Shown piece by piece: positions 1 through 64,000 of a stretch of DNA of 64,000 nucleotides. Position numbers and translations under genes: made by a program. The notes beneath the pieces are model-generated. The model was not told the origin of the DNA, did no database searches, and worked only from the letters and a program-made list of their open reading frames with translations. The stretch comes from Sphingomonas hankookensis (lineage in GTDB: Bacteria > Pseudomonadota > Alphaproteobacteria > Sphingomonadales > Sphingomonadaceae), in assembly GCF_028551275.1 (NCBI RefSeq), contig NZ_CP117027.1:49978-113977 (forward strand). Direction: 5' to 3'. The number at the start of each line of letters is the position of its first letter. Position 1 is the stretch's first letter.

Positions 1-1
1 G

Positions 2-1879
2 TTCCGCGACCTGCCCAAAAACAGCGATTTCAAGCTGTCGGTACTGGTCCCGATCACCCGCGATATGGCGAGCGAGAACTGGTATCACTGGGGCAGCACG
101 TCGCTGCAGACCTTCCTGCGTTTTGACACGCCCGCCGCGGCGCGCGGGTTCGCGGCGAAGCTGACCGCGTTCGTCGACCGGCGCGGCAAGGAACTGGCCG
201 ATATCGGCGAAAAGCCGTCACAGACGCAGCAACTGAACCTGTTGCCGCTTGCCGACCTGCACCTCGAACCGGCCGGTGTGAACACCAGCAGTGCCAGGAT
301 GACCGTCGCCACGCTGGGGCTGGTCGGTCTGCTGACGCTGCTGATCGCGGTGGTCAACTACATCAACCTCGCCACCGCCCGCGCCGGCCTGCGCGCCCGT
401 GAAGTGGCGATGCGCAAGGTGCTGGGCGCCGATCGCGGCACGCTGGTGCGCCAGTTCCTCGGCGAAGCGGTGCTGACCGTCGCCATCGCCGCGCTGGGCG
501 GGTTGATCCTTGCCGAGCTGGGCCTGCCGCTCGTCAATGCCGCGGGCGGGCTGTCGCTGACCATGCCGTACGCCGTCGTCGTGCCGGCGCTGGTGGTGCT
601 GGCGGTCGTCGTCGGGGTGCTGGCGGGAGTCTATCCCGCGATCCTGCTGTCGCGCTTTCCCGCCGCCGCCGTGCTGGCGTCGGCACGGTCGCCCGGCGGC
701 GGGCGCGCAGGGACGCGCATCCGCGAGGCGCTGGTGATCGGGCAGTTCGGCCTCGCCATCGCCTTCATGATCGGGACCGCGGTGCTGGTCGCGCAGACCC
801 GCCATATCCGCGTGAGCGACGTCGGTTTCCAGCGCGATGCGTTGATCGTGTTGCAATCGACCGCGGATTCGGCGGTGCCCAAGGACCGGCTGCCGTCGAT
901 CCTGACCGCGATCCGCGCGCTGCCGCAGGTCAGGGACGTCACCGTCTCGAACGCTGCGGCCGGAGGCAGTGGCGAGGATAACAGCGACAACATGCCATTG
1001 CCGGGTGTTGCCGGCCCTGGACCGTCGCTCAAATGGGTGTTGGTCAGCCCGCGCTTCTTCGAAACCCATGGTACGCGGCTGTTGGCCGGGCGCTGGTTCG
1101 ACGAGGCGCATGGCGAGGACGATACAGCGGGTCGCGATCAGGCGAAGGGGTTCAACATCGTCGTCAACCGCCGTGCGCTGCCGACGCTGCGCTTCGCCAG
1201 CCCGGAGGACGCGGTCGGCAAGACGATCGGCGGCCAGCGTCCGCGCACCATCATCGGCGTTGTCGACGACATGCGCTTCGACACCCCGCGTGTCCCGTTG
1301 CCGCCAACCTATTACATCTATTACCGTCAGCCGGAAAAGATCGGCACCTCGATGACGACGATCCGGACAACCGGCGACCCGCGCGCCGCGATGCAGGCGG
1401 TGCAGGCGCTGTGGCTGCGGATGATGCCGCAGGTGCCGTTCAACGCCAAGACCGCCGACCAGCGGCTCATCGACTTCTACGAAGCTGACGACCGCGCCAC
1501 CCGGCTGTTCGGGATCGGCGCCGGCCTTGCCGTGCTGATCGGCTGTGTCGGGCTATGGGGCCTCGCCTCGTTCAACACCGCCCGGCGGACGCGGGAGATC
1601 GGCATCCGCAAGACGCTGGGCGCGTCGTCGTCGGATATCGTCAAGCTGCTGGTCGGGCAGTTCCTGCGCCCTGTCCTGATCGCGAACCTCGTCGCCTGGC
1701 CGCTGGCGTTCTTTGCGATGCGGACATGGCTGGCCGGGTTCGAGGACGCGATCGCGCTGTCGCCGCTGTTCTTCATCGGGGCGAGCGTGGTGGCGGTGGC
1801 GGTCGCGGTGCTGACCGTGCTCGGCCAGTCGCTGCGCGCCAGTCGGGCGGCGCCGGCCTGGGCGCTGCGGCACGATTGA
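2..1879 (+). CDS. ABC transporter permease, MacB/FtsX type (5' end missing)
   Basis: The reading frame is open from the first base of the window, so the N-terminus lies outside it. What remains is the end of a periplasmic MacB_PCD-like domain, an FtsX membrane domain with hydrophobic segments from about nt 298, a second large periplasmic domain (about nt 830-1480) and a C-terminal FtsX domain. The second FtsX domain carries the usual REIGIRKTLGAS-like cytoplasmic loop. This tandem arrangement is typical of permeases such as YbjZ/MacB paralogues of the Acidobacterium/sphingomonad type, which export peptides, lipoproteins or macrolides with a separate ATPase. The ATPase gene would be upstream and is not visible. 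The substrate is unknown. Confidence 0.88.
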   Translation, partial: FRDLPKNSDFKLSVLVPITRDMASENWYHWGSTSLQTFLRFDTPAAARGFAAKLTAFVDRRGKELADIGEKPSQTQQLNLLPLADLHLEPAGVNTSSARMTVATLGLVGLLTLLIAVVNYINLATARAGLRAREVAMRKVLGADRGTLVRQFLGEAVLTVAIAALGGLILAELGLPLVNAAGGLSLTMPYAVVVPALVVLAVVVGVLAGVYPAILLSRFPAAAVLASARSPGGGRAGTRIREALVIGQFGLAIAFMIGTAVLVAQTRHIRVSDVGFQRDALIVLQSTADSAVPKDRLPSILTAIRALPQVRDVTVSNAAAGGSGEDNSDNMPLPGVAGPGPSLKWVLVSPRFFETHGTRLLAGRWFDEAHGEDDTAGRDQAKGFNIVVNRRALPTLRFASPEDAVGKTIGGQRPRTIIGVVDDMRFDTPRVPLPPTYYIYYRQPEKIGTSMTTIRTTGDPRAAMQAVQALWLRMMPQVPFNAKTADQRLIDFYEADDRATRLFGIGAGLAVLIGCVGLWGLASFNTARRTREIGIRKTLGASSSDIVKLLVGQFLRPVLIANLVAWPLAFFAMRTWLAGFEDAIALSPLFFIGASVVAVAVAVLTVLGQSLRASRAAPAWALRHD

Positions 1880-2166
1880 TGGGGGGCAGACAGAGGCCGC
1901 GATCGGGATTCCGACCGCGGCTTGTGTGGGAACGACGGGGCATGATCACCGATTCTTCCCCTTCCGCGTCTTCCTTGCTCATGGCCGACAGCGGCGAATG
2001 TCGTGGCTCGGGCCACGACAAAGAGGGTTAGATTGGTGGGGAATGTTCGATGGCAGGATAGGGTGCGCTGCGTTCATTGTATTACACTATGTCGCGCAAG
2101 CGGGGCAGCGGTCCGTGTCGGCCGTTTCTCGTCCGGGACCGCCAGTACGCTGGCAAAGCCAAGGGG

Positions 2167-2430
2167 ATGGGCAGGGTGCAATTGGATATCGACGCGATCC
2201 GCGCGCAAATCCGAAGGATGGATTTCGAACGGGGTACCTCCCACGAAATCGCACAGTGGCACGAGGACGACCGGGATTCCCGGCATAACCTCGTAATCGA
2301 GGGCATGTGTCCCGAACCGATCGAGGACCGGCTGTTCGCGATGATGTTGGATGAAGGGGTTTCGCCCGCCCTCGCATCAAAGCTCGTCGTCGATTTGATA
2401 CAGACCGGCACGGGCAAGCTCCCGGTCTGA
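2167..2430 (+). CDS. Small hypothetical protein, possibly antitoxin-like
   Basis: An 87-residue product from the ATG at 2167; the frame stays open upstream to alternative starts at 2089 and 2077. The protein is charged and helical-looking. A central stretch reads RHNLVIEGMCPEP, followed by an amphipathic C-terminus. That pattern resembles the short Fic-inhibiting helix of VbhA-like antitoxins, which carry an S/T-xxx-E-G/N motif, but the Ser is an Asn here and no Fic gene lies next to it. No other family is recognised. The start is uncertain because no well-spaced Shine-Dalgarno sequence is seen. Confidence 0.4.
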   Translation: MGRVQLDIDAIRAQIRRMDFERGTSHEIAQWHEDDRDSRHNLVIEGMCPEPIEDRLFAMMLDEGVSPALASKLVVDLIQTGTGKLPV

Positions 2431-2561
2431 TCCTTGGCGGTCGACCGTACCTGTCGCTTGGCGCCACCGACGCAGGGCCTTGGCCACGCGAACGTTGTGT
2501 CTTCTAAGCGTGTGCGCCTACCGCGCGTTGCAGGCGGCCAGAGGGTGCGCCCCGGCAGGCG

Positions 2562-2951
2562 CTAGCGGATGATCACCACCTTCGTTGCGACTTCGGCCGC
2601 AACATCGCGCCACGCCTTGTCGGCGGTATAGGCCGCGACGCCGAGGCGCTTGGCCAAGGCAAGGCAGAACCGATCGCCCAGCGACAAGCCGGCTGATGAA
2701 GTCACCGCACGCAAGCTGCCCGCCTCCCAAGCCATTGCATCGTCCGCCGCAACGACGGTGTAGGGTAGCGCTCCCAGCATCGCGCGAACGTCCTCGATCG
2801 GCGCGCCGAGATGGACGAAGTGGCTCACCACCTCGGCCTGATTGACCGCGCAGACCGAGGCGTCGGCGATCACTCCGGCGACCCTGCTTGCCCCGGGTTC
2901 GTTTTTCAGCAGCGCGAGGATCGCCGAGGCATCGAGCACCACGCCGCTCAT
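2562..2951 (-). CDS. vapC: VapC-type PIN-domain ribonuclease toxin
   Basis: A 129-residue PIN-domain protein, the usual VapC size. The acidic metal-binding residues are visible: Asp7 in VLDASA, Glu in NQAEVV near residue 39, Asp in LGDRFCLALA near 92 and Asp in YTADKAW near 109. VapC toxins cleave RNA, commonly initiator tRNA or rRNA, when the labile antitoxin is degraded. The start ATG overlaps the antitoxin stop (ATGA at 2951-2948), so the two are translationally coupled. The family call is firm; the RNA target cannot be read from sequence. Confidence 0.92.
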   Translation of the reverse strand: MSGVVLDASAILALLKNEPGASRVAGVIADASVCAVNQAEVVSHFVHLGAPIEDVRAMLGALPYTVVAADDAMAWEAGSLRAVTSSAGLSLGDRFCLALAKRLGVAAYTADKAWRDVAAEVATKVVIIR

Positions 2952-3190
2952 TCGCCGCTGTCCCCGCGCCGTGCAGCAAGGAATGCCTCGATCGAAGCAT
3001 CGGGATGTCCGGCATAGCGTTTGGCAATAGCCTGTGCCTTGGCTACGGTCTGATCCACGGTGCGCAGGACAACACCATCGGCGGTTTCCTCCAGTAGGAC
3101 CGCACCGCCACCTTCAAGGCCTAAACGCTTGCGGATGTCCGCAGGCAAGCTCATGCGTCCATTGGGCGTAATGTTCACTTGTAGTGTCAT
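2948..3190 (-). CDS. vapB: AbrB/SpoVT-type antitoxin (VapB)
   Basis: An 80-residue protein beginning MTLQVNITPNGRMSLPADIR, a swapped-hairpin AbrB/MazE-like DNA-binding domain in the first 45 residues. The C-terminal tail should bind the VapC toxin. The ATG at 3190 was chosen because this is where the domain begins; the frame stays open upstream to 3307 but encodes nothing recognisable. An imperfect inverted repeat at 3210-3235, just upstream, is a candidate autoregulatory operator. It forms an operon with vapC through a four-base overlap. Confidence 0.9.
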   Translation of the reverse strand: MTLQVNITPNGRMSLPADIRKRLGLEGGGAVLLEETADGVVLRTVDQTVAKAQAIAKRYAGHPDASIEAFLAARRGDSGE

Positions 3191-3209
3191 ATGACTCAAT
3201 CGATAATGG

Positions 3210-3235
3210 GTGGCATAATTGCTTAACTGTGCCAC
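3210..3235. promoter_or_regulatory. Inverted repeat upstream of vapBC, candidate operator
   Basis: Arms GTGGCATA (3210-3217) and TGTGCCAC (3228-3235) match at seven of eight positions around a 10-base spacer. The site lies 20 bases upstream of the vapB start. VapB-type antitoxins normally repress their own promoter through such palindromes. The role is inferred from position and symmetry only. Confidence 0.4.
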
Positions 3236-3286
3236 AAGATGGGCAATATGTCTCGTTAAATCAAAAATCAGTGTCATTCCAGGTAT

Positions 3287-3304
3287 GCCCTGTTCGAACA
3301 GGGC
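3287..3304. promoter_or_regulatory. Perfect 18-bp palindrome upstream of resolvase gene
   Basis: GCCCTGTTCGAACAGGGC is a perfect palindrome lying about 100 bases upstream of the serine recombinase start. A related half-site (GATCGAACAG) occurs at about 3382, immediately before that gene. It could be a recombination or regulatory site for the recombinase, or an operator for the divergent vapBC operon. Nothing in the sequence decides between these. Confidence 0.35.
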
Positions 3305-3402
3305 CACGGAACACCCGCTGCCGTCCGATCAGGGTCGTTCGCAGCGAGATTGAACACTTCCTGCAAAGGGTCTAGAGCCTGATCGAACAGAAAGGGGTTC
3401 CG

Positions 3403-3963
3403 ATGGCCTTGTTCGGCTATGCACGCGTGTCGAGCGACGATCAGGACCTGCGCATCCAGGAAGCGGCGCTGCGCGCGGCGGGGTGCCAGGCGATCCGGTC
3501 GGAAAAGAAATCCGCCACCGGCCGGGCCGGGCGCAGCGAGTTGCAGGTGCTGCTCGACTTCCTGCGCGAGGGCGACACGCTGGTCGTCACCCGGATCGAC
3601 CGGCTCGCGCGATCGATGAAGGATCTGCAGGACATCGTCCACGAGCTGAAGGGGCGGGGGGTGGCGCTGAAGGCGACCGAGCAGCCGATCGATACCGGTA
3701 CCGCGGCGGGCAAGGCGTTTCTCGACATGCTGGGCGTGTTCGCCGAGTTCGAGACGAACCTGCGCCGCGAACGCCAGGCGGAAGGGATCGCGGCGGCCAA
3801 GGCGCGCGGGGTGTACAAGGGCGGCAAGCCGCGCATCGACCCGGACGCGGTGCGCGCGCTGGCCGGGCAGGGCATGCGCCCGGCGCATATCGCGCGCGAG
3901 CTGGGGATTTCGCGGGGGACGGTGTACCGGTTCCTGCCGCGGGGGGATCAGGCCTTGTCCTGA
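3403..3963 (+). CDS. Serine recombinase, resolvase/invertase family
   Basis: A 186-residue protein with the small serine recombinase layout. The N-terminal catalytic domain starts GYARVSSDDQ with nucleophile Ser10, followed by conserved arginines in RIDRLARS. A long helix leads into a C-terminal Hin-type helix-turn-helix (about residues 155-182, ending GTVYRF). A good Shine-Dalgarno (GAAAGGGG) precedes the ATG at 3403. It belongs to the Tn3 resolvase / DNA invertase family. No transposase accompanies it, so it may be an orphan resolvase or the remnant of a mobile element together with the adjacent vapBC. Confidence 0.9.
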   Translation: MALFGYARVSSDDQDLRIQEAALRAAGCQAIRSEKKSATGRAGRSELQVLLDFLREGDTLVVTRIDRLARSMKDLQDIVHELKGRGVALKATEQPIDTGTAAGKAFLDMLGVFAEFETNLRRERQAEGIAAAKARGVYKGGKPRIDPDAVRALAGQGMRPAHIARELGISRGTVYRFLPRGDQALS

Positions 3964-3970
3964 TCCAGCG

Positions 3971-6310
3971 CTACCCCGCCAACCGCGCCGCCTCCGCCCG
4001 CCCCCGCGCCGGCAGCGGCCCGGGGCGGCCCAGCAGATAGCCCTGCGCCTCGTCGCAGCCCTGTTCGCGCAGGAAGGCGAGCTGTTCGACCGTCTCCACC
4101 CCCTCGGCCAGTACCGGGATGTCGAGGCTCTCGCCCAGCGTCAGCACCGCGCGGATGATCGCGGCCGACTGGGGCGCGCCGTTCAGCTCGGCCATGAACG
4201 AACGGTCGAGCTTGATCTTGTCGAACGGAAAGGAGCGCAGCGTCGACAGCGACGAATAGCCGGTGCCGAAATCGTCCATCGCCACCGTCACGCCGATCGC
4301 CTTCAGCTGGCGCAGGACATGGATGGTGCGCACCGGGTCGGTGATCATCGCCGTCTCGGTAATCTCCAGCTCGAGCCGGGCGGGCGACAGGCCGGTGTCG
4401 AGCAGCACCTGCTGCACCAGGCGCGGCAGGTCGACATGGCCGAGCTGGACCGGCGACAGGTTGACCGCGATGCGATGCGGCTCCGCCCAGCTGGCCGCCG
4501 TGGTGCAGGCGGTCCGCAGCACCCATTCGCCGATCGGCAGGATCAGCCCCGACTGTTCGGCCAGCGGGATGAAATGCGCGGGCGACACGCTGCTGCCATC
4601 GGCGCGGGTCCAGCGCAGCAGCGCCTCATAGCCGGTGATCGCCCCGCTCCCGACCGATTCCTGCACCTGCCAGTGCAGCGCCAGTTCGTTGCGGTCGATC
4701 GCGGTGCGCAGCTCCTGCACCATCTGGCGGCGGACGCGGACCGTCTTGTCCATATGCTCTTCGTAGAAACAGGCATCGACCGCGATCGCCGCCTTGGCGC
4801 GGTACATCGCCAGGTCGGCATTGTTGATCAGCGCCGACAATTCGGTCGCATCGCGCGGCCATAGCGCGACGCCGATGCTCATCCCGCAATTCGCCTCGAT
4901 CCCGCTCGCCTCGATCATTACCGGGGCGGTGATCGCATCGCGCAGCCGGTCGATCAGCTGGACGGCGTCGTCGGGTTCGGCGACCGGCATCACCGCGACG
5001 AATTCGTCCCCGCCCAGGCGCGCGATGAACTCGCCGGGCAGCAGCGCCGCCTGCATCCGCTCGGCGATGCGCACCAGCAGCTGGTCGCCGGCGGCATGGC
5101 CGTGCATGTCGTTGACTTCCTTGAACCGGTCGAGGTCGATCGACAGCAGCGCGACGGCACGATGCGGGCTGTCGGCGCCGGTCTGGCGCGCCAGCCATTC
5201 GAGGAACGAGGTACGGTTGGGCAGCCCGGTCAGGCTGTCGTTGCGCGCGAGATGGGCGATGCGGCGCTCCTGCGCGATCCGCGCGCGCAGGTCGCGGATC
5301 GAATAGATGGTCTGCGGACAGGCGCGGCGCTGGTCGAAACGGACCGCGACCTCGACCGGGACGTCGCTGCCGTCCGACGCGACCAGCGTCAGCTGGACGA
5401 GCCGGTCGGGGGTGGCGGTGGCGATGTCGGCGATCCAGCAGGCGAGCGGCTGCCCGACGATCGCCCCGCCGCCCCCGACCAGCGTGGCGAAGGCGGCGTT
5501 GGTGGCGGTGATCGCCCCGTCCTGCACGATCGCCATGCCGTCGACATTGCTCTCCAGCAGCTCGTGCAGCCGGCGGCGGGTGTCGGCGCGCGCCTGCGAA
5601 TCGAGGATATAGGTGGCCAGCCCGGTGCCGATGACGACCGTGCCGACCCCGGCCACCGCGATCGCCATCACGATCGTCGCCGTGCTCGACCCGAATTGCC
5701 CGGCGACGGGTGCGAAGGGGGTGACGGTCATCGCCGCCATGCCGGTGAAATGCAGCAGCACGATGCTGCCGACCATCAGCGCGGTCGCCCACCACGGCCC
5801 GGCGAAGCGCCCGGCGGCACGCGCCCGGTCGAACGCCAGCACGCCCAGCGCCACCGCGAACAGCACCGACGCCGCGACATAGGCGGGCGACCAGCGCACC
5901 AGCCCGTTCGCGACGAACGCCTGCATCCCGATATAGTGCATCGCGCTGACCGTCAGCCCGAACAGCGCGCCGCCCAGCGCCGCCGACGGCCGCCCGCGCC
6001 GGGTGGTGAGGTGCAGCGCGCCGGCGCTGCCGAGGATGGCGAGCAGCAGCGAGATGCCGGTCAGGCGCGGCTCATAGGCGACCTCGACGCCCGGCTGATA
6101 GGCGATCATCGCGATGAAATGGGTGCACCAGATCGTCGCCCCGGTCGCCGCGCCGCCGAGGAACACCCAGGCGATGCGCGATGCCCGTTCGGCATGGCGG
6201 ATGCGGTCGAGCAGCCGGATGGTGATCATCGACCCGACGAGACAGAACCAGGCGGCAAGCCCGACCAGCGCGAGGTTATGCTCTTCGGTCAGGCAGGTAA
6301 GGAAGCGCAT
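3971..6310 (-). CDS. MHYT-sensor diguanylate cyclase/phosphodiesterase (GGDEF-EAL)
   Basis: A 779-residue membrane protein. Residues 1-250 form a seven-helix MHYT sensor with the repeated motif seen as THFIAM, MHYIGM and LHFTGM; these residues are thought to bind copper and to sense oxygen, CO or NO. A PAS-like region follows (about 255-360). The GGDEF domain has an intact GGDEF motif near 432. The EAL domain has EALLRW near 559, DDFGTGYSS near 680 and LAEGVET. All key catalytic motifs appear intact, so it could make or break cyclic di-GMP. Proteins of this class commonly control biofilm and exopolysaccharide; the polysaccharide cluster in this window is one possible output, by inference only. 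Confidence 0.94.
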   Translation of the reverse strand: MRFLTCLTEEHNLALVGLAAWFCLVGSMITIRLLDRIRHAERASRIAWVFLGGAATGATIWCTHFIAMIAYQPGVEVAYEPRLTGISLLLAILGSAGALHLTTRRGRPSAALGGALFGLTVSAMHYIGMQAFVANGLVRWSPAYVAASVLFAVALGVLAFDRARAAGRFAGPWWATALMVGSIVLLHFTGMAAMTVTPFAPVAGQFGSSTATIVMAIAVAGVGTVVIGTGLATYILDSQARADTRRRLHELLESNVDGMAIVQDGAITATNAAFATLVGGGGAIVGQPLACWIADIATATPDRLVQLTLVASDGSDVPVEVAVRFDQRRACPQTIYSIRDLRARIAQERRIAHLARNDSLTGLPNRTSFLEWLARQTGADSPHRAVALLSIDLDRFKEVNDMHGHAAGDQLLVRIAERMQAALLPGEFIARLGGDEFVAVMPVAEPDDAVQLIDRLRDAITAPVMIEASGIEANCGMSIGVALWPRDATELSALINNADLAMYRAKAAIAVDACFYEEHMDKTVRVRRQMVQELRTAIDRNELALHWQVQESVGSGAITGYEALLRWTRADGSSVSPAHFIPLAEQSGLILPIGEWVLRTACTTAASWAEPHRIAVNLSPVQLGHVDLPRLVQQVLLDTGLSPARLELEITETAMITDPVRTIHVLRQLKAIGVTVAMDDFGTGYSSLSTLRSFPFDKIKLDRSFMAELNGAPQSAAIIRAVLTLGESLDIPVLAEGVETVEQLAFLREQGCDEAQGYLLGRPGPLPARGRAEAARLAG

Positions 6311-6414
6311 GTGCCGGACTCCGTTCGACCCGCCGGTACGATTGGGTTTCTAAACGAAATCTTATCGCCATGGGGTATCCGGCCCGAGGGTACGATCGGT
6401 ACGAAGCCGGAACG

Positions 6415-6432
6415 GCCGGGAACTTTCCCGGC
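6415..6432. repeat. Stem-loop in the ugd leader region
   Basis: Perfect 8-bp arms GCCGGGAA and TTCCCGGC separated by CT, 120 bases upstream of the ugd start. No T-run follows. It may be an attenuator-like structure, an operator or an intergenic hairpin; the function is not evident. Confidence 0.35.
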
Positions 6433-6552
6433 AACGTGCCGCAGCGCAGCATCGATCGGTCCCGGGCGGCGCTAAAGGGCTTGTTGCCGGGCTGTTCGAA
6501 CGGCTAGGCGGGATATTGCACGGCAGCGGGCCGGGCGGACGAAGGATAACCC

Positions 6553-7719
6553 ATGAAGATCGCGGTTTTTGGCCTCGGCTATGTCGGCATGTCGAACGCG
6601 GTGCTGCTGGCGCAGCACAACGAAGTCGTCGCGGTCGACATTTCGGAAGAGCGCGTCGCGCTGGTCAACGACCGCAAGTCGCCGATCATCGATGCCGAGC
6701 TGGAACGCTTCCTCGTCGAACGCCCGCTCGACCTGACCGCGACGACCGATGCCGCCGCCGCGCTGGCCGGGGCCGATTACGTCATCGTCGCGACGCCGAC
6801 CAACTACGATGTCGAGACCGACAAGTTCAATACCGGATCGGTCGAGGCGGTGATCGCCCGCGCGACGGCGGTGGCGCCCGACGCGACGATCGTCATCAAG
6901 TCGACGATTCCCGTCGGCTTCGTCGACGATGTGCGGGCGCGCCTGTCCGCGCCGAACGTCGTCTTCAGCCCCGAATTCCTGCGCGAGGGCCGGGCGCTCC
7001 ACGACAATCTCCACCCGTCGCGGATCATCGTCGGCGAACGCTCGGAGCGCGCACGGATCTTCGCCGACCTGCTGCTGCAGGGCGCGGAGAAGAAGGATGC
7101 GCCGATCCTGTTCACCGACACGCGCGAGGCGGAGGCGATCAAGCTGTTCGCCAACACCTATCTCGCGATGCGCGTCGCCTTCTTCAACGAACTCGACAGC
7201 TATGCCATCGCCGGCGGCATGGACACGCGCCAGATCATCGAGGGCGTCGGCCTCGATCCGCGCGTCGGCATGCATTACAACAATCCCAGCTTCGGCTATG
7301 GCGGCTATTGCCTGCCCAAGGATACCAAGCAGCTGCTGGCGAACTATTCCGAGGTCCCGCAGAACCTGATCCGCGCGATCGTCGATGCGAACCGCACGCG
7401 CAAGGACTTCCTCGCCGACCAGATCATCGCGCGCCGTCCGAAGCGGGTCGGCGTCTATCGCCTGACGATGAAGGCGGGTTCCGACAATTTCCGCCAGTCG
7501 TCGATCCAGGGAATCATGAAGCGGGTGAAGGCCAAGGGGATCGAGGTCGTGGTGTACGAACCCTCGCTCCACGAGGACAGCTTCTTCGGGTCGCGGGTGG
7601 TCAGGGACCTCGACACGTTCAAGGCCGAGTGCGACGTCGTCATCGCCAACCGCGCCGCGCCGGAGCTGGCCGATATCGGCAACCGCTTGTTCACGCGCGA
7701 TATTTTCGGGTCGGATTGA
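6553..7719 (+). CDS. ugd: UDP-glucose 6-dehydrogenase, enteric Ugd type
   Basis: A 388-residue enzyme that oxidises UDP-glucose to UDP-glucuronate with two NAD+. The N-terminal Rossmann fold begins [22 protein letters not shown] and the catalytic cysteine in [14 protein letters not shown] (Cys253) are present, and the C-terminus ends TRDIFGSD. Length, motifs and ending match the short 388-residue Escherichia coli Ugd lineage rather than the longer (about 430-residue) alphaproteobacterial enzymes. A good Shine-Dalgarno (AAGGATAA) precedes the ATG. It stands alone between repeats and probably feeds surface polysaccharide synthesis. The enteric-like subtype hints at old horizontal transfer. Confidence 0.96.
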
Positions 7720-7732
7720 GGCGGGGCGGCGA

Positions 7733-7866
7733 ACTCCTCCCCGGTACGGGGAGGGGAACCAGCGCAGCTGGTGGAGGGGGGCTTCCTGTTCCACCACCGC
7801 CAGCGTTGCGGGGCACACCGCCTCCACCATCCTGCGGATGGTCCCCCTCCCCGTGCCGGGGAGGAT
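7733..7866. repeat. Long imperfect inverted repeat (intergenic palindromic element)
   Basis: Two arms of roughly 45 bases (about 7733-7780 and 7821-7866) are near reverse complements of each other. Each contains its own smaller palindrome (CTCCCCGGTACGGGGAG-like). It sits directly after ugd and before the convergent end of the envelope operon. The structure is that of a REP/BIME-like intergenic repeat and could also stabilise or terminate transcripts from both sides. Confidence 0.7.
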
Positions 7867-7916
7867 TGGGGATGCCCCCGCCGCCGCGCCGGGACTATGC
7901 GCGGCGGCGAAGCTGG

Positions 7917-8756
7917 TCAGCGGCGGGTGAGCGCCTTCATCGCGTCGAGTGCGATCTGGCGGCCGACCGTATAGGGTCCGGCTTCGGGAGAGGTCGCGCG
8001 GACGAAACCGTGTTCGCCCGCGACCCAGGGCATCGGGCGCGCTGCGGGGCGGCCGGCGCTGACGCCGCGCGCCACCACCTGTCCGCTTGCCAGGTCGCGG
8101 GCGACGATCCGCCAGCGACCGTCGTTCATCGCCACGACCTCCAGCGTCCAGTCGGTCTTGCCGAGCAGCGCGCGCGTCTCGAGTGCCTGCACGTTGGTCG
8201 TGTCGGCGCCGAGCGCGCCGGTGCGCAGGATCGCGGTGCGGTCGATCAGCCGCACGCCCGCCCCCGACAGGCCATCGGCGAGGCCGCGTTCCATGTCGAA
8301 ATCGGCGCCTTCATCGGCCGCCGCCGCGCGCGCGCCGCTGTCATGGGCGCGGGTGGTGGAGCGCAGTTCCGCCTCGACATGGTGGTCGGCATCGGCATTG
8401 GCGGTGGTCAGCGACCCGCGCCGCCGCAGCGTTTCGCGGACCTCGCCATTGGCGCTGCTGCGGCCGTCGACGGTCAGCGTCGTCACGTCCTCGCGGCCCG
8501 TCTCGACCTCGGCGGTCAGCTCGCGGTTCCACAGCAAGGCGACGCGCGGACGGCCGGCGCGGGCATAGGCGACGGCGAAGCGGTCGATCGTCGCCCGGTC
8601 GGGATCGGCGGCGGGCGGCGGCGCGTCCATCGTCATTGGTTGCCCGGCACGCATCCCCTGTCCGGGGGTGGCCATGGGTTGCTGCCCCTGCCGCCACTGG
8701 GCGGCGGCGGGGGTGGCGGCTGCCGTGACCAGCAGCATCGGGAGCAGCGTGCGCAT
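7917..8756 (-). CDS. Secreted hypothetical protein of the LpoB-like operon
   Basis: A 279-residue protein with a clear signal peptide (MRTLLPMLLVTAAATPAAAQ). The rest is rich in alanine and charged residues, with a predicted alpha/beta C-terminal half containing NDGRWRIVARDLASGQVVARG. That phrase resembles the CsgG/LpoB-like fold class that detects promoter or envelope partners, but this is a weak impression. It is the last gene of a four-gene operon transcribed from about 11.3 kb. Its ATG overlaps the preceding stop (TGATG), so translation is coupled. The function is not recognised; an envelope or peptidoglycan role is inferred from context. Confidence 0.8.
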   Translation of the reverse strand: MRTLLPMLLVTAAATPAAAQWRQGQQPMATPGQGMRAGQPMTMDAPPPAADPDRATIDRFAVAYARAGRPRVALLWNRELTAEVETGREDVTTLTVDGRSSANGEVRETLRRRGSLTTANADADHHVEAELRSTTRAHDSGARAAAADEGADFDMERGLADGLSGAGVRLIDRTAILRTGALGADTTNVQALETRALLGKTDWTLEVVAMNDGRWRIVARDLASGQVVARGVSAGRPAARPMPWVAGEHGFVRATSPEAGPYTVGRQIALDAMKALTRR

Positions 8757-9238
8757 CACTGGTCGCTGCGCAGTTCGATCAGGTAATGCGCGACATTGGT
8801 CGTCGCCATCGAACGTTCCTGATAGGTCGCCATCGACAGCGGCGCGATATGGACGATACGCCACACCGAGGTCGGCTCGGTCGGGGCCTGTCCGGCGTCG
8901 AGGAACGACGAGCGGACCGATACCGCCAGCGGCGCCTTGGTACAGTTCACCAGACGCGCCATCACCTCCAGCGTGTCGGTCGGCGTACGACGGGCGAACA
9001 GCCCCTCGACGATCACCTTCTTCCACACCCGGTCGTTCATCTGCACGGCATCCAGCGAGACCGGGGTCATCGCGCGCGGTACGTTGGCGACCAGCGCCGC
9101 CCCGACCGGCGCCTGCGCCCGCCGTGCCGCGCCGATCCGGCATTTGAGCGGCCGGTTCTCGCGCGCCGCCACCGGTGCTTCGGGGACTAGCCCCGAAAGC
9201 AGGACGGCGGCGGCACATAGAGCAAGGGCGATCTTCAC
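8756..9238 (-). CDS. YcfL/DUF1425-like periplasmic protein
   Basis: A 160-residue product starting with GTG at 9238, which overlaps the upstream stop as GTGA. The N-terminus (MKIALALCAAAVLLSGLVPEAPVAA) is an ordinary signal peptide. The C-terminal part has alternating hydrophobic strands, with VNCTKAPLAVSVRSSFLD and a closing AHYLIELR that resemble the beta-sandwich of YcfL/DUF1425 proteins. In enterobacteria ycfL is adjacent to lpoB, and an LpoB-like gene is in this operon, which supports the assignment. The similarity is judged by eye and is only moderate. Confidence 0.72.
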   Translation of the reverse strand: MKIALALCAAAVLLSGLVPEAPVAARENRPLKCRIGAARRAQAPVGAALVANVPRAMTPVSLDAVQMNDRVWKKVIVEGLFARRTPTDTLEVMARLVNCTKAPLAVSVRSSFLDAGQAPTEPTSVWRIVHIAPLSMATYQERSMATTNVAHYLIELRSDQ

Positions 9239-10638
9239 AGCGTCTGGCTTTCGAGGGCGGCGCGGAACGCCTTGTTCTTTTCGATGGTCGGCCGCTTGCG
9301 GGCCTGCGATGCGGCGACGCCGGCATCCTCACCCACGACGCCCTCGGCATAGACGGCGGGGCGCGAGCGTGCCCAGACGATGCCGCAGCCCTTGGCATCG
9401 GCGCGCATCGTCATGCCCTTCGCCTCGACCGGGCCTTTCTCGCCGGCATAGGCGACGGTGTAGGTCCAGTCGGGCGACGCCGCCCTGGCGGTGCCGACCA
9501 TGATCCGGTCGGGCAGCCCGTCCCACGCGCGGACATCGGCCTTGGTCTTCATCGCGCCCGAGAAGAGCGAGAGGGCAAGGCCGGCCATCGCCATGTACCC
9601 GCCGCCGTCGCCGCCCATCAGCCCCTGCGTCATCAGCGCGTTGCCGACGCTGTCGGTGCCTTCCTTCCAGTTCGCCTTGCCGTTCATCAGCCCGTCGAGC
9701 GCCCGGCCGCCGCGCGTCGTCGCCTGATAGGTGACGCTGCTCGCCTCGACCAGCGGCAGCGCGGTCTGTGCCCCGGTGGCGCCATAGGTGATGGTGGCGA
9801 GCGTTTCGGGATAGGCCTCGCCCGCCTGGAACAGCAGCTTCTGCGCCTGCGCGCCGTCGCGTGCCTTGACCGGGCCATTGCCCAGTTCGCCGATGAAGAG
9901 GACATTGTCGCCCTCGGCCGGGGCGGTCAGGCCCTTCTGCGCCTTGGTCGCGAGGTCGAAATATTCTTTGGCGTCGCTGGCGCGGCCCTGGCAGCGCAGG
10001 CTCCACCCCTGCAGGTAGTTCATCGCCGCGAAGTCGCTCTGAAACTGTTCGGCGTCGGACAGCGTGTCCATCCGCTCCGCCTCGCGGAAGGAGATGCGGG
10101 CGTTCTGGTAGTCGCCGTCACGCAGGTACAGCAGGCCGCGATAATAATAGGCCATGGCGCGCTCGTACGGCTCGCCCTTGAAGTCCTTGTTGGCTTCGTT
10201 GTGGAAGATCGAGCGGGCGGCCTCGGCCTGCTTGTTGTCGCCATAGATCGCCTCGATCCGGGCCAGCGCCTGGTCGAACGCCCAGGCGGCGTCCTTGTAA
10301 TGGCCGCCTTCGAACGCGGCGAGGCCGAGGCGCTGGAAGTTCAGCACCGCATTGCGCTCACCCCCGGTGTACAGCGTGCGATAGAGCGGGCGCAGCGCTT
10401 CGGTGCGCGCATCGACATAGGCCGCGATCTGGTCGGGATAGGGGCCGTCGCCATATTGCGCGCGCAGCTGCGCCATGCGGCGTGCCTCCGCCTTCGCGGC
10501 GGCCTTCGCCGCCTTGGCCGCTTCGCGGGCGGCGGCGGGATCGGCCGGCGCGGCGGCGGGTGCGGCATCCTGCAACGGTGCGGCGATGGACGGCGTGGCC
10601 AGCGCGATCAGGCTGACGGCGGTGATGAAACGACGCAT
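9235..10638 (-). CDS. COG3014-like TPR/solenoid periplasmic protein
   Basis: A 467-residue protein. The ATG at 10638 follows a GGGGGGA Shine-Dalgarno and a signal peptide (RRFITAVSLIALATPSIAA). An alanine-rich linker leads into helical repeats (about residues 75-260) with TPR-like motifs such as AMAYYYRGLLYLRDGDY and ARISFREAE. The C-terminal half is a beta-rich domain. The layout matches the uncharacterised COG3014 family often found beside LpoB-like genes. It probably acts in the periplasm as a scaffold for envelope assembly, which is inference. Its stop overlaps the GTG start of the YcfL-like gene. Confidence 0.78.
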   Translation of the reverse strand: MRRFITAVSLIALATPSIAAPLQDAAPAAAPADPAAAREAAKAAKAAAKAEARRMAQLRAQYGDGPYPDQIAAYVDARTEALRPLYRTLYTGGERNAVLNFQRLGLAAFEGGHYKDAAWAFDQALARIEAIYGDNKQAEAARSIFHNEANKDFKGEPYERAMAYYYRGLLYLRDGDYQNARISFREAERMDTLSDAEQFQSDFAAMNYLQGWSLRCQGRASDAKEYFDLATKAQKGLTAPAEGDNVLFIGELGNGPVKARDGAQAQKLLFQAGEAYPETLATITYGATGAQTALPLVEASSVTYQATTRGGRALDGLMNGKANWKEGTDSVGNALMTQGLMGGDGGGYMAMAGLALSLFSGAMKTKADVRAWDGLPDRIMVGTARAASPDWTYTVAYAGEKGPVEAKGMTMRADAKGCGIVWARSRPAVYAEGVVGEDAGVAASQARKRPTIEKNKAFRAALESQTL

Positions 10639-10662
10639 GATTATCCCCCCGGACATGTGGTT

Positions 10663-11295
10663 TTAACGGTAGAGTACGCCCTCACCCGCGGCGCGCAGGA
10701 TGACGTAGGGCTGGCTGGTCCACGGCAGGTCGCCGGTTTCGAGGTCGACCAGTTCGAACACGATCTGGGTGCGGCGCTGGACCATGCCGGACTTCAGGTC
10801 GCGCGAGTCCAGCGAGCTCATCTTGCCGATCATCTGGTAATCGACGCCCGACACGCCCTGCGTCATGCCGCGGGTGCCGGTGTCGGCGACGCCGGTGCGC
10901 TTCAGCTCGCGCTCGCGCATCACGATGTCCATCGATTCCCGGCTGACGAAGCGGATCCTGCCCGCCGCCGCCCGGCTGAAGCTGGCGCGCAGCGCGCCGG
11001 TCAGCATGTCGCGGTCGATCCGTTGCGAGCTGTCGTTGTAGAATTTTTCGCTGTCGACCACGATCCGCGGCGGGGTGGTGCCGCCGACGATGTCGGGGCG
11101 CGACATCAGTTCGCGCACGACCTGGTCGGCGAGCATGTCGATGTCGCGCGATTCCAGCCCGACGCCCGAGATCGCCCCGCGACCGGTCGGGTCCAGCTCC
11201 ATCGCCTGCGTGCCCTTGCGCTGTGCCGACGCCGTGTCGGTCGGCACCGCCAGCGCCGTCGCGGCCAGCGCCGCGATGATGATCGAACCCCGCAT
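10663..11295 (-). CDS. LpoB-like penicillin-binding protein activator
   Basis: A 210-residue protein from the ATG at 11295 with a signal peptide (RGSIIIAALAATALAVP). The mature part follows the LpoB pattern: GVGLESRDIDMLADQVVREL, TPPRIVVDSEKFYNDSSQRI, and a VSRESMDIVMRERE helix. LpoB activates the bifunctional synthase PBP1b from the outer membrane in gammaproteobacteria. Here the expected lipobox cysteine is missing, so the protein appears to be soluble and periplasmic rather than a lipoprotein. It is the first gene of the operon ending at 7917. The fold assignment is good; the partner is unknown. Confidence 0.82.
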   Translation of the reverse strand: MRGSIIIAALAATALAVPTDTASAQRKGTQAMELDPTGRGAISGVGLESRDIDMLADQVVRELMSRPDIVGGTTPPRIVVDSEKFYNDSSQRIDRDMLTGALRASFSRAAAGRIRFVSRESMDIVMRERELKRTGVADTGTRGMTQGVSGVDYQMIGKMSSLDSRDLKSGMVQRRTQIVFELVDLETGDLPWTSQPYVILRAAGEGVLYR

Positions 11296-11438
11296 CCTCG
11301 TCCCCCAAATGTCGCTGCAGGGGCGGGATCCTCCCCGATCCCCATGGCCCCCGCCTTGGCGCGCATCATGGCGGCGGCGGCGGGGGTGCGACATACGCCG
11401 AACGGGGTAGGGGTGGGGAACGCCTCACCTCCCTACAC

Positions 11439-11522
11439 GTCACCCCGGACTTGATCCGGGGTCCCGCTTCTTCTTCTGGCGTCGGACAAGAAGCGGGACC
11501 CCGGGTCAGGCCCGGGGTGACG
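11439..11522. repeat. Inverted pair of 35-base palindromic repeats
   Basis: Arms at 11439-11473 and 11488-11522 are near-perfect reverse complements around a 14-base loop. Each arm contains a CACCCCGG...CCGGGGT sub-palindrome followed by CCCGCTTCTT. The same 35-base unit occurs once more as a lone half at 36207-36241. It lies between the divergently transcribed LpoB-like operon promoter region and the convergent end of the LuxR-type gene. This is a dispersed intergenic repeat family. Confidence 0.8.
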
Positions 11523-11550
11523 GGACGAGTGGGGCTTGGGGCGGTCCTAT

Positions 11551-12159
11551 CTACCCCCGCCCCATCCGCGCCAGCAGGGCGACGAGGTCCGACTGGCGCG
11601 ACACGCCGGTCTTGGCGAAGACGTGGCGCAGGTGGACGCGCAGCGTCGCCGGGCGGCAGTCGCGCGCCGCCGCCGCCGATTCCAGCGAATGGCCGCCCAT
11701 CAGCAGCGCGGCCAGCTCCGCCTCCGCCGGGGTCAGATCGAACGCCTCGCGCCACAAGGGCGTCGCGGGGGCGGGGCGGTGGGTCGGGTCGACCAGCGTC
11801 GCGATGGCGACCCCGGCAGGCGCGTGGAGCAGCCGGGTCGGCCACGGGATCGGCCGCGCGACCAGGATCAGCGTCGCCCCGCTGCCGCCCCGGCGGAAGC
11901 GCACCGCCGCCGCCTGTGGCGCGACGCGGGCGGTGGCACGCCCGAGGGCGGCGGCGATCCGTGTGCGCTCGCCCGGCAGCAGGCTCCACTCGCCCCCGGC
12001 CAGCAGCGCGTCGAACGCCGGTGTCGCGCGCAGCACCCGGCCATCCTCGCCCAGCAGCGCCGCTGCCTCCGCCCCGTGATCGGCATGGCCCTGCCAATAC
12101 AGGTCATGCGCCTGTTCCCGCTCGACCTGCCCCCGCGCGGTCGCCTGCATCGTCGTCAT
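11551..12159 (-). CDS. LuxR-type helix-turn-helix regulator
   Basis: A 202-residue protein with ATG at 12159 and GGGGGAAC upstream as ribosome binding site. Residues 25-130 may form a PAS-like sensory domain (LLGEDGRVLRATPAFDALLAGG). The C-terminal 60 residues are a GerE/LuxR helix-turn-helix (LTPAEAELAALLMGGHSLE, then ATLRVHLRHVFAKTGVSRQ), with the family's final leucine-rich helix. It is a likely single-component transcription factor without receiver or autoinducer domain. Its target is unknown. The divergent neighbourhood gives no clear regulon. Confidence 0.88.
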   Translation of the reverse strand: MTTMQATARGQVEREQAHDLYWQGHADHGAEAAALLGEDGRVLRATPAFDALLAGGEWSLLPGERTRIAAALGRATARVAPQAAAVRFRRGGSGATLILVARPIPWPTRLLHAPAGVAIATLVDPTHRPAPATPLWREAFDLTPAEAELAALLMGGHSLESAAAARDCRPATLRVHLRHVFAKTGVSRQSDLVALLARMGRG

Positions 12160-12291
12160 GTCGGTTCCCCCGAACCTGTTGCCCCTGTGTCGGGGGGTAG
12201 CAGCGGGGCGGGGGGCGACGCGGGCGGCAAGGTGTCGCAAAGCGTCGCATCCTGTGGCGCGGGCGGCAGTCGCGCCGTGAATTCAACCGCT

Positions 12292-13623
12292 TCAGGCGGG
12301 TTCTATGCGGTCCTGCGCCAGCGCGTCGAGCGCCCGGCCGATCGCGGCATCGCCGGGGAAGCGCGCACGGATGCGCCGTACGAACCCCGCCGCGCCCCAG
12401 CGTTCGCCGCGCGCGCGGGCCGTGGTGAGCGTCGCCAGCAGGCTTGCCCGGTCGCCGGCCATCGCCGCGATGAACGCCGACCAGCTATGGTCGGGCCGCC
12501 CGGCATTCTGCTCGAGCGAGACCGCGCGGCTGAGGATCACGGCATAGGTCGCGGCATGATCGCCGCTGCGGTCGGCGGCGAGCGTCCGGGCGAGGGCGGC
12601 GCTGTAGGTCGCCAGCTCCGGTTCGGCACGCAGCCGGGCGCGTTCGGCCAGGTGGCGGACATAGCCCGCGACATCGTCCTTCGCGAGCGCGACGACGCTC
12701 AGGCAGTCCTGCACGCTGGCGAGGTCGGGATGCTGCGTCGCGAGCATCGCGAACACCGCGTCGGCCTCCCTCGTGCGGCCTGCCGACCACAGGCCCCAGC
12801 CATAATCGGCGAGGATATGGGGGGCGCCGGGCGACAGGGTGCGCGCGGTGTCGAACTCGCGCATCGCCGCGCCATCCTCGCCATTGTCGGCCAGGATGTT
12901 GCCGTACCACAGATGCGCCAGCGGGTCGTTCGGGCCGTGCGCGATGGCGCGGCGGAACAGCGTGCCGGCGCGGGCCGGATCGCGATACCACCAATAGGCG
13001 ATGACCCCGTCGACCCGATCGGCGACCACCGAATTCGGGTCGATCGCCCGCGCCGCCGCCGCCGCCGCCTGCGCCCGGCCCAGCGCCTGTGCATCGCCGG
13101 CCGATCCGAATTCGCGGGCGAGCAGCCATGCCTCGGCAAGTGCCTCGTGCGTCGGGGCATGGTCGGGATGGGTGCGGGCGATGGCGCTCAGCGTCCCGAT
13201 CGCCGCGCGCAGCCGGGGGGCGGCGCGCATCGCCACATCGTCGCGCGCGGCGACATAGCGGGCCTGCGCCGCGCCATCGAAACCGGGGGCGGGGGATTTC
13301 TGCCATCCGCCCAGCACCACCGCGCCGCCGCCCAGCAGCAGCGCCGCCGCCGCGACCCACGGCCAGCGCCGACGGCGGGCCGGGGCGGGCGGATCGGCTT
13401 CGGGGGCGGGCGCTTCGGGCGGTTCTTCCGGCGCGGGGTCGGGCAGCGCACCCTGTCCGGCACGCCACGCGTCGAGTTCGGCGGCCAATGCATAGACGCT
13501 GCGGCTCTTGCCGCCGGGCAGGGCATGGACCGGCAGGGCGCGTTCGCGCGCCCAGCGGATCGCGGTCGACCGGTCGCGACCCAGATAGGCCGCGATCGAC
13601 TTCCACCCCTCGATCCGCTCCAG
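12292..13623 (-). CDS. HTH-TPR membrane protein, start codon unclear
   Basis: The frame encodes an N-terminal helix-turn-helix (GWKSIAAYLGRDRSTAIRWA, then SVYALAAELDAW), a basic-flanked membrane helix (RRRRWPWVAAAALLLGGGAV) and about 300 residues of TPR-like helices with LAHLWYGNILADNGE. This is a known architecture: a cytoplasmic DNA-binding domain tethered to periplasmic TPRs. No ATG, GTG or TTG occurs in frame upstream of the HTH. The first conventional start is TTG at 13488, which would delete the HTH. The end given here is a CTG at 13623; the frame stays open to 13746. Either a rare start, a sequencing frameshift or a real loss is possible. Confidence 0.72.
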   Translation of the reverse strand: MERIEGWKSIAAYLGRDRSTAIRWARERALPVHALPGGKSRSVYALAAELDAWRAGQGALPDPAPEEPPEAPAPEADPPAPARRRRWPWVAAAALLLGGGAVVLGGWQKSPAPGFDGAAQARYVAARDDVAMRAAPRLRAAIGTLSAIARTHPDHAPTHEALAEAWLLAREFGSAGDAQALGRAQAAAAAARAIDPNSVVADRVDGVIAYWWYRDPARAGTLFRRAIAHGPNDPLAHLWYGNILADNGEDGAAMREFDTARTLSPGAPHILADYGWGLWSAGRTREADAVFAMLATQHPDLASVQDCLSVVALAKDDVAGYVRHLAERARLRAEPELATYSAALARTLAADRSGDHAATYAVILSRAVSLEQNAGRPDHSWSAFIAAMAGDRASLLATLTTARARGERWGAAGFVRRIRARFPGDAAIGRALDALAQDRIEPA

Positions 13624-13863
13624 CCCCCGGCCTGTGCCATCCCGCGCCCCATCGCACGCCGCCCCCGCAGCGATCGCCCCAGCGATACCGGCGGTTTGCC
13701 GGCCGGTCCAGAGCCTCGCGACCGGCCAAAGTTCACTAAGTTCACACTAGTGCGCGGTTTGCGCACCGTGCGGTTCCGGGGCCTGTCCCGGCGTGGGGCA
13801 GACGGGGGCGGACGGATGGCGGAACGACAGTGACGGGGTGTGGGCGTGTAGGAAAGCGGTTTG

Positions 13864-14163
13864 TCAGCGTAGCCGGAGCGCGCGGTCATGGTCCTGTCCC
13901 GGCCCCAGGATGCGATGCACGAAGATCCGGTCGGGGAGCGCGGAATAGAGGATGCCATAACCCTTCCACGACCGCCGACGAATGCCGTCGCGTTCGTAGC
14001 GAGGCACCAGGGGAAAGGCGTGCGGCATATCGGCCAGCCCCGCTGCAGCCTGCTGCAGTTCGGCGACGAAGGTGGCGGCGCGTGGCGGATTATCCTCCGC
14101 GATGAAGCGGCCGATAGTGGTCAGGTCGGCATGGGCGCGGGTCGACAGGACGACCCGTGTCAC
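13864..14163 (-). CDS. RelE/ParE-family toxin
   Basis: A 99-residue RelE/ParE-superfamily protein starting at GTG 14163, which overlaps the antitoxin stop (GTGA). It shows the family pattern: STRAHADLTTIGRFIAEDN, an AAAGLADMPHAFPLVP turn, then RRRSWKGYGILYSALPDRIF and VHRIL. ParE members inhibit gyrase, while RelE members cleave mRNA on the ribosome. The lack of an obvious RelE catalytic set favours ParE. It is operonic with the upstream antitoxin gene at 14160-14432. Confidence 0.85.
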   Translation of the reverse strand: MTRVVLSTRAHADLTTIGRFIAEDNPPRAATFVAELQQAAAGLADMPHAFPLVPRYERDGIRRRSWKGYGILYSALPDRIFVHRILGPGQDHDRALRLR

Positions 14164-14432
14164 GCAGGGCGTCCGTATCTGCCGAGGTCGGCAAGCACCG
14201 CATCGCAAGCGGTATCGAGATCGACGCCGCCACCGGCGCGCATTTCGGCAAGGCTGTCGGAAATCGATGCGTCGAGGTCGCGAAGCCAGCGGGCTTCGTC
14301 GTCGATAGCCTGCTGATCGCGGCGGATCAGGTCGCGGACATAGTCGCTGGCGCTGGCATATTGGCCGCTGTCGATCCTGGCCTGCACCTGGGCGCGCAAG
14401 GGGTCGGGGAGCGAGATGTTCATCGATGCCAT
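14160..14432 (-). CDS. ParD-like ribbon-helix-helix antitoxin
   Basis: A 90-residue protein starting MASMNISLPDPLRAQVQARI at ATG 14432, placed after a strong GGAGG. The N-terminal ribbon-helix-helix continues with SGQYASASDYVRDLIRRDQQ, the hallmark of the CC2985/ParD family. The acidic C-terminus (DLDTACDAVLADLGRYGRPA) should wrap around the toxin. It is the first gene of a toxin-antitoxin operon with the ParE-type gene. Confidence 0.88.
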   Translation of the reverse strand: MASMNISLPDPLRAQVQARIDSGQYASASDYVRDLIRRDQQAIDDEARWLRDLDASISDSLAEMRAGGGVDLDTACDAVLADLGRYGRPA

Positions 14433-14577
14433 TGGAAACCTCCAAGTGAAGTATGGCAAAGATTGTCATTGGGTAAAAGGGTGACCGTTCGGTTCACATC
14501 TGCCGGCCACGACATGCCTCAACTTTCGCAATGCCGATCGTTATAGCGGGCAGGAATACCGCCAACGAAGGGAAACC

Positions 14578-14718
14578 GTGGTGGCAACTGCATACCGCGC
14601 TCCTGTCGAGGAGCATCGCAAGTTTAAGGCGAAGCCGCGCCCGGACCTCGATCGTGAAGGACTGCGCGCGGACATCAACGAACGGTACAAGAGCAGCTTG
14701 GCCTATCTTGGGCGCTAA
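14578..14718 (+). CDS. 46-residue hypothetical small protein
   Basis: A short frame from tandem GTG codons at 14578/14581 to TAA at 14716-14718, with GAAGGGAAA upstream as a plausible ribosome binding site. The product is basic, starts VATAYRAPVEEHRKFKAKP and ends INERYKSSLAYLGR. Its composition and the tidy amphipathic ending look like real protein rather than noise. It lies between two divergent toxin-antitoxin cassettes. No family is recognised. Confidence 0.38.
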   Translation: MVATAYRAPVEEHRKFKAKPRPDLDREGLRADINERYKSSLAYLGR

Positions 14719-14760
14719 GCCGCTCTGGCTGACGTTCGCTTAGGTAATCCGTCCGGCTTT

Positions 14761-14781
14761 TATCAACTGTTGATAGCGCTA
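14761..14781. promoter_or_regulatory. Twin palindromes, candidate ParD operator
   Basis: TATCAACTGTTGATA at 14761-14775 is a perfect 6+3+6 inverted repeat, immediately overlapping a second perfect palindrome, TAGCGCTA (14774-14781). They lie 27-47 bases upstream of the parD start, where a promoter would be expected. ParD proteins repress their own operon by binding such repeats; the role here is inferred. Confidence 0.45.
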
Positions 14782-14807
14782 TAGTCTTCTACCCGAGGAG
14801 AATGGCG

Positions 14808-15065
14808 ATGATCAGCGCGGATTTGGGAAAGCAGCTCGAAGGGTTCGTGGCGAAGCTGGTTGCAGACGGCCGCTATAATTCGAAGAGCGAGGTGCTGCGC
14901 GAAGGGGTCCGGCTGATTCAGGATCGCGAGGCGCGACTGGCCGCGCTGGATGCGTCGATCGCACGCGGTATCGCCGATGCCGATGCGGGGCGGACGACAC
15001 CGGCCACGGAGGTTTTCGATCGGCTCGAAGCGAAATATGCCGAGATGGTCGACCGGGGCGAATGA
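14808..15065 (+). CDS. parD: ParD-family antitoxin
   Basis: An 85-residue antitoxin with an N-terminal ribbon-helix-helix: MISADLGKQLEGFVAKLVAD, then GRYNSKSEVLREGVRLIQDRE. The C-terminal toxin-binding part is acidic. ATG 14808 is chosen because GAGGAG lies seven bases upstream; the in-frame ATG at 14802 would sit too close to it. The stop overlaps the toxin start (ATGA at 15062-15065). This cassette is divergent from the one at 13.9-14.4 kb and not closely similar to it, so the two are independent acquisitions rather than a recent duplication. Confidence 0.9.
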   Translation: MISADLGKQLEGFVAKLVADGRYNSKSEVLREGVRLIQDREARLAALDASIARGIADADAGRTTPATEVFDRLEAKYAEMVDRGE

Positions 15066-15355
15066 TCGTCCGGTTGACTGGCGAGGCCGAGCGCGATCTG
15101 GAGGAGATTGGCGACCACATCGCGATTGATGATCCCTATGTGGCGCTTCGCTTCGTTCGCGCGTTGCGCGGTCGGTGCATGGCGCTGGGCGATTTCCCGA
15201 ACCGTTTTCCCATGGTCGAGCGCTATGCGACAGCCGGGCTGCGCCGCTGCCGCCACGGCAATTACCTGATCTTCTACCGGGTGGAGGAGCAGGCGGTCGT
15301 CATCGTCCATGTCCTGCATGGCGCGCGGGATTATCCCGAGATTCTCGGTACCTAA
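15062..15355 (+). CDS. parE: ParE-family toxin
   Basis: A 97-residue ParE/RelE-superfamily toxin: IVRLTGEAERDLEEIGDHIA, RFVRALRGRCMALGDFPNRF, then RRCRHGNYLIFYRVEEQAVV and IVHVLHGARDY. The sequence fits ParE (gyrase inhibitor) well, with the final HGARDY motif typical of the family. It is translated by coupling to parD through a four-base overlap. Confidence 0.9.
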   Translation: MIVRLTGEAERDLEEIGDHIAIDDPYVALRFVRALRGRCMALGDFPNRFPMVERYATAGLRRCRHGNYLIFYRVEEQAVVIVHVLHGARDYPEILGT

Positions 15356-16698
15356 GCTTTCGACATGTCGACACGTCGACCCGTCGCCACCGCCGCCATC
15401 CCCCGCACATCGACCCGCGCCTTCAGCCGGGCACCGAGCAGCGCCGTGCCGCTGATCTTGCGCTGGACGAACAGCGTCTCGACATGCGGGACGTGCCAGG
15501 TCGCGCGGTCGGCGGCGAGGGCTTTTGCTTCCTCGCGCACCACCGGCACGAAGGCGCGGTCGCCGAAGTCGAACGGGCCGGGGCGCGCCATCGCCTCGTC
15601 GATCGCGGCGATGATCCGGTCGACCGCCGGGCGATGCGCGCGCACCGCCGCCGCGCCGAGAAAGCCGGTTTCGACCGCCACGTCGCGGATGCGCAAGCGG
15701 TCGTGCGCCAGGCCGGCGGCGATCAGCCGGCGGTACGCATCGGCGGTGTCCGCCGGTACCGGCCGCGTCGCGCCGAAATCGAGCAGCACGATCCGGCCGC
15801 TGTCCGCCTGCCAGCGATAGTTTGCGAAATTGGGGTCGGTCTGCATCTCGGCGAATTCGAACAATTCGCGCAAGGTCAGGTCGATCAGCGCGGTCATCGC
15901 CGCGTCGCGGGTGGGTTGCGGTGCGGTCGCCAGCCCCTCGATCGGAGTGCCGTCGAGATAGTCCATGGCGAGGATGCGGGAGGTGGTCAGCGCCTCGACC
16001 GGGCGCGGCACGGCATAGCGCGGGTCGCCCGCTAGGCGATCGGCATAGCGACGCATCGCGTCCGCCTCGCGCGCATAATCGGCTTCGTCGGCGAGCTGGC
16101 GCTTGGCCTCCGCCAGCAGCGGTTTGAGGTCGAGTTCGCGCGGCAACAGGTTGGAGACGCGCAGCAGCGTGGCGACATTGTCGACGTCCGCGTCGATGCT
16201 TTCGCGCACGCCCGGATATTGCACCTTGATCGCGAGGCGCCGGCCATCGGCCAGCTCGGCGCGGTGGACCTGCCCGATCGAGGCGGCGGCGATCGGGTTC
16301 GCGTCGAACCTGGCGAGCTTGGTCCGCCAGTCCGCTCCCCATTCGGCGATCAGCAATTTGTCGAGCTGCGCCGGGGGCATGGTCTGCCCCTGGTTGCGCA
16401 GCTGGGCGAGGATGGCGGCGAGTTCGGGCGGCAACAGGTCGCCGGCATCCATCGAGATCATCTGCCCCAGCTTCATCGCCGCGCCGCGCAGGTGCGACAG
16501 CCGGTCGGCCATGCGCCTGGCATTGGCGGGGGTGAGGATCAGGTCGCCCATGCGCGGCCGTTCCCCGCTGGCGATGCGGCGCGCGCCCTCCGCCAGCATC
16601 CCGCCCGCGATTCCGCCGGCAAGACGCCCGAATCCGGACAGGCGCGACAGGCGCCCGCTGGGCACGGCGCGGCCGGGGCGAAGGGGTTCGTCGGTCAT
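15352..16698 (-). CDS. ABC1-family atypical kinase (AarF/UbiB-like)
   Basis: A 448-residue ABC1/ADCK-type protein. The diagnostic motifs are present: the KxGQ motif as AAMKLGQMISM, the A-rich loop as PIAAASIGQVHRA, the ATP lysine in RLAIKVQYPGV, the ExD helix in ADEADYAREADAM, the catalytic-type loop QTDPNFANYRW and the metal motif LLDFGA. Bacterial members support ubiquinone synthesis or unknown lipid metabolism through ATPase activity. The C-terminus lacks the two hydrophobic helices of classical UbiB, so it belongs to the soluble ADCK-like branch. The specific substrate is unknown. Confidence 0.9.
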   Translation of the reverse strand: MTDEPLRPGRAVPSGRLSRLSGFGRLAGGIAGGMLAEGARRIASGERPRMGDLILTPANARRMADRLSHLRGAAMKLGQMISMDAGDLLPPELAAILAQLRNQGQTMPPAQLDKLLIAEWGADWRTKLARFDANPIAAASIGQVHRAELADGRRLAIKVQYPGVRESIDADVDNVATLLRVSNLLPRELDLKPLLAEAKRQLADEADYAREADAMRRYADRLAGDPRYAVPRPVEALTTSRILAMDYLDGTPIEGLATAPQPTRDAAMTALIDLTLRELFEFAEMQTDPNFANYRWQADSGRIVLLDFGATRPVPADTADAYRRLIAAGLAHDRLRIRDVAVETGFLGAAAVRAHRPAVDRIIAAIDEAMARPGPFDFGDRAFVPVVREEAKALAADRATWHVPHVETLFVQRKISGTALLGARLKARVDVRGMAAVATGRRVDMSKA

Positions 16699-16786
16699 GG
16701 AGGGTGGAGCGAGCGGGCGGGGGAAGGGTTCCGGTGGGTGGGCGAAGGGGTAGGGAGCAAGGCCGCACCGTCCGCGTTGAACGGGG

Positions 16787-17236
16787 ATGCTGCTGTGGGA
16801 AGCCTATACCGCGCAAGACGTACCGCCGTCCGACGACCGAGATCGTACGCGGATCGAGGCGGCGATCGGCGGCCGGTTGCCCGATGCCTATTGGGCGCTG
16901 GTCGTGGCGCATCAGGGCAATATTCCCGAGGAAAGCGAGGGCGATCCGCCGCCGATCGGCGTGCTGTTGCTGGCCAACGCCCCCGACAGCGTGGAGAAGG
17001 ACGAGCGAAGCTATTGTATCGAATGGTGCTGGGAGGCGATGCGCGACCGCTATCCCGCCGGCCTGCTGCCCTTTTCCGACGATACCGGCGGCAATGTCTG
17101 GGCGTTCGATTTCCGCCGCGATCCCGAACGCCCGGCGGTGGTGTTCATCGATCATGAGATCGAGGGCGAGGATGGCATCACGCCCGTCGCGCCCGACTTC
17201 GCCGCCTATTGGGCGCTGGTGACGGCCGTGGCATGA
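16787..17236 (+). CDS. SMI1/KNR4 (SUKH) immunity-like protein
   Basis: A 149-residue SUKH-superfamily protein. Visible family signatures are IEAAIGGRLPDAYWALVVAH near the N-terminus and LLPFSDDTGGNVWAFDFRRD, followed by PAVVFIDHEIEG. SUKH proteins typically neutralise the C-terminal domains of polymorphic toxins. It opens a run of four short genes that overlap head to tail and lie upstream of the PAAR-RHS effector. It is therefore a likely immunity or orphan-immunity protein, but its cognate toxin is unknown. Confidence 0.85.
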   Translation: MLLWEAYTAQDVPPSDDRDRTRIEAAIGGRLPDAYWALVVAHQGNIPEESEGDPPPIGVLLLANAPDSVEKDERSYCIEWCWEAMRDRYPAGLLPFSDDTGGNVWAFDFRRDPERPAVVFIDHEIEGEDGITPVAPDFAAYWALVTAVA

Positions 17237-17616
17237 GCCGGTTTGGCGACCTCATCGCCGCCAGGGGGAGTGGCACGCCCTATGACGCGCTGGTCCCGGT
17301 ATCGCCGGCGCGGATAGAAGCGATCCGGCGCGACTGGCCGGGGGCGCCCGGCGATTTCCTCGAGTTTCTCGGCACGATCGGCGCGGGCAGCTTCGGCGAC
17401 CGCTATCAGCTGTATGACGGGGTGGTTCCGGCGGATGAGCTGTACGGCACGGACGCGGCGGTCCTGGTCTTCGGCGACGATCTTCAGGGGGTCGGCCACG
17501 GGTTCGCGCTGTCGGACGGGCAGGTAGTCGAACTGGATGCGACCGATGGCGGCGTCCGCCCCGTCGCGGCATCGTTCGAAGCGTTCATCCGCGCGACGAT
17601 CGCCGAACTGGCATGA
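17233..17616 (+). CDS. SMI1/KNR4-like immunity protein
   Basis: A 127-residue product whose ATG at 17233 overlaps the previous stop as ATGA. The central part, FLEFLGTIGAGSFGDRYQLY, then AAVLVFGDDLQGVGHGFAL and QVVELDATDGG, follows the SUKH fold pattern. It is the second gene of the immunity-like run and is probably cytoplasmic. Its cognate toxin is not in this window or has been lost. Confidence 0.78.
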   Translation: MSRFGDLIAARGSGTPYDALVPVSPARIEAIRRDWPGAPGDFLEFLGTIGAGSFGDRYQLYDGVVPADELYGTDAAVLVFGDDLQGVGHGFALSDGQVVELDATDGGVRPVAASFEAFIRATIAELA

Positions 17617-18188
17617 TCGACAGGCTGTCCGACCTGCCCGCTTTGTCCGAAGGCTGGCTCGCGCCGCTACAGGCCGACGATCCCGAACTCTACGCCAAAC
17701 TGGCGGCAACGATCGCGATTGCGCCCGCCGCCGGGCCGGTCGCGACCGGATTGCCCGCCGGGGTCGATGCGGCGCTGGCGGTGGTCGATCTGTCGGGCAG
17801 GGAGATCGGCGCGTTCCGTTTTGCGCCGGCGGCCGGGCCCGACATGCGCGGGCGGCTCGTGGCCTATGACGCGCGGGTCCGCGAAGCGTTCGACACGGGC
17901 AAGGATATCGTGTTCGTCGGCGATCATGACTCGGGACCGGTGTTCGTGTCGCCGCACGGGGTCGGCCTGCTCGACATCTCTGCACAACCGCCGCGCATCC
18001 GGGCGCTGGCACGCGACTTCACCGGGTTCCTGATCGCGCAGGCCAATGCCTATGACGCGTACAGGCGCTGTCTGGTGGGGGCGGAGGACCTTGCCGGCTA
18101 CCATGCCGCCGCCGAGGCATGCGCCACGCTGCCGGCGATGGCGGGGGTGGAGGTGGCGACGATTTTCGATGCGCAGCGCTTCGGGTGA
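17613..18188 (+). CDS. Hypothetical protein of the immunity-gene run
   Basis: A 191-residue protein overlapping the upstream gene by four bases. Strand-rich segments such as DAALAVVDLSGREIGAFRFA and KDIVFVGDHDSGPVFVSPHG, and a terminal helical part, suggest a SUKH-like or related immunity fold. No recognised motif allows a firm family call. Tight coupling on both sides implies co-expression with the two SUKH genes. Confidence 0.7.
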   Translation: MIDRLSDLPALSEGWLAPLQADDPELYAKLAATIAIAPAAGPVATGLPAGVDAALAVVDLSGREIGAFRFAPAAGPDMRGRLVAYDARVREAFDTGKDIVFVGDHDSGPVFVSPHGVGLLDISAQPPRIRALARDFTGFLIAQANAYDAYRRCLVGAEDLAGYHAAAEACATLPAMAGVEVATIFDAQRFG

Positions 18189-18652
18189 TGCTGGTGCTGG
18201 CGCCCGATTATCATCTCCACGCCCATGGCCCGCCTGCAACAGCGGCGGAAATTGCGCGGTTCATGGCGCGTTATGCCGCACCGCCGCCCGGCTATCTGGC
18301 GGTCGTGCGCCAGGCGACTGGGATCGTGCTGCTATGGCAACGACGTGGCGAACTGCGGTTGTGGGGGCCGGACGAGGCGGTCGGCATGGACGAGGCTTAC
18401 GGCGTATCGGCGCACTTGCCCGGCGCGGTCGCCATCGGCGACAATGGCGGGGGCGAGCTGATCGTGCAGGGCACAGGCACGAACGGACCGGGCCTGTATC
18501 TGGTCGCGGCGGGGTCGCTGTTCCTCGACGAGGACGCGCCGTGGATCGCGCCCGACCTGACCGCCTTGCTGGCACGGGGCGAGGGGGCGGATATCGTGTG
18601 CCGCAGCGATCCGATCGACCCGGACAGGCTCGGGCCGCCGCTGGTCCTCTAG
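18188..18652 (+). CDS. Hypothetical protein, SUKH-like
   Basis: A 154-residue product whose ATG overlaps the preceding stop (TGATG). It starts MLVLAPDYHLHAHGPPATAA, continues IARFMARYAAPPPGYLAVVR and ends with a DLTALLARGEGADIV stretch, consistent with a small SMI1/KNR4-like immunity domain. Its TAG stop lies inside CTAG, which also encodes the stop of the convergent lipoprotein gene. Function is inferred only from the cluster. Confidence 0.68.
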   Translation: MLVLAPDYHLHAHGPPATAAEIARFMARYAAPPPGYLAVVRQATGIVLLWQRRGELRLWGPDEAVGMDEAYGVSAHLPGAVAIGDNGGGELIVQGTGTNGPGLYLVAAGSLFLDEDAPWIAPDLTALLARGEGADIVCRSDPIDPDRLGPPLVL

Positions 18653-19242
18653 AAGGGCAAGAGCGACGGCGTGCGCGCGATGAAGCGGATGGCGCGCGCA
18701 CCGTCCGCCATCGGCAGCCGCAGCGTGACCGCATCGCCGTCACGAGCGGCGACGGTGTTCGAAAAGGGGCTGAACTGTGCATCGACCCGGCGTTCGGTGC
18801 CGGGGGGAAGGGCCAGCACGCCGCTGGCCGTCCCGCGCGCGTCGCGGTGCAGGAGCGGGCGGGCGTCGTCATTGTCGGTGCGGGTGTCGAGCAGGTCGGT
18901 ATCGGTCACGTCGGCGGCGGACAGGACCACCGCCTCGCCCGCCGGCCCGGTCATCGCCAGGCGGCTCAGGTCGATGCGCGCCGGCGCGGTGCCGCGATTG
19001 GTATAGACGAGGATCGCCGACTGTTCGCCGGTGTCGGACCAGCGGGCGGAAACCTGCGCCGATACCGATCCGGTCCGAACCGTGGCGGCGGGCTGACCGT
19101 CGGCGTCCTGCGACAATAGCAGGCCGGGTGCCGCCACCGGCTCCAGCGGGCCGCCGGTGCTGCGACCGCACGCCGCGAGCAGGAGCAGCGCGAGGAGCGC
19201 GGCGGGGCGATGGTGGCGGCGGTCGACGACGGCGAGGGGCAT
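18649..19242 (-). CDS. Hypothetical lipoprotein
   Basis: A 197-residue protein with an N-terminal hydrophobic segment and lipobox (LLLLAACGRSTGG, Cys25). The remainder is a beta-rich domain with SAILVYTNRGTAPARIDLSR and ATGSGVLALPPGT-like stretches, as in periplasmic beta-sandwich proteins. It is convergent with and overlaps the upstream immunity run by four bases. It is divergent from the DUF4272 gene. A link with the neighbouring toxin system is possible but not shown. Confidence 0.75.
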   Translation of the reverse strand: MPLAVVDRRHHRPAALLALLLLAACGRSTGGPLEPVAAPGLLLSQDADGQPAATVRTGSVSAQVSARWSDTGEQSAILVYTNRGTAPARIDLSRLAMTGPAGEAVVLSAADVTDTDLLDTRTDNDDARPLLHRDARGTASGVLALPPGTERRVDAQFSPFSNTVAARDGDAVTLRLPMADGARAIRFIARTPSLLPF

Positions 19243-19385
19243 CGGGGAACTCCGGCTGCGTGCTTACCCCCTCCGCATGGCATGGCCACAACGCGGACGG
19301 CGGTGTGGAGGTGCCCGCCGGGCTTGCATCGTTTTTCGGTCCGTTGCGTACTAACCGCCGTCCGACCAACGCAAGGAGGAACGTG

Positions 19386-20477
19386 ATGAGCCTGTTGAAG
19401 CGGTTGCTGGGTGGTGGGAATGCGCCCGAGGCGCCGGCGAGCGCGCCGGTGCTGGTCAACGCCTATGCGACGCTTGTCGACCTGCCGCCGCTCGACCTGC
19501 CGCACCGCCTGCTGGGCGCAAGGGACCGGTCCGATCCGGAACTGGCGGAGCATCTGCGGGGCTTTGTCGGCTATGTGATGAGTCGCGGCGACGGACAGAT
19601 GACCGCGACGCGCTATTATGTCTGGCGCCATTTGCAGCGCGTGCGCCATCATGTCAGCTTCGAGATCGACGAGGCCCATCTGGGCTGGATCGAGCCTTGG
19701 GCGAAGGCGGCCAACGCGCTGTTGTTCCTGCCCGACGGATCGGTGCGCGCGCCGGACGGGGCGATCGTGATCGATGCGCAGGGCGAGGGCGATCCGGACG
19801 CTGCGATCCCCTTTCCGGACGATGCGGTAGCGCGCCGCCCGCGGACCCGGGCGGCGCTGGCCGATGCGGTGCTGCAACCGCCCGCCGGCATGGCCCCGGC
19901 GCTGGGCGCGGGCGAACTGGTGCTGCGCGCGCCGGAGGAGGTGCTGCACCGTGCGCTGGCGCTGCTCTACCTCGCCGCCCGCGCCCATGCCCGCGCCACC
20001 GGGCTGCCGGCGATCCCGGCGGGGCAGGAGGAGCACAACCCGCTCGGCGCCGCCGCGCTCACGCCGCAGGAACGGGCGTTCCTCGCGGACGAGGGTGCCG
20101 ACGCCGATGCCGCGGCGGGGCTGACCTGGCGCTACGAGGCGGCGAACAGCCTGCTCTGGGCGCTTGGTGTCGCCGGGGCGGAGATCGACGACAGTAGCGC
20201 GATGGCCGATGTCGACCGGCTGTGGGCCTCGGTCGCGCCACTGACACGGGGGGCGGGCGCGCAGGCGGTGCGGCTGCGCCCGGCGAGCGAAATCCTCGAT
20301 GCGCTCGACCGGACATGGCTCGAACACTGGATCGTGCGACAGGCGCGCCAGAAGGAGGTGGAACCGGGCCACATCAACGGCGACGTGGTGGTGGAACGGC
20401 ACGTCGCGCTCAACTGGCTGACGAATTTCCAGAACGAGCCCGAGGTCGCGTGGGACGATACGGATACGCCGACGTGA
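19386..20477 (+). CDS. DUF4272 domain protein of the toxin island
   Basis: A 363-residue protein. The second half fits DUF4272: LTPQERAFLADEG, WRYEAANSLLWALGVAGAEI, RPASEILDALDRTW, then DVVVERHVALNWLTNF and a WDDTDTPT ending. The ATG at 19386 follows GGAGGAAC. DUF4272 proteins often sit beside type VI or RHS effectors, but their role is unknown. It lies 120 bases upstream of the PAAR gene, in the same direction, suggesting one transcriptional unit with the effector. Confidence 0.85.
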   Translation: MSLLKRLLGGGNAPEAPASAPVLVNAYATLVDLPPLDLPHRLLGARDRSDPELAEHLRGFVGYVMSRGDGQMTATRYYVWRHLQRVRHHVSFEIDEAHLGWIEPWAKAANALLFLPDGSVRAPDGAIVIDAQGEGDPDAAIPFPDDAVARRPRTRAALADAVLQPPAGMAPALGAGELVLRAPEEVLHRALALLYLAARAHARATGLPAIPAGQEEHNPLGAAALTPQERAFLADEGADADAAAGLTWRYEAANSLLWALGVAGAEIDDSSAMADVDRLWASVAPLTRGAGAQAVRLRPASEILDALDRTWLEHWIVRQARQKEVEPGHINGDVVVERHVALNWLTNFQNEPEVAWDDTDTPT

Positions 20478-20598
20478 TGGGCGGCGGGCGTCGTGCCGTG
20501 GCGATTACCGGCCGTTCCGACGGTCGACGTCCAGCGTTCGATAATGACAATATCCGGCCATCCGACTATCATTCCAGCGCAATCGACGGAGGACAGCG

Positions 20599-20937
20599 GT
20601 GCTGCAGGCGGCGAGGCTAACCGATCTGGAGAAATGCCCCGGCGGCGGCGGGCCGATCGTCACGGGCGCGGCAACCGTCTTCATCGAAGGCCGGCAGGCC
20701 GCGGTGCAGGGGAGCAAGATCGATTGTTCGTCCGGTCCGACCGTGATCGAGAGCGGGTCGCCGACCGTCCGGATCGAGGGTGAACCGGCCGCCCGCCGCA
20801 CCGACACGACCTGTCACAAGGGGATCATCGACACCGGTGCCGCCACCGTCTTCATCGGCAATGGCGGGGGCGGGAGCGGCGGCGCGGGGACCATGGGCCG
20901 CGCCTATCAGAGCGGAGCGCCGTTCGCGCGTGCCTGA
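20599..20937 (+). CDS. PAAR-domain tip protein
   Basis: A 112-residue PAAR protein beginning with GTG 20599 after a GGAGGA ribosome binding site. The typical repeats are seen: ARLTDLEKCPGGGGPIVTGA, VQGSKIDCSSGPTVIESG, ARRTDTTCHKGIIDTGAATV. PAAR proteins cap the VgrG spike of type VI secretion systems and recruit effectors. The stop overlaps the GTG start of the DUF4123-RHS gene. No VgrG or core type VI genes are in the window, so the delivery machine must be encoded elsewhere. Confidence 0.92.
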   Translation: MLQAARLTDLEKCPGGGGPIVTGAATVFIEGRQAAVQGSKIDCSSGPTVIESGSPTVRIEGEPAARRTDTTCHKGIIDTGAATVFIGNGGGGSGGAGTMGRAYQSGAPFARA

Positions 20938-23900
20938 ACCCGCAGGACAGGCGGCGGTGCAGCTGGGCCGGATCGACGCATCCTATCTGGATACGGCCGC
21001 AGAACGTGGGCAGCTCTATGTCCTGGTCGACGGGTGCGCGGTGCCGGGATTGCCGGCGCTGGGCCGGGCGGCCGGCGCGACCTGCCTCTATCGTGGGCAG
21101 GCGGAGCGGACCCATGGCGCGCAGGCGCCGTGGCTGTTCCCGGTCGGGCCGGGCGGGCGCGCGACCTTCGTCGAACGGCTCGGGACGGGCGACTGGGGCT
21201 GCTTCCTCGTCTCCGCCGCGCCCCCGCCACGGTTGGTGCGGCATCTGCGCTCGCTGCTCGAAGTCCGCTCGCCGGCGGGGGAGAAGTGGCTGTTCCGCTT
21301 CTGGGACCCGCGCGTCCTGCCGACGTTCCTGCGCGCATCGGGACCGGTCGAGCTGAACGCGTTCTTCGGGCCGATCGAAAGTTTCGCGGTCACGGGGGGC
21401 GAGGGCGATGCCTTTGCCGCATGGCGCGCACCCGAGATCGTCGCCCCGCCGCCGCGTCGTGCGGTGGGCGAAAGGCTGGCGATCACCCCGGCGCAGCTGG
21501 CGGCGCTGCGTGGCAACGCGGTTGCCGATCGGCTCGCCCGGACCTTTTCGGCGCCCTATCAATCGCGGGTCACCCCGGCCCGCGACGCGGTGCTGGTGCG
21601 AGCGCCCGATGGCGGCGTCACCCGGTTCGGACTGGGCAATGGCGGTCTGATCGACGGCGTCACCAGTCCGTTGGGCCGGCACTGGGCGATCGACGCGCAT
21701 GAGGACGGGCGCATGGCGCGGATGGTCACGCCATCCGGATCGGCGCTGACCATTGCCTATGACCCCGCCGGCCGGATTGCCGGCGCGGCACGGGACGGCG
21801 TGGAGCGGTTTCGCGCGACCCATGACCGCGACGGGCGGCTGACCCGCGTCGATTTCCCCGACGGCACCGCGGCGGAGGTCGATCATGCCTGGCAGGGCCG
21901 CGCCGCGCTGGGCGATCCGGACGGCATGGTGATCCGAGCATGGCGCGACCGGATCGGCCGGGTCGAACGCTTCGCCCAGGACGGAGCGCAACTGACGGCG
22001 GCACAGGACGGTGCCGGCAACGTCACCCGGTTCGACCGCGATGCGGCGGGACGGACCTGCGCCACCCGCTTCGCCGATGGCGGGGTGGAACGTTACGACT
22101 ATGACCCTGCCGGCCATGTGGCGCGCATCGTCCGGGCGAGTGGCGAACCGCTCGACGTCGCATGCGATGACGCGGGGCATCCGCGCCGCATCACCGCCGC
22201 CGATGGCGCTGTCGAGGAATATGAACGTGACGATGCCGGCCGCCTGATCGCCGCGCACAATGGAGAGATCGAACTCCGCTGGACCTATGACGATGCCGGC
22301 CGCCTGATCGAGGAGCGGCAGGGCGACGCGGTGGTGCGGCACCTGCATGACGACAGCGGCCCGGTCGGCATCGTCTATCCCGACGGCACGATGCTGCGCT
22401 GGCAGCGCGATGCCGATGGGCGGATCATTGCCTTCACCGACTGGAATGGCGGTATCCACCGGGTCGACTATGCCGCGCGCGACGGCGGATGGCGGATGAC
22501 CGGCCCCGATGGGCTGAGCGTCGCGACGTTGCAGGACCCGGCCGGCTTTCCTGCAACGGTGACGGCGACGCTGGGCGACGACCCGCTGTGGCGGGTGGAC
22601 TATGCTCATGATGCGGAGGACCGCCTGACCGGGCGCCGCGACAGCCGGTTGGGTGAAATCCGGTTCGACTATGATGCCGAGGGACAGGTGCTGGGCTTCG
22701 CGCACAGCCACGGGCGCGGCGAACGTTATGCCTATGACGGGGCCGGCAACCGGGTGCAGGGGCCGGCCGGCGCCGCGACGTTCGATCCGTGCAATCGTAT
22801 CGTCACCGACGGCGCCACGCGGTTCGCGCACGATGCGCGCGGCGCGATGACGATGCGTGCCGGGCCGGACGGGGAGTGGCGCTATCGCCATGACGGGTTC
22901 GGGCGACTGGTCGAAGCACGCGATGCGCAGGGACGTACGCTGGCCTTCGGCTATGATCCGCTGGGGCGGCGGATCTGGAAACGCGCCACCAGCATGGAAG
23001 GGATGACGCTCACCCGTTTCCACTATGCCGGCGAGCAGGTGATCGCCGAGACGGTCGAGCGGGACGGCGTGGGGGCGGTGATGCGCGCCTATGGCTATGC
23101 GCCGCTGTCGTGGACGCCGGTCTTCCTGCGCGATGGCGGCGTGGTCCATCGCTATCATTGCGATCCACTCGGCGCGCCCGTCCGGCTGACCGCGCCGGGC
23201 GGCCGGATCGTGTGGGAAGCGGATGGCGATCCGTTCGGGCGGGCGCGGGTCCATGTGGCGGAGGTCGCCCAGCCCATCCGCCTGCCGGGCCACTATGCCG
23301 ATGACGAGTTTGGCTTCGCGCTGCATTACAACCGGCACCGTTTCTATGATCCGGCGACCGGCCGCTATGTCAGCCCCGATCCGATCGGCGTGGCCGGCGG
23401 GCTGAACCTCTACCAATATGTCGGCAACGACCCGGTCAACCGCGCCGACCCGCTGGGTCTGTGGTGGAAATCGGCGCTGAAGGTCGTGGCGACGGTGGCG
23501 GTGGCGGTGGCCGCTGCGGCAGTGGTGGTCGCGCTGGCGCCGGTGACGGTGCCGGCCGCGCTCGTGGTGATCGGCGCGGGCGCGGCGGCGGGTGCCGCCG
23601 GCATGATGATGAACGAGGCGCTGAACCAGGAAGAGTTCTGCCTTTCGTGCATCCTGAAGGCCGGGCTGGTCGGTGCGGTGGCGGGTGCGGTGGCGGCGGT
23701 TCCGTTCGCTTTTGCGCCGGCAGCGCTGGGTGTGGCGAGCTTTGCCGGGCTGGGTGCGGGCAGCGGGTTCCTCGGGTACGGAACCGAAGTGCTGCTGGGC
23801 GCGCGCGAATGGAACTGGGGCGAAGCCGCGACTGCCGTAGGGCTGGGCGCGGTGACGGCGGGTGCGGGGCGCTATATTGCCGGGCGCTATCCGCGCACGC

Positions 23901-24208
23901 CTGCCAAGCCGACTGAAGCATATAATCGGCAGAAACATTACGGCCGAACGCCAACCGCCGCGGATCGCAAAGCCATTGGCGCTGGCAAAAACCAGGTGGC
24001 GGATCATGATCCGCCGCTGGTACAGCGCTACTACGAAGGCGACCCCGCGCGCGGTGAGAAGCCGGGATGGCAGATGACGCCCGAAGAAAGGCGTGCCAGC
24101 GCGAACGATCGTAGTAGAATGAGTGTGCAGTCCAAGGCCGATTCCGACACGCAGGGCGGCAAAATGTCGGCTTATTCTCGTAAAAAGCGAAGGGAACACG
24201 GACTTTGA
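20930..24208 (+). CDS. DUF4123-RHS fusion polymorphic toxin
   Basis: A 1092-residue protein starting at GTG 20930. Residues about 15-165 are a DUF4123 domain, seen in GQLYVLVDGCAVPGLPAL, RHLRSLLEV and FRFWDPRVLPTFL. DUF4123 is normally a separate type VI adaptor chaperone. Residues about 220-835 are YD/RHS repeats. The cage ends at the hallmark near 820-844 (GLNLYQYVGNDPVN, then DPLGL). Hydrophobic segments (about 850-960) precede a 90-residue basic C-terminus with ADHDPPLVQRYYEGD, resembling an HNH/EndoVII-like nuclease toxin. The immunity candidate overlaps its stop codon. Fusion of adaptor and cage in one chain is unusual. Confidence 0.93.
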   Translation: MPEPAGQAAVQLGRIDASYLDTAAERGQLYVLVDGCAVPGLPALGRAAGATCLYRGQAERTHGAQAPWLFPVGPGGRATFVERLGTGDWGCFLVSAAPPPRLVRHLRSLLEVRSPAGEKWLFRFWDPRVLPTFLRASGPVELNAFFGPIESFAVTGGEGDAFAAWRAPEIVAPPPRRAVGERLAITPAQLAALRGNAVADRLARTFSAPYQSRVTPARDAVLVRAPDGGVTRFGLGNGGLIDGVTSPLGRHWAIDAHEDGRMARMVTPSGSALTIAYDPAGRIAGAARDGVERFRATHDRDGRLTRVDFPDGTAAEVDHAWQGRAALGDPDGMVIRAWRDRIGRVERFAQDGAQLTAAQDGAGNVTRFDRDAAGRTCATRFADGGVERYDYDPAGHVARIVRASGEPLDVACDDAGHPRRITAADGAVEEYERDDAGRLIAAHNGEIELRWTYDDAGRLIEERQGDAVVRHLHDDSGPVGIVYPDGTMLRWQRDADGRIIAFTDWNGGIHRVDYAARDGGWRMTGPDGLSVATLQDPAGFPATVTATLGDDPLWRVDYAHDAEDRLTGRRDSRLGEIRFDYDAEGQVLGFAHSHGRGERYAYDGAGNRVQGPAGAATFDPCNRIVTDGATRFAHDARGAMTMRAGPDGEWRYRHDGFGRLVEARDAQGRTLAFGYDPLGRRIWKRATSMEGMTLTRFHYAGEQVIAETVERDGVGAVMRAYGYAPLSWTPVFLRDGGVVHRYHCDPLGAPVRLTAPGGRIVWEADGDPFGRARVHVAEVAQPIRLPGHYADDEFGFALHYNRHRFYDPATGRYVSPDPIGVAGGLNLYQYVGNDPVNRADPLGLWWKSALKVVATVAVAVAAAAVVVALAPVTVPAALVVIGAGAAAGAAGMMMNEALNQEEFCLSCILKAGLVGAVAGAVAAVPFAFAPAALGVASFAGLGAGSGFLGYGTEVLLGAREWNWGEAATAVGLGAVTAGAGRYIAGRYPRTPAKPTEAYNRQKHYGRTPTAADRKAIGAGKNQVADHDPPLVQRYYEGDPARGEKPGWQMTPEERRASANDRSRMSVQSKADSDTQGGKMSAYSRKKRREHGL

Positions 24209-24756
24209 CCTGGAACGCATCGATCCGCAGCCATTATGAAAAATCATGGGGTAAGGCCGAAGGTGTCAGCCCTTTCGACAAGGGACCCGTGGCCGAGCTT
24301 CCGGCGGACTTCGACGTGCTGATCTTTCCGCCCCGCAGCGAGCGCGCCATGTGGACCTATGCGACGGTCGGCATGGCGCAGCCGGGCGACGAGGATCCGA
24401 TCGAACTGCACCTCTTCTCGCCCGATCGTTCGGAAGCGATCGCCGAAATCCTGTATGCCGTCGCGCATTATCACCGGACCGGCATGCGCCTGGGCCTGGG
24501 CGACAGCGTCAATTTCGGCCGTCCGTGGCTGCCGGGGGCGACGTGCGATCATGGGCTGATCTCGTTGCCCTATCTCGACGGGCCGGAACTGGAGGTCGGG
24601 ACGATCGGCGGCGAGGGGGTCCGCTTCTACTGGCTGGTGCCGATCACGGCGGCGGAGAAGGCGTACAAGGCGCGGCACGGGCTGGAGGCGCTGGAGACGC
24701 GGTTCGAGGAAGGGGCGCTGGATTATTGCAACCCGGCGCGGCGATCGATGGTATAG
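24205..24756 (+). CDS. SUFU-family immunity protein candidate
   Basis: A 183-residue suppressor-of-fused-like protein. It carries MWTYATVGMAQPGDEDPIEL, LHLFSPDRSEAIAEI, a GDSVNFGRPWLPG loop, FYWLVPITAAEKAYKA and a final cysteine/arginine region. The start is TTG 24205 overlapping the toxin stop (TTGA). SUFU domains are common immunity proteins for nuclease polymorphic toxins. Its position directly after the RHS toxin tip makes it the most likely cognate immunity protein. Confidence 0.85.
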   Translation: MTWNASIRSHYEKSWGKAEGVSPFDKGPVAELPADFDVLIFPPRSERAMWTYATVGMAQPGDEDPIELHLFSPDRSEAIAEILYAVAHYHRTGMRLGLGDSVNFGRPWLPGATCDHGLISLPYLDGPELEVGTIGGEGVRFYWLVPITAAEKAYKARHGLEALETRFEEGALDYCNPARRSMV

Positions 24757-24783
24757 CGTGGACGTGGAGCGGGCGTTGCGGAG

Positions 24784-25077
24784 ATGGGATCGGTGACCGA
24801 CTGGCCGTTCGCCGACCCGCCCGATGTCGCCGTGTTCACGACGCGGGCGATCGTCGAGGACGGGGCGTGGATCGCGTCCGTATCGCATGACGCGGAGGAT
24901 GGTGCGTGGCAGTTCCACGATGCCGGACCCGGATCGGCGGACATGGCGGAGGCGCGGATCGTGTCGTTGCGTAGCATGGTGGAGCGCGACCCGACGGTAG
25001 GCGAAATCCTCGATCTGCCGCCGGGCGGCCGGGCATCGCGGACGGCAGCCGGACGTCCATGGGACCGAAATCGATGA
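24784..25077 (+). CDS. Small protein with HDxxDGxWQF motif
   Basis: A 97-residue protein: WPFADPPDVAVFTTRAIVED, ASVSHDAEDGAWQFHDAGP, VSLRSMVERDPTVGEILDLP and PPGGRASR. This pattern recurs in small proteins beside RHS genes and is a plausible immunity or accessory protein, though no named family is certain. Codons 33-86 (nt 24880-25040) are duplicated 1.3 kb downstream, after the glycohydrolase gene. Confidence 0.75.
   Translation: MGSVTDWPFADPPDVAVFTTRAIVEDGAWIASVSHDAEDGAWQFHDAGPGSADMAEARIVSLRSMVERDPTVGEILDLPPGGRASRTAAGRPWDRNR
24880..25040 (+). repeat. Left copy of a 161-bp direct duplication
   Basis: Bases 24880-25040 are nearly identical to 26211-26372, with a handful of substitutions and a one-base length difference (GCGGAGGAT versus GCGGAAGGA). 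The copies flank the ADP-ribosylglycohydrolase gene. Homologous recombination between them would delete that gene precisely. Confidence 0.9.
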
Positions 25078-25081
25078 GTCG

Positions 25082-26176
25082 GTGATCGACCTTCGCGCCC
25101 CCGACGCGGATATCGCCGACTATGTATTCGCCCGCTATCGACGGCTGTCGCCAGAGGCGTCGCCCGGATTGCGGGGGCGCATGACAGGGGATGCGTCTGT
25201 ACGTGCCGTTGCTGGCGACAGGGAAGACGCGCAGCCCTGGCTCACCACCCCGCCCGATGCGCTTTCGCCAGCGGATGTCCATGACCGGGCGCAAGGCGCG
25301 CTGCTCGGCCTCGCGATCGGCGATGCGGTCGGCACCACGTTGGAATTCCAACCACGCGACGCGCACCATGTCGACGACATGATCGGTGGCGGCCCATTCC
25401 GACTGGAGGCGGGGCAATGGACCGACGACACCAGCATGGCACTGTGCCTCGCCGATGCGCTGCTGATCGATCGGGGGTATCAGCCGCGGACTTTCGCTCG
25501 CTTCCTCGTCCGCTGGTATCGCGAGGGGTATAACGCATCGAACGGGCGCTGTTTCGACATCGGCAACGCGACCCGTATCGCGATCGAAGGGCATGAAGCC
25601 GAGGACGGCCGGTGGCAGGGCAATGCCAGCGATCAAACCGCTGGTAATGGGTCGCTGGTACGCGTCGCTCCGGTGGCGATCGCCGCGCGTGGTGCGCTGG
25701 ATGTAACCTGGCGGCTGTCAGGTGGGCAGAGCCGGGCGACCCATGCCGCGCTGGACGCGATCTCCGCCTGCCAGCTGTTCGGCATGTTGCTGAATCACGC
25801 ACTACGCGGTGCATCGCGCGAGGCGGTCCTCTCCCCCCATATCGCGACGCTCAGCCCGCGTATCCAGATCATCAATGCGGGCGAATACAAGCATAAGACG
25901 CGCGACCAGATTCGGTCGTCGGGCTATGTGGTCGATACGCTGGAGGCGGCGTTATGGTCCGTCTGGCACAGCAGGACGTTCGAGGAAGCGGTGTTGCTGG
26001 CCGCCAATCTGGGCGACGATGCGGACAGCGTAGCGGCGGTGGCCGGGCAACTGGCGGGTGCGCTCTATGGGCAGCGCGGTATTCCCGACCATTGGCTTGG
26101 GCGGGTAGCCTTTGGGCCGAAGATTGCGCGGTGTGCGACGCAGCTGCTGGCGCTGGCGCTGGGACGAGCTGCGTAG
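25082..26176 (+). CDS. ADP-ribosylglycohydrolase family protein
   Basis: A 364-residue protein with the DraG/ARH fold from about residue 65. It has DRAQGALLGLAIGDAVGTTL, the metal-binding GQWTDDTSMALCLADALL and, near the C-terminus, AANLGDDADSVAAVAGQLAG. These provide the two-metal site for hydrolysis of ADP-ribose from modified arginine or other residues. The first 60 residues are an unfamiliar extension. GTG 25082 is the first in-frame start. In a polymorphic-toxin island, such an enzyme could reverse a toxin-caused ADP-ribosylation, which is inference. It is framed by the 161-bp duplication. Confidence 0.9.
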   Translation: MIDLRAPDADIADYVFARYRRLSPEASPGLRGRMTGDASVRAVAGDREDAQPWLTTPPDALSPADVHDRAQGALLGLAIGDAVGTTLEFQPRDAHHVDDMIGGGPFRLEAGQWTDDTSMALCLADALLIDRGYQPRTFARFLVRWYREGYNASNGRCFDIGNATRIAIEGHEAEDGRWQGNASDQTAGNGSLVRVAPVAIAARGALDVTWRLSGGQSRATHAALDAISACQLFGMLLNHALRGASREAVLSPHIATLSPRIQIINAGEYKHKTRDQIRSSGYVVDTLEAALWSVWHSRTFEEAVLLAANLGDDADSVAAVAGQLAGALYGQRGIPDHWLGRVAFGPKIARCATQLLALALGRAA

Positions 26177-26208
26177 AATCCGGTAGATGTCAGCGGGGTC
26201 AGGATCGC

Positions 26209-26412
26209 ATGTATCGCATGACGCGGAAGGACGGGGCGTGGCAGTTCCACGATGCCGGACCCGGATCGGCGGACATGGCGGAGGCACGGGTCGTGTCGTT
26301 GCGTAGCATGGTGGAGCGCGACCCGACGGTAGGCGAAATCCTCGATCTGCCGCCGGGCGGCCGGGCATCGCGCGGCGCCCCCGGCGGTCGATGGGTATGC
26401 GAGCGGTGCTGA
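26209..26412 (+). pseudogene. Truncated duplicate of the HDxxDGxWQF gene
   Basis: From ATG 26209 the frame reads a 67-residue peptide whose core, KDGAWQFHDAGP through DLPPGGRASR, repeats codons 40-86 of the gene at 24784. The first 32 codons of the original are absent and the tail differs. A one-base insertion relative to the first copy changes the frame before the shared block, so the original start could not be used. It is either a decaying duplicate or a new short gene; no separate function is evident. Confidence 0.7.
26211..26372 (+). repeat. Right copy of the 161-bp direct duplication
   Basis: Matches 24880-25040 almost base for base. See the left copy for the flanked gene and the indel. 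The copy ends within GCATCGCG, after which the sequences diverge completely. Confidence 0.9.
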
Positions 26413-27155
26413 CGATCGACGCTATCGAAGGGCAGATCGCGGACGTGGTGCGGGTGGGGACGCTCGTCCGCTGTGCCGATGTGACGCCGCGCAGCACCGT
26501 CCATTATCATGTCGCCTTGGGCGTCGAGCATGGGCGCCCGGTCGATCTGTTGACGGTGTCGGCCGATCTGCTGGACGATGATTTCGCGACGCTGGTGCTG
26601 GAGGCGGCGGGTGGCTTCGAACCCGGCCTGGTGCTGGAGAAGCGCGCCTTGCCGGCCAATGGCTATGGCTTCGATGCGTTGCTGCTCGTCCCGCCGCACT
26701 ATCATGATTATTTCGCGGGGAGGCTGGATGCGCAGCGGGGTCGGCTGATCCTGTGCGTGCCGATCCATGGCTGCGAATTCGCCGGTGACGAGACTGCCGA
26801 GATTTTCCGCCTGCTGACGCGTGAAGTGGTACCGATCCGCGACTGGCGGCGCTTTGCGCATCCCCGCATCCGGCTTCGCTTCAGCAATCCGGTAACCGGT
26901 GGCGGCACCGACGACGCGGTGGCCGGCGGCTATGTCCTTGCCGGCTATGACCTGGTGTTGCGCGAGCTTGCCGCGCTGGACGGCGTGGCGGGCGGGTTCA
27001 TCGAACTCGTCAACCACCGGGGCAGGGTGATGGAATTGCTGTCGCCCGCGCCGGGAAGGGTCGTGATCCTAACCGACCGCGACGATGCCACGCGGGTCGA
27101 GGTCGACGCGACGGCCGTGGCGGATATAGTGTGGGGGTTCGCGGCGACATCGTGA
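26391..27155 (+). CDS. Hypothetical protein, SUFU-like
   Basis: A 254-residue protein starting at ATG 26391, overlapping the truncated duplicate. The centre (VLEKRALPANGYGFDALLLV, then RLILCVPIHGCEFAGDE) and the preceding VDLLTVSADLLDDDF suggest a suppressor-of-fused-like or related immunity fold. The family call is not certain. Its position within the immunity array supports a protective role against a toxin of the RHS class. Confidence 0.7.
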   Translation: MGMRAVLTIDAIEGQIADVVRVGTLVRCADVTPRSTVHYHVALGVEHGRPVDLLTVSADLLDDDFATLVLEAAGGFEPGLVLEKRALPANGYGFDALLLVPPHYHDYFAGRLDAQRGRLILCVPIHGCEFAGDETAEIFRLLTREVVPIRDWRRFAHPRIRLRFSNPVTGGGTDDAVAGGYVLAGYDLVLRELAALDGVAGGFIELVNHRGRVMELLSPAPGRVVILTDRDDATRVEVDATAVADIVWGFAATS

Positions 27156-27168
27156 AAGGCACAGGCGA

Positions 27169-27459
27169 ATGACGGAAGCGGGCATCGCCGAGATCCTCCA
27201 TCCGAACGGGTCGGTTCGCTTCCACTATGCGCGCTATCTGTCCGACGCAGGGGATCGCTGGATCCGGCACGGCCCCTTCTTCGCCTATCATGACGACGGC
27301 ACGCCAGCCTCGCGCGGTACCTATGACCATGGCCATGAACAGGGGTTGTGGCAGGATTTCCACCCGAACGGGCAGCTGGCGGCCGAGGGATGCTACGACA
27401 AGGGGGAGAAGGTCGGCGAATGGCGCTACTGGCTGGCCGACGGTACGGTGCAGCCGTGA
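27169..27459 (+). CDS. YwqK/MORN-repeat protein
   Basis: A 96-residue protein built of MORN-like repeats: HGPFFAYHDDGTPASRGTYD, then HGHEQGLWQDFHPNGQLAAE and GCYDKGEKVGEWRYW. This is the YwqK-type antitoxin/immunity repeat pattern, usually longer elsewhere. It ends the toxin island and is followed by a strong hairpin shared with the convergent receptor gene. Confidence 0.82.
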   Translation: MTEAGIAEILHPNGSVRFHYARYLSDAGDRWIRHGPFFAYHDDGTPASRGTYDHGHEQGLWQDFHPNGQLAAEGCYDKGEKVGEWRYWLADGTVQP

Positions 27460-27460
27460 C

Positions 27461-27485
27461 GGTGGCGGGGGCCGACCCCGCCACC
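27461..27485. terminator. Bidirectional hairpin between convergent genes
   Basis: GGTGGCGGGG and CCCCGCCACC form a perfect 10-bp stem around GCCGA, located in the 31-base gap between the YwqK-like gene and the TonB receptor. No T-run follows on either strand, as is common at high GC. A shared termination role is likely from position. Confidence 0.6.
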
Positions 27486-27490
27486 CATCC

Positions 27491-29980
27491 TCAGAACGAC
27501 GCCGACACCGTGACCCCATAGGTGCGCGGGTCGCCGGGCTGGCCGACGATCAGGCCGGTATTGCCCGACTGGGTCGCCAGCAGTTCATAGTAATTCTGGT
27601 CGAAGGCGTTGCGCAGCCACAGGAACGCGTTCCACCCGGCATCGGCGCGGTAGCCCAGGCGGAAGTTCGCGATGCTGTAGCCGTCGATATAGGTATAGGC
27701 CGAGGGCGAGGGGTTGGACGAGAAGCGCGAGCGATAGCTGCCGTCGAAGCCGAGATAGGCATTGCCGTCGGTATCGCCGATCCTGGCCGGCAGGGCATAT
27801 TCGGCGCCATAGCTGAACGCCCATTTCGAGATGCCGGGCAGCCGCTGTCCCGATACGTCGCACGCGGTCGGGCTGATGCCGCCGGGGGTACCGGGCGCGC
27901 TGGGCGACTGGCCCGCCGCTGCCGCCGTGCCGCCCGACAATTCGGGCGGGCAGGGGGCGTCGACGAAGCGGACGTACTTCGCATCGGTATAGGCGGCGTT
28001 GGCGTAGAGGTTCAGCCGCTCTGTCGGGCGGAAGGCGGTGTCGAGTTCGATCCCGCGCGTCCGCACCGCCTGCGCATTCGCCAGATAGCCGCGCAGCACG
28101 CCCAGCTGACCGTTGGTCACGGTCGCCTGATAATCGGCGATATCGGTCCAGAAGGCGGCGAGGTTGGCGGTGATCCGGCGGTCGAGCCACTGGGTCTTCA
28201 GCCCGACCTCGTAATGGTTGACCCGCTCGGGCTTCACCTGCGCCGCGGCGAGGATCGGGTTGTTGTTGCCGTCCAAGGGCAGGCCCGACAGGTTGATGCC
28301 GCCGGACTTGTAGCTGCGCGCATAGGTCGCATAACCGTGAACATCGCGCGTGAAATCATAGGCGATGGTGACGTCGCCCGACACGTTCCAGTCGTCGAAA
28401 TCGGGCTGGTACGACTGCGGGGCCAGCACGCCGCAACGGTCGCGGGTGATGCTGCTGGCCGCCTGCGCCGCCGCCGCACAGTTGAGCAGCGCACCCGTGC
28501 CGGTGGTGACGACCGAGACGTAATCGCCGGTCTTCTTGTCGTAATTCACCCGCACGCCCGGCGCGATCGACAGCGCGTCGGTCAGGTGCCAGGTCAGCTT
28601 GCCGAATACCGCCGCACTGGTGTTGGAAAAGCCGATGGTGTTGCGCGAGGTCAGGCCGTTCAGCACCGCCGGGTTGCACGCATTGGTCGTGGCGGTGGCG
28701 CAGCCATTGGTGCCGAAGGGTGGGTTGCCGGGGTTGAGCAGGAAGCGCGACGCCGCCGGCCCCTGTACCTGCAACCCCTGCGTATCGATCGTCTGATGGA
28801 AATAGAACAGGCCGGCGACATAATCGACCGCGCGACGGCCGTTCGACGCGATGCGCAGTTCCTGGCTCCACTGGCGCTGCTGCGACGGGTTGGCGGAAAC
28901 GGTGGTGATCGGCAGGCCGATGAAATCGCGGTCGTTCGACGGGTCCCAGTTCCAGAAGCGCCACGCGCTGACCGAGGTCAGCGTCGCTGCCCCCAGATCG
29001 AGGTTGCCGACCAGCGACACGCCGCCCAGTTCCTGTCGCGCGCGCAAGGGCGTGTCGAGGTCGGTCAGCCGGTCGAAGGCGTTCGTCGAGGGCGGGGCAT
29101 AGCCGAAGGCAGCGGCCAGCGCGGCATATTGGCGGGCAAGCGGGCGCTGGGTCGTGCCGGTGCGGACATAGATCTGCGCGCAGCAATCGGGGTTCTGGTG
29201 GCCGTAATCGCCGTAGAGGGTGACATCGAGGTTCGCCGCCGGCCGCCACAGCAGCTGCCCGCGCACGCTCTGGTTATCCTGCGCATTGGCATAGCCGCCG
29301 AGCACGGTGTTGCGGATCGTGCCCCGCCGCGAGGTGACCGAGGCGGAGATGCGCGCCGCCAGCGTATCGCCGAGGATCGGGCCGGACGCTGACGCCTTGG
29401 CCTGGATGAAGTCGTAATTGCCGGTGGTCAGTTCGACGCGCGCTTCGGGGGTGAAGCTGGGCTTGCGCGTGGTGATGTTGATCGCGCCGGCCGTGGTGTT
29501 CTTGCCATAGAGCGTCCCCTGCGGCCCACGCAGGATCTCGATGCGTTCGGTGTCGGTGAAGTCGAACGTCGCCGATGCGATGCGGCTGTAATAGACCCCG
29601 TCGACATAGATGCCGACGCCCTGTTCGATGCCGTCATTGGTCAGGCCGAACGGCGCGCCGAGGCCGCGGATATTGGCGGCGGAATTGCGCGGGTTGGTCG
29701 AATAGAATTGCAGCGTCGGCTGCAGCTGGGTCAGGCGGTTGACGTTGTAGGCGCCGGTATCGGCCAGCGTCGTGCCGCCGATCACCGACATGGCGATCGG
29801 CACCTGCTGCACCGTCTCGGCGCGGCGTCGGGCGGTGACGACGATCTCGCCGGTATCGGCGGGCGCGAGGCGACCGGTATCGGTGCGGGTTTCCTCCTCC
29901 GGTGCCTGCACGACCGGTTCGGGGGGCGGCGCAGGCTGTGCGGCGACCTGCGCCAGAATCAGCGCCAACGACAATGCCAT
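27491..29980 (-). CDS. TonB-dependent receptor
   Basis: An 829-residue outer-membrane receptor. A signal peptide is followed by a TonB-box-like segment (GEIVVTARRRAETVQQVP). The plug domain has NIRGLGAPFGLTNDGIEQGV and a DTERIEILRGPQGTLYGKNT motif, and the 22-strand barrel ends VTVSASF. It matches the large sphingomonad receptor class that imports siderophores, vitamin B12 or plant-derived carbohydrates and aromatics. No substrate-specific neighbour is present, so the ligand is unknown. Confidence 0.95.
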   Translation of the reverse strand: MALSLALILAQVAAQPAPPPEPVVQAPEEETRTDTGRLAPADTGEIVVTARRRAETVQQVPIAMSVIGGTTLADTGAYNVNRLTQLQPTLQFYSTNPRNSAANIRGLGAPFGLTNDGIEQGVGIYVDGVYYSRIASATFDFTDTERIEILRGPQGTLYGKNTTAGAINITTRKPSFTPEARVELTTGNYDFIQAKASASGPILGDTLAARISASVTSRRGTIRNTVLGGYANAQDNQSVRGQLLWRPAANLDVTLYGDYGHQNPDCCAQIYVRTGTTQRPLARQYAALAAAFGYAPPSTNAFDRLTDLDTPLRARQELGGVSLVGNLDLGAATLTSVSAWRFWNWDPSNDRDFIGLPITTVSANPSQQRQWSQELRIASNGRRAVDYVAGLFYFHQTIDTQGLQVQGPAASRFLLNPGNPPFGTNGCATATTNACNPAVLNGLTSRNTIGFSNTSAAVFGKLTWHLTDALSIAPGVRVNYDKKTGDYVSVVTTGTGALLNCAAAAQAASSITRDRCGVLAPQSYQPDFDDWNVSGDVTIAYDFTRDVHGYATYARSYKSGGINLSGLPLDGNNNPILAAAQVKPERVNHYEVGLKTQWLDRRITANLAAFWTDIADYQATVTNGQLGVLRGYLANAQAVRTRGIELDTAFRPTERLNLYANAAYTDAKYVRFVDAPCPPELSGGTAAAAGQSPSAPGTPGGISPTACDVSGQRLPGISKWAFSYGAEYALPARIGDTDGNAYLGFDGSYRSRFSSNPSPSAYTYIDGYSIANFRLGYRADAGWNAFLWLRNAFDQNYYELLATQSGNTGLIVGQPGDPRTYGVTVSASF

Positions 29981-30090
29981 GCGTAATCTCCCTGTCTTCG
30001 GTGGGAGAATGGCGCAGGCTTATAAGTCCAGCAATAGCGTAGGGATTTAGGCCGCCCTAGTTTGGCTTTGGGGAAAAGGGCGTTGCGGCG

Positions 30091-30561
30091 TCAGGATTCC
30101 CCGCCGTCTGGCGCCCGCATGGCGTGTACCGCGCGTTCGCGTCCGTCGCGCTCGACCAGCCATATGGTTAGCGTGCAGCCGCGATCGCGCCACGTCATTT
30201 CCCTTATGGTCCGGCGAAGATATTCGGGCGCCGAAAGGACGTTGCGCACCGACCGGCGCACCGGATCGAGCGCTTCGCCCAGCACGAACCGTTCGTCGCT
30301 GGCAGGGGGGCCGTACCGCGAGACCAACGCCGCTCCGGTCTGTCCCAGTGGCGCTTGCGGGGTATCGCTCGGGATCGGGCAGGTCCCTGCCCAACCGGTG
30401 TCGGCGGAGGAGGCATTGGCGACGGGCGGCGCGGTGGAGGCCGTTGCTTCGTTTCGGCCAAAGCCCTCTCTCGCGTCGGTGGATATCTTACCCGACCCGT
30501 CACATCCCGCGGCTACGAACGTACCTGCAAAGGCGAGCGGGAACATCACGGCTCGCATCAT
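30091..30561 (-). CDS. Lipoprotein partner of the metallopeptidase
   Basis: A 156-residue protein with tandem ATG starts (30561/30558) and a lipobox (FVAAGCDGSG, Cys near 20). A low-complexity Ala/Ser linker precedes a folded part with YGPPASDERFVLGEALDPVR, YLRRTIREMTWRDRGCTL and TIWLVERDGRERAV. The start overlaps the stop of the metallopeptidase gene (ATGA), so the two are expressed together. It could be an inhibitor, immunity or anchoring protein; no family is recognised. Confidence 0.75.
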   Translation of the reverse strand: MMRAVMFPLAFAGTFVAAGCDGSGKISTDAREGFGRNEATASTAPPVANASSADTGWAGTCPIPSDTPQAPLGQTGAALVSRYGPPASDERFVLGEALDPVRRSVRNVLSAPEYLRRTIREMTWRDRGCTLTIWLVERDGRERAVHAMRAPDGGES

Positions 30562-31214
30562 GAAACGCCTGCCAACCGGAAGATCGTACCGGGGATCATC
30601 TGGTTCAGCTCTTCCGTGATCGTGAGGAAGTGCCGACGCCGCAGCTGTTCGCCAACATGCATAATGCTTTGATCGTCCTGTACATGGGGCGAAGCCTGGC
30701 CCGTCTTTTTGGGATATTCGTCTCCTCGCTGGAGCATGCCCGTATTGCCTGCTGCGTGGCCGAATTCGTGGGCCACCGTCCGTTGTCGCCGTTTGCCGCC
30801 GTTCATGGAGCGTTGGACGGTTGCGTAGTCGCGGCTGCCCAACTGGATTGCCCGTTGCGCCCAGAAGACTTGGCTGGGGTAGAATTTGTTCGGCGCTACC
30901 TTGGTGACGTTTACGGTCCAGTGCTGTCCGGTAAGCACCCATTCGATATCTAAATTGATCGGCAAAAGACGCCTGCCGAACTTTCTGGCAAAGGGAGAGG
31001 GGCCGGCAACGGAAAACTTCGCACGGTTGCTCCACACTGCCCACACCGCCAAATCGGATCGGCGGTGAAAGTCGCGTTTCTCCGCTTGGGTCCAGTCTTG
31101 CAGACCCGTTTCCTTGTGCCAGCGATAAGCCCATTTTTGCGCCAGCAGGATCTGACCAGTGATCGTGTCGATATCGATCACGGCCCGTCCAGTGTCACGC
31201 GTAACGTGGCCCAT
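30558..31214 (-). CDS. Putative zinc metallopeptidase
   Basis: A 218-residue protein with a metzincin-like signature: RTVAHEFGHAAGN (HExxH with a third position nine residues on) and SIMHVGEQLRRRHF downstream, resembling a Met-turn. The N-terminal half has DIDTITGQILLAQKWAYRWH and LPINLDIEWVLTGQHW, and no signal peptide is visible. It is coupled to a lipoprotein gene. A secreted toxin/effector with its immunity lipoprotein, or a maturation protease, are both conceivable; the catalytic core is well supported, the role is not. Confidence 0.75.
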   Translation of the reverse strand: MGHVTRDTGRAVIDIDTITGQILLAQKWAYRWHKETGLQDWTQAEKRDFHRRSDLAVWAVWSNRAKFSVAGPSPFARKFGRRLLPINLDIEWVLTGQHWTVNVTKVAPNKFYPSQVFWAQRAIQLGSRDYATVQRSMNGGKRRQRTVAHEFGHAAGNTGMLQRGDEYPKKTGQASPHVQDDQSIMHVGEQLRRRHFLTITEELNQMIPGTIFRLAGVS

Positions 31215-31292
31215 TCTTCTGTCTCCTGTAGCTCAAGGCAGGATCAATCCGATCAACCTTCGCCCAGTGAAGCGGGTTCCGCAGCATCGCAT

Positions 31293-31547
31293 CTACTGAT
31301 AGCCTACCCCGATCCGCCGCACCGCGCCCGCCCGCCTTGCGAGCAGGCGGCGGACATGGGCGAGGGCGGCGGTTTCGTCGGCGAAGGCGCGGACCAGGCG
31401 CTGCCCGGCACGGCCGATGCGGCCCCATTGCGTCTCGACCAGCAGCATGCCGAACAGGTCGCGATAGACGACCACCCGCCAGCGCCGGGCAAGCCCGCGT
31501 GCCGGGTCGCGGGCGGTCAGCTCGATGGGCATGAACGGCAGCTCCAT
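31293..31547 (-). CDS. WGR-domain protein
   Basis: An 84-residue single-domain WGR protein (RWRVVVYRDLFGMLLVETQW, then GRIGRAGQRLVRAFADETAA). WGR domains bind nucleic-acid ends in PARPs and MolR regulators, and the stand-alone form is frequent in alphaproteobacteria. ATG 31547 is preferred; the frame continues to a TTG at 31601 but the extra part looks unstructured. Confidence 0.8.
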   Translation of the reverse strand: MELPFMPIELTARDPARGLARRWRVVVYRDLFGMLLVETQWGRIGRAGQRLVRAFADETAALAHVRRLLARRAGAVRRIGVGYQ

Positions 31548-31628
31548 GCGCGGCACTATCGCGCAGGCGCGCGCGCGTGTCGCATGGATTATGTGACTCA
31601 ATGCGGCGCGATCGATCGACCGCGTGAC

Positions 31629-31865
31629 TCAGCGGCGGCGCAGGCGGGCGGCGTGCAGGACCTCGACCATGCGGCCATGGCCGCGCCGTTCCGCGCGCAG
31701 CAGCTGCCCGACGCGCTTGCCATGGACCAGCAGCGGCAGCGCGAGCAGCGCGACGGGCAGGAACAGCAGCGTCAGCGGCGATCCGTCGAGCGCCGCCGCC
31801 ATCGCGCAGGACAGGGCGAGCAGCGCCAGCCCGGCCGCTTTCCAGCGCAGGTTGCGGCGGGTCAT
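31629..31865 (-). CDS. Small membrane protein
   Basis: A 78-residue protein with two adjacent hydrophobic helices (LALLALSCAMAAAL and TLLFLPVALLALPLL) and a basic C-terminus (RRGHGRMVEVLHAARLRRR). Its ATG overlaps the stop of the methyltransferase-like gene. The function is unknown; it forms an operon with the two upstream genes. Confidence 0.65.
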   Translation of the reverse strand: MTRRNLRWKAAGLALLALSCAMAAALDGSPLTLLFLPVALLALPLLVHGKRVGQLLRAERRGHGRMVEVLHAARLRRR

Positions 31866-32344
31866 GCCGTGCGCTCCGCATCGGCGATCACCCGGGTCGC
31901 CGCCGCCGCCAGCAGCGGCGCCATGCCGGTGGCGTCGGCGGGCCGGGCGCCATGCCACAGCAACAGGTCGGCCGGCGCCTCCGCCTCCTGCAGGAGCGCG
32001 GTACGCAGATCGATCATGTCGAAGGCAAGGCCGATCGCCGGATCGTGCAGCCGCGCGGCGGCGGCACGGGCGCGGCCGATCAGTGCCGGCGACCCGTCGA
32101 TGCCGCGCCCCTCGATCGCGGTGAAGCCCATCACGCGGGCGTGGCGGGCGACCTCGATCAGCAGCGTACCGCAGGCGCAATCGGCATCGACGATCCGCAC
32201 CGCATGGCGATGGGCGTCGCGCAATTCCTGCAACGCGGCGACGATCTGCGGCCAGCGCGGGTCGGCGCGCACGCTGCGGCGCACGGGGGCCGGATGCGTG
32301 CGCCGCTGGCGCGGGGCGGGGGCGATGCGGAGGGCGGTCCTCAT
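31862..32344 (-). CDS. SAM-dependent methyltransferase-like protein
   Basis: A 160-residue protein. RIVDADCACGTLLIEVARHA resembles a glycine-rich SAM loop (with C-x-C-G), and IEGRGIDGSPALIGRARAAA resembles the motif II acidic region. It is short for a full Rossmann methyltransferase, so activity is uncertain. ATG 32344 overlaps the upstream stop as ATGA. Target unknown. Confidence 0.65.
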   Translation of the reverse strand: MRTALRIAPAPRQRRTHPAPVRRSVRADPRWPQIVAALQELRDAHRHAVRIVDADCACGTLLIEVARHARVMGFTAIEGRGIDGSPALIGRARAAAARLHDPAIGLAFDMIDLRTALLQEAEAPADLLLWHGARPADATGMAPLLAAAATRVIADAERTA

Positions 32345-32592
32345 GCCGCCACCCGTTCGCCGTCGGCCAGCGGCGCGAACGACACGCACGGGACCAGCGG
32401 CGCGGTCGCCATGCACAGGCAGGCATGGTGCATCCGGCATTCGCCGCGGGCATAGCCGATCGCGGCATCGCGCGACACGAAGCGCCCCTCGAGGCGGTGG
32501 TCGCTATCCTGCACCAGCCAGTGGCCGGCGGCGTCCTGCCCGACATAGATGGTGACCGGTTCGTCAGGCTCCGGGGTGGGTTCGGGTGACAT
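32341..32592 (-). CDS. DUF2188-like small protein
   Basis: An 83-residue protein: VTIYVGQDAAGHWLVQDSDH, RLEGRFVSRDAAIGYARGEC. The pattern (HWxV, LEGRFxS, AIxYAxxE) resembles small DUF2188-type beta-strand proteins. It contains a cluster of four cysteines near the middle and end. It is the first gene of a three-gene operon transcribed away from 32.6 kb. Confidence 0.65.
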   Translation of the reverse strand: MSPEPTPEPDEPVTIYVGQDAAGHWLVQDSDHRLEGRFVSRDAAIGYARGECRMHHACLCMATAPLVPCVSFAPLADGERVAA

Positions 32593-32805
32593 GGCTTTCT
32601 GTCTTCCAAAGGGCGGGCGTCCAGCACCCGCCAGTTCCAGCTATGCCCCGCCGCATTGGGTTTCGAGAGCGATTCCAGACAATTGCATAGCGCGCGCATA
32701 GTGCGCCGCCGCGCTTATGCCGCCGCTATGCGAAAGGGCGGAATCGCTCTCGTCTTGCTATGCCGCGTCCGATAGCTGGAGCGCCACTTTCGTGGGAGAC
32801 GTGGC

Positions 32806-33054
32806 ATGGAGCGATGGCGAACCCGCCGGGCCGACCGGGGATTGCGGCTGACGGGGCTGGTGCTGCTGGCGGTGGCGGGGGGTGCGCTGCACCGGCTCTG
32901 GGCGCTGCACGTGCCGCACGAGGCCGCGGGGCTGCTGGCCTATGGGCTGGGGGCGGTCGCCTATGTCGGGGCGAGCAGCGGCGCGGCGCTGGTGATCCTC
33001 GGGCGGCATCTGTTCGACGAGGTGGCGGTGAGTGCGCGCTGGGGGCGGGGGTAG
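32806..33054 (+). CDS. Small two-helix membrane protein
   Basis: An 82-residue protein with two transmembrane segments (TGLVLLAVAGGALHRLWAL and AAGLLAYGLGAVAYVGASSG) and positively charged N-terminus (MERWRTRRADRGLR). It may be a membrane-anchored partner of unknown process. Convergent with the anti-sigma gene and separated from it by hairpin repeats. Confidence 0.6.
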   Translation: MERWRTRRADRGLRLTGLVLLAVAGGALHRLWALHVPHEAAGLLAYGLGAVAYVGASSGAALVILGRHLFDEVAVSARWGRG

Positions 33055-33080
33055 GCGGGTTCTCGACGAGTGTCGGGTCG

Positions 33081-33124
33081 GATTGTCCCCCGGACAATCC
33101 TGAACCATGCAGGGCATGGTTCAC
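33081..33124. repeat. Twin perfect hairpins between convergent genes
   Basis: A perfect 9-bp stem (GGATTGTCC/GGACAATCC, loop CCC, 33081-33101) is followed with no gap by a perfect 10-bp stem (TGAACCATGC/GCATGGTTCA, loop AGG, 33102-33124). The outer flanks (TCTCGACGAG and CTTCTCGACAAG regions) also partly pair. The block lies between the ends of convergent genes and could terminate both, or be a dispersed repeat. Confidence 0.8.
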
Positions 33125-33302
33125 CCGGCACGCTTCTCGACAAGCTCGAAGCTGCTCGAACCGAACGGGATTTCAGCAAACGTCACCCCAGCGCAGGCCG
33201 AATCCATTGTGTCGGGTGGTCGCGATAGAGGTGTGACGTCACCCATCCATGGATTCCGGCCGTCGCCGGAATAACGTGCGGCGGCGGCACTGGAGGCCGC
33301 CC

Positions 33303-33995
33303 CTACCGCCCCTTGAGCGCCGCGGCCTCGCCCGCTGCGTCCAGCGGGTCGCCCGCCGCCATCGCCTGCGCCTGTTCGAGCACCGCCGCCATCGGCGATC
33401 CGGCCTGGGCATAGGCGGTGGTGGTCGCGGCCGTCCCGCCCTGCAGCGCCTGTACCCGCCACGGGCCGCCGTCACCCGCGCAGGCGATGCCGCCGGTAGT
33501 GCCGGTCTCGAAGGTGCGGCACAGCGCGCCGGCGCGGTCGCGGAAGGTGATGCCGATCCTGACCGGCGCCTGCGGCCCCTGGGTCGAGGCCAGCTGCGTG
33601 TCGAGCGCCCGCTCGAGACTCCCTTGCGCGACCGCCGTGCCGCCCTCGAACCCCAGCTCGCCGCCCGAACGCGGTACGAGTTGCCCGAGCAGCAGCCCGG
33701 CGACGAGGCTGGCGGCGATCGCGCCCCACCAGCGCTGCGGCCGGGGCGCGGGCTTGCGGGTCGGGAAGGCCACCACATTGTCGCTGCGCGCGAACAGTGC
33801 CTCGACCCCGGCGGGCATCGGTTGCTTGTCGAGGCCGGCAAAGCCACCGCGCAGCCGGACGGCCAGCGCGCGGTGGCGTTCAACCTCTTGCGCCAGCGCC
33901 GGATCGTCGGCCATCGCCCGCTCGACGCGCCCGGCGGCGATCGGGTCCAGCTCGCCATCGGCATAGGCGGCGAGCGTTTCGGGGTCGATCGTCAT
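33303..33995 (-). CDS. Anti-sigma factor (membrane-anchored)
   Basis: A 230-residue protein. The N-terminal part (ETLAAYADGELDPIAAGRVE) is a zinc-finger-less ZAS-like anti-sigma domain, then a single transmembrane helix (WGAIAASLVAGLLLGQLV) and a periplasmic C-terminus. It is coupled to the sigma gene by a four-base overlap. It probably sequesters the adjacent ECF sigma factor until a cell-envelope signal arrives. Confidence 0.85.
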   Translation of the reverse strand: MTIDPETLAAYADGELDPIAAGRVERAMADDPALAQEVERHRALAVRLRGGFAGLDKQPMPAGVEALFARSDNVVAFPTRKPAPRPQRWWGAIAASLVAGLLLGQLVPRSGGELGFEGGTAVAQGSLERALDTQLASTQGPQAPVRIGITFRDRAGALCRTFETGTTGGIACAGDGGPWRVQALQGGTAATTTAYAQAGSPMAAVLEQAQAMAAGDPLDAAGEAAALKGR

Positions 33996-34525
33996 GCCGC
34001 TTCTCCCAGCGCGCCCAGCAACGCCTCGCGCCCGCGCACCAGGCGCGAGGTGAGCGTGCCGATCGGAATGTCGAGGATCTCCGCCGCCTCGCGATAGGCA
34101 AAGCCCTCCACCATCACCAGCGCGATCACCTCGCGCTGTTCGGGGGGCAGCGTGCCCATCGCACGGCCGATATTGTGCATTTCCACCGCCATTTCCTGTC
34201 CGCCCTGCCGTCCCACGGCGTCGCCTTCCTCCGCGGCCACGAAGGTTTCGCGCCGCCTGCTGCTTGCCCGGACCGTGTCGATCCACAAATTGCGCAGGAT
34301 GCGGATCGCCCATGCATCCAGCCTGGTACCCGGCTGCCACTGGTCGGCCCGTGTCAGCGCGCGTTCCACCGCCGCCTGCAACAGGTCGTCGGCATCGGCA
34401 CGGTCACGGGCGAGCGCATGGGCTACCCGCCGCAACCGGGGCAGATGCGTCAGCAATTCGTCTTCGAAGCGCAACGCGGTCCTTTCGGGCTTCGGGGATG
34501 AAACGGATGGGCTCGCCCGTTTCAT
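33992..34525 (-). CDS. ECF-family RNA polymerase sigma factor
   Basis: A 177-residue sigma-70 family protein. Region 2 is seen in HALARDRADADDLLQAAVER and RILRNLWIDTVRASSRRRET, region 4 in LPPEQREVIALVMVEGFAYR and GTLTSRLVRGREALLGAL. It is co-transcribed with its anti-sigma factor and divergent from the secreted protease gene, which is a reasonable target by location. Confidence 0.92.
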   Translation of the reverse strand: MKRASPSVSSPKPERTALRFEDELLTHLPRLRRVAHALARDRADADDLLQAAVERALTRADQWQPGTRLDAWAIRILRNLWIDTVRASSRRRETFVAAEEGDAVGRQGGQEMAVEMHNIGRAMGTLPPEQREVIALVMVEGFAYREAAEILDIPIGTLTSRLVRGREALLGALGEAA

Positions 34526-34604
34526 CCGGCATGACGATGGAAAATCCTAGAGGCGATCGGATACGGTCTTTGCGCGGTCGCCGGGAAGGGAAGGAAGAGA
34601 TGGT

Positions 34605-34761
34605 TTCACGCGAAGGCGCGGAGACGCGAAGGGGTTGCGTCCGGGGCGGCCCCTCGCGATCGGGAGACGACATCATTCGCGGACCGCAGGAGAGGAGGCC
34701 GCTGACGCGGACGGGCGTTCCTGTCGCGCACCCCCTTCGCGCCTCCGCGCCTCCGCGTGAA
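34605..34761. repeat. Inverted repeat with 30-base arms between sigma and protease genes
   Basis: Arms 34605-34634 and 34732-34761 are reverse complements at 28 of 30 positions, around a 97-base loop. The arms contain TTCACGCG and GGCGCGGAG-type blocks. The element fills most of the 307-base divergent gap between the ECF sigma gene and the S8 protease, so it must be considered when locating promoters there. No gene is seen in this gap. Confidence 0.8.
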
Positions 34762-34832
34762 CCGATTTTTCTTCCGGCCACGCGCCATGCCGGCATATCG
34801 ATGCGAGCGACAGGTGACGCAGGGGGCGAAGC

Positions 34833-36179
34833 ATGATCGCCGGGGCCAGATTCCTGCGCTGCATGGCCCTCGCACTGGTCCTGCCGACGGCGGCGTCGGC
34901 GCAACTGCTGCCCGTTCCGCAGCTTCCCCAGCTGCCCGGCCGGGTCGGGGAGGCGGTGGACGGCATCCGGGGCGCGCTGCCGATCGACGCGGCGCTAAGC
35001 GATGCGCGGCAGCTGGCGCGGCAGTCGGTCGAGCGCGCCCGCGACCTTGCGCGGCGCTTTCCCGACCGGATCGAGCTGGACCGCGACGACAACCCGGTGC
35101 GCGCGGGCGAGGTGACGCTGGCCGATCCCGATCCGGCGGTGCTGGCGCTGGTCGAGCGCGCCGGCTTTGCGGTGATCGCCAGCGAGCGCTACGAGGATCT
35201 CGGCATCGGTTTCGCCCGGCTGCGCGCGCCCGCCGGCCTGTCGGCGGTGGAGGCGGCGCGGCGGCTCGGGCGGATCGTCGGCGGCGACCGGGTGACGCTC
35301 GACCCGTTGTACAGCGCGAGCGGGGAGGTAGCCCCGTCGGCTATACCTGACCGTACTCCGGCGAAGGCCGGGGTCCAGCTGGAAAGGCTCTTCGATAGAG
35401 CGCCGACGTCCTCCAACTGGACCCCGGCCTTCGCCGGGGTACGGGAAGGGGGTGGCTCAGTCCCCGCTGCATCCAAGCGCATCGGCATCATCGACGGCGG
35501 TGTGGCGGCCGGCACCCCCGGCCTCGCCGCGCAACAGGGCTTTGCCAGCGGCGCCCCGCGCGCCAGCGACCATGGCATGGCGGTCGCGTCGCTGCTGACC
35601 GGCGGCGGCGGGATCAGGGCGAGCGCGGCCGGGGCGCAGCTGCACGTCGCCGATGTCTATGGCAGCGATCCGGCAGGCGGCAGCGCCAGCGCGCTTGCCC
35701 GGGCGCTGGCGTGGATGGTGCAGGCGAAGGTGCCGGTGGTCGTCATGAGCCTTGCCGGGCCGGACAATGCGCTGCTCGGCCGCTTCGTCGCGGCGGCGCG
35801 GGCGCGCGGCACGATGGTCGTCGCGGCGGTCGGCAATAACGGCCCCGCCGCCCCGCCGGCCTATCCCGCCAGCTACCCCCAGGCGATCGCCGTCACCGGC
35901 GTCGACGCGCGCGGGCGGGTGCTGGTGGAGGCGGGGCGCGCCCGCCACCTCGACTATGCCGCACCGGGGGCCGACATGCTGGCGCTGAACGCCGCCGGAC
36001 AGGCGCGCAGCGTGCGCGGCACGTCCTTCGCCGCGCCGCTGGTCGCCGCGCGGCTGTCGGCGGCGTGGAGCGGCGATGCGGCGGCGGCACTCAAGGCGCT
36101 CGACCGCGAGGCGAACGGCGGTGGCGGCCGCACTGGCCGCGGCGTGCTGTGCGGGGGGTGTCGGACGGTGACGCGGTAG
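34833..36179 (+). CDS. Secreted S8 (subtilisin-like) protease with in-frame repeat insert
   Basis: A 448-residue protein with signal peptide (FLRCMALALVLPTAASA), a prodomain-like region and an S8 catalytic domain. The triad is visible: Asp221 in IGIIDGGV, His247 in SDHGMAVAS and Ser398 in GTSFAAPLVA. The oxyanion Asn is likely in AAVGNNGPAA. Residues about 173-206 are encoded by a palindromic repeat (RTPAKAGVQ to TPAFAGVREG) inserted in frame between prodomain and catalytic domain. It is located beside an ECF sigma / anti-sigma pair, as in many sphingomonads, and is perhaps regulated by it. Confidence 0.9.
   Translation: MIAGARFLRCMALALVLPTAASAQLLPVPQLPQLPGRVGEAVDGIRGALPIDAALSDARQLARQSVERARDLARRFPDRIELDRDDNPVRAGEVTLADPDPAVLALVERAGFAVIASERYEDLGIGFARLRAPAGLSAVEAARRLGRIVGGDRVTLDPLYSASGEVAPSAIPDRTPAKAGVQLERLFDRAPTSSNWTPAFAGVREGGGSVPAASKRIGIIDGGVAAGTPGLAAQQGFASGAPRASDHGMAVASLLTGGGGIRASAAGAQLHVADVYGSDPAGGSASALARALAWMVQAKVPVVVMSLAGPDNALLGRFVAAARARGTMVVAAVGNNGPAAPPAYPASYPQAIAVTGVDARGRVLVEAGRARHLDYAAPGADMLALNAAGQARSVRGTSFAAPLVAARLSAAWSGDAAAALKALDREANGGGGRTGRGVLCGGCRTVTR
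35351..35444. repeat. Palindromic repeat inside the protease gene
   Basis: Arms 35351-35383 and 35412-35444 are reverse complements at 31 of 33 positions with a 28-base loop. The core CCGGCGAAGGCCGG also occurs, as one half, inside the IS256 transposase remnant (55246-55263). It is translated as about 32 extra residues without breaking the frame. Confidence 0.85.
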
Positions 36180-36206
36180 GCGGCAATCGGCATTCACGTT
36201 CTCGGT

Positions 36207-36241
36207 CGTCACCCCGGGCTTGACCCGGGGTCCCGCTTCTT
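36207..36241. repeat. Lone copy of the 35-base intergenic repeat
   Basis: A single unit of the family described at 11439-11522, located in the 240-base gap after the protease gene. It forms its own CACCCCGG/CCGGGGT hairpin. Confidence 0.75.
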
Positions 36242-36423
36242 CTCGGAGCGCGACGATGTGACACCAGGCCCCCGAACGATGAACTCCTTTGGGGATTCCG
36301 ACAGCCTCCATCAGCGAAGGTCGTCTTCAAGGGAAAGATCGGCTTCGGACGCAACGCCGCCCTCCGCCATTCCCCTCCCCACCTCGCCGGTATACGTTTC
36401 GGTCGGGAAACGGGGGGATCATT

Positions 36424-37123
36424 ATGAAAATTTGGAAGGGGGGCGCTTGCCCTGCTCGCGTCGGGTACCGCGCAGGCGCAGACCGCAACATGCGAACTGC
36501 ATATCTGGCCGACCGAAAATTATCTCGGGATGAAGATGAGTGGTCTCGGCATGATGGGCGGCGCGTTGGGGGCGCTGATCGATCATGAAGCGACCAAGGG
36601 TACGGTCGCGACCGTGACGGAGCAGATGCACGTCTATCTTCCGCCCGAGGCGCAGGTCGAGGCGTTGCGCAGCGCCGATATCGCCGCGACGCTGGGCCTG
36701 GCCGGCTATACGATCGTCGTCGAACCGGCGGTGCCGTCCGACGCGGCGGCCAAGGCCGATCCGGCGGTCAAGGATGCGTTGCGCGCGATGGATGCGAAGC
36801 AGCGCAAGGGCGAACGGCTGAGCGCGGCCACCACCCCTTGCTATGCCGAACTGGTCGGGGATCATATCTTCTACGTCAAGAAGCCGCTGGTCGGCACCAA
36901 CCTGTTCGTTCAATGGACCTTTCGCGATTTCGGCCGAGACGGCGGGGCAAAGCCGCGCAGCTTCCCCGGGCAGGTGAAGAACCCGCTGGCGGCCTTCCCC
37001 GCAAAGACGCCCGACCAGGCCGAAGCGGCCAAAGCCGACCTGCGCGACGCCTATGCCAAGGGGTTCGCGGAATATGTCGCCAAGAAGGTGCGCGGCGCGT
37101 CGGCGATGACGGCGGCGAAATAA
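36424..37123 (+). pseudogene. Secreted hypothetical protein, frameshifted in a G6 tract
   Basis: ATG 36424 has an excellent Shine-Dalgarno (GGGGGGA) and starts MKIWKGG, but soon leaves frame. Omitting one G of the six-G run at 36438-36443 gives MKIWKGALALLASGTAQAQ, a perfect signal peptide, continuous with TATCELHIWPTENYLG and the rest of the 197-codon frame (36530-37123). The mature part has GLAGYTIVVEPAVPSDAA and YAELVGDHIFYVKKPLVGTN. Without the frame change only an ATG at 36530 is available, which loses the export signal. It may be a true frameshift, phase variation or a sequencing error. Confidence 0.75.
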
Positions 37124-37245
37124 CGGGCAGGGGCACGCAAGGCCGCCCTCCCAAAAAATTGCACCCGCCGGGATTAAACCGGAAACGGCACCCGTTCTCC
37201 TTCACGAAGCGCCTGCACGCGGCGCATGGACAAAGGAGAACAGCC

Positions 37246-38136
37246 ATGAAGACCATGTTCCTGATGGGTGCGGCGCTTGCCGCCGCGATCGCCAGCCCCG
37301 CTTCGGCCCAGCTGCTGGGTGGCGGTGGCGGACTGACCGGCGGGCTGGGCGGCAGCTTCGACCGCGGCCTCGGCTCGACCGTCGAGCGGGTCCGCGACCG
37401 CGCCGACACCACCGCCCGCACCGCGCGGCGCGGCGGCGGCGAAGTGACCACCGAACGCCAGGTCGACCGCCGCAGCGGCCGGGTGCGTGGTGGCGGCTCG
37501 GCCCGGGGCGACGGCGCGATCGACGGCACCGCACAGGCGCTGGGCGGCAATCTCGGCGGATCGGGCAGCGCCAGCGGCAGCGTCGATGCCCAGCTGATCG
37601 GCACCGACGCGGTGCGCGACACCGCCGGCGCGGCGCGTGATCGGGTCCGCAACGGCGTCGCCACCACCCGCGACCGCGCGGCCGGCGCCGTCGGCAATGC
37701 CCGCGACCGGGCACAGGGCGCCGTCGGCAATGTCCGCGATCGTGCCCAGGGCGCGGCCGGATCGGTCCGCGATACTGCCGGCGGCCTGACCGGCACGGTA
37801 TCGGGCAGCGGCTCGGGCACGGCGAACGGCGCGATCGGCAACGGATCGGCCTCGGGCAGCGGATCGGGTGAAGGCGCGCTGTCGCTGACCGGCAGCGGTG
37901 CCAGCCTCCCCGCACTCGACCCCGGCAGCACCATCCGCGACGCCCGCGGCGAAGCGATCGGCCGCGTCCAGTCGATCCGCCGCAACGCCGCCGGCCGGGT
38001 GGAAGCGGTGACGATGGCGGTCGGCAAGCGCGTGGCGACCCTCCCCGCCGACAACTTCAGCGTGCAGGGCGACGTACTGGTGTCGGCGATGGGCGAGGGC
38101 CAGGTGAAGCGCGCCGCGAAGGAGCAGGCGGAGTAA
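37246..38136 (+). CDS. Secreted Ala/Gly-rich repeat protein
   Basis: A 296-residue protein from ATG 37246 (AAAGGAGAA upstream) with a signal peptide (MKTMFLMGAALAAAIASPAS). The middle contains imperfect repeats RDRAAGAVGNARDRAQGAVG, then NVRDRAQGAAGSVRDTAGGL, and Ser/Gly-rich linkers. The C-terminal 75 residues (TIRDARGEAIGRVQSIRRNA) resemble a PRC-barrel-like fold. It is probably periplasmic or surface attached; the function is unknown. A 15-bp hairpin follows the gene. Confidence 0.8.
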   Translation: MKTMFLMGAALAAAIASPASAQLLGGGGGLTGGLGGSFDRGLGSTVERVRDRADTTARTARRGGGEVTTERQVDRRSGRVRGGGSARGDGAIDGTAQALGGNLGGSGSASGSVDAQLIGTDAVRDTAGAARDRVRNGVATTRDRAAGAVGNARDRAQGAVGNVRDRAQGAAGSVRDTAGGLTGTVSGSGSGTANGAIGNGSASGSGSGEGALSLTGSGASLPALDPGSTIRDARGEAIGRVQSIRRNAAGRVEAVTMAVGKRVATLPADNFSVQGDVLVSAMGEGQVKRAAKEQAE

Positions 38137-38155
38137 GCGCTCCGGCCTGACGAAG

Positions 38156-38191
38156 GACGCCGGCCACGGGAGACGGCCCGTGGCCGGCGTC
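38156..38191. terminator. Strong hairpin after the repeat protein gene
   Basis: A perfect 15-bp stem (38156-38170 paired with 38177-38191) around AGACGG, beginning 19 bases after the stop codon. The stem is very GC-rich (GACGCCGGCCACGGG). There is no T-tract, but position and stability favour a terminator. Confidence 0.7.
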
Positions 38192-38308
38192 TCTGTGCGT
38201 GCATGTCTCGCCGGCGTACTGCGGACGTGGCGTTAGAGAAGAAGGGCGTATACAGGCGGGCCGTTATTCCGGTGCGTTTCCACCTCTTCATCATGGCGCT
38301 TCATTCTC

Positions 38309-39754
38309 GTGATTTATGATCTCCTGATCGTCGGCGGCGGCATCAATGGCGCGGCTATTGCCCGTGAGGCCGCGTTGAATGGCTGGTCGGTGCTGTTGGT
38401 CGAACGCGACGACCTCGCCAATGCGACATCGTCCAAGTCGAGCGGGCTTATTCACGGTGGCCTGCGCTACCTTGAACAGTGCGACTTCCGCCTTGTTGCC
38501 GAGGCATTGGCCGAACGCGAACGGATGGTAAATACTGCGCCGCATCTAGTACGACCGATGCGGTTCGTCATTCCGCACATCAATGCGATCAGGCCTTCGT
38601 GGCTCGTCCGGATCGGGCTTTTGATATATGATTGGATCGGCGGAAAGAAGACACTGAAACGTAGTCGATCCGTTTCTCGAAAGGATGCGGCATATTCCAG
38701 CCCTTTGAGAAATTTTTCCAAGGGATTTGTCTACTCGGACGCGCAAGTGGACGATTCCAGGTTGGTAGTACTTAATGCTATCGACGCTGCGGATGCGGGA
38801 GCCGTCATCATGACGCGGTGTTCCATGGTTTCGGCGGTACGCGATGCCGATACATGGACTGCGGAGCTGTCGACCGGCGTGCGTGTTTCTGCCCGTGCCA
38901 TGGTGAACGCCGCTGGCCCCTGGGTCGCCGAAATGTTGCAGCGGACCGGTGTTTCCAGTTTCCAGCATGTAAGGTTGGTCAAGGGCAGCCATATCGTCGT
39001 TCCCCGGCTGTACGAAGGAGAGCATGCCTATCTGCTTCAGCAACCGGATCGCCGTGTTGTCTTTGTACTTCCATGGGAGGGTATGACCGCAGTCGGCACG
39101 ACCGATGTGGTCGTCGAACGCCCCGAGGACGCGCAAATAGACCAGGAAGAGATTCGCTATCTCTGCAATGCGATCAACGAATCCTTCGTCAGGACGATAA
39201 CGCCGGATGACATGGTTTCAAGCTGGTCGGGAATTCGTCCGCTCTACGGTGATAGCAGGGAAAGCGCGCAAAACATAAGCAGGGACTATCTGCTCGAATT
39301 GGATAACGAAGGGGCGCCGATACTTACCATTTTCGGCGGAAAGATTACGACCGCTCGGTGCCTTGCCGAGGATGCGGTTGCCAAGATCGGCCAGATGCTG
39401 GGCCGGACGGTAAGCCCTGTAACCAGGACGCGCCCCTTTCCGGGAGGGGCGATCGACGATCCGCATGTCTATGCGGCGCATGTCGCTGCAACCTGGCCGT
39501 TTCTGGGTGATGATCGAGCCCGCCGGATGGTAGGTGCTTATGGATCGCTGTTACCGGAGTTGCTCGGCCAGGCAACCGGCTTCGGCCGGGCATTTGGTGC
39601 TGGTCTTACCGAGATCGAAGTACGTTGGATGCGGGATCGTGAATGGGCCCGGACCCCGGAAGACGTTTTGATGCGCCGCTCAAAATGCGGCGTGCATATG
39701 ACGGATTCGGAACGGTCGGAATTCGTCACATGGTGGTCGGATAATTTCGAATAG
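38309..39754 (+). CDS. glpD: Glycerol-3-phosphate dehydrogenase-like FAD oxidoreductase
   Basis: A 481-residue GlpD/GlpA-type enzyme starting at GTG 38309. FAD motif DLLIVGGGINGAAIAREAAL, then SGLIHGGLRYLE, the substrate-loop IRPLYGD and the GKITTARCLAEDAV end motif are all present. It oxidises sn-glycerol 3-phosphate to dihydroxyacetone phosphate in the membrane. Its base composition looks less GC-rich than that of neighbours and it sits at the edge of the polysaccharide cluster, so it may have been acquired with it. A glycerol-phosphate-linked modification of the polymer is one possible reason. Confidence 0.88.
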   Translation: MIYDLLIVGGGINGAAIAREAALNGWSVLLVERDDLANATSSKSSGLIHGGLRYLEQCDFRLVAEALAERERMVNTAPHLVRPMRFVIPHINAIRPSWLVRIGLLIYDWIGGKKTLKRSRSVSRKDAAYSSPLRNFSKGFVYSDAQVDDSRLVVLNAIDAADAGAVIMTRCSMVSAVRDADTWTAELSTGVRVSARAMVNAAGPWVAEMLQRTGVSSFQHVRLVKGSHIVVPRLYEGEHAYLLQQPDRRVVFVLPWEGMTAVGTTDVVVERPEDAQIDQEEIRYLCNAINESFVRTITPDDMVSSWSGIRPLYGDSRESAQNISRDYLLELDNEGAPILTIFGGKITTARCLAEDAVAKIGQMLGRTVSPVTRTRPFPGGAIDDPHVYAAHVAATWPFLGDDRARRMVGAYGSLLPELLGQATGFGRAFGAGLTEIEVRWMRDREWARTPEDVLMRRSKCGVHMTDSERSEFVTWWSDNFE

Positions 39755-39789
39755 CCGTGCCGTAATGCAAAACAGCTTATCCGGTACCC

Positions 39790-41727
39790 TCAAAGGCTGT
39801 TCGATTTCTCAAGGTACACATTGTCGACGAGATCGGAACTCGGGGCGTATTCCACTACGCTTTCGCAAAGGATGCGGCGGACGGTTTCGGGGTCCAGCTC
39901 CACAATGGCCTTCCTCAGTGAATCGATCTTTTCTTCCAGCTGATCCTTGGGAAGATATCCCTCGACCGCCTTGCGAATGCGGGGATGCTCGGTGACCAGG
40001 GGGGCGTCCTCGATCAACAGCTCCTCGTACAGCTTTTCGCCAGGGCGAAGGCCGATGAATTGTAGCTCGATGTCGCCATATGGATTGTTCGCGTCGCGTA
40101 CCGTCAGGCCGGAAAGCTCGATCATGTTGCGTGCCAGGTCGACGATTTTTACCGGCTCACCCATGTCCAGCACGAAGACATCGCCGCCCGATGCCATCGC
40201 CCCTGCCTGGATTACCAGCTGGGCTGCTTCCGGAATGGTCATGAAGAAGCGGGTGATCCGTTCGTCGGTAATCGTGACTGGACCGCCAGCCAGAATCTGA
40301 TTGCGAAATACCGGGACGACCGACCCCGAGGATCCTAGAACATTGCCGAACCTGACCATCGACAGACAAGTCGCGCTCTCCTGATCGGCCAGGGCTTGCA
40401 ATACCATTTCGGCAAGGCGTTTGGTCGCGCCCATCACATTGGTCGGTCGTACCGCCTTGTCGGTACTGACCAGGACGAAGTGCTTGACCTTGTGATCGAT
40501 ACACAGGCGGGCAACCGTCAGGGTGCCGAACACATTATTGGCCACGCCTTGGATCGGATTATGCTCGACCAGGGGAACATGCTTGTAAGCCGCGGCATGA
40601 TAGACATGGCTTGGCTGCCAGCAGCCGAGAACATCATCAATGCGTTGTTCGTCCTGTACCGATCCGAGCAGCGCAACGAGCTGGGTCGCTTGCTGCGTGC
40701 CGTCGGCCGACCGGGCCGCTAGGGCGTGTTCCAGTTCGCGATGAATGGTATAGAGCGCGTATTCGCTGCTATCGAACAAGAGCAACTTGGCGGGACGGGC
40801 GGACAGGATTTGCCGGCACAATTCCGATCCGATCGAACCGCCTGCACCCGTCACCAATATCGTTCGACCCGCAAGGTGCAGATTCATCTTTTCTACGTCG
40901 GGGGTAACGACATCGCGACTGAGAAGGTCGTTGATGTCGAGATTCGTGATACCGCCATTCGGAAGATCGCCCAGCGCATGGTCGATCAGATCGGGAAGCG
41001 TACGGATACGGACGTGAAGCGATCGCAGCGTCGCCAGAATTTGGTTGCGGCGTTGCTGTGTGGCCGACGGGATCGCGAGAAGTACCTCGTCTACCGCCAG
41101 CTTTTCGATCAGTTCCAGTACCTTGTCGGGCGAATGCACCCTGAAGCCGTTGATGGACGCACCCTGAAGTCCCTTGTTATCGTCGAGGAAGCCGACAACC
41201 TTCATCTCGCGACGGCTCGAAATCGCGGCGGCAAGCTGTCGGCCCGAAACGCCAGCGCCGTAGATCAGGACACGCTGGAACACGCGGCCATCGCTACGAT
41301 CGAGCAACCCACCCAAGAGATGACGTGCGCCGATACGTGCGATCACCATGAAGGCGAATAGCAGGACGGGCTGGATGATGCCCACAGTCCGCGGGACGCC
41401 AGGAACGCTCCACGCGGTAAATACCGCGAAATATGCCAGGGCATAGATGAGCGACGCCAGCAGTATCTGGTTTATGCCGGTGCTGTCGGCATGACGAAAA
41501 ACCGGACGGTACACACCAAGGGCAAAGAAGATCGGTAGTGCGAATGCCAGCGATCCGATTGCCGCCCAGAATGGTTCCTCGTAAAGAGGAAGCCAAGCGC
41601 TCAGGCGGACGAAATAAGCAACCCATACCGCCAAGAGGCAGAGGCTTATATCGACTGTAATGAGCAGCATGCGCTTGGCCCATCGCGGCAGTCGGATAAC
41701 GAGTTGGGCTACGCTAGCCAGTGGCAT
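39790..41727 (-). CDS. UDP-sugar 4,6-dehydratase (CapD/WbpM/PglF type)
   Basis: A 645-residue membrane-bound nucleotide-sugar dehydratase. Four N-terminal transmembrane helices are followed by two Rossmann domains; the catalytic one begins TILVTGAGGSIGSELCRQIL. The family's SMVRFGNVLGSSGSV and GEKLYEEL motifs are intact. Such enzymes convert UDP-GlcNAc to the 4-keto-6-deoxy sugar, the first step to QuiNAc, FucNAc or bacillosamine. It is convergent with glpD and starts only 25 bases from the divergent sugar-transferase gene. Confidence 0.92.
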   Translation of the reverse strand: MPLASVAQLVIRLPRWAKRMLLITVDISLCLLAVWVAYFVRLSAWLPLYEEPFWAAIGSLAFALPIFFALGVYRPVFRHADSTGINQILLASLIYALAYFAVFTAWSVPGVPRTVGIIQPVLLFAFMVIARIGARHLLGGLLDRSDGRVFQRVLIYGAGVSGRQLAAAISSRREMKVVGFLDDNKGLQGASINGFRVHSPDKVLELIEKLAVDEVLLAIPSATQQRRNQILATLRSLHVRIRTLPDLIDHALGDLPNGGITNLDINDLLSRDVVTPDVEKMNLHLAGRTILVTGAGGSIGSELCRQILSARPAKLLLFDSSEYALYTIHRELEHALAARSADGTQQATQLVALLGSVQDEQRIDDVLGCWQPSHVYHAAAYKHVPLVEHNPIQGVANNVFGTLTVARLCIDHKVKHFVLVSTDKAVRPTNVMGATKRLAEMVLQALADQESATCLSMVRFGNVLGSSGSVVPVFRNQILAGGPVTITDERITRFFMTIPEAAQLVIQAGAMASGGDVFVLDMGEPVKIVDLARNMIELSGLTVRDANNPYGDIELQFIGLRPGEKLYEELLIEDAPLVTEHPRIRKAVEGYLPKDQLEEKIDSLRKAIVELDPETVRRILCESVVEYAPSSDLVDNVYLEKSNSL

Positions 41728-41752
41728 GTTGAACGCAGGACTTCCATTTTAG

Positions 41753-42403
41753 GTGATGCCGCCGTCCTTACCGTTGGAGAGTGCGCTTGACCAGTCGGTG
41801 GCATCGTCTCTATCGGCGCCCGTCATGCGACAGAGTTCCCAAGGCGGCGGCAAGCGCGTGTTCGATCTGACGCTCGCGCTGCTATTGACGCCTCCCGCCG
41901 TGCTGGCCTGCGGCGTAGCGGCACTACTGATCTGGCTCGACGATCGGAGCAATCCCTTCTTCGTGCAGACCCGTCTCGGTCTTCATGGGCAGACCTTCCG
42001 ACTGGTAAAGCTGCGCACCATGCGGATCGGAACCGGAGATCGTCCGTCACACGAAGCCGGGCGGAGCAGCATAACGCGTATCGGCGCCATCATGCGGCGC
42101 ACGAAGCTCGACGAATTGCCGCAACTGTGGAACGTCTTGCGCGGCGAGATGAGCTTTGTCGGGCCGAGGCCGGGCCTGCCGACCCAGATCGAACTCGCCC
42201 AAAGCCGCCGGCGGCATGGCGTGGATCATCTCCTGCCGGGCATTACCGGTGTCTCGCAGGTGCGGGGACTGGATATGTCCACGCCCGAACTGCTCGCGGA
42301 AACCGATGCGACATATATCGGCAATTGGTCGCTCGTCCGCGATTTCCGCATATTGATCCGCACCGGATTGGGAAGCGGTAGCGGAGATGCCATCAAGCTG
42401 TAA
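41753..42403 (+). CDS. Initiating sugar-1-phosphate transferase (PglC/WcaJ family)
   Basis: A 216-residue bacterial sugar transferase: RVFDLTLALLLTPPAVLACG, SNPFFVQTRLGLHGQTFRLV, KLRTMRIG, RRTKLDELPQLWNVLRGEMS and FVGPRPGLPTQ are the expected signatures. It would load the first sugar phosphate on undecaprenyl phosphate. The GTG at 41753 (ATG 41756) is only 25 bases from the divergent dehydratase start. The ATG at 41825 (MRQSSQGGGKRVFDL) gives a family-like N-terminus and may be the true start. Confidence 0.9.
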   Translation: MMPPSLPLESALDQSVASSLSAPVMRQSSQGGGKRVFDLTLALLLTPPAVLACGVAALLIWLDDRSNPFFVQTRLGLHGQTFRLVKLRTMRIGTGDRPSHEAGRSSITRIGAIMRRTKLDELPQLWNVLRGEMSFVGPRPGLPTQIELAQSRRRHGVDHLLPGITGVSQVRGLDMSTPELLAETDATYIGNWSLVRDFRILIRTGLGSGSGDAIKL

Positions 42404-42422
42404 TTCGCTCGATGGCATTCGT

Positions 42423-43238
42423 TCAGCCGCGGGCCTGCCACCCCGTGGCGTCGGCAAGCGTGCGACGATCCTGCTCCAGTTGATCCGCAGTCACCTGTCC
42501 GCCGAGCAGCCGGTCGATCGCGGGAACCGGGATCAGCCGCGCCTTGCCCAATGTCCGGGACAGTGCGGCCAGGCTGCCCTGTCGGACGTCCACCGGAACG
42601 CAGATGCGGCCTGCCGCACGGTCGAACACGGCATCCTCTATGGTGGTCAGATGAATGCAGAGGTCCGCCAGCGCATCGAGCGAAAGAAAGCGTCGAGGTG
42701 CGGTCGCCCACGCAAACGGTAACGGCCAGCCTTTTTCGACTGCGCGCGCGATATGTCGCACCGTGCCCCGGGCGCCGGGGCCGTGAAGCGGTGGGAGCCG
42801 CAGGACCAAGGCGGGGCTTCCGGGCGTGGCGGCGGTGCCGACCGCTTCCATTGCGAGTTTCGAACGGCGGTAGAGATCGTCGGGCCTGTCTGCCCGATCC
42901 GCATATACCGAACTCGCCGCGACGATACGGCGGATGCCGTTGCGTGCGGCGGCGGAACGGATCGCCGTCAAGGCTGCGGCGGCTGCTCCGACATCATGTT
43001 CCTGATAGGATTTGCGGTCGGCGCGATCCGCAAAATGAAAGACGATGTCGCATCCTTCCAGCGCCGTTGCCAATGCATCGGCATCGGCAAGGTCCGGCAC
43101 GATGCGAACCGGCCGGCCCGCCCGATCCGTTGCGACACTGCGGCTGATGCCGACGACCTCATGCCCGGCATTGCGAAGCGCTTGTGCGACGTGTCCGCCT
43201 GCCAAGCCTGTGATACCTGTAATCGCTGCTGTTGCCAT
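42423..43238 (-). CDS. NAD-dependent sugar epimerase/dehydratase
   Basis: A 271-residue SDR-family protein from ATG 43238. The NAD motif TAAITGITGLAGGHVAQALR, the VAASSVYAD region with Tyr-xxx-Lys as DLYRRSKLAMEAV, and the C-terminal DALADLCIHL region suit a UDP-hexose 4-reductase or epimerase of the WbpV type. It would act on the keto-sugar made by the CapD-type enzyme. It is convergent with the sugar transferase gene. Confidence 0.85.
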   Translation of the reverse strand: MATAAITGITGLAGGHVAQALRNAGHEVVGISRSVATDRAGRPVRIVPDLADADALATALEGCDIVFHFADRADRKSYQEHDVGAAAAALTAIRSAAARNGIRRIVAASSVYADRADRPDDLYRRSKLAMEAVGTAATPGSPALVLRLPPLHGPGARGTVRHIARAVEKGWPLPFAWATAPRRFLSLDALADLCIHLTTIEDAVFDRAAGRICVPVDVRQGSLAALSRTLGKARLIPVPAIDRLLGGQVTADQLEQDRRTLADATGWQARG

Positions 43239-43556
43239 GTGCTGGCTGTAGCGATGCATCCGCAGGGCGGCAACGCTTCACAAAGACAGGGCGACATCAT
43301 GCCTATTTCTTCGTGACAGGTCATATGGCGCGAGGGTTCGGGGCTGCTGCGGCAGCTTTAAGTCTCGACAGGATGCCGGGTCTATGGCTAGGGGCCAAAC
43401 GTTCGTACTTCTGGGTTGGGAAGATGTGTGCCGGCTTTGCATAAGCGGGCACTGGTTGTTGTTTCCATCGGAATGCCGAGCCGGGGTGGCCGGGGCGTGG
43501 GGGCCGCGTGACGCTGGCGATCACGATCGCGAAAACGATAAGGTACTGCGATATTT
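43239..43556. other. Noncoding gap before the wbp operon
   Basis: No convincing gene is seen in these 318 bases. A near-palindrome GCGATC-AC-GATCGC lies at 43517-43530, 27 bases upstream of the wbpA start, and could be an operator. The region must hold the promoters of the epimerase gene (leftward) and the wbp operon (rightward). Confidence 0.5.
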
Positions 43557-44858
43557 ATGTCTGAGACGGAGCTGATCGCAAAGTTTGCCAATAAGTCGGC
43601 GACAATCGGCATTGTTGGGCTGGGTTATGTCGGACTGCCGTTAGCTCTGCGCTTTTCGGAAGTCGGCTATCCCGTGCTGGGGTTCGATATCCATGCGGGC
43701 AAGGTTGCACGGCTGAACGCAGGGGAAACGCTGATCGAGCATATTCCTTCGTCGGCGATTGCATCCGCAAACGCACGCGGGTTCAGTGCCACGACCGATT
43801 TCTCCCGGATCGGGGAGGCGGACGCGCTGATCCTGTGCGTGCCGACGCCGCTGACCAAGCATCGGGAGCCGGATCTTTCCTTCGTCCTCGACACTCTTGC
43901 TTCGCTGCTGCCCTATCTGCGTCCCGGTCAGGTCGTTTCGCTGGAGAGCACCACCTATCCCGGTACGACCGACGAGGAACTGGGTCCGCGGATCGAAAAG
44001 CAGGGCCTGGTCCTGGGCCAGGACATCTTCCTCGTCTATTCGCCCGAGCGCGAGGATCCGGGCAATCCGAATTTCACCACCAATACGATCCCCAAGATCG
44101 TCGGCGGGCGCACGCCGGCATGCCTCGAGGTCGGTCTGGCGCTGTATGGGCAGGTGATCGACCAGCTGGTGCCGGTCAGCTCGACGCGGGCTGCCGAGCT
44201 GACCAAGCTCCTCGAAAACATCCACCGGGCGGTCAATATCGGTCTGGTCAACGAAATGAAGATCGTTGCCGACAAGCTCGACATCGACATTCACGAAGTG
44301 ATCGCGGCGGCGGCGACGAAGCCGTTCGGTTTCACGGCCTATCAGCCGGGTCCCGGCCTTGGCGGGCACTGCATCCCGATCGACCCCTTCTATCTGACGT
44401 GGAAGGCGCGCGAATACGGCGTCCATACCCGTTTCATCGAGCTGGCCGGCGAAGTGAATTCGGCGATGCCCGACTATGTGATGATGAAGCTCGCCGGCGC
44501 GCTCAACGATCGGCGCAAGTCGATCAAGGGCAGCAAGGTCTTGGTCCTCGGCATCGCCTATAAGAAGAACGTCGATGACATGCGGGAATCGCCGTCGGTG
44601 ATCCTGATGGAAAAGCTGCGCGATGCGGGCGCCGAAGTAAGCTATTCCGATCCCCATGTGCCGGTATTCCCCGAAACGCGCGAACATCATTTCGACCTGT
44701 CGAGCGTCACCCTGACGGCGGACAATGTCGCCGATTTCGATTGCATCCTTCTGGCGACCGATCACGATCGTTTCGATTATGACGTCATCGCAAAGGCTGC
44801 GCTCGTCATCGACAGCCGCGGGCGCATTCCTGCGGCAGCCAATGTGGTAAAGGCCTGA
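43557..44858 (+). CDS. wbpA: UDP-N-acetylglucosamine 6-dehydrogenase
   Basis: A 433-residue UDP-sugar dehydrogenase of the WbpA class. NAD motif [31 protein letters not shown], and catalytic Cys272 in [12 protein letters not shown] are present; [15 protein letters not shown] is the family-typical helix. It oxidises UDP-GlcNAc to UDP-GlcNAcA. It is the first gene of an operon with wbpB, wbpD and wbpE homologues, which together make a diacetamido-uronic acid. Confidence 0.95.
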
Positions 44859-44862
44859 TCCC

Positions 44863-45927
44863 ATGCCCGTTTCGACCCCTGTCACCGGCCGGAAGGTTCG
44901 CTTCGCGCTTGTCGGATGCGGCCGTATCTCCAAAAATCATCTCGGTGCGCTGGCAAGCCATGCGGATGATGCCGAGCTGGTCGATGTCTGCGACGTCGAT
45001 CCCGCCGCGCTGGCGGCGGCAGTGCAGGACACCGGTGCCACCGGCCACCTGTCGCTCGATGCGATGCTGGCAGCCACTACTGCCGACGCCGTCATCGTGA
45101 CGACGCCCAGCGGGCTGCACCCGAACCAGACGATCGCCATCGCCCGCAGCGGTCGCCATGTCGTATCGGAAAAGCCGATGGCGACCCGCTGGTCGGACGG
45201 CCTGCGGATGGTGCGCGAATGCGACGAAGCTGGCGTGCAGCTGTTCGTCGTCAAGCAGAACCGCCGCAACGCGACGCTGCAGATGCTCAAGCGTGCGATC
45301 GAGGCGGGCCGGTTCGGCCGTATCAACCTGGTGGCGCTCAACGTCTTCTGGACGCGGCCGCAGGAATATTATGATGCAGCCAAATGGCGCGGCACCTGGG
45401 AGTTCGACGGTGGCGCGCTGATGAACCAAGCGAGCCATTATATCGATCTGCTGAGCTGGCTGATCGGCCCGGTCGAAAGCGTCCAGGCCTATTCGGCGAC
45501 ACTCGAGCGGAAGATCGAGGCGGAGGATACCGCCGTCGCCAGCCTGCGGTGGCGTTCGGGTGCGCTCGGAACACTGAGCGTCACGATGCTGACCTACCCC
45601 AAGAATCTCGAGGGCAGCATCACTATCCTTGGTGAAAAGGGAACGGCACGGATCGGCGGCGTCGCGGTCAACGAGGTGCAGGAGTGGCAGTTCGCCGAAC
45701 CGCATCCCGACGACGAGGCCATTGGCCAGGCCAGCTACCAGACGACCTCGGTCTATGGGTTCGGACATCCGCTATATTATCGCAACGTCATCGACGTGCT
45801 GCGCGGCGAGGCTGAGCCGGAAACGGACGGACGTTCCGGCCTGAAGTCGCTCGAACTGCTGACCGCCATCTACCGCGCGGCGCGGGACGGTGTGCGCGTG
45901 CCGTTGCCGCTGGAGCGGGCCGAGTGA
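44863..45927 (+). CDS. wbpB: UDP-GlcNAcA 3-dehydrogenase (Gfo/Idh/MocA family)
   Basis: A 354-residue oxidoreductase with Rossmann motif [20 protein letters not shown] and the EKP motif in [11 protein letters not shown]. The [20 protein letters not shown] stretch is the usual substrate region. By homology and order it oxidises C3 of UDP-GlcNAcA with WbpE. It begins four bases after wbpA ends and its stop overlaps wbpD. Confidence 0.93.
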
Positions 45928-46481
45928 CCATTCACGAAACCGCGATCGTCGACGCCGGCGCCACGATCGGTGAGGGAACCCGCATCTGGCACTGGGCGCA
46001 TGTCTGTTCCGGTGCCCGGATCGGAGCAGGATGTTCGCTCGGACAGAATGTGTTCGTCGCCAACGATGTGGTGATCGGCGACAATGTGAAGGTTCAGAAC
46101 AACGTTTCAGTCTATGATGCGGTAACGCTGGAAGACGACGTGTTCTGCGGGCCCAGCATGGTATTCACCAACGTCTACAATCCGCGATCCGCCGTTGCGC
46201 GCAAGGACGAGTATCGTCCGACGCTGGTAAAGCGCGGGGCGACGCTGGGTGCCAACTGCACCATCGTTTGCGGCGTGACGATCGGTGAATATGCGTTCGT
46301 CGGTGCCGGCAGCGTCGTTAATCGCGACGTCGTTCCCTATGCGCTGATGGTCGGCGTCCCGGCCAATCGGATTGGTTGGATGTGCGTCTGCGGCCTACGG
46401 CTGACGGGCCAGGGCACGGTCCGTTGCGACTGCGGCGAAACCTATACCATTGATAACGAAAGTTGCGTTCGACATGGCTGA
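45924..46481 (+). CDS. wbpD: Hexapeptide-repeat N-acetyltransferase
   Basis: A 185-residue left-handed beta-helix acyltransferase starting at GTG 45924 (overlap with wbpB). Repeats such as [20 protein letters not shown] and [20 protein letters not shown] are clear. It acetylates the 3-amino group of the uronic acid made by WbpB/WbpE, producing UDP-GlcNAc(3NAc)A. Near the C-terminus is a CVCGLRL...CDCG cysteine motif. Confidence 0.93.
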
Positions 46482-47583
46482 TACCATCGAGTTCATCGAC
46501 CTGAAGGCGCAATATCGTGCACTGAAACCGGCAATCGATGCGCGGATCGCCGCAGTGCTGGATCATGGCCGCTACATCATGGGGCCGGAGATCGGTGAAC
46601 TTGAGGAGCGTTTGGCAGCCTATGTCGACGTGCCACATTGCATCAGTGTCGCGTCGGGAACCGAAGCGCTCCTGATCGCGCTGATGGCACTCGGCGTCGG
46701 TCCAGGCGACGAGGTGATCACGACGCCGTTCACCTTCGCTGCCACGGCGGAAGTGATCGCATTGGTCGGGGCAACGCCGGTGTTCGTCGACATCGACATC
46801 GCCGACTGCAACATCGATGCGACGTTGATCGAGGCGGCGATTACGCCTGCGACAAAGGCGATCATGCCGGTATCACTCTACGGCCAATGCGCCGACATGG
46901 ACGCGATCAATGCTATTGCCCTGCGTCATGGGCTGACGGTGATTGAGGATGCGGCACAGAGCTTTGGGGCGACCTACAAGGGCCGCCGTAGCTGCGGCGT
47001 GTCGACAATCGGCTGCACCAGTTTTTTCCCCAGCAAGCCGCTTGGCTGTTACGGAGACGGTGGGGCGATCTTTACGACCGATGCCGGTCTGGCGCAGGCA
47101 ATGCGCGAAATCCGTGTCCACGGCCAATCCAAGCGCTACCAGCACGATCGGGTAGGCGTCGGCGGTCGGCTCGATACATTGCAGGCAGCCATCCTGCTTG
47201 CCAAGCTCGACACCTTCGAAGAGGAAGTAGAAGCACGGACCACGATCGGTGATCGGTATCTATCGATGCTGGCCGACGTTCCCGGCGTCCGGACGATCCG
47301 AGTGGCGAAGGACCGTACGTCGGTGTGGGGGCAGTTCACGGTGCTGGTAGAGGATCGCGAAGCGGTAGTCGCCTCTCTCAAGGCGGATGGCGTTCCGACA
47401 GCGGTGCATTATCCGATCCCGCTGCACCGGCAGCGGGCGTATGTCGATAATTGCCGGATCGTCGGCTCGCTCGGCAATAGCGACCAGGCGGCGTCGAAGG
47501 TGCTTAGCATTCCGATGCATCCCTTCATGGATGATGCGGTGCAAGCCGGTATCGTGGCCGAGATGGCGAAATGCACGTCCTGA
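46474..47583 (+). CDS. wbpE: PLP-dependent aminotransferase (DegT family)
   Basis: A 369-residue DegT/DnrJ/EryC1 aminotransferase. ATG 46474 overlaps wbpD by eight bases. The PLP-binding Lys188 is in [15 protein letters not shown]; the N-terminal [19 protein letters not shown] and [15 protein letters not shown] motifs are typical. It transfers an amino group to the 3-keto intermediate. Together with wbpA, wbpB and wbpD this completes synthesis of the diacetamido-glucuronate; no WbpI epimerase is seen. Confidence 0.94.
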
Positions 47584-48731
47584 TCCTGCCGAGTTGGTAT
47601 CCACGATATGACGGCGATGCGGAGGGAAGTTTCTTTCGTGACCAAGCTCAGGCGCTGGCCGATTCCGGTTTGACGGTCGGCGTGGTCTTTGCGGATCTAC
47701 GGGGACCACGTCGCTATTTTCGCTGGGGTCGGCAATCGGGTATTTCCGTCCGGCAGGACGAGTCGATCAACGAGGTCCGATCGCACGGGTTTAACTGGTT
47801 CTCGCGGGATGCCGCGCGGTACGAGAAACTGTGGCTGCGCCATGCGGAAAAGGCGTTCGCGACCTACGTCGACCGTTTCGGCATGCCCGATATCCTCCAT
47901 GTGCACAGCATGGAGCCGGCGGGGTCGTTCGCCGTCCGCATCGCTGACCGATGTGGCATGCCTTTCGTCATCACCGAACATTCCACTTTCTTCCTGCATA
48001 GTGAGCCTTCGGCCACACATCGCCAGAAGATAGGGATTCTTGCGGCTCAAAGTTCGTGTAACATTGCCGTATCGCCAATGTTTTCCGCAAGGCTGACCAA
48101 TCTTACCCACTGCGATTGGCAATACGTTCCTAATATCGTATCGGAGCGCTTTCTTTCTGCGCCTACTGTCACTCATGACAAAGAGCCTTTTCGGCTTGTG
48201 TCCGTTGCGCTGCTGTCAAAGCACAAGCGTATGGACGTCGTCATCGATGCCGTCGCTGCGTTGCGGAACCGCGGACGAAATGTCGCACTGACGATTATCG
48301 GGGACGGTAGCGAGCGCGCACGCCTTGAAAGAATGGTGGGCGACTTGGTCCTGACGGAAGTCGTTGAGTTTGCTGGTCGAGTGGCATTGGCAGACATGCC
48401 CAAGGCGATGGGGACAGGGGACCTGCTGGTATCCGCCAGCGATTTCGAGACCTTCGGCGTCACGCTGATCGAAGGCATGGCGCTGGGCATGCCGGTCGTG
48501 GCAACCCGGTCGGGCGGGCCGGACAGCATCGTAACCTCGGACGTCGGCACGCTTGTGCCCCTTGGAGATCCGATCGCGCTCGCCGATGCGGTTGCGGCGA
48601 TCATGGACAACATCGAACGTTACAGGCCGGCGGACATCCGCACCCATTGTGACGCGCGCTTTTCGCCCCGAACCGTGTGCCGCTCGCTGACGACGATCTA
48701 CGCCGAGGCGATCGCCAATGCTCGACGGTAA
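47571..48731 (+). CDS. Glycosyltransferase family 4
   Basis: A 386-residue GT-B fold enzyme, overlapping wbpE by 13 bases. N-terminal [20 protein letters not shown], acceptor region DILHVHSMEPAG, then the donor site LVSVALLSKHKRMDVVIDAV and ASDFETFGVTLIEGMALGMP with the EX7E pattern. It adds a sugar to the repeat unit of the cluster's polysaccharide. Donor specificity is not predictable. Confidence 0.9.
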   Translation: MHVLILPSWYPRYDGDAEGSFFRDQAQALADSGLTVGVVFADLRGPRRYFRWGRQSGISVRQDESINEVRSHGFNWFSRDAARYEKLWLRHAEKAFATYVDRFGMPDILHVHSMEPAGSFAVRIADRCGMPFVITEHSTFFLHSEPSATHRQKIGILAAQSSCNIAVSPMFSARLTNLTHCDWQYVPNIVSERFLSAPTVTHDKEPFRLVSVALLSKHKRMDVVIDAVAALRNRGRNVALTIIGDGSERARLERMVGDLVLTEVVEFAGRVALADMPKAMGTGDLLVSASDFETFGVTLIEGMALGMPVVATRSGGPDSIVTSDVGTLVPLGDPIALADAVAAIMDNIERYRPADIRTHCDARFSPRTVCRSLTTIYAEAIANARR

Positions 48732-50139
48732 GGCTAGTCGCGATGCGGTGATCGTCGCGATCGGGCCGCTGGGGGCTGCGCTGTCCAGCATGGTGCTGAC
48801 CGTATTGATGTCGTGGAACTTCGCGCCTGCCGTGCTGGGGGCGCTGGCGATCCTCGAACTCGTTGCGCTGTTCTTCGTGATGATCTGCACGCTCGGACTG
48901 GATCAGGCCTATGTGCGCGAATATGCCACGGCCCGCGACCGGCAGGCGCTGTTCGCCGCTGCAGTGACTATTCCGGTCGTCGTCGGGGCGGCGGTCGCCC
49001 TCGCCTTCTCCTTCGCGCTGCCCCGTCTGGGCGTCAGAATATTGTCTGAGGCGGGAAGCGCCGGGATCGTCCTCGCCGGCATCTATGCGTTCGCCGCACT
49101 GCTTATCCGCATGCTGTCGGTCACCCTGCGGATGAGCGGATCGCCTGTGATTTTTTCCACGTTGCAGGTCGCGCAACGGGGGGCAACGGTGGTGATCCTC
49201 GCTGCCGTCCTTCTCGTATCAAAGGATGGCGGACCGAAGACGGCGATCGCCTGCTATGTCGCTGGGGCGCTGGTTTCGGTGGCGCTGCACCTCGCGGCGT
49301 GCCGTGCCGAGGTCCGCCACGCCGCGCGCCACTTCGTCGATACTGCACTCTTCCGCTCCCTCCTGCGCTATGGCTTCCCGGTCGTCTTTGCGGCGGCGCT
49401 GTACGTGCTGCTTTCGTCCGCCGACCGCCTGTCGCTGGCCTTCTTCGGCACCAGCACCGAACTCGGCCGATACGCCGTGGCACTGAGCATCGCGGGCGCC
49501 GTGAACATCTTCACGTCCATCTTCTCCGTGATCTGGGCACCGATGATCTACCGCAACGAAGAGCTCGCACGTGACGAGAAGATCATCCGCCCGTATCTGG
49601 AGACGGTGACGTGCCTGACGTTCATCAGCGGCGGTGCGGTCGCGGCAGTTGCATGGTTCCTCCCGATGATTTTCCCGAGGGATTATGCCGAAGTAGCGTT
49701 CTTCGTCCCTGCGTGCATGGCACTGCCCCTGCTCTATGTCCTGGCCGAGGCATTCGGGATCGGGATCGGGGTGTCGCGGCGAATGGTGTTCGCTGCGGGG
49801 GCGAGCGGGATCAGCGCCGCAGTGGCGCTCGTCGTCTGCGGGCTGCTCGTGCCCGGCTACGGCGCGCGCGGCGCATCGTTCGGTGTTCTGGTCGGCGCTT
49901 ATTGTTTCCTGATCCTGCGTACCGAACTCGGGGCCGTCCTGTGGTATCGGCTACCGAGCCGGTCGATGTATCTGGTCGCGGGGCTGTACTTCGTGGGCTG
50001 CATCGGGTCGCTGTTCGAGGGAGATCGGCTCGGAAGCTTCTACCCCTTGTGCTGGATCGGCTTCGTGCTGGCCTGCGGACTGATGTTTCACCGGCGGATC
50101 GCAGCCGGGGTGACGATGCTGCGCCTGCGGCTCGGATAG
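48718..50139 (+). CDS. wzx: Oligosaccharide-unit flippase (Wzx/MATE-like)
   Basis: A 473-residue integral membrane protein with about 12 to 14 hydrophobic segments and few charged stretches (for example VLGALAILELVALFFVMICT and YAVALSIAGAVNIFTSIFSV). It is likely the Wzx-type flippase that moves the lipid-linked repeat across the inner membrane. It overlaps the preceding glycosyltransferase by 14 bases and precedes the Wzy-like gene, the usual order. Confidence 0.85.
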   Translation: MLDGKASRDAVIVAIGPLGAALSSMVLTVLMSWNFAPAVLGALAILELVALFFVMICTLGLDQAYVREYATARDRQALFAAAVTIPVVVGAAVALAFSFALPRLGVRILSEAGSAGIVLAGIYAFAALLIRMLSVTLRMSGSPVIFSTLQVAQRGATVVILAAVLLVSKDGGPKTAIACYVAGALVSVALHLAACRAEVRHAARHFVDTALFRSLLRYGFPVVFAAALYVLLSSADRLSLAFFGTSTELGRYAVALSIAGAVNIFTSIFSVIWAPMIYRNEELARDEKIIRPYLETVTCLTFISGGAVAAVAWFLPMIFPRDYAEVAFFVPACMALPLLYVLAEAFGIGIGVSRRMVFAAGASGISAAVALVVCGLLVPGYGARGASFGVLVGAYCFLILRTELGAVLWYRLPSRSMYLVAGLYFVGCIGSLFEGDRLGSFYPLCWIGFVLACGLMFHRRIAAGVTMLRLRLG

Positions 50140-50151
50140 GAACGAGCGGCT

Positions 50152-51387
50152 ATGCCCAGGCTCATGACATATCTCTTCTGTGCGACGATCGTCGCGACGC
50201 TGGCCGGCGGCATCGGCGGCTCGTTCCAGCCAGCGCGCATGTTGCTGCCAGCAGCGGCGTTGGTTGCACTCGTCACGTCAAGCGTGGGAGCCAACGCGCG
50301 GATCATTGCCCGGGCGTGGACCATGTCTACGATCATGATCCTGTTCGGTGCCGTGTCGTTGTTCTGGACCGCCGACGTGGCGGGCGGCATCGGCTTGGTG
50401 CTCGCGATTACGGTCGGCGCGCTCTCCTTCTACGTCGTGGCGCGCGCCGACCTCAGCCCGCAAGGTGTCGAGAAGATAATATGGGCATGGGCGTTCGCCG
50501 CAGCGCTCTCCGTCCCTATCGCCGCCTACGAGATCGTGACGGGCAATCATTTCGCGTTCTCACTGGATAACCGAGAGATCGGCGGCAACCTAGGTCAGTT
50601 TCCCTTTGCGTCGATCTTCTTCGGCAACTACAACGATTACAGCACTTGGCTTTGCCTTGCCTTCCCGATCACGCTGGCGGCCTTTATCAATGCCCGAACG
50701 ACTCCGGCGCGGCTGTTCGCCATCTCGGTGAGCGTCAGCATCGTTGGCATCATCTTTGTCAACACGAGCCGGGCAGCGCTGGCGTATATTGCAGTCATCG
50801 GCATCATGTACATGGCAGTCTCGAAGAAGCTCAGGACATACGTTGCCGGCGTTGTTGCCCTTCTCATTCCGTATATCATCATTCGATACCAAGAGCAGGT
50901 TTTCAGGATCTACGATTTCGCCGTGCTGCGCTTCGAAATGGTGGGATCGGCTGACGAATCGTATATTCAACGGTCAGGACTGGTTGACGCCGGATACAAT
51001 GCGTTGCGTGATAGCTTTGGGTTCGGTATCGGCGTCGGTGGTTTCGATGAGTACATCATCGACTATTATCCCTATCTCATCCCGAACCCGCACAACATCC
51101 TGCTGGAAATCAGTGTTAATTTTGGTGTCATCGCGCTGATCGGCTTCGTAGCGTTCTTTGTGCACCTTGCCTTGGTGGGATGGAAGCGTCGGAGCCTTCC
51201 GGTGCAGTATAGGCTGGTGCTCGTCAGTGGGGCGGCGTCGCTCCCCGTGATCGGTATTATCTCAAGTCAGGCGATCGGCTACATCTATTGGTGGATATGG
51301 TTCGCTACCCTGACCGCGATGGCTGCCGTGCGCACTGATCCGTCGATGGACCCGCCGCTGCATGCGGTCCGTAGACTAGATATTTAA
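50152..51387 (+). CDS. O-antigen polymerase/ligase-like membrane protein
   Basis: A 411-residue protein with about ten hydrophobic helices and a large periplasmic loop with the Wzy_C/O-antigen ligase feature SLGQFPFASIF-like and INTSRAALAYIA. It is either the polymerase (Wzy) that joins repeat units or an O-antigen ligase. In the context of wzx and no second candidate, Wzy is favoured. Confidence 0.82.
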   Translation: MPRLMTYLFCATIVATLAGGIGGSFQPARMLLPAAALVALVTSSVGANARIIARAWTMSTIMILFGAVSLFWTADVAGGIGLVLAITVGALSFYVVARADLSPQGVEKIIWAWAFAAALSVPIAAYEIVTGNHFAFSLDNREIGGNLGQFPFASIFFGNYNDYSTWLCLAFPITLAAFINARTTPARLFAISVSVSIVGIIFVNTSRAALAYIAVIGIMYMAVSKKLRTYVAGVVALLIPYIIIRYQEQVFRIYDFAVLRFEMVGSADESYIQRSGLVDAGYNALRDSFGFGIGVGGFDEYIIDYYPYLIPNPHNILLEISVNFGVIALIGFVAFFVHLALVGWKRRSLPVQYRLVLVSGAASLPVIGIISSQAIGYIYWWIWFATLTAMAAVRTDPSMDPPLHAVRRLDI

Positions 51388-51389
51388 GC

Positions 51390-51405
51390 CGGGCCGGACG
51401 GCCCG
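51390..51405. terminator. Short hairpin between convergent polysaccharide genes
   Basis: CGGGCC and GGCCCG around GGAC (51390-51405), directly after the polymerase stop and followed by TTATTGCCC. A 77-base convergent gap contains it. A weak shared terminator is plausible. Confidence 0.4.
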
Positions 51406-51464
51406 ACTTATTGCCCTTGCTTTCTACCGGTGGGCGGTACTCGGTTGCCATTGGTGGAAGATAG

Positions 51465-52613
51465 CTATCCGGCAGGCGTGATGCGATGCAGGATGGCATC
51501 AAATGCGAATGAGAACAGTTCCATGCGGTGATCACGGATACGCTCAACAGCCTCCGCCTTGCTTCTCCGCTGTGCAGCGGACATGGAACCGTATTCGACC
51601 AAGCGATCGACGAGGGCGTCGACTTCCCCGGCCGCGAAGGTAGACGTGTCGTCGATCAGGCCAGACTCCGGGAACATGGCAATATCAGAGACAATAACGA
51701 GTTTGCCGAGTGAAACTACGTTCGACAACACGCCGCTGTTGGTTCCCGCAAGATAAGGCAATACAACGACATCGGCCTCATCGATAAGGTGAACATAGCG
51801 TTGCTCGTCGATATAATCGTCGAGGATGGTTAAACGGGGAATCCCGTCATTGGAAACAATTCTCTCGCCTGCTGGTACTTGTCCTGCAATGACCAGTTCG
51901 CTGCCCTGCAACCGTGACGCGGCCTTTCGCCAAGCGTGGATCAGAAGGTTAACACCCTTCTCGGGACGCATGTGGCCGATGAACAGAAATCGAACCCTCG
52001 TGACCGATAATCGGCTGCGTTCTGTCTGCGTTGTACGCTGCTGCGCGAGGGGACGGATGTCCATAAGCGGGAAGGGCAAATAGTCCAGCTTGTCGGCCGC
52101 TATGCCGTATCGGTCCCGTAACTCCACTAGCGAGCGTCGATTGTGGCAGATTAGGCGGTTCGCAAATCGGTAGAATTGCCTACGTTGCGCGTCCTTGAGC
52201 GCCCGGTTCTCACGCGCGCCGACGAACGGCACGACGTCGTGACAGATCACATGGATTGGTATCCGAAACAGACGCAGTGTCAGCACGAACAGTAGTTCCG
52301 GCATAAGGTTGCTGCTTAGGGCGTAGAACACCGCTTTGGGTCGGGTTCGGATGATGAGAAGCAGCGATCGAATTAAACCTTGGATCAACTCCATATAACG
52401 CAAGGGCATCCGCAACTTGCCGAAACGCTGCCGTCCGCCGCTGGCGAGATCCGTCCGCTTGTAAAAATATCGCTCCATCGGCGCATTGGACAGCGAGGCA
52501 TAGGCACCGACCATCGTCACTTCCCGAGTGGAGGCCGCCTTGGCATAGGCGTCGAGGTACAGTCCCGCCACGCCGCCGGTAGCGGGATCGATCACAACTA
52601 CCGACAAGTCCAA
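51465..52613 (-). CDS. Glycosyltransferase family 4
   Basis: A 382-residue GT-B enzyme. Donor-site features are RFLFIGHMRPEKGVNLLIHA and the VVLPYLAGTNSGVLSNVVSL loop; the N-terminus reads VVVIDPATGGVAGLYLDAYA. No ATG is in frame near the start. TTG 52613 or, better spaced from GGAG, TTG 52607 is used. It reads away from the next gene at 52864 and appears less GC-rich than the cluster centre. Confidence 0.85.
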   Translation of the reverse strand: MDLSVVVIDPATGGVAGLYLDAYAKAASTREVTMVGAYASLSNAPMERYFYKRTDLASGGRQRFGKLRMPLRYMELIQGLIRSLLLIIRTRPKAVFYALSSNLMPELLFVLTLRLFRIPIHVICHDVVPFVGARENRALKDAQRRQFYRFANRLICHNRRSLVELRDRYGIAADKLDYLPFPLMDIRPLAQQRTTQTERSRLSVTRVRFLFIGHMRPEKGVNLLIHAWRKAASRLQGSELVIAGQVPAGERIVSNDGIPRLTILDDYIDEQRYVHLIDEADVVVLPYLAGTNSGVLSNVVSLGKLVIVSDIAMFPESGLIDDTSTFAAGEVDALVDRLVEYGSMSAAQRRSKAEAVERIRDHRMELFSFAFDAILHRITPAG

Positions 52614-52863
52614 ACTCCGTGGCGTGGCGCGCGGCCGGGATTTTCATGCTTTTCCGCGAAAGCGCTTCTGGAAGCTGTTTTCCCGGGAAGCACTCGGATA
52701 TAGTCGCGCGCGTTGTCCGCGTCGACAGGTTGATTATGTACAAACTTCCTATTCCGCTGTCCTTGAAGCGAGCAGTCCGCTGTGCAGCTTTGACCTGCCT
52801 GTCGATCCTGTTCGACGATCGTTTGGACCGCTGCCGCCTTGAGCTTCCGTTTGAGCGCCGCGC

Positions 52864-54006
52864 GTGAGGATCGCACACATATGTCTGGCCGGGGCCTACA
52901 CAGAGGGCATGAGTTACCAGGACAACATGCTGGTCGCGGCCAACCGGCGCGACGGGCACGAGGTTCTGATCATATCCGACTGTATGGCATTCCAGTCTGG
53001 ACGTCTGACGCCGACTGAACCGGAAGATCGCGTGCTGGACAACGGTGCGCGTTTGGTACGCCTGCCCTTCGATCGCACCGGGCCTCGATGGCTAACCAAC
53101 AAAATCAAGCGAACCCATCGCCTGTTGCCCTTGCTCGAAGATTTTGCGCCTGATGTGATTTTATACCATGGCGTGATTGGTTGGTCGTTGCTGACCCTCA
53201 GGACTTACAAGATCCGTCATCCGCAAGTCCGAATTTATCTGGATTCGCACGAAGATGTGCATAATTCGGGAACTAATTGGTTATCCTACACCGTTCAGTA
53301 TCGTATGTTGACACGGCGCCTAGCTCACCGGGTCCTGCCTTATGTTGAGAAAATTCTGTATATCTCATTGGAGACAAAAGATTTTCTCCTGAATGTTCTT
53401 GACCTTCCCGAGTGGGCGCTCGAATATTATCCCCTCGGCGGCAACATTGTTCCCGCTCTGGAGCGGCAGCGTATTCGGGCTGAGCAGCGTGATGCGTTGG
53501 GAATAGCGGCAGACCATGTTGTTTTCCTTCACAGTGGGAAAATGGATCGTCAGAAACGCACGCTGGAGATCCTGGCGGCGTTCCGGTCGGTCGAAAGCCA
53601 GCGAGCGAGGTTGCTGATCGTTGGCCGCTTGGACGAGACGATCAAGCATGAGCTCGAGCGAGCAATGGCTGCTGACGGGCGCGTGATGTTCCTGGGCTGG
53701 ATGAACAACGAAGGATTGACTTCGGTGATGTGCGCTGCCGACGTTTATGTTCAGCCCGGGGGGCAGTCCTCGTCGCTGCAGCATGCGATCTGTTGTGGAC
53801 TCGCGATTCTCGTGCGACCGTATACCAGCCATCAGGCGTTTCTTCACGGTAACGGCTATTTCATCGAGACCGAAGTCGACATGGCGCAGAGGATGACCGA
53901 AATCGTTGCTGACCCTAGTCATGTGGATGACATGCGAGCTGCGTCCTACGAAGTGGCATACGCTCTGCTCGACTATCGCAAGCTTGCTGCTCGGCTCTAT
54001 CACTGA
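52864..54006 (+). CDS. Glycosyltransferase family 4
   Basis: A 380-residue protein starting at GTG 52864. GT-B features include HICLAGAYTEGMSYQDNMLV, LHSGKMDRQKRTLEILAAFR and the donor-loop QPGGQSSSLQHAICCGLAIL. Less GC-rich sequence and isolation by 250 bases from the divergent glycosyltransferase suggest it was added to the cluster separately. It stops directly before IS3 remnants. Confidence 0.85.
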   Translation: MRIAHICLAGAYTEGMSYQDNMLVAANRRDGHEVLIISDCMAFQSGRLTPTEPEDRVLDNGARLVRLPFDRTGPRWLTNKIKRTHRLLPLLEDFAPDVILYHGVIGWSLLTLRTYKIRHPQVRIYLDSHEDVHNSGTNWLSYTVQYRMLTRRLAHRVLPYVEKILYISLETKDFLLNVLDLPEWALEYYPLGGNIVPALERQRIRAEQRDALGIAADHVVFLHSGKMDRQKRTLEILAAFRSVESQRARLLIVGRLDETIKHELERAMAADGRVMFLGWMNNEGLTSVMCAADVYVQPGGQSSSLQHAICCGLAILVRPYTSHQAFLHGNGYFIETEVDMAQRMTEIVADPSHVDDMRAASYEVAYALLDYRKLAARLYH

Positions 54007-54056
54007 CGCCTAATACCGCGTCTCGCTTCTTTCTGAAGGGGTGATATGCTTGTACA

Positions 54057-54158
54057 GCTCAGGTCCGCGATGAGCTGCTTCAGCTTGCGGTTCTCGTCCT
54101 CGAGTTGCTTGACCCGCCGCAGCTCGCCGACGCCCAGCCCGCCATACTGAACCGCCCC
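54057..54158 (-). pseudogene. IS3-family orfA fragment
   Basis: A 34-codon remnant (GAVQYGGLGVGELRRVKQLE, DENRKLKQLIADLS) of the IS3 orfA coiled-coil region. The helix-turn-helix and the rest are gone. It lies in the reverse of normal IS order relative to the orfB fragment next to it, so they come from two copies or a rearrangement. Confidence 0.75.
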
Positions 54159-54186
54159 GTGTTTGCCGGAGGCCGTGGGTTGTGAG

Positions 54187-54335
54187 TTACGCTGCCATAT
54201 CGAGGTTCTCCGCGGCAGCATAATATTGCTCTTCGGCTTCGGCAGGCGGGATGTTGCCGATGGGCTCCAGCAGGCGACGATGGTTGAACCAGTCGACCCA
54301 TTCGAGCGTGGCATATTCGACGGCTTCGAAGGGAC
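54187..54335 (-). pseudogene. IS3-family orfB C-terminal fragment
   Basis: The final part of an IS3 DDE transposase: FEAVEYATLEWVDWFNHRRL, then EPIGNIPPAEAEEQYYAAAE. Its upstream part is cut by the left end of the IS256 element at 54336. Confidence 0.8.
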
Positions 54336-55713
54336 TGTCAGGAATTTCGTGTGCGGGCGGGCGGATGAACATTACGCCGTCATGGCTCGGATGAAGCGTT
54401 CGCCGAAGATGACGGCGAACTGGGCCTTGGCCATGGTCCACTCACGTGGCGGCATTCTCCACTCTTTCTCCGAGCGGTTCAAGATCAGGTAGAGCAGCTT
54501 GGTGGCCGCCTCGTCGCTGGGGAAATGCCCCCGGGCACGTACGGCCCGACGCAGTTTCGAGTTCAGCGCCTCGATGGAATTGGTGGTGTAGATGATCCGC
54601 CGGACCTCGTCGGGGAAGGCGAAGAATGGGATCACCTCGGCCCAGGCGCGCCGCCAGCTCTGGCCGATGGCGGGGTAGCGGGTGCCCCATGGTCCGGCCT
54701 CGAATGCGCTCAGGGCCTGCTCGGCCGCCTCGGCGCTGGGGGCGCGGTAGACCTCCTTCAGCGCGGTCGCCAAGCCCTTGCGGTCCTTCCAGGAGACGAA
54801 GTCCATGGAATTGCGCAGCAGGTGGACGATGCAGGTTTGAACCACGGCGTCGGGAAACACGGCGGTGATCGCTTCAGGAAACCCCTTCAGGCCATCGACG
54901 ACGGCGAGCAGGATATCCTCGGTGCCACGGTTCCTCAGCTCGTTCATCACCCGCAGCCAGAATTTGGCGCCCTCGTTCTGCTCGAGCCACAGGCCCAGCA
55001 CCTCCTTGGCGCCATCGGCGCGGACGCCCAGCGCGATGTGGATGGCCTTGTTGCGGACCATGCCCTCATCGCGGATCTTCACCCGCAAGGCGTCGAAGAC
55101 GGAGGAGGATCAGGTGATGATCCGGGGGATCATTGACCCGACGACGGAGCGGGTAGACCGGATCCAGCGGCCGCTGCTGCCAGATCGCCACCTCGTCGAG
55201 CACGGCGTCGGTCACCGTCGAGATCAGGTCCGGCGATACAGCCTGCCCCGGCGAAGGCCGGGGTCGATGCCGTACAGATCGTGCAGGTGACCCGTGATCT
55301 CCCGCGTGCTCATACCGCGCGCATACATCGACACGATCTTCTCATCGAAGCCGGGAAAACGCCGCTGGTATTTGGCGATCAACTGCGGGTCGAAGCTGGC
55401 TTGCCGGTCGCGCGGTACGTCGATCGCCAGCTTGCCGGTATCGGTCGTGATCGTCTTCCGACCGTAACCGTTGCGGCTGTTGCCCGCGGCATCTTCCCCG
55501 GCCAGATGATAATCCATCTCCGCATTCAACGCGCGCTCGGTCAGCGCCTTCTTCAGCGCATCCAGAAGACCACCCTGCGCCAGGGCGGTGCCGGTGTCAC
55601 CGCCGGCCAGCAACTGATCCAGTAACTCGTTCGGTATCGCAGGCTCTTTGCGTCGGGACATATCGGGTCTCCTTCTTCCCCTTTATGCCCGCCCGCACAC
55701 GAAATTCCTGACA
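54336..55713. mobile_element. IS256-family insertion sequence with intact ends
   Basis: Two 27-bp terminal inverted repeats, perfect reverse complements, lie at 54336-54362 and 55687-55713 (outermost bases TGTCAGGAATTT). The element is 1378 bp, the usual IS256 size. The flanks GAAGGGAC and CTCCCGGC do not match, so no target duplication remains. It joins an IS3 fragment to an IS66 fragment, which suggests deletion or recombination after insertion. Confidence 0.9.
54372..55661 (-). pseudogene. Broken IS256 transposase
   Basis: Two frames cover one IS256/Mutator transposase. The N-terminal part (55661-55224) runs from SRRKEPAIPNELLDQLLAGG to HLHDLYGID, after which the sequence diverges. The C-terminal part (55088-54372) runs from [20 protein letters not shown] to the end and retains the catalytic region. 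The 135 bases between hold two short hairpin-bearing insertions (about 55246-55263 and 55105-55149) that destroy the frame. It cannot make a full protein. Confidence 0.88.
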
Positions 55714-55980
55714 CTCCCGGCGCTTGGCATGGAGCACGAGACCCTGGCCACCCTGCGCAGCCTTCCAGCGATGCTGCGCATCGCCGGAGCCTTGGCTGCT
55801 CCGCCCACCACAACAGCTTGACCAGATCACCGCGCCTGCCCGGAAGGCGTACACCGCACCGCCAAACGGATCCTGGCGCAGCCGCTGCTGTACCAGCGCG
55901 GCCAGCCCGTCGAACCCCTTGCGCATATCCGTGACCCCGGCCGCCAGATACACCCGGACGCCGCTCGGCGGCCCGATCAA
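55714..55980 (-). pseudogene. IS66 TnpB fragment with hairpin insert
   Basis: TnpB begins with TTG 55980 overlapping the tnpA stop (IGPPSGVRVYLAAGVTDMRK, then GFDGLAALVQQRLRQDPFGG), but leaves frame after VYAFR. The matching part resumes as GQGLVLHAKR about 60 bases on, after a stretch with arms CAGCC...GCGATGC and GCATCGC...GGCTG. The gene is cut by the IS256 right end at 55713. It is inactive. Confidence 0.8.
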
Positions 55981-56354
55981 GCGAACCCGGCCAGCACGGC
56001 CTTCAGCACCCGCGCGTCGATGGGAGGTGCCAGGCGGATGCGCTGCCCGGTCGGACCGACCACTTCCACCATACCCGGTCCGAGCGGCTCCGGCTGCGGC
56101 ACCATGGGCGCGCCCGCCACCTCGACGGGCACGAACGCCGCGCCCGGCAAGGGCAACACTTCGCTTGCGACCCCGTCGCGCAGCAGCGTGCGTCGCCAGC
56201 GGTACACCAGCGACGTACACACCCGGTGACGCCGCGCCACGTCCAGCACGCTCGCTCCCGGCATCATCGCCTCCGACACGATCCGCGCCTTGTCATCGTC
56301 GCTGAACCGTCGCCGCGGCTCTGCCCCAACCATCTCGATAATTCGCGTCGCCAT
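55977..56354 (-). CDS. IS66 accessory protein TnpA
   Basis: A 125-residue protein from ATG 56354: EPRRRFSDDDKARIVSEAMM, then PGASVLDVARRHRVCTSLVY and RWRRTLLRDGV form the helix-turn-helix. It is the small IS66 TnpA and looks intact, but TnpB is broken and TnpC is absent. It is therefore likely a relic. Confidence 0.85.
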   Translation of the reverse strand: MATRIIEMVGAEPRRRFSDDDKARIVSEAMMPGASVLDVARRHRVCTSLVYRWRRTLLRDGVASEVLPLPGAAFVPVEVAGAPMVPQPEPLGPGMVEVVGPTGQRIRLAPPIDARVLKAVLAGFA

Positions 56355-56409
56355 GATGCCGCACCGGTGTCTGCCACAGTGCCGCACCTGTGGCTTGCGC
56401 ATCACCTCG

Positions 56410-56730
56410 TCAGCAAGGCGGAGAAGACCGGACGCTTACAGCGGATCTGGCGGTGCGAAGGGCTGAAAGTGCCGCAGCGCCAACCGAAACGCAGCCGGCT
56501 GTGGCTGAATGACGGCTCCTGCGTCCGGCTTTGACCAGAGTATCCGGGGCATGTCTGGGCCTATGACTTCGTCGAAGAGCGTACTCACGACGGGCGCAAG
56601 TTCCGCATCCTGACCATCATCGACGGGGCCAGTCGCGAGTGCCTAGCACTGGTCGTGTCACGCCAGCTCCGCCACGAAGACGTGCTGGCCGCGTTGGCCG
56701 GCAGGGGCCGCGTCCACGCCATCAAGTCAG
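56410..56730 (+). pseudogene. IS3-family orfB fragment with internal stop
   Basis: On the opposite strand to the other IS3 remnants: RIWRCEGLKVPQRQPKRSRL, WLNDGSCVRL, then a TGA at 56532-56534 (CGA in relatives), and on to EYPGHVWAYDFVEERTHDGR and KFRILTIIDGASRECLALVV. The first DDE aspartate region is seen; the second half is missing. The open frame from 56655 continues into the next gene's leader, so it can look falsely like part of it. Confidence 0.78.
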
Positions 56731-56768
56731 CGATAGCCAAGATCGTCCAGTTAGATCATGGAGGGACG

Positions 56769-58346
56769 ATGTGGACTCGACGCCCGTTTCTTCAGAGCTT
56801 TCTCGGCCTCGTCGGCGCATCGCTTGCGAGCGCCATGAGGCGAGACATCGTTTCAGTCCCCGATCAGCAGGAGAATGCACCAGAGCCGAACCCGCCGGGT
56901 TGGTTCCGCTACCCCGAACGGGGAGCTCGCACTCGCCCTTGGGCCGCGATCGCGTCCAAGCACGTCGAACTGTCGGGCTTCACAGGTGCCGATCCCACCG
57001 GTAGTAAGGACAGCTACCTCGCCCTGCGCCGGGCGATCGAGGTCGCGGTCCAGCGGCATGGCGAACTCCTGATCGACGGCGGGTTCCGCATTGGCCTGAC
57101 GGAACGGGAGCCGCTTCGTATCACAGCGCCGCTCACCCTTCGCGGTGTGCAGCCCGGCACGGGCAATATCACTGCGTTGGCCAATCACGGGGCGGGACTC
57201 TACTTCGAAGATGACGCCCCCACCGCAATCGTCGTCGCTGACAGCCAACTCACCATCAGCGGCTGCGCGCTGATCGGCCCGGCGCGGCTTTCCTCCGGCA
57301 CCTGCATCAGAACGCAAGGGCAAAACTCGGCCGTACGCCTCTGCAATGGCGCGATCGTCCAGTCATGGCATACCGGCATTGACTTCGAGAACGGGTTCTA
57401 CCACCGCATCAACGACGCCTGCGTACTGGACTGCATCATCGGGATCTCGGTCACGCCGCCTCGCGACGGATCGGGCATATACAACTTAGTCGTATCCCAG
57501 CTGAAAATCTTGGCAGCCAACGTCCCCGGCTCGGTCGCCATGATCGTTCGCGGCGGCAGTCAGGTCAGCCTGTCACAAAGCTCCTTCGAGAGCTTCACCG
57601 CCAACGGTATCGTCGTGGAGGATTCCAGTATCGACCTGTTCTCCAGCTATTTCGAAGGCAGCGGAGGGACAAACGTCCTTCTGGGACGACGCTCGAGTGT
57701 GAACGCGATCGGCAACCGCGTGTACCTTTCCGAAGGCGCGAGGCAATGGATCAGCATAACTGATCGCGCCGCCGTGGAGGTCCGGGTAATTGCCCTAGGG
57801 AACCAGTTCGTGGCGCCACAAGACAATCGCGAGACGAATATCTACACGCTCAACGCCGACGATCCGCTGGCGATGTCCAACATCGGCGAGGACATAATCC
57901 TCAACCGGACCGCGATAGGCACCGGTGTCCGCTACGTCGCCGGATCCTTCCTTGCCGGTTCTGGTCCGGCTGCGTTGCGAGGTTCCCACAGCATTCGCTT
58001 TCCGGCAGGCGATGCGCGGCAGTACGCCCCTGTGGCGACACTTCCGGTGACGATGTCCCCTGCCCACTCCATGCCCAGTACCGCACCGTCAGTGCCAACC
58101 ATGCTCTCCTTCGGTTCCGAGGCCGACCCAAACGGATTGCAGCGGCGGGCATGGGGCACCGCCCCTATGACGATGGTGTTTCACCGGTCCGCTGCGGTGC
58201 CGGACGGCCAGTGGGAGAAGGTTGGCCTGCGGCTGCCGCCAATCAAGGCACCCGTGGGTGGCGGCGTGGTCGACCCGGAGGCTCGCCGCGCGATCACGGC
58301 GCTGCTCGACGCGCTGGCTGCGCAGGGCGTCATGCCGCAGCGCTAG
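56769..58346 (+). CDS. Tat-exported right-handed beta-helix protein
   Basis: A 525-residue protein. ATG 56769 is chosen: GGAGG lies five bases upstream and a Tat-like signal follows (TRRPFLQSFLGLVGASLASA). The middle has pectate-lyase-like parallel beta-helix turns (GIDFENGFYHRINDACVLDC, SLSQSSFESFTANGIVVEDS, INLFSSYFEGSGGTN-like). Such proteins are polysaccharide lyases, depolymerases or epimerases, and a role in processing the neighbouring cluster's polymer is plausible. Its TAG stop is the insertion site of the downstream IS5 element. Confidence 0.82.
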   Translation: MWTRRPFLQSFLGLVGASLASAMRRDIVSVPDQQENAPEPNPPGWFRYPERGARTRPWAAIASKHVELSGFTGADPTGSKDSYLALRRAIEVAVQRHGELLIDGGFRIGLTEREPLRITAPLTLRGVQPGTGNITALANHGAGLYFEDDAPTAIVVADSQLTISGCALIGPARLSSGTCIRTQGQNSAVRLCNGAIVQSWHTGIDFENGFYHRINDACVLDCIIGISVTPPRDGSGIYNLVVSQLKILAANVPGSVAMIVRGGSQVSLSQSSFESFTANGIVVEDSSIDLFSSYFEGSGGTNVLLGRRSSVNAIGNRVYLSEGARQWISITDRAAVEVRVIALGNQFVAPQDNRETNIYTLNADDPLAMSNIGEDIILNRTAIGTGVRYVAGSFLAGSGPAALRGSHSIRFPAGDARQYAPVATLPVTMSPAHSMPSTAPSVPTMLSFGSEADPNGLQRRAWGTAPMTMVFHRSAAVPDGQWEKVGLRLPPIKAPVGGGVVDPEARRAITALLDALAAQGVMPQR

Positions 58347-58359
58347 GGGGTGTCTGCAT

Positions 58360-58787
58360 TTAACGGAGCCAGATCATGGCGCACGCGAGATGGACGAAGC
58401 CCATGAAGGCAGTGATGGTTTTCTCGCAGCGCAGGGCGATGCGGCGGAAGCGCTTGAGCTTGTTGAAGAAGCACTCGACCTGATGGCGTTCCTTGTAGAG
58501 GCGCCAATCGATGGGAGGTTTGGCGGTTCGGCTCGGATTGGCCTTGATCTGCGCGGTTGCGCCAAGGTCGTCGGCGATGAAGGTGCGCAGGGGATCGGCG
58601 TCATAAGCGGCATCGGCGATGACGTGGCCGACGCCTTCGAGGCCTGCCAGCAGCGTCTCGGCCTGGGGGCGATCACCCCATTGCCCGGGCGTCGGATGGA
58701 TGCGGATCGGCAGGCCGATGGCATCGACGGCGGCATGCAGCTTGGTCGTCAGGCCGCCGCGGGATCGCCCGATCGCGGCAGCTTCAG
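58360..58787 (-). CDS. IS5 transposase OrfB (C-terminal part)
   Basis: Downstream frame of the IS427-type transposase: AEAAAIGRSRGGLTTKLHAA, VDAIGLPIRIHPTPGQWGDR, HVIADAAYDADPLRTFIADD (second Asp) and KERHQVECFFNKLKRFRRIA (Glu). It is reached by -1 frameshifting from OrfA at the slippery A4G6 tract (58788-58797). Confidence 0.85.
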
Positions 58788-59147
58788 CCCCCCTTTTGCG
58801 CCTGCCGCATCGGCATGGACTTTTGATATGGTGCTGTCGATCAGGACGTACTCGAAGTCCGGCGTATCGGCCAGGCTATGGAAAAGTCGTTCCCATACAC
58901 CGGCATGCGACCAGCGTCGGAACCGGGCATGCACCCCTGTCCACTTGCCGAATACCTCTGGCAGGTCACGCCAGCGCGCCGCATTGCCAGCCATCCACAA
59001 GATCGCGTCCACAAACAGCCGATTGTCCACGCCGCTGCGGCCCCGTGTCCCCTCGCGGCCCGGGAGATAACCAGCGATCCGCTCCCATTGCTCGTCCGTC
59101 AGCGTGCGTCTGCTCAAGACCCGGCTCCTTCGCCAGCCTTGAATCAC
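58749..59147 (-). CDS. IS5 transposase OrfA (N-terminal part)
   Basis: A 132-residue protein: LSRRTLTDEQWERIAGYLPG, DAILWMAGNAARWRDLPEVF, YVLIDSTISKVHADAAGAKG (first catalytic Asp), with the A4G6 frameshift tract just beyond. Without frameshifting it ends at DPAAA and would act as a regulator or be inactive. Confidence 0.88.
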   Translation of the reverse strand: MIQGWRRSRVLSRRTLTDEQWERIAGYLPGREGTRGRSGVDNRLFVDAILWMAGNAARWRDLPEVFGKWTGVHARFRRWSHAGVWERLFHSLADTPDFEYVLIDSTISKVHADAAGAKGGLKLPRSGDPAAA

Positions 59148-59191
59148 AACTTACCTCAAATGGGAATCCTGCAAGTGCAGACGCAGCCTAG

Positions 59192-59499
59192 GGCAATGAC
59201 CCTTCGTTGCGTGCCGGCTATCGCCGTCACAGAAGCGGCCTGACGGCCGCAGGCTTCCGAGAGAAGCCAAGCCGATCCGGCGGTGTGTACCTGTCAGCGT
59301 GACGCCCGTTGAAAGGGCAGGGTGGGGAGATACCCCGAACCGATCGTTGGTTTCGCCGGTGTGTGCGATCACGCCGGACCGTAGAGGCCATCGAACTCGC
59401 GTTCGGCATCGAAGCAGATGTTCGCGACGTTGATCGGGTGGGCGTCATCGTTGGCAGATGCGCCTGGACATCGCCGCAATGGGTGGTCCTAAACCGTGA
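59192..59499. other. Noncoding gap after the IS5 element
   Basis: About 308 bases without a credible gene. Short frames exist on both strands but show no family features. It is the continuation of the beta-helix gene's original 3' flank and the border to the mobilisation module. Confidence 0.5.
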
Positions 59500-59748
59500 T
59501 TACGAGCAGTTTTGAGACAGAAGCTCGCCGAGCAAAGCCACCGGGTCGACCCCTATCGCCACAGCGACCGCGACATATTCATCCACGCTCAACTGGCGCT
59601 CGCCGGTTTCGTAGCGAGATACATAGGCCTGCTGCCATCCGAGCCGCTTCGCGAGGTCGACCTGACGAAGCCTGGCATCCCGCCGTGCCACGGTCAGCGC
59701 AGCGACGATGCGGGCGTGCAGATCGGATGGGACAGGGGAGGCGGGCAC
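59500..59748 (-). CDS. XRE-family transcriptional regulator
   Basis: An 82-residue Cro/CI-type protein from GTG 59748: DLHARIVAALTVARRDARLR, QVDLAKRLGWQQAYVSRYET and GERQLSVDEYVAVAVAIGVD form the helix-turn-helix. It is divergent from the gene at 59824, with a perfect palindrome between them. It probably represses one or both promoters and belongs to the mobilisation module. Confidence 0.85.
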   Translation of the reverse strand: MPASPVPSDLHARIVAALTVARRDARLRQVDLAKRLGWQQAYVSRYETGERQLSVDEYVAVAVAIGVDPVALLGELLSQNCS

Positions 59749-59773
59749 CCCGAAGCATCTAGACCGGCTTGAG

Positions 59774-59796
59774 CGATATACGGAAAGCGTATATCG
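59774..59796. promoter_or_regulatory. Operator-like palindrome between divergent module genes
   Basis: Perfect 8-bp arms CGATATAC (59774-59781) and GTATATCG (59789-59796) separated by seven bases, located 26 bases upstream of the XRE gene start and 28 bases upstream of the 93-residue protein gene. The form is that of an XRE/Cro operator; function is inferred. Confidence 0.6.
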
Positions 59797-59823
59797 TCCA
59801 GGCTTCCGATCGGGAGTGCTGAC

Positions 59824-60105
59824 ATGAGACTGTTCGAGCGCATCGCCACCTGGTTCGACGACTGGACGCTCCCGGGCCACTCGGGAATTGGCAGCGACGG
59901 AACGGATATCAATCCGACAACCGGATTGCCGACGATCGCTGGAGCGGGGACCCCCGACGTCGCCGGCAATCCCTATGGTTCTATCAGTTCGCACGATTAC
60001 GAATCCGATTGGCAACGCCACGATCGCTGGGACAGCAGTGCTCATGACCATTTCCAGCATCACGACAGCTGGTCGGCGAGCAGCCATGATCCCTGGCGTG
60101 ACTGA
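59824..60105 (+). CDS. Small hypothetical protein of the mobilisation module
   Basis: A 93-residue protein: MRLFERIATWFDDWTLPGHS, GIGSDGTDINPTTGLPTIAG and a His/Ser/Asp-rich end (HDRWDSSAHDHFQHHDSW). Such proteins occur next to conjugation genes in sphingomonad plasmids, as far as memory allows. The function is unknown. It overlaps the next gene by 20 bases. Confidence 0.7.
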   Translation: MRLFERIATWFDDWTLPGHSGIGSDGTDINPTTGLPTIAGAGTPDVAGNPYGSISSHDYESDWQRHDRWDSSAHDHFQHHDSWSASSHDPWRD

Positions 60106-60691
60106 GCGCGTCCCGGTGGCCGACCGGCTGATCGCACGATGGGAGGTGAGCCAGCTGAACGTCGTCCCTTATGCGATCAGCGTCATGGTCTTCCTGCCGA
60201 TGCTGATCGTGACGATCGGTATCGCCAAGGCGATCGGCGCCAGACCGGTCGTCATGGGACGAGGCATGCTCGTCATCTGGGTGGCCCTGTTCGCAACCGA
60301 GATGGCGCGAGGGATCTGGACGCTGCGGCACCGTTACGCCTCGCCGCGCTGGCTGCGCGCAGTTCATGCTGTAGTCGGTAACGACCTTGCCGTTCATGCG
60401 CTCGCCGAGTTGATGCGCCAGCATCGGTACGAACCCGATTATGTCCTTCTGAGATCCGACATGACCAGCGCGGTCCAGCAGGAATACGCCCGGCGCAAGG
60501 ACGCGGCCCGACGTGCCGAGGGGATCCGGGTGATGGAGGAACCGGATACTGCCCCGGGTCCGGAGCCGGAAGGCAACGATCCCCGGATCGGCGAAGATCG
60601 ACGCGCCCGGGCACGCGAGCGTCGCGCCGCTAGGAAGATACTGGCAGCGGCAGCGCCAGTGACAGGCGATATGTCCTGCGGCTCACCCTAA
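60086..60691 (+). CDS. Membrane protein of the mobilisation module
   Basis: A 201-residue protein from ATG 60086. Two hydrophobic helices (VVPYAISVMVFLPMLIVTIG and GMLVIWVALFATEMARGIW) are followed by a basic, acidic-mixed tail (GEDRRARARERRAARKILAA). It likely anchors in the inner membrane. No known family. Confidence 0.68.
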   Translation: MIPGVTERVPVADRLIARWEVSQLNVVPYAISVMVFLPMLIVTIGIAKAIGARPVVMGRGMLVIWVALFATEMARGIWTLRHRYASPRWLRAVHAVVGNDLAVHALAELMRQHRYEPDYVLLRSDMTSAVQQEYARRKDAARRAEGIRVMEEPDTAPGPEPEGNDPRIGEDRRARARERRAARKILAAAAPVTGDMSCGSP

Positions 60692-61157
60692 ACCGGCTGC
60701 TGCACCGTCGAGAAGACGGTCCGGGTAGAATGACAGTTCGCTTGCTGGCCGGCTGACACGCCGGCCCGGGTGCCCCGCCAGAAGCCGGAATGAATGCCGG
60801 AGCACCACGGCATCGATACGGCAGCATCCGGATCATGCAGGGAAGGAGCACACACCACGCTATGGATAGCGGCCGTGTTTCGAGCGTAAAGCCGTGGTCT
60901 ATCATTGCTGTAGCAGGATATCGGCTGTGCTGCGGGTTCCGCAAAAGCTGCCTCGTGACGTGCTACAAGGGCGCTACAGCGCTACGAAGGCCGTGATCCG
61001 CCGGGCGGCGCAGCGACATGAGGGTCGCAAGCAAGCGACCCGTGCACTACTTCCTCTGGGAGTAAGGGCTCATCTCTCGTCGGGCGTCATGGGACACGAT
61101 CAGTGCCCCAGCAGCGGCCGATGTCGAACCCGGACGCTCGCGCCTGCTTCCGTGCGG
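60692..61157. other. Noncoding gap inside the mobilisation module
   Basis: About 466 bases without a supported gene. A perfect 7-bp hairpin GGCCGGC/GCCGGCC (60747-60766) follows the membrane protein and may be a terminator. A tract around 60960-61000 has repeated GCTACA/CGCTAC blocks of unknown purpose; an origin of transfer or attachment site could lie here but none can be named. Confidence 0.5.
60747..60766. terminator. Hairpin after the membrane protein gene
   Basis: GGCCGGC and GCCGGCC around TGACAC, 55 bases after the stop codon at 60691. No T-tract. A terminator is plausible. Confidence 0.45.
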
Positions 61158-61424
61158 TCAGGACGTGCCGGACGGCCGTGCGCGGAAGCGGCGCGGGTCG
61201 AAGAACCAGATCAGCATGACCGCGCCGGTGACAGCTGCGGCGATCCAGCAGGCAGCCGCAAGGGCAGGGGCATAGCCCAGCAGACGGATCGCCAGACCTG
61301 CCAGCAGCAGGCCTGTGCACAGCGCCGCCAGTCGGCGCACGACCGGCCAGTTGCGTCGCTTGAACCCAACGCGCCGGGTATCTGCCATCCAGGCGGCCAG
61401 TTGTTCCTTCGAAGATCCGCTCAT
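61158..61424 (-). CDS. Small two-helix membrane protein
   Basis: An 88-residue protein from ATG 61424, with GGGGGA eight bases upstream, overlapping the XRE gene end. Two transmembrane helices (LAALCTGLLLAGLAIRLLGY and ALAAACWIAAAVTGAVMLIW) follow a charged N-terminus (KEQLAAWMADTRRVGFKRRN). Likely an accessory of the mobilisation module. Confidence 0.68.
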   Translation of the reverse strand: MSGSSKEQLAAWMADTRRVGFKRRNWPVVRRLAALCTGLLLAGLAIRLLGYAPALAAACWIAAAVTGAVMLIWFFDPRRFRARPSGTS

Positions 61425-61426
61425 CC

Positions 61427-61903
61427 TCAATCCCCCAGCGACAAGGCGAGCAGCGTACCGCGCAGCTGCTTGCGGTTGGCGGCGCCCGCGTCCGCGCCTC
61501 CGTCGTATATCACGCGCGCGAGCGCTTGGCTGCGTTCGTCAGGCAGTTCCAGCCCGACGTCCTTGCAGACGGCGTCCACGTCCGCGCGCAGGCGGTCGAG
61601 ACGGTCCCAGTCGACCGGCCCGTAGTAGCTCCGGGGCACGGTGTCCTCGCCCAGGATCACCCATTCGGGATCGACATCGTAATCGCGCCGGAGCTTCGCC
61701 ATCAGGGCGACCGGCGGCTCGGCCCCGCCCAGTTCCCAGCTGACCAGTGCGCGCTTCGAATAGCCCAGCGCCTTCGCGAACGCTTCCTGTCCCAACCCGG
61801 TCCTGAGCCGTACCGCCTTGATCCGCTCGCCGATGGTGGATGCGCCGCTCACGTCGTCATGGCCTATTGCTTTATCCTGCTCATTATGGCGCAATCGTGC
61901 CAC
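61427..61903 (-). CDS. XRE-family transcriptional regulator
   Basis: A protein of up to 158 residues with a helix-turn-helix (IGERIKAVRLRTGLGQEAFA, then KALGYSKRALVSWELGGAEP) and a C-terminal extension (DPEWVILGEDTVPRSYYGPV). GTG 61903 or the GTG at 61852 may be the start. It is divergent from the relaxosome-accessory gene, which it may control. Confidence 0.82.
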   Translation of the reverse strand: MARLRHNEQDKAIGHDDVSGASTIGERIKAVRLRTGLGQEAFAKALGYSKRALVSWELGGAEPPVALMAKLRRDYDVDPEWVILGEDTVPRSYYGPVDWDRLDRLRADVDAVCKDVGLELPDERSQALARVIYDGGADAGAANRKQLRGTLLALSLGD

Positions 61904-61968
61904 TATGCTATCATGACATGGGAGCGGTGCCGGCGACCAGCATTCCGCCGGACAGGGGCAGGGAATTC

Positions 61969-62766
61969 ATGAGCGGTCAGGTCAATGTACGGCTCGGGGA
62001 CGGCGACGATGCGGACCTCACCCGTTGCGCGGCCGAGCGCGGCGTCGAGCGCGCGACCCTGGCCAAATCGTTCGTTCGGGAATGTCTCGATGCGTGGCGG
62101 GAGGGGCGGGCCGTCTTCGACCGGCCCGAGCAACTGGGCCCCGGTGACGTCGTCGCCTTCGGCGCCAGGCTGGACAAGGCGGTCATGGAGATCGACCGCA
62201 TCGCGCAGGCTTGGGCAGCGCATGAGAGCGACATGCACAGGCTGGAGCGCGAGGATCAGCTGGCGCTGACGCGGGCCCGGACCGAGTTCATCAAGGGCAT
62301 GCCGGAGCGCATCACCGCCAGCTTCAATCCGATCAGGGCGGAGATGCGGCTGCTTGCCGAACGGATCGACAGGCAGCCCCGTCTGGATGCCATCGACGAA
62401 CGGCAGCGCGACCACACCGAGGCGTTGCGGGAGAACACCGCCGCCATCAGGAGCCTCGAGCAGCAGCCGCGGACGAAGGTCAGCTACACCGTCTGGGATA
62501 GGGACTGGTCGGGTCGCAAGGTCGGTGCGGCGCTGTCGGTCGTCTGGTTGCTCTGCGTCGGCAGCTATTTCTTCGCGGCGATGGCGCTGCCGCCGTCGTG
62601 GTTCGCGGTCCGCTCGGCCAATTTCCTGCTGGGCGGCGGGGATCAGGCGGTCTGCGCGCTGGTGAATTACCGGCTCGCGACCGACAGCTGCCGGACGCAG
62701 TTCGAGGGCAAGGCAGGCAAGGTTGTGGTGCGGGCGAGGCCCGGCACGTCGCAGGGCCGACAATGA
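61969..62766 (+). CDS. Relaxosome-accessory-like protein with coiled coil and membrane helix
   Basis: A 265-residue protein from ATG 61969. The N-terminus (MSGQVNVRLGDGDDADLTRC, AAERGVERATLAKSFVRECL) suggests a ribbon-helix-helix. A long coiled coil follows (about 60-160), then a membrane helix (AALSVVWLLCVGSYFFAAMA). It overlaps the relaxase by four bases. The arrangement resembles MobB/MobC-type helpers that load relaxase at oriT; exact family uncertain. Confidence 0.75.
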   Translation: MSGQVNVRLGDGDDADLTRCAAERGVERATLAKSFVRECLDAWREGRAVFDRPEQLGPGDVVAFGARLDKAVMEIDRIAQAWAAHESDMHRLEREDQLALTRARTEFIKGMPERITASFNPIRAEMRLLAERIDRQPRLDAIDERQRDHTEALRENTAAIRSLEQQPRTKVSYTVWDRDWSGRKVGAALSVVWLLCVGSYFFAAMALPPSWFAVRSANFLLGGGDQAVCALVNYRLATDSCRTQFEGKAGKVVVRARPGTSQGRQ

Positions 62767-64000
62767 TCTCGGTCGCTGCCGTCGGTTCGGCCTCCGACGC
62801 AGCCGCCTATTACGCCCGGGACAATTATTACACCGCCGATCAGGCAGAAGGCGCCAGTGCCTGGGCAGGCGAGGGGGCGGCCGAGCTGGGCCTGTCCGGG
62901 CCGGTTGATGCCAAGCGGTTTGAACAGGTGCTTGCCGGCGAACTACCCAACGGCACCGTGCTGGACGCCAAACGGGGTGAGCACCGGGCGGGCTGGGACG
63001 TTACCATGTCCGTGCCCAAATCGGTGTCGATCCTGGCGCTGGTAGGCGGTGACGCTCGGTTGGTGACGGCGGTGCGGGAGGCGGCTGCCGCGACCCTTGC
63101 CTGGACGGAGCGCAACATCGCGGAAGGGCGGGTCTGGAACGGCAGGGGACAGGCGCCCGAGACGACCGGTCGGTTCGTCGCCGCGACCTTCCTTCACGAC
63201 GTGAACCGCAGCGGCGAGCCGCAGCTACACGTCCACAACGTCATCGCCAACGCGACCCGCACCGCCGACGGCAAGTGGCGGGCGCTGCACGCGGACCAGC
63301 TATACGAGCGCCAGCATGTCATGGATGCGGTGTTTCTGTCTGCGCTCCGTAGCCGTGTCGAGACGCTCGGCTTCGCCACCATCCCCCGGCACGACGGCCG
63401 CAACGGCGCCTTCGAGATCGCCGGCGTGTCGCGCGATGTGGTGGAAGCATTCTCCGGCCGGTCGGCCGAGATCGATGCGTACATCAAGGCGCGCGGATTG
63501 GAGAACACCCCGCAGACGCGCGAATATGCGGCGCTGGCGACCCGCGATCCCAAGACTCCCGACCTCGCGTCGGAGCAGCGCGCGGAAGGGTGGCGGCGGT
63601 TGGCCGCGGAGAAGGGGCTGGATCCGGCAGCGTTGGTGAAGGGTGCGCTGGCGGAGGCGGGGCGGGGGCATGACGTGTGGACGCGCGCAGTGCGGGGCGT
63701 GCGCGGGATAGGCGAGCGCGGTCTTGCTATCGCCGGCCGCATGGGGTTGACCCCGCGCGACGGCGACCCGCTGGTGCCTGAGCGACTGGGACGACTGGAG
63801 CCGCGCGCCTATGCCGCGGCGCAGGCGGTCGCATCGGCGGTGCGGGATCTAGGCGAGCGGGAGGCGGCGTTCGACCGGCTCGAGCTGATCTGCGAGAGCC
63901 TGTCGCGCGGCGGACCGGTGACGGTCGCCGATGTCGAAGCGCGACTGGCGCTACTGGAGGCGAAAGGCCTGTTGCTCGGCGACGACGATCGCATGGTGAC
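62763..64000 (+). CDS. Conjugative relaxase, MobF/TrwC-TraA type (3' end missing)
   Basis: An open frame from ATG 62763 to the window edge. Active-site tyrosine pairs are Tyr16/Tyr17 and Tyr22/Tyr23 in YYARDNYYT. The metal triad is His145, His156 and His158 in FLHDVNRSGEPQLHVHN, with the same spacing as TrwC (His150/161/163). WDVTMSVPKSVSILAL is the family-typical start of the domain. The protein nicks the origin of transfer and pilots DNA. The helicase domain should follow outside the window. It shows the region belongs to a transmissible element. Confidence 0.93.
   Translation, partial: MISVAAVGSASDAAAYYARDNYYTADQAEGASAWAGEGAAELGLSGPVDAKRFEQVLAGELPNGTVLDAKRGEHRAGWDVTMSVPKSVSILALVGGDARLVTAVREAAAATLAWTERNIAEGRVWNGRGQAPETTGRFVAATFLHDVNRSGEPQLHVHNVIANATRTADGKWRALHADQLYERQHVMDAVFLSALRSRVETLGFATIPRHDGRNGAFEIAGVSRDVVEAFSGRSAEIDAYIKARGLENTPQTREYAALATRDPKTPDLASEQRAEGWRRLAAEKGLDPAALVKGALAEAGRGHDVWTRAVRGVRGIGERGLAIAGRMGLTPRDGDPLVPERLGRLEPRAYAAAQAVASAVRDLGEREAAFDRLELICESLSRGGPVTVADVEARLALLEAKGLLLGDDDRMV

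Follow-up and report, generated by a model that had tools for sequence, protein, structure and literature searches.

Our analysis of 64,000 nt of Sphingomonas hankookensis DNA (hereafter the window) revealed a compact cassette on the plus strand, in which a gene for a PAAR spike-tip protein is followed by a gene for a DUF4123-RHS protein and by a candidate immunity gene. The PAAR gene (20599..20937, 112 aa) encodes two half-motifs and a C-terminal tail (..GAPFARA). Its match to pfam PF05488 (60.9 bits, cut-off 27; E 1.4e-16) bears out an earlier note, made from the sequence alone, which had recognized the PAAR motif; a PA-IIL lectin match in the same protein (E 0.17) was taken as chance. The effector gene (20930..24208, 1092 aa) encodes a DUF4123 (Tap/TEC adaptor) domain (21014..21358, residues 29-143), an RHS/YD-repeat shell (21545..23449, residues about 206-840), a predicted C-terminal self-cleavage region (23378..23461) with D817, D840 and a DPLGL boundary, also recognized in the earlier note, ending at residue 844, a conserved hydrophobic Gly/Ala-rich stretch (23462..23854, residues 845-975) with two cysteines, C904 and C907, and a variable toxin tip (23912..24205, residues about 995-1092). 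The candidate immunity gene (24205..24756) encodes a SUFU domain (PF05076, E 3.3e-18), and a TTG start candidate of this gene overlaps the effector stop.

The effector frame as listed starts at 20780 and is 1142 aa long, which reflects a mechanical ORF call. We dropped this start in favor of GTG 20930, since homologues begin nearby and since all eight distinct genomes with the fusion place a start candidate around the PAAR stop, at -28 to +32 nt (the underlying junction table has 12 rows, 4 of which are duplicates). GTG 20930 is most likely where the frame begins, judging from these comparisons, and gives an 8-nt overlap with the PAAR stop (GTGCCTGA); an in-frame ATG at 20861 is a possible alternative in the window. 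The previously noted overlap between the PAAR gene and the effector start is thus retained, with 8 nt, but the start itself moves from 20780 to 20930. Because eight distinct genomes carry the same fusion, it is no assembly accident.

The DUF4123 match covers residues 79-193 of the 1142-aa frame, or 29-143 when numbering starts at GTG 20930, and scores 90.5 bits (E 1.2e-25; cut-off 25.8); it includes the FRFWDPRVLP segment that had been read as a family signature. Matches to the DUF4123 and RHS models fall on one 1092-aa frame, and the domain does form the N-terminus of the RHS protein as proposed, rather than a separate adaptor. This is the only match to PF13503 in the source genome. In the predicted model the DUF4123 part keeps the Tap fold, with a structural match that takes in the model up to residue 231 and Tap3, a chain of 290 residues, up to residue 241. 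The match to Tap3 comes from fold comparison alone: Tap3 is absent from the 50 Foldseek matches listed, and when the DUF4123 profile was run against the sequences of solved structures, no adaptor emerged and the matches were weak and unrelated (none better than E 0.068). In the predicted model the first shell strands appear at residue 211, so that probably little of a C-terminal adaptor lobe remains, and one helix at 187-205 links the adaptor domain to the shell. For Tap6 and Tla1 the C-terminal lobe has been proposed as the effector binder (PMC13133936, PMC12909789). In Tap3-Tke5, called the first atomic-level view of a DUF4123 adaptor holding its effector, over half of the effector contacts are made by an N-terminal loop of Tap3 (PMC12909789), and a shortened C-terminal lobe thus need not mean that the fusion has replaced effector binding.

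The remainder of the chain has the make-up of an Rhs effector. It matches the models for RHS repeats (E 1e-35), in agreement with the YD repeats noted before, RHS protein (8.7e-09) and Rhs_assc_core (7e-25); a Tcp10_C match in this part (E 0.004), below its cut-off, was taken as chance. In an alignment of 25 DUF4123-RHS proteins (window included) D817 and D840 are invariant (25/25), as are C904 and C907 (25/25). The cleavage region could be aligned to those of RhsP and RhsA, and DPLGL would be cut by the aspartates of the shell itself. A hydrophobic stretch lies at or just after DPLGL in all 25 proteins, with peaks of 2.35-3.11 in a Kyte-Doolittle average, which is not a membrane predictor. 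Such a stretch is not unique to the fusion, since, among 22 RHS homologues that lack DUF4123, 10 show a segment of at least 1.6 somewhere after DPxGL (three of the 22, in which no DPxGL was found, were counted as segment-less). In the window effector the stretch (845-975) is predicted with a model confidence below 50, and it may help the toxin to cross the prey membrane. A profile scan of the effector gave no PAAR or prePAAR match and a Kyte-Doolittle scan gave no N-terminal hydrophobic segment; the protein accordingly lacks the PAAR and N-terminal membrane segments that mark the prePAAR class I (Eag-dependent) effectors. Among the relatives, P0015 has a marginal N-terminal hydrophobic segment (1.65).

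The toxin tip was modelled with confidence (pLDDT 93.8). Fold searches with it gave no significant match, and the related tip of P0001 falls below the cut-off for PF14410; by its tip family it is a probable HNH/beta-beta-alpha-metal nuclease and a candidate for the HNH/ENDO VII group. The tip is also where closely related proteins differ: P0001 is identical to the window protein in 94% of the DUF4123 domain and 96% of the shell and in 31% of the tip, and the tips of other relatives match the Colicin-DNase/WHH (P0007), ADP-ribosyltransferase (P0009) and SsdA deaminase (P0019) families. We did not rest tip exchange on P0030, because its tip identity to the window differs between alignments (81% in a tip-slice alignment, 49% in a full-length alignment in which the tips are poorly aligned). 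The SUFU-domain protein is a candidate immunity protein that would protect the producer; elsewhere, pairing of the tip with SUFU was seen as one weak match, in the plasmid collection only. Shell, Asp pair with DPxGL, variable tip with an adjoining candidate immunity gene and a type VI secretion system (T6SS) in the genome, by which an Rhs effector is recognized, were all found.

A protein search with residues 1-300 yielded 29 proteins, the best 20 of which are all annotated with DUF4123 and RHS and are 44-95% identical in this region. Four more, P0030, P0031, P0045 and P0046, all with DUF4123, came from a second search in which the C-terminal part served as query (each search scored only those candidates with the most shared words, 7985 and 7991, respectively). 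Names among the relatives include Caulobacter, Sphingomonas and Novosphingobium; P0031, a tip relative, is named after a Pyrinomonadaceae assembly, which might be its true host or a possible binning error. Across the 25 aligned proteins the identities of DUF4123 and shell co-vary tightly (r 0.93, with 0 of 2000 permutations as high). The post-cleavage stretch follows more loosely (r 0.53) and the tip barely at all (r 0.26, 2/2000 permutations). As far as these alignments tell, this is an old, fixed adaptor-shell fusion with exchangeable tips, the pattern of polymorphic toxins. DUF6531 is listed for none of the 25 proteins (0/25) and is present in 3/3 PAAR-RHS proteins scanned for comparison.

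Surveys of other genomes, which the earlier note had called for, recovered the same fusion in eight distinct genomes, the source genome included, after four of five named loci were merged with duplicates; two of the eight share one species name. A profile scan of named genome contigs gave the 5 fused loci. The N-terminal profile was found in 15/295 genomes at the genus level (6 in frames >1000 aa, 9 in shorter ones) and in 2/385 at the class level, namely the source genome and one 469-aa frame, with at most 10 and 8 candidates, respectively, scored in the listed genomes. In the order, DUF4123 was found in 11/396 genomes, in 3 of them in frames >1000 aa. A PAAR gene lies directly upstream of the fusion in 8/8 distinct genomes, and a sheath gene is present in all eight fused genomes. 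Outside the Caulobacter record, six of these have the sheath gene on the contig of the fusion, at a distance of 6.6-12.7 kb, and the source genome has it on another contig. Six further genomes of the order show a split arrangement, in which PAAR is followed by DUF4123 in a short frame of its own (176-224 aa), with TssK (PF05936) downstream (6/6) and a CHAT-domain gene upstream (6/6); no RHS-core match was found at seven split PAAR-DUF4123 loci (L026, L027, L028, L030, L031, L033, L034). The PAAR-DUF4123 order is common to split and fused loci, both being members of T6SS clusters. Among 72,556 plasmid records no place covered at least 80% of the effector, and two of the three listed plasmid hits that reach before residue 200 were rejected as further fusions, being prePAAR-PAAR-RHS proteins without DUF4123 (H6 left out). 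Though rare, the DUF4123-RHS fusion is a genuine variant of a bacterial weapon that is already known.

The genome does encode a machine that could carry the effector, another point raised by the earlier note. The assembly (3.95 Mb, 4 contigs) contains one sheath gene TssC/VipB, one VgrG (PF05954) and one PAAR gene (PF05488), the latter with two half-motifs and inside the window; each gene was counted with one model only (PF05488, PF05954, PF13503, PF05943), which divergent copies could escape. Ten frames were scanned in the VgrG region, among them TssB, Hcp and TssF genes, one for a ClpV-type ATPase, and ImpA-type, FHA and OmpA-type genes. PF13296, which occurs in some VgrG proteins, matched nothing in the source genome. 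The window lies on contig C3 (113,977 bases) and the T6SS on a different contig. Over a MobF relaxase, window positions 59488-64000 share 83-84% identity with two plasmids of Sphingomonas paucimobilis, and C3, judged by this resemblance, is plasmid-like. A short RHS remnant is found elsewhere on C3. As PAAR gene and effector are on a contig other than that of the machine, the pairing of the cassette with the chromosomal T6SS is drawn from its relatives. The separate contig of the machine, the start at 20930 and PAAR, rather than VgrG, as constant neighbor had not been foreseen from the sequence.

Taken together, we propose, with a probability of roughly 70%, that the locus encodes a self-loading T6SS effector with a DUF4123 adaptor covalently built into the Rhs protein. 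PAAR and effector, whose genes overlap, may be made in a coupled manner. Through its adaptor domain the effector would then be docked on the PAAR/VgrG tip, with PAAR and its tail as the probable main point of attachment. The RHS shell would enclose the toxin tip, and DPLGL would be cut by the two conserved aspartates. The spike would be fired by the T6SS that is present on the chromosome, and the freed C-terminal piece, hydrophobic stretch and tip, would enter the prey, where the tip may act as a nuclease while the SUFU-domain protein would shield the producer. A second adaptor is likely not needed, given that the genome yields one DUF4123 match and that adaptor and shell co-vary.

Docking on PAAR would be a departure, because published DUF4123 adaptors dock on VgrG, their N-terminal lobe binding its C-terminus (PMC13133936, PMC12909789). 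On this precedent the fused domain could use VgrG in the usual manner and PAAR could be a mere neighbor, and in two fused loci (L012, L029) PAAR is indeed preceded by VgrG, at a distance of about 1.5-1.6 kb. In the source genome, however, the sole VgrG found is on another contig and PAAR adjoins the effector, no VgrG match was found in the stretches examined of five other fused genomes, and PAAR, not VgrG, is the constant neighbor in fused and split loci. Furthermore, the VgrG C-terminus appears by eye as a Gly/Pro-rich tail with no obvious helix-turn-helix. A second genome of the same species, G821, is informative in this respect. Its T6SS region is 99.97-99.995% identical over the stretches compared and its VgrG is identical to that of the source genome (691/691 residues), yet the DUF4123-family profile has no match in it. 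Its sole PF05488 match is in a 1539-aa frame with PAAR (216-283), DUF6531, RHS repeats and a DNA/RNA non-specific endonuclease tip; its hydrophobic segment is N-terminal (153-204), and an Imm-NTF2 immunity gene follows. The same VgrG thus goes with a PAAR-RHS protein in one genome and with PAAR and DUF4123-RHS in the other, which points to PAAR as the likely carrier of specificity, and we regard docking on VgrG as unlikely, if worth keeping in mind. This pair, with identical VgrG and different PAAR-effector cassettes, is a natural experiment on whether specificity resides in PAAR. The PAAR tail contains PF or PY in 17/17 aligned PAARs, which may suggest a docking peptide. It would be a feature of DUF4123-PAAR systems and not of the fusion, because split loci share it. 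In G842, also one of the fused genomes, a second PAAR is found at another place.

The fused domain might also have ceased to be a loader and serve as a plug or fold-keeper for a small RHS shell, with loading left to another part. The N-terminal domains of TseI and Tse15 have been proposed as internal chaperones (PMC7170923, PMC11461821), the DUF4123 domain has evolved in step with the shell, its link to the first shell strand is short, and it may occupy the place of the DUF6531 part, which is not listed for any of the 25 DUF4123-RHS proteins. Against this, the domain still scores well above the family cut-off and keeps the Tap fold, with PAAR adjoining in every fused genome; we consider such a role improbable. 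That the module is an orphan toxin cassette on a plasmid-like contig, inactive or unused by the chromosomal T6SS, is very improbable, since, despite the separate contig with its plasmid-like end and the RHS remnant, its frames are open, its cleavage residues are intact and it holds the sole PF05488 PAAR gene found in a genome with a T6SS cluster.

A natural single chain fixes the geometry of adaptor and effector, so that contact of the adaptor domain with PAAR or with VgrG could be tested directly, at a time when the way in which DUF4123 adaptors hold their effectors on the spike is just beginning to be resolved (PMC12909789). More speculatively, and with the odds rather against it, the fusion could define a PAAR-anchored self-loading class, in which the adaptor would bind the PAAR tail and be co-injected and the C-terminal fragment would carry its own hydrophobic CxxC translocation module. 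DUF4123 adaptors have been described as not secreted (PMC10673891), although one secretome table does list a DUF4123 adaptor-type protein. On this speculative reading, PAAR, adaptor and toxin form one unit, and a plasmid could in a single step give new arms to a chromosomal T6SS and VgrG that themselves stay unchanged.

The PAAR-RHS effectors (prePAAR/Eag type), such as that of G821, are likewise PAAR-linked Rhs toxins of the T6SS. However, they carry PAAR and DUF6531 in the effector chain, whereas PAAR is a separate gene in the window, and the hydrophobic segments of the G821 effector are N-terminal while that of the window effector follows the cleavage site. Tap3, Tap6 and Tla1 share domain and fold with the window DUF4123 but are separate, two-lobed proteins, not the N-terminal part of a toxin chain. 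A survey of effector-fused domains treats DUF4123 as a single-protein adaptor (PMC10673891), and in agrobacteria DUF4123, DUF2169 and RHS genes are described as separate (PMC8546570). Specialized T6SS effectors with a fused DUF4123 have it at the C-terminus (PMC11148199), in contrast to its N-terminal position here. Tse15 of Acinetobacter baumannii is an Rhs effector with a proposed internal chaperone at the N-terminus, but this clade domain is a 12-helix bundle and the text of the study does not mention DUF4123 (PMC11461821). The earlier note had suggested an undescribed architecture. In the portions of the open-access literature covered, most subscription papers being outside this scope, we found no description of an N-terminal DUF4123-RHS fusion, but public records already name such proteins as 'DUF4123 domain-containing protein' or RHS protein. 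The nearest described effector is TseI of Aeromonas dhakensis, likewise an Rhs effector with a nuclease tip and aspartyl C-terminal self-cleavage, which depends on TecI, a separate DUF4123 chaperone that binds the Rhs core and is encoded in an operon with VgrG1 (PMC7170923). Rhs effectors and DUF4123 adaptors are thus both known, and what is new here is the Rhs effector with its adaptor built in.

Close to the DUF4123-RHS effector gene, the window encodes an ADP-ribosylglycohydrolase (25082-26176), which matched PF03747 with an E-value of 4.8e-66. Because the exchangeable C-terminal toxin part, or tip, is an ADP-ribosyltransferase in some of the effector's relatives, the glycohydrolase gene may be an orphan immunity gene left from an earlier tip. 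Small genes 3′ of the effector contain a direct repeat of 204 nt (24861-25063 and 26194-26395), with 90% identity between the copies. This repeat looks like a gene fragment that was duplicated in the immunity region.

Upstream of the effector we found a SUKH-family gene (16787-17236) and a DUF4272 gene (19290-20477), the latter with a weak DUF4123 score at its N-terminus (18.6 bits against a cut-off of 25.8, which it does not reach). The contig that carries the effector also holds a short remnant of an RHS C-terminus (L037; G000:C3:37448-38590, minus strand). Aligned with the RHS effector of G821, a genome of the same species, this remnant is 42% identical over 276 columns. The end of the window (59488-64000) is plasmid-like, with 83-84% identity to two Sphingomonas paucimobilis plasmids across a MobF relaxase.

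In some other genomes of the order Sphingomonadales, PAAR is followed by a separate DUF4123 gene. One such locus (L034) lies in a genome, G196, that gave no match to the sheath gene TssC/VipB. In six of six T6SS clusters compared from the order (L026, L027, L028, L030, L031 and L033), a large CHAT-domain gene is located immediately 5′ of PAAR and a short DUF4123 gene.
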